NCBI GenBank assembly: GCA_025774865.1
Contig: JALGZO010000572.1
Location: 1-5,733 of the forward strand
Reading direction: 5' to 3'
Origin: a bacterium
GTDB lineage: Bacteria > ARS69
DNA length: 5,733 bases
Shown here piece by piece: positions 1 to 5,733 of this stretch (position 1 is the stretch's first letter; each line of letters begins with the position of its first letter). The notes beneath the pieces are model-generated. The model was given only the letters and a program-made list of their open reading frames with translations, had not been told where the DNA came from and ran no database searches. Position numbers and translations under genes: made by a program.

Positions 1-1
1 C

Positions 2-952
2 ATCGCCTGGAGAGCCGCGAACGACCACCGGTGCACGGTATTCTACCAGCCGAATTTCGCGTTCAACCTGATGACTCGGCGCATCAAGGACGGTGACATG
101 GATGGCGTCGATCTTTCGTCCTTGCGCCTGGTACTCAACGGAGCGGAGCCTTGCTTTTGGGAATCGCACGAGATGCTCGCCAATCGTTTTTCGCGGTGGG
201 GGCTCTCGCGCGACAGTCTGGGCATCGTTTACGGTATGGCGGAGGTGACGAACTCCGTCTTCGGGGCAGGTCACCGGGAGCCGATCGTCGTCGACGGTGT
301 TGATCGGTTCGTGCTGCAACGCGAGGAACGGGCCGAACCGGTCTCGGTGGACTCGCCGAACCTGCAGCGTTTTCTCGGCGTCGGGCGGGCACTGCGCGGG
401 ACGGAGTTCAAGGTCGTGGACGACGACCGAAACGAAGTGGAGGAGAGACGGATCGGTGAGGTGGCGATCCGGTCCGAGGCGCGAATGCACGGCTATCATC
501 GCAACGAAGAGGCGACCGCAGCTTCCCTGGCGCCCGACGGCTGGTACTACTCGGGCGATATGGGCTACCGGGTCGGAGACATCCTGTTCATCACCGGGCG
601 CAAGAGCGACGTGATCATCATCGGCGGCGTGAACATCTACCCGCAGGATGTCGAGAAGATCGTCGCGGAGCATCCGGCGTCGGTGCCGGGACGAGTCGCG
701 GCGATCGGAGTGGACGATGCGGAGATCGGCACCCAGAAGATGGTGCTCATCGTCGAGTCGAAGTCGACGGAACCGGACGTGCTCGCGGAACTCGCGCAGT
801 ACGCGCGCACGGAGATTTCACAGCGGTTGAACGTCGTTGTGAGTCGCGTGGTGCACGTGCCGCACATGTGGCTCATCAAGACATCGAGCGGCAAGATCGC
901 ACGAATCCCGAACTACGAGCGGCTCCAGGTGCTCGAGAAGGAGGGGTCGTGA
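2..952 (+). CDS. Acyl-AMP ligase, FAAL-like adenylate-forming enzyme (C-terminal part, truncated at the left edge)
   Basis: This enzyme family activates a carboxylic acid with ATP to an acyl-adenylate and loads it on a carrier-protein phosphopantetheine (FAAL branch) or on CoA. The frame is open from base 2, so the start and the ATP-binding P-loop motif lie outside the window; the methionine codon at base 71 is internal. Visible motifs, in order: QPNFAFNL and VLNGAEP in the ligase core, YGMAE (bases 230-244, the A5 region), YYSGD (SGD at 551-559), the hinge and A8 motif GRKSDVIIIGGVNIYPQDVE, and TSSGK near the C terminus with the catalytic lysine at 893-895. PNFAF, NGAEP and YPQDVE are characteristic of FAALs, and the A8 motif is unlike that of D-alanine ligase DltA. 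The C-terminal subdomain looks complete. The stop overlaps the GTG start of a carrier-protein gene, which is the likely acceptor of the acyl group. FAAL versus acyl-CoA ligase is not settled, because the FAAL-specific insertion cannot be assessed here. Confidence 0.9.
   Translation: MAWRAANDHRCTVFYQPNFAFNLMTRRIKDGDMDGVDLSSLRLVLNGAEPCFWESHEMLANRFSRWGLSRDSLGIVYGMAEVTNSVFGAGHREPIVVDGVDRFVLQREERAEPVSVDSPNLQRFLGVGRALRGTEFKVVDDDRNEVEERRIGEVAIRSEARMHGYHRNEEATAASLAPDGWYYSGDMGYRVGDILFITGRKSDVIIIGGVNIYPQDVEKIVAEHPASVPGRVAAIGVDDAEIGTQKMVLIVESKSTEPDVLAELAQYARTEISQRLNVVVSRVVHVPHMWLIKTSSGKIARIPNYERLQVLEKEGS
938..944 (+). promoter_or_regulatory. Shine-Dalgarno site deciding the GTG start of the carrier-protein gene
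   Basis: AAGGAGG lies 4 bases before the GTG at 949, inside the last codons of the ligase gene. It supports the GTG start over the in-frame ATG at 868, which would add 27 residues that resemble no carrier-protein sequence. Confidence 0.75.
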
Positions 953-1230
953 CGGCGGAGCGCACAGAGATCGAACGGGAGATCCGCGCGTACGTGCTGC
1001 GGGAGTTCCTCCCGGGCGAGGGTCCGGAAGTCCTGGACCGCGCCCCTGGTCTCATGAGCGGCGGTATTCTCGACTCGCTCTCCATTCTCTCCCTGGTCGA
1101 TTTCCTGGAAGAGCGGTACGGCGTCGAGCTGAAGGCGCACGAGCTGGACGTCGGGAACCTCGACACGATCGAAGACATTGCGGATCTCGTCCGGGGAAAG
1201 CTCGGGGACGCGAAGTCCGAGGGCGCCTAA
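949..1230 (+). CDS. Stand-alone acyl carrier protein (phosphopantetheine-binding)
   Basis: A 93-residue carrier protein that would hold an acyl group as a thioester on 4'-phosphopantetheine. The attachment serine is Ser43, in SGGILDSLSILSLVDFLEE (residues 37-55), which matches the (D/L)DSL motif at the start of helix II. The following ERYGVEL and the acidic helix with NLDTIEDIADLV (residues about 71-82) are the usual helix II-III and helix IV parts. The length is normal for an ACP. The GTG start is chosen because of the AAGGAGG site just upstream and because it gives a standard ACP N terminus. GTG overlaps the ligase stop as GTGA, so the two genes are probably translationally coupled, and the ligase is the natural loading enzyme. 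The ACP stop TAA interlocks with the stop of the convergent MBOAT-SGNH gene, so there is no room for a terminator between them. The acyl cargo is unknown. The carrier could serve the MBOAT (a DltC-like role) or a biosynthetic cluster to the left. Confidence 0.9.
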   Translation: MTAERTEIEREIRAYVLREFLPGEGPEVLDRAPGLMSGGILDSLSILSLVDFLEERYGVELKAHELDVGNLDTIEDIADLVRGKLGDAKSEGA

Positions 1231-3695
1231 GGGATCGGTCGCAAGAGCCCGGGGTAGTCCACGAGGTGGTCGAAGAGGGTGTCCGCGATGAGACGATGCC
1301 CGAGGGCATTCGGGTGGAAATCCCACGGGGCGACCCGAATCGCCGCGCTATCCCAGTCCCCGTAGACGTCCTCGAGGATGATCGTCTGGAAGCCGGTTTC
1401 CTCGGCCAGCTCGATGAGCTCGCGGTCCAATCGCGTCATCTCGATCTGGCGGATCTTCGGAAGGAAGACATTCAGTGGAACGGCATCGTGGCGGAGACAG
1501 GCGTCGACGATCTTCCCGTAACCCCAGCGATTGAGCGCTCGCCGTTCGCCGCGGAGCTGCCGCCGGATCTCTTCCGCGGACTGCGACGGGTCCACTGCGA
1601 TCTCGCCCAACAGGTCCTGCAGGACGGTCGACCGCGCCGCGGTCCCTTCGGCCAAATAGTCCGCGAGTCGTTCCAGTTCCCGGGACTTCATCCCGGTGTG
1701 GGACACGTAGATGACGACATCTGGCTCGAACTCGAACACGCGCTCCTCGCAGAGAGCGACATGGTCGGCAAGCGTGTAGCCTCCGACCGCGAAGTTCAGG
1801 ACCTCGTACCGTTCGAACTCGTCGCGGGGTGGCTCCATGTCGAGTCGACTCTCGAGAATCGCCTCGAACCCCTCGTCGTTGTCGACGCCCCATCCCATCA
1901 CGTAGGAGGATCCGAGCAGCGCGATCCGAAATGTGCCGTCTCTCTTGGGCCGCTCGTATTCGAGATCGCGCATCCCCCACGCGTTCGTCCGGATGATGGT
2001 GTCGCGAAACGGGGTCTCATTCGAGGGGATGAGCTCGTAGCCGGGAACCCCGCCCGTCCGAAACACGGCGTCGGTCTCCCGGAACGGTGTCTTTCCGGCC
2101 GGCCTCGAGAGCTGCATCTCCCAGATGCGCGAATTCAGGCGGTTCATCTGGAGGAGCCCCTCGTAGTATCCGTGGATGACCTGGTCCTCGTCCCACTGAC
2201 TGAAGCGATCGTCGTCGATCGTCGCGAGAATGCTTCCGACCGAAGGACCGAAACGCTTCTGCACATTCGGCGTCGACGCGAGGAGCAGTACTGCCGACAG
2301 TCCGATCACGTACACGGGCCGGCCGGCCCGCCGAGCCACGCCGGCGGGCGAAGCGCGTCGGGTCAGGAGTCCGCCGACGAAGGCGACGGCTACGAGGGCC
2401 GCGGCCAGCATGGCCCATTCGCGTCCGCCCCCCGCGTTGCTCGCGGTGACGTTCCACCAGGCGGACACCGACGGCGTGTTCCACATCGCCCAGAGGACGG
2501 AGATCACGCAGAAGACCCCCACCGTCCGCCAAGAGCGAACCTGCCGCTCCCGGAAGGTGTGCGGCTCGGCGGACGGACGCCGGCGCGGCCCCGCCTGCGC
2601 CTCGCGGAGAGCCGCGAGCAGGACGAGCGCCCCCAGAACGCCGAAGAACAACGCGTCGCCCGACGTCACGAGGAACGAGCCGCGCAGCCAGAACCACTGG
2701 TACGCGTGCAGCAACGTCGTTGCCGTGAACACGGCCGCCACGGCCAGTGCGGTCGCTCGGGCGGGACCTCTCTTGCGGAATCGCATCATGACCGGGTAGT
2801 AGACGATCTTCGTCATGAAGGCGGTCCAGTAGATGTTGATGCGATGCCAGAAGTCCGTGAAGCTGGACGCGAAGAAGTACCGGCGGTGCGTCTCCGGCAA
2901 ATTGAACCCGAACAGACACAGGATTCCGATGATCAGATGAAAGAGCCCGGAGATGCGGATGTAGAGGAAATAGCTGCCCACGGTGAAGAGCAAGAGATCG
3001 GAGAAGCTCGCAACCCCCGTGGGGGCGGGAAGAACGTGCATGTAGACGAGGCGATACAATACGATCTGGAACAGTCCCCGGGCGATCCACGCCAGACCCT
3101 TCTGGTAGATGCGGAATGAAGCGTCGTCGTACCAGGTGCGGATGAAGGTGCGGGAGTCGACGGCCGGAAAGAGCGGAAAGCACACGTTCGGAAGAAGAAA
3201 GAAGTAAGCGAGCCGCGACCATCCTTTCGGCTCCTGTCCGTGGCGCAGGTCGTAGCAGTAGATGATCATCCGGATCATGAACATCGAGCCGAGGATCGGG
3301 AGCATCACCGCGGCGGCGTCGGGGAGGTCGATCTGGCCGGCCCGCGCCGCGGCGAGCCCCGCGCCGGCGGCGAGCAGCACCACGATCCTCGCACCGAATG
3401 ACAAGGGCAGATGGCAAACTGCAATGAGTGCGAGCCCCGCGGTGACCAGCCACATCGCCGGAACCGCGCCGAGCACCGCGCCGGTTCCCACCCAGGAGAG
3501 AACGACGAACGTGGGTAGGCGGACCTTCTTCGGGATGACGGAGTGAATCAGGAACCCGACGAAGATGACCGGGATCAGTCGGTCGAACTGCCGCAGCTCC
3601 TCGATACGGTAGACGTGCGCAACCCACAGAACGAGTGCGAGCTGGGCGACGACGGCCAGCCACCGCGCCCCCCGCCCCGCGGCGTCCGAGCTCAC
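1227..3695 (-). CDS. MBOAT O-acyltransferase fused to a C-terminal SGNH/GDSL-like domain
   Basis: An 822-residue membrane protein predicted to transfer acyl groups from the cytoplasm to an envelope acceptor. Residues 11-365 are a multi-pass MBOAT region. It has DFWHRINIYW (281-290), matching the DFWRRWNxSW motif of the AlgI/DltB group, followed by a VYYPVM segment. The probable catalytic histidine is His330 in TTLLHAYQWFW. Further hydrophobic segments lie near 391-405, 428-445 and 461-474. The soluble part after about 475 would then be extracytoplasmic. It is SGNH-like: LLGSSYVMGWGV (593-604) with nucleophile candidate Ser597 in a GSS variant of GDS, NFAVGGY (634-640), and WDFHPNALGH (791-800) with Asp792 and His794 as the other triad candidates. 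A clear GxND block is not visible. The GTG start overlaps the HAD-gene stop as GTGA, and GGGAG lies 8 bases upstream. The frame stays open further upstream, but that part reads as low-complexity, arginine-rich shadow sequence. The fusion joins DltB-like and DltD/AlgJ-like roles in one chain. The acceptor and acyl group cannot be told from sequence. Confidence 0.88.
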   Translation of the reverse strand: MSSDAAGRGARWLAVVAQLALVLWVAHVYRIEELRQFDRLIPVIFVGFLIHSVIPKKVRLPTFVVLSWVGTGAVLGAVPAMWLVTAGLALIAVCHLPLSFGARIVVLLAAGAGLAAARAGQIDLPDAAAVMLPILGSMFMIRMIIYCYDLRHGQEPKGWSRLAYFFLLPNVCFPLFPAVDSRTFIRTWYDDASFRIYQKGLAWIARGLFQIVLYRLVYMHVLPAPTGVASFSDLLLFTVGSYFLYIRISGLFHLIIGILCLFGFNLPETHRRYFFASSFTDFWHRINIYWTAFMTKIVYYPVMMRFRKRGPARATALAVAAVFTATTLLHAYQWFWLRGSFLVTSGDALFFGVLGALVLLAALREAQAGPRRRPSAEPHTFRERQVRSWRTVGVFCVISVLWAMWNTPSVSAWWNVTASNAGGGREWAMLAAALVAVAFVGGLLTRRASPAGVARRAGRPVYVIGLSAVLLLASTPNVQKRFGPSVGSILATIDDDRFSQWDEDQVIHGYYEGLLQMNRLNSRIWEMQLSRPAGKTPFRETDAVFRTGGVPGYELIPSNETPFRDTIIRTNAWGMRDLEYERPKRDGTFRIALLGSSYVMGWGVDNDEGFEAILESRLDMEPPRDEFERYEVLNFAVGGYTLADHVALCEERVFEFEPDVVIYVSHTGMKSRELERLADYLAEGTAARSTVLQDLLGEIAVDPSQSAEEIRRQLRGERRALNRWGYGKIVDACLRHDAVPLNVFLPKIRQIEMTRLDRELIELAEETGFQTIILEDVYGDWDSAAIRVAPWDFHPNALGHRLIADTLFDHLVDYPGLLRPIP
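2316..2348. repeat. GC-rich palindrome and adjoining hairpin inside the MBOAT-SGNH gene
   Basis: GGGCCGGCCGGCCC at 2316-2329 is a perfect 14-base palindrome. Overlapping it, CCCGCCG (2327-2333) pairs with CGGCGGG (2342-2348) across an 8-base loop. Together they cover codons of about residues 450-460, just before the last hydrophobic segment and the SGNH domain. The sequence fits Arg/Gly/Pro/Ala codons in GC-rich DNA, so it may be incidental. Confidence 0.4.
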
Positions 3696-4432
3696 GTCAT
3701 GAGCTCCCGAAAGTCCTCGACGGTGGGGATTCCCCCGGCCAGCGTTGGCGCATCCTTCGGATGAAGAGTCCGCACCATGACGGCGATCGCCTCCGGTACG
3801 GCCCTGACCAGCGGGTTGAGCACGCGGGGATCGTTGTCGACGACGAGGTCGATCGGACCCTTGCGACGAATGAGCGGGACGGTCTCGATCTTGAACTCGA
3901 CGTCGTTGAGATCGAAGACGGGCTTCATGAGGAGCTGGGTCCGAATCGTGCCGATCGGAAAGCCGGCCTCGTGGAGAGAGCGGCACGTCCCGAGGTACAT
4001 CTCGGGAACGTGCCGACCGGTCATGTAGTTGAGCTCCGCGCCCTGATCCCACCAAGCCCGGGCCGCGTCCACGGCGCCGTCCAGCGGCGCGTCGTGCTCG
4101 AGGTAGTCGCTCCCGAAGAACTGCCTCGCCCACGCCTCCCGTAGACGACCGAGCGTCTCTTCGTCGTCGATTCCGTGCTTACGCAACGTATCGACGGGGT
4201 TATACTCGAACGCCTCTTCGGCCAGATCCCGGATGGTTCTCGTGATCTCGGCGTCGCCGCCGAAGAGCGCGCGGGCCTGGTCGAACAAGATCTGCTTCGT
4301 TCGCGGGACATTGTCGAAGAGCGTGCCGTCGAGATCCAGAACGATCTGGGGCACCTGGCCGCGGTCACGGCCGCGCCGGATACGTTCGTCGATTTGTCGG
4401 GCCAGATCACCCGTGGTGCCCGCTTCTGTCAT
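3692..4432 (-). CDS. HAD-superfamily hydrolase (putative phosphatase)
   Basis: A 246-residue protein with the HAD catalytic motifs in order. Motif I is VLDLDGTLFDN (residues 31-41), with nucleophile Asp33 and general acid Asp35. Motif II is MTGR, with Thr138. A motif III lysine is Lys170 (LLMKP) or Lys181. Motif IV is VVDNDPR, with Asp199 and Asp201 for magnesium binding. Residues about 45-120 form a helical cap-like insert. There is no signal peptide, so it should be cytoplasmic. Members are mostly phosphatases, but the substrate cannot be read from this sequence. The ATG at 4430-4432 is chosen because AAAGGA stands 6 bases upstream and the protein begins normally from there. The same frame stays open upstream only as antisense of the methyltransferase gene. 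The stop overlaps the GTG of the MBOAT-SGNH gene (GTGA), so the two are likely co-translated. A role in preparing or recycling a phosphorylated precursor for the acyl-transfer step is a guess from context only. Confidence 0.88.
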   Translation of the reverse strand: MTEAGTTGDLARQIDERIRRGRDRGQVPQIVLDLDGTLFDNVPRTKQILFDQARALFGGDAEITRTIRDLAEEAFEYNPVDTLRKHGIDDEETLGRLREAWARQFFGSDYLEHDAPLDGAVDAARAWWDQGAELNYMTGRHVPEMYLGTCRSLHEAGFPIGTIRTQLLMKPVFDLNDVEFKIETVPLIRRKGPIDLVVDNDPRVLNPLVRAVPEAIAVMVRTLHPKDAPTLAGGIPTVEDFRELMT

Positions 4433-4480
4433 GCTCGTTCCTTTCGGGGCGAGAGTGTAACAGAGAGGAACGAGACCGAC
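4433..4480. promoter_or_regulatory. Divergent intergenic region between HAD and methyltransferase genes
   Basis: Only 48 bases separate the two divergent start codons, so promoters for both directions must be packed here or lie inside the opposite gene. I see no convincing -35/-10 pair. The centre holds TGTAACA (4456-4462), the most AT-rich run and palindromic apart from its middle base. It could be part of a promoter or a small operator half-site, but this is weak. Confidence 0.45.
4434..4474. repeat. Inverted repeat whose arms contain the two divergent Shine-Dalgarno sites
   Basis: The left arm CTCGTTCCTTTC (4434-4445) and the right arm GAGAGGAACGAG (4463-4474) are complementary at 11 of 12 positions, with a 17-base spacer. 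On the minus strand the left arm carries AAAGGA, 6 bases before the HAD ATG. On the plus strand the right arm carries GAGAGGAA, about 10 bases before the methyltransferase ATG. It could be a symmetric operator for a dimeric regulator. In either RNA it could also be a hairpin that hides the ribosome-binding site, provided transcription starts upstream of both arms. Confidence 0.6.
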
Positions 4481-5305
4481 ATGGCCGGGAACTCTCGAAA
4501 CGACGTCTTCTCGCGCACGGAGTACCGGCGCGTCATCGCCTGGCCGGAGCGGATCCGTCGAGAGGCACCATTCTTCGATCGCGTCTTCGGCGAGGCCTCG
4601 CGAGCGCCTGACGACTCCCGTCCCCGACGCCTGCTCGACGTCGGCTGTGGCACCGGCGAGCACACTCGTCACTTCGCCGAGCGTGGTTGGGAAGCGGTCG
4701 GGATCGACGCGGCCGAAAACATGATCGAGGACGCGGAAGCACTCGCCGGCGAGACCGATTCGGGAGGAACGGCTCGGTACGAGCTTCGCGACGCGGCCGC
4801 GGCTGCCGTACTTCCGGAGGCGCCGTTCGATGCGGCGATATGTCTCGGCAACACGATGGCGTTCGTCGAGACGCGCGAGGAGATGGACGCGTTTCTTCGT
4901 GGGGTGGCGGACGCCCTCGCGTCGGGCGCGGAACTCTTGATGCAGCTCCTCAACTACGAGCGCATCGAGGCTCTGCCCGTACGGGCGCTTGGCGTCAATG
5001 TGCGACCTCTGCCCGAGGAAGAAGGCGAAGGGGAGATCGTTTTCGTCCGCGTGCTCAAGTCCGTCGGAGACGGGACCGTGGACTTCTACCCCATCACGTT
5101 GACGTTGCGCCCCGATCGTGACCCGCCGGTGGAGATGCGTTCGTCCCGGCGGGCGAAGCACTACGCATGGGTGCGCTCCGATCTCCAGTCGGCACTCGTC
5201 GCCGCGGGCTTCGCGAGCGACGTTCGGTTTCTCGGCTCGATGACCGGCTCGCCGTACGCGCCGATGGAATCCCACGATCTCGTGGTGGTCGCTCGCAAGC
5301 AATGA
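4481..5305 (+). CDS. Class I SAM-dependent methyltransferase
   Basis: A 274-residue Rossmann-fold methyltransferase that would use S-adenosylmethionine. The glycine-rich motif I is LLDVGCGTG (residues 51-59). The acidic residue binding the SAM ribose is Asp76 in AVGIDAAENMI. Asp104 in YELRDAAA is a candidate for the adenine-contacting position. FDAAICLGNTMAF (116-128) matches motif IV. The N-terminal helix, with IAWPERIRREAPFFDRVF, is the usual lid leading into such domains. The C-terminal part (about 165-274) is strand-rich and probably forms the substrate-binding lobe; it carries no motif from which I can name a substrate. There is no signal peptide, so it is cytoplasmic. The ATG at 4481 is supported by GAGAGGAA upstream and by the onset of a normal protein. 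The frame is open for 102 codons further upstream, but only as antisense of the HAD gene. Its stop overlaps the start of a TonB-receptor-like gene (ATGA), an unusual partner. Confidence 0.9.
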   Translation: MAGNSRNDVFSRTEYRRVIAWPERIRREAPFFDRVFGEASRAPDDSRPRRLLDVGCGTGEHTRHFAERGWEAVGIDAAENMIEDAEALAGETDSGGTARYELRDAAAAAVLPEAPFDAAICLGNTMAFVETREEMDAFLRGVADALASGAELLMQLLNYERIEALPVRALGVNVRPLPEEEGEGEIVFVRVLKSVGDGTVDFYPITLTLRPDRDPPVEMRSSRRAKHYAWVRSDLQSALVAAGFASDVRFLGSMTGSPYAPMESHDLVVVARKQ

Positions 5306-5733
5306 TCGCTACTACCATTCTTCTCGCCGCCTGTCTGGCGGAGGGCCAAGTTCTGTCGGCGGCGGGGGAACCTCTCGAGGGTGTCACGATCCTCGAGGTG
5401 CAGGGCGGACGCCCGCTCGGCGTGACGGACGGCCTGGGCCGGTTCCGGGTCGACGCCGGGGGGCCCTCCGGCGCCGGAGATGGCGGCGGTAGCTCGACGG
5501 AGGCCGTGCTGGAGCTTCGGGGCGACGATTTCACCCATGTGTTTCGCGTGGTGTGCGGCGGCCAGACGACGGTCCTCCTCCCTCCCGACGTCCGGCGGAT
5601 GGAGGCGGTCGAAGTGAGTGCGACGCGGCTCGAACGAACGTTCGAGAGCTCGGCGGCTCGGGTGGATCGTCTCGAGGAGCAGGAATTGGCCGACGCGGCC
5701 GGCTCGGTCCCTTCGCTCAGCGCGGCCGTCCAG
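5302..5733 (+). CDS. Probable TonB-dependent outer-membrane receptor, N-terminal part (cut by the right edge)
   Basis: 144 codons of an open frame that continues past the window. After a short hydrophobic leader (residues 1-13), residues 16-50 read like a carboxypeptidase-regulatory-like domain: a GEPLEGVTILEV strand, then GVTDGLGRFRV. A glycine/serine-rich insert (53-66) and a strand pair follow. VEVSATRLE (103-111) and the next 30 residues look like the TonB-box and plug-domain start of TonB-dependent receptors, which import siderophores, vitamins or glycans across the outer membrane. The ATG overlaps the methyltransferase stop as ATGA, with no clear Shine-Dalgarno, so translation probably depends on coupling. 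The leader is odd: it has no basic residue after Met1 and is short, and it contains LAAC (8-11), a lipobox-like string with Cys11. The true start could therefore lie elsewhere, or export could be unusual. The barrel is outside the window, so the receptor call rests on the N-terminal architecture alone. Confidence 0.72.
   Translation, partial: MIATTILLAACLAEGQVLSAAGEPLEGVTILEVQGGRPLGVTDGLGRFRVDAGGPSGAGDGGGSSTEAVLELRGDDFTHVFRVVCGGQTTVLLPPDVRRMEAVEVSATRLERTFESSAARVDRLEEQELADAAGSVPSLSAAVQ

Follow-up and report, generated by a model that had tools for sequence, protein, structure and literature searches.

What do an adenylate-forming ligase, an acyl carrier protein, and a membrane-bound acyltransferase fused to an SGNH domain do when they are encoded side by side? 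The question is raised by the window, that is, the whole 5,733-nucleotide stretch of DNA analyzed here, which is one entire contig of a fragmented genome whose phylum is represented by just five genomes in our collection. A FAAL-type adenylate-forming ligase, present as its 3′ part (316 aa; positions 2–952, plus strand), is followed by a DSL-type acyl carrier protein of 93 aa (949–1230, plus strand), with its phosphopantetheine serine in an ILDS motif. The carrier gene begins with GTG and overlaps the ligase gene by 4 nt. Convergent with this pair lies the gene encoding an MBOAT–SGNH fusion acyltransferase of 822 aa (1227–3695, minus strand, GTG start), and the stops of fusion and carrier overlap. 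Re-reading of the frames returned the coordinates that an earlier, sequence-only reading had given for the three genes. That reading proposed that the three genes supply four activities resembling those of the Dlt pathway: ligase, carrier, MBOAT, and SGNH. All four are confirmed as protein classes, and the core idea, a Dlt-like, carrier-fed set containing an MBOAT–SGNH fusion, is well supported. We judge it probable that the FAAL-type ligase, the carrier, and the fusion constitute a carrier-dependent acyl-transfer system whose acceptor is an extracytoplasmic hydroxyl.

The ligase matches the AMP-binding family (3.7e-14). Its best family matches in NCBIfam are fatty acyl-AMP/CoA ligases, and most of its top solved-structure matches are FAALs, two lines that agree with the earlier assignment to the FAAL type. 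The enzyme is not of the DltA type and is classed as a FAAL by sequence. The contig edge removes the 5′ end of its gene, which runs from position 2 onward. The 114 terminal bases of a second contig, C586, match the first 114 of the window exactly, and C586 encodes the N-terminal 287 residues of the ligase (locus L198, from about position 4744). To the left of the ligase on C586 lie genes for a MATE-family transporter and a TPR/sigma-54 regulator. The genes on this side had been counted as unseen; no PKS/NRPS or lipopeptide genes were found among them, and the gene content of C586 rules out a polyketide or lipopeptide cluster as the context.

The carrier has the DSL-type motif GGILDSLS and scores barely above the cut-off of the PP-binding family (20.9 bits versus 20.8). 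Its nearest curated family, NF052616, belongs to ornithine-lipid synthesis. Because the carrier falls below the NF052616 cut-off (89.6 bits versus 130) and no OlsH/OlsI-like gene occurs among the recurring neighbors of fusion loci, we rejected the ornithine-lipid OlsHI system. A single-protein scan of viral contigs with the carrier gave no matches, nor did a PHROGs search. On the other side of the fusion lies a gene for a HAD-like hydrolase (3692–4432, minus strand), with a 4-nt overlap between its stop and the start of the fusion. This gene was not found beside other fusions and was rejected as a component on that ground; the hydrolase may lie outside the acyl-transfer system.

Are the ligase and carrier connected with the fusion, or do they adjoin it by chance and serve a lipid or lipopeptide pathway? 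In the window, the ligase–carrier pair and the fusion occupy opposite strands and thus do not form one operon. This arrangement speaks for chance, as do the commonness of FAAL–carrier pairs and the location of the ligase gene's left end outside the window. The relatives of the fusion speak against it. Using a three-row alignment of the MBOAT part as the query, we recovered 182 fusion relatives (a genome-contig scan with the single fusion protein gave no matches), and the loci of 78 were retained for examination. They come from ten phyla: Gemmatimonadota, Myxococcota, Acidobacteriota, Rhodothermota, Pseudomonadota, Verrucomicrobiota, Hydrogenedentota, Chloroflexota, Planctomycetota, and Calditrichota. 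Among the 45 loci in which the fusion is flanked on either side by 3.5 kb or more, a carrier of the window's subfamily adjoins the fusion in 42, and the complete set of fusion, carrier, ligase, and acyl-CoA-dehydrogenase-like gene is present in 37. Such a carrier stands beside an ordinary MBOAT in 0 of 10 control loci, a control blind to other carrier subfamilies, one of which occurs at locus L039. The strict order fusion–carrier–ligase–dehydrogenase is kept in 34 of the 78 loci. From the fusion to the start of the carrier, the median gap is 23 bp, and in 44 of 45 co-directional cases it is within 130 bp. Because close Mesorhizobium or Microvirga species contribute many of the loci, these counts are non-independent, and the distribution across phyla is the stronger argument.

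The association of fusion and carrier exceeds chance, and their functional coupling, which the sequence-only reading had assumed, is strongly supported by the 45-locus tally. That reading had suggested tabulating fusion homologs against ligase–carrier pairs, and had named homologs regularly lacking such a pair as the result that would count against it. No such regularity was found: the pair adjoins the fusion nearly always. Tandem fusions with no adjoining carrier do occur and count against the carrier-dependent reading. The convergent layout, earlier regarded as a weakness, has a precedent at locus L137. Moreover, the carrier's three closest relatives in 386 genomes all come from genomes possessing the same fusion, and two Acidobacteriota loci, L154 and L110, present fusion, carrier, and FAAL-type ligase in a row. 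Together with the lack of PKS/NRPS genes on the left, these observations make a chance neighborhood quite improbable.

How might the fusion work? MBOAT and SGNH are joined in one chain in all 58 aligned members, and an AlphaFold2 model built on these sequences has a pLDDT of 88.6 and a pTM of 0.87. The MBOAT domain (residues 33–418; 2442–3599, minus strand) is modeled with a fold that best matches DltB (8jem, Z 20.3 over 364 residues), PORCN (Z 18), and HHAT. In agreement, hhalign aligns this half with a profile of seven ordinary MBOATs (E 4e-19 over 379 columns), placing H330 on the universal histidine and N287 on the first histidine of the MBOAT pair. Both the fold and the conserved catalytic histidine are thus present. 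The Pfam MBOAT model, PF03062, has no match in the genome, the window, or 37 fusions, which is a limit of that model rather than of the fold. The AT3 domain (PF01757) likewise has no match in the fusion, the MBOAT fold being found in its place. The SGNH domain (residues 544–819; 1239–2066, minus strand) is predicted to be extracytoplasmic. It matches PF13472 at 1.3e-7, 0.1 bit below the cut-off, and the modeled region (residues about 525–819) best matches SGNH esterases and CgnD. The signature serine of block I and the Asp/His of block V are present (S597, D792, and H794). H253, H330, D502, Y511, S597, and H794 are invariant in the 58 aligned fusions, and N287 and D792 are each kept in 57. The block III asparagine is absent, residue 666 being mostly H, T, or S across the 58 fusions, a point against the acyl-transfer reading. 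This feature recalls the PC-esterases, which have W or H at that position (PMC2824669).

Most of the fold matches of the SGNH half are esterases and thioesterases, and one could suppose that this domain takes groups off, as a hydrolase or an editing esterase, while the MBOAT half alone transfers them. We consider that very doubtful: known bacterial MBOAT/SGNH and AT3–SGNH systems use the SGNH serine as a transfer intermediate (PMC12148441), and no aligned member has the SGNH domain separated from the MBOAT.

Between the two domains, an acyl group would need a path. Known MBOATs of this kind hand it to the tyrosine of a C-terminal F-x-Y-x-x-F motif (PMC12148441), and six of the seven ordinary MBOATs carry that motif or a close variant, [FLY]xYxxF, at their end. 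That motif is absent from the linker, its usual place, in the 58 fusions. Between the last membrane helix and the SGNH domain sits instead G-Y-Y-E-x-L (G-Y-Y-E-G-L here, residues 509–514; 2154–2171, minus strand), with Y511 conserved in 58 of 58 fusions, Y510 and G509 in 57, and E512 in 56. Of 816 six-residue windows, the motif falls within the top 20 for conservation, at 0.88 versus 0.51 for the linker. Residues 509–521 are the sole stretch of the model with a pLDDT under 50, and the mobility of the loop is read from this one model. Being conserved and modeled as mobile, the GYYExL loop is a candidate acyl shuttle; the low-confidence linker could also be merely flexible.

The protein classes, the conserved catalytic residues, and the carrier–fusion linkage come from sequence comparison, and the predicted fold of both domains from the model; the chemistry of each step, the direction in which the group moves, its identity, and its acceptor are what we infer. 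The substrate of the FAAL-type ligase would be a carboxylic acid, with a fatty acid the likeliest; once adenylated, it would be loaded onto the phosphopantetheine arm of the carrier. The carrier would then dock with the MBOAT domain from the cytoplasm, and H330, together with N287, would move the acyl group through the membrane. From there it would reach, probably via the invariant tyrosine in the GYYExL loop modeled as mobile, Ser597 of the SGNH domain, which would put it on an extracytoplasmic hydroxyl, most likely that of a glycan.

Does the same loading chemistry hold across the family? The sequence-only reading did not foresee what is usual in the family: a prolyl-carrier ligase with a dehydrogenase, a FAAL being the exception. 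The relatives' ligase is an amino-acid adenylation domain, and among solved single-domain structures the L-prolyl-carrier ligase 6o6e is its nearest relative. Nine pocket residues, at positions chosen after the usual adenylation-domain code and placed by eye, read DLLYLALVC in 36 of 54 ligases and differ at one residue in the other 18. By alignment, 6o6e has the same nine residues, and the code is also that of PltF. The relatives' dehydrogenase is closest to PigA/RedW, to the prolyl-ACP dehydrogenase 4irn, and to PltE. A prolyl-type pocket code combined with a prolyl-carrier dehydrogenase suggests that the group derives from proline; thus, in most relatives, oxidation on the carrier is predicted to give a dehydroproline or pyrrole-2-carboxyl group.

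A FAAL in place of the prolyl ligase and dehydrogenase was found only in the window and in L154 and L110. In L154, the FAAL is 63–70% identical to that of the window, and in L110 the FAAL-type ligase is more distant. The window's own genome lacks both a prolyl ligase (best match 27%) and a close prolyl-carrier dehydrogenase (best match 39%). A prolyl ligase is also absent from the genome of L154, and that of L110 has nothing but an NRPS-like match of 36%. Thus, the FAAL replaces the prolyl ligase. As the group transferred, a fatty acid is plausible for the window alone. The small number of FAAL cases weighs against the proposed reading, as does the failure of their three fusions to group as one clade; the fusion tree requires at least two changes between loading types, which implies that the loading module was swapped more than once.

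Compared with the Dlt pathway (DltA, DltC, DltB, DltX, and DltD), the proposed logic is the same: carrier and adenylating-ligase genes lie beside the MBOAT gene, the ligase loads the carrier, a DltB-fold MBOAT moves the group, and an SGNH-type domain places it. The differences are several. MBOAT and SGNH form one protein here, whereas DltD is separate; the set has neither DltX nor F-x-Y-x-x-F at the usual place; asparagine replaces the first histidine of the MBOAT pair; the ligase is of the FAAL type in the window and the prolyl type in most relatives, not the DltA type; and the phyla in which the set occurs are mostly Gram-negative. PatA/PatB and AlgI/AlgJ/AlgX share the MBOAT-plus-SGNH logic and possibly an acyl-Tyr shuttle, but they are separate proteins that use acetyl-CoA and no carrier (PMC12148441), whereas a carrier gene adjoins the fusion. 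OatA/OafB likewise join a membrane acyltransferase and SGNH in a single chain; however, their AT3 fold is unrelated to MBOAT (PMC12423673), and their donor is acetyl-CoA, again with no carrier. Finally, the prolyl pairs of pyrrole pathways (PltF/PltE, PigA, and RedW) and AnaB share the relatives' ligase code and a dehydrogenase beside a carrier. Those pairs feed small natural products, whereas the relatives' pair adjoins an MBOAT–SGNH fusion and is absent from the window.

This last likeness bears on the acceptor. The set could make a small molecule for secretion, or a modified lipid, with the acyl group going to a small extracytoplasmic acceptor rather than a polymer. The best matches of the relatives' ligase and dehydrogenase are indeed natural-product enzymes, the carrier's nearest curated family comes from ornithine-lipid synthesis, and no polysaccharide neighbor is fixed: in several genomes the set is located among housekeeping genes. 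We sought a conserved acceptor gene among the neighbors, and across phyla no further gene recurs beside the four. That absence cuts both ways, as no additional biosynthetic genes recur either. MBOAT/SGNH couples known so far modify envelope polymers (PMC12148441), the Rhizobiales loci sit amid polysaccharide genes, and L154 neighbors genes of polysaccharide type, encoding an asparagine synthase, a sulfotransferase, a deacetylase, and a glycosyltransferase. We therefore regard a small acceptor as unlikely, and transfer to a glycan hydroxyl as the preferred reading.

In the literature found, the SGNH partner of a bacterial MBOAT is always a separate protein, and Dlt is the one pathway with a carrier (PMC12148441 and PMC12423673). 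In a literature search mostly outside subscription journals, we found no papers describing the fusion set and no relevant ones on an MBOAT with pyrrole-2-carboxyl or FAAL. With somewhat less than even confidence, we suggest that the set represents a third bacterial architecture for moving acyl groups across the membrane, present in at least ten phyla: a single MBOAT–SGNH polypeptide, fed by a dedicated carrier, that has an acyl-Tyr shuttle of its own in the invariant GYYExL loop and works with a loading module open to exchange, usually converting proline to dehydroproline or pyrrole-2-carboxyl and here supplying a fatty acid. If so, bacteria of many phyla use a machine yet unnamed to attach fatty acids or rings derived from proline to an extracytoplasmic target. 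In the natural fusion, one chain contains both the MBOAT site and the SGNH site, so that passage of the acyl group from one to the other can be tested directly, and the exchange of loading modules would show which parts set the acyl group. Beyond the fusions, an unfused row of FAAL, carrier, and MBOAT exists at L039 (genome G033) and counts in favor of the proposed system; its MBOAT is an ordinary one with an FIYFQF end and its carrier belongs to another subfamily.

A HAD-like hydrolase gene (window 3692-4432, minus strand) adjoins the MBOAT-SGNH fusion acyltransferase gene, and because it overlaps the fusion start by 4 nt, the two are probably co-translated. The hydrolase gene is not conserved next to other fusions. 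Toward the right end of the window, the plus strand carries a SAM-dependent methyltransferase gene (4481-5305; PF13649, 5e-15) and the 5' end of a candidate gene (5302-5733) whose product, containing a weak carboxypeptidase-regulatory-like domain, looks like a TonB-receptor-type protein. This candidate is incomplete, its 3' side being cut by the contig edge.

Contig C38 of the window's own genome encodes a stand-alone SGNH protein (locus L036:5764-6780) that is more closely related to the SGNH half of the fusion than any other protein in that genome (phmmer 1e-25). Unlike the window set, the FAAL-carrier-MBOAT set of comparison locus L039 is unfused: a FAAL, a 78-aa DSL carrier protein, and an ordinary MBOAT ending C-terminally in FIYFQF form a single row (L039:6695-10188).

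Loci L099, L114, L117, L127, L133, and L172, mostly from Rhodothermota and Verrucomicrobiota, each harbor two to four tandem fusion genes with no adjoining carrier; some of these genomes encode the prolyl-carrier ligase elsewhere. Finally, one fusion gene is plasmid-borne, residing at 709045-711516 of the 1.4-Mb Microvirga sp. VF16 plasmid NZ_CP069356.1.
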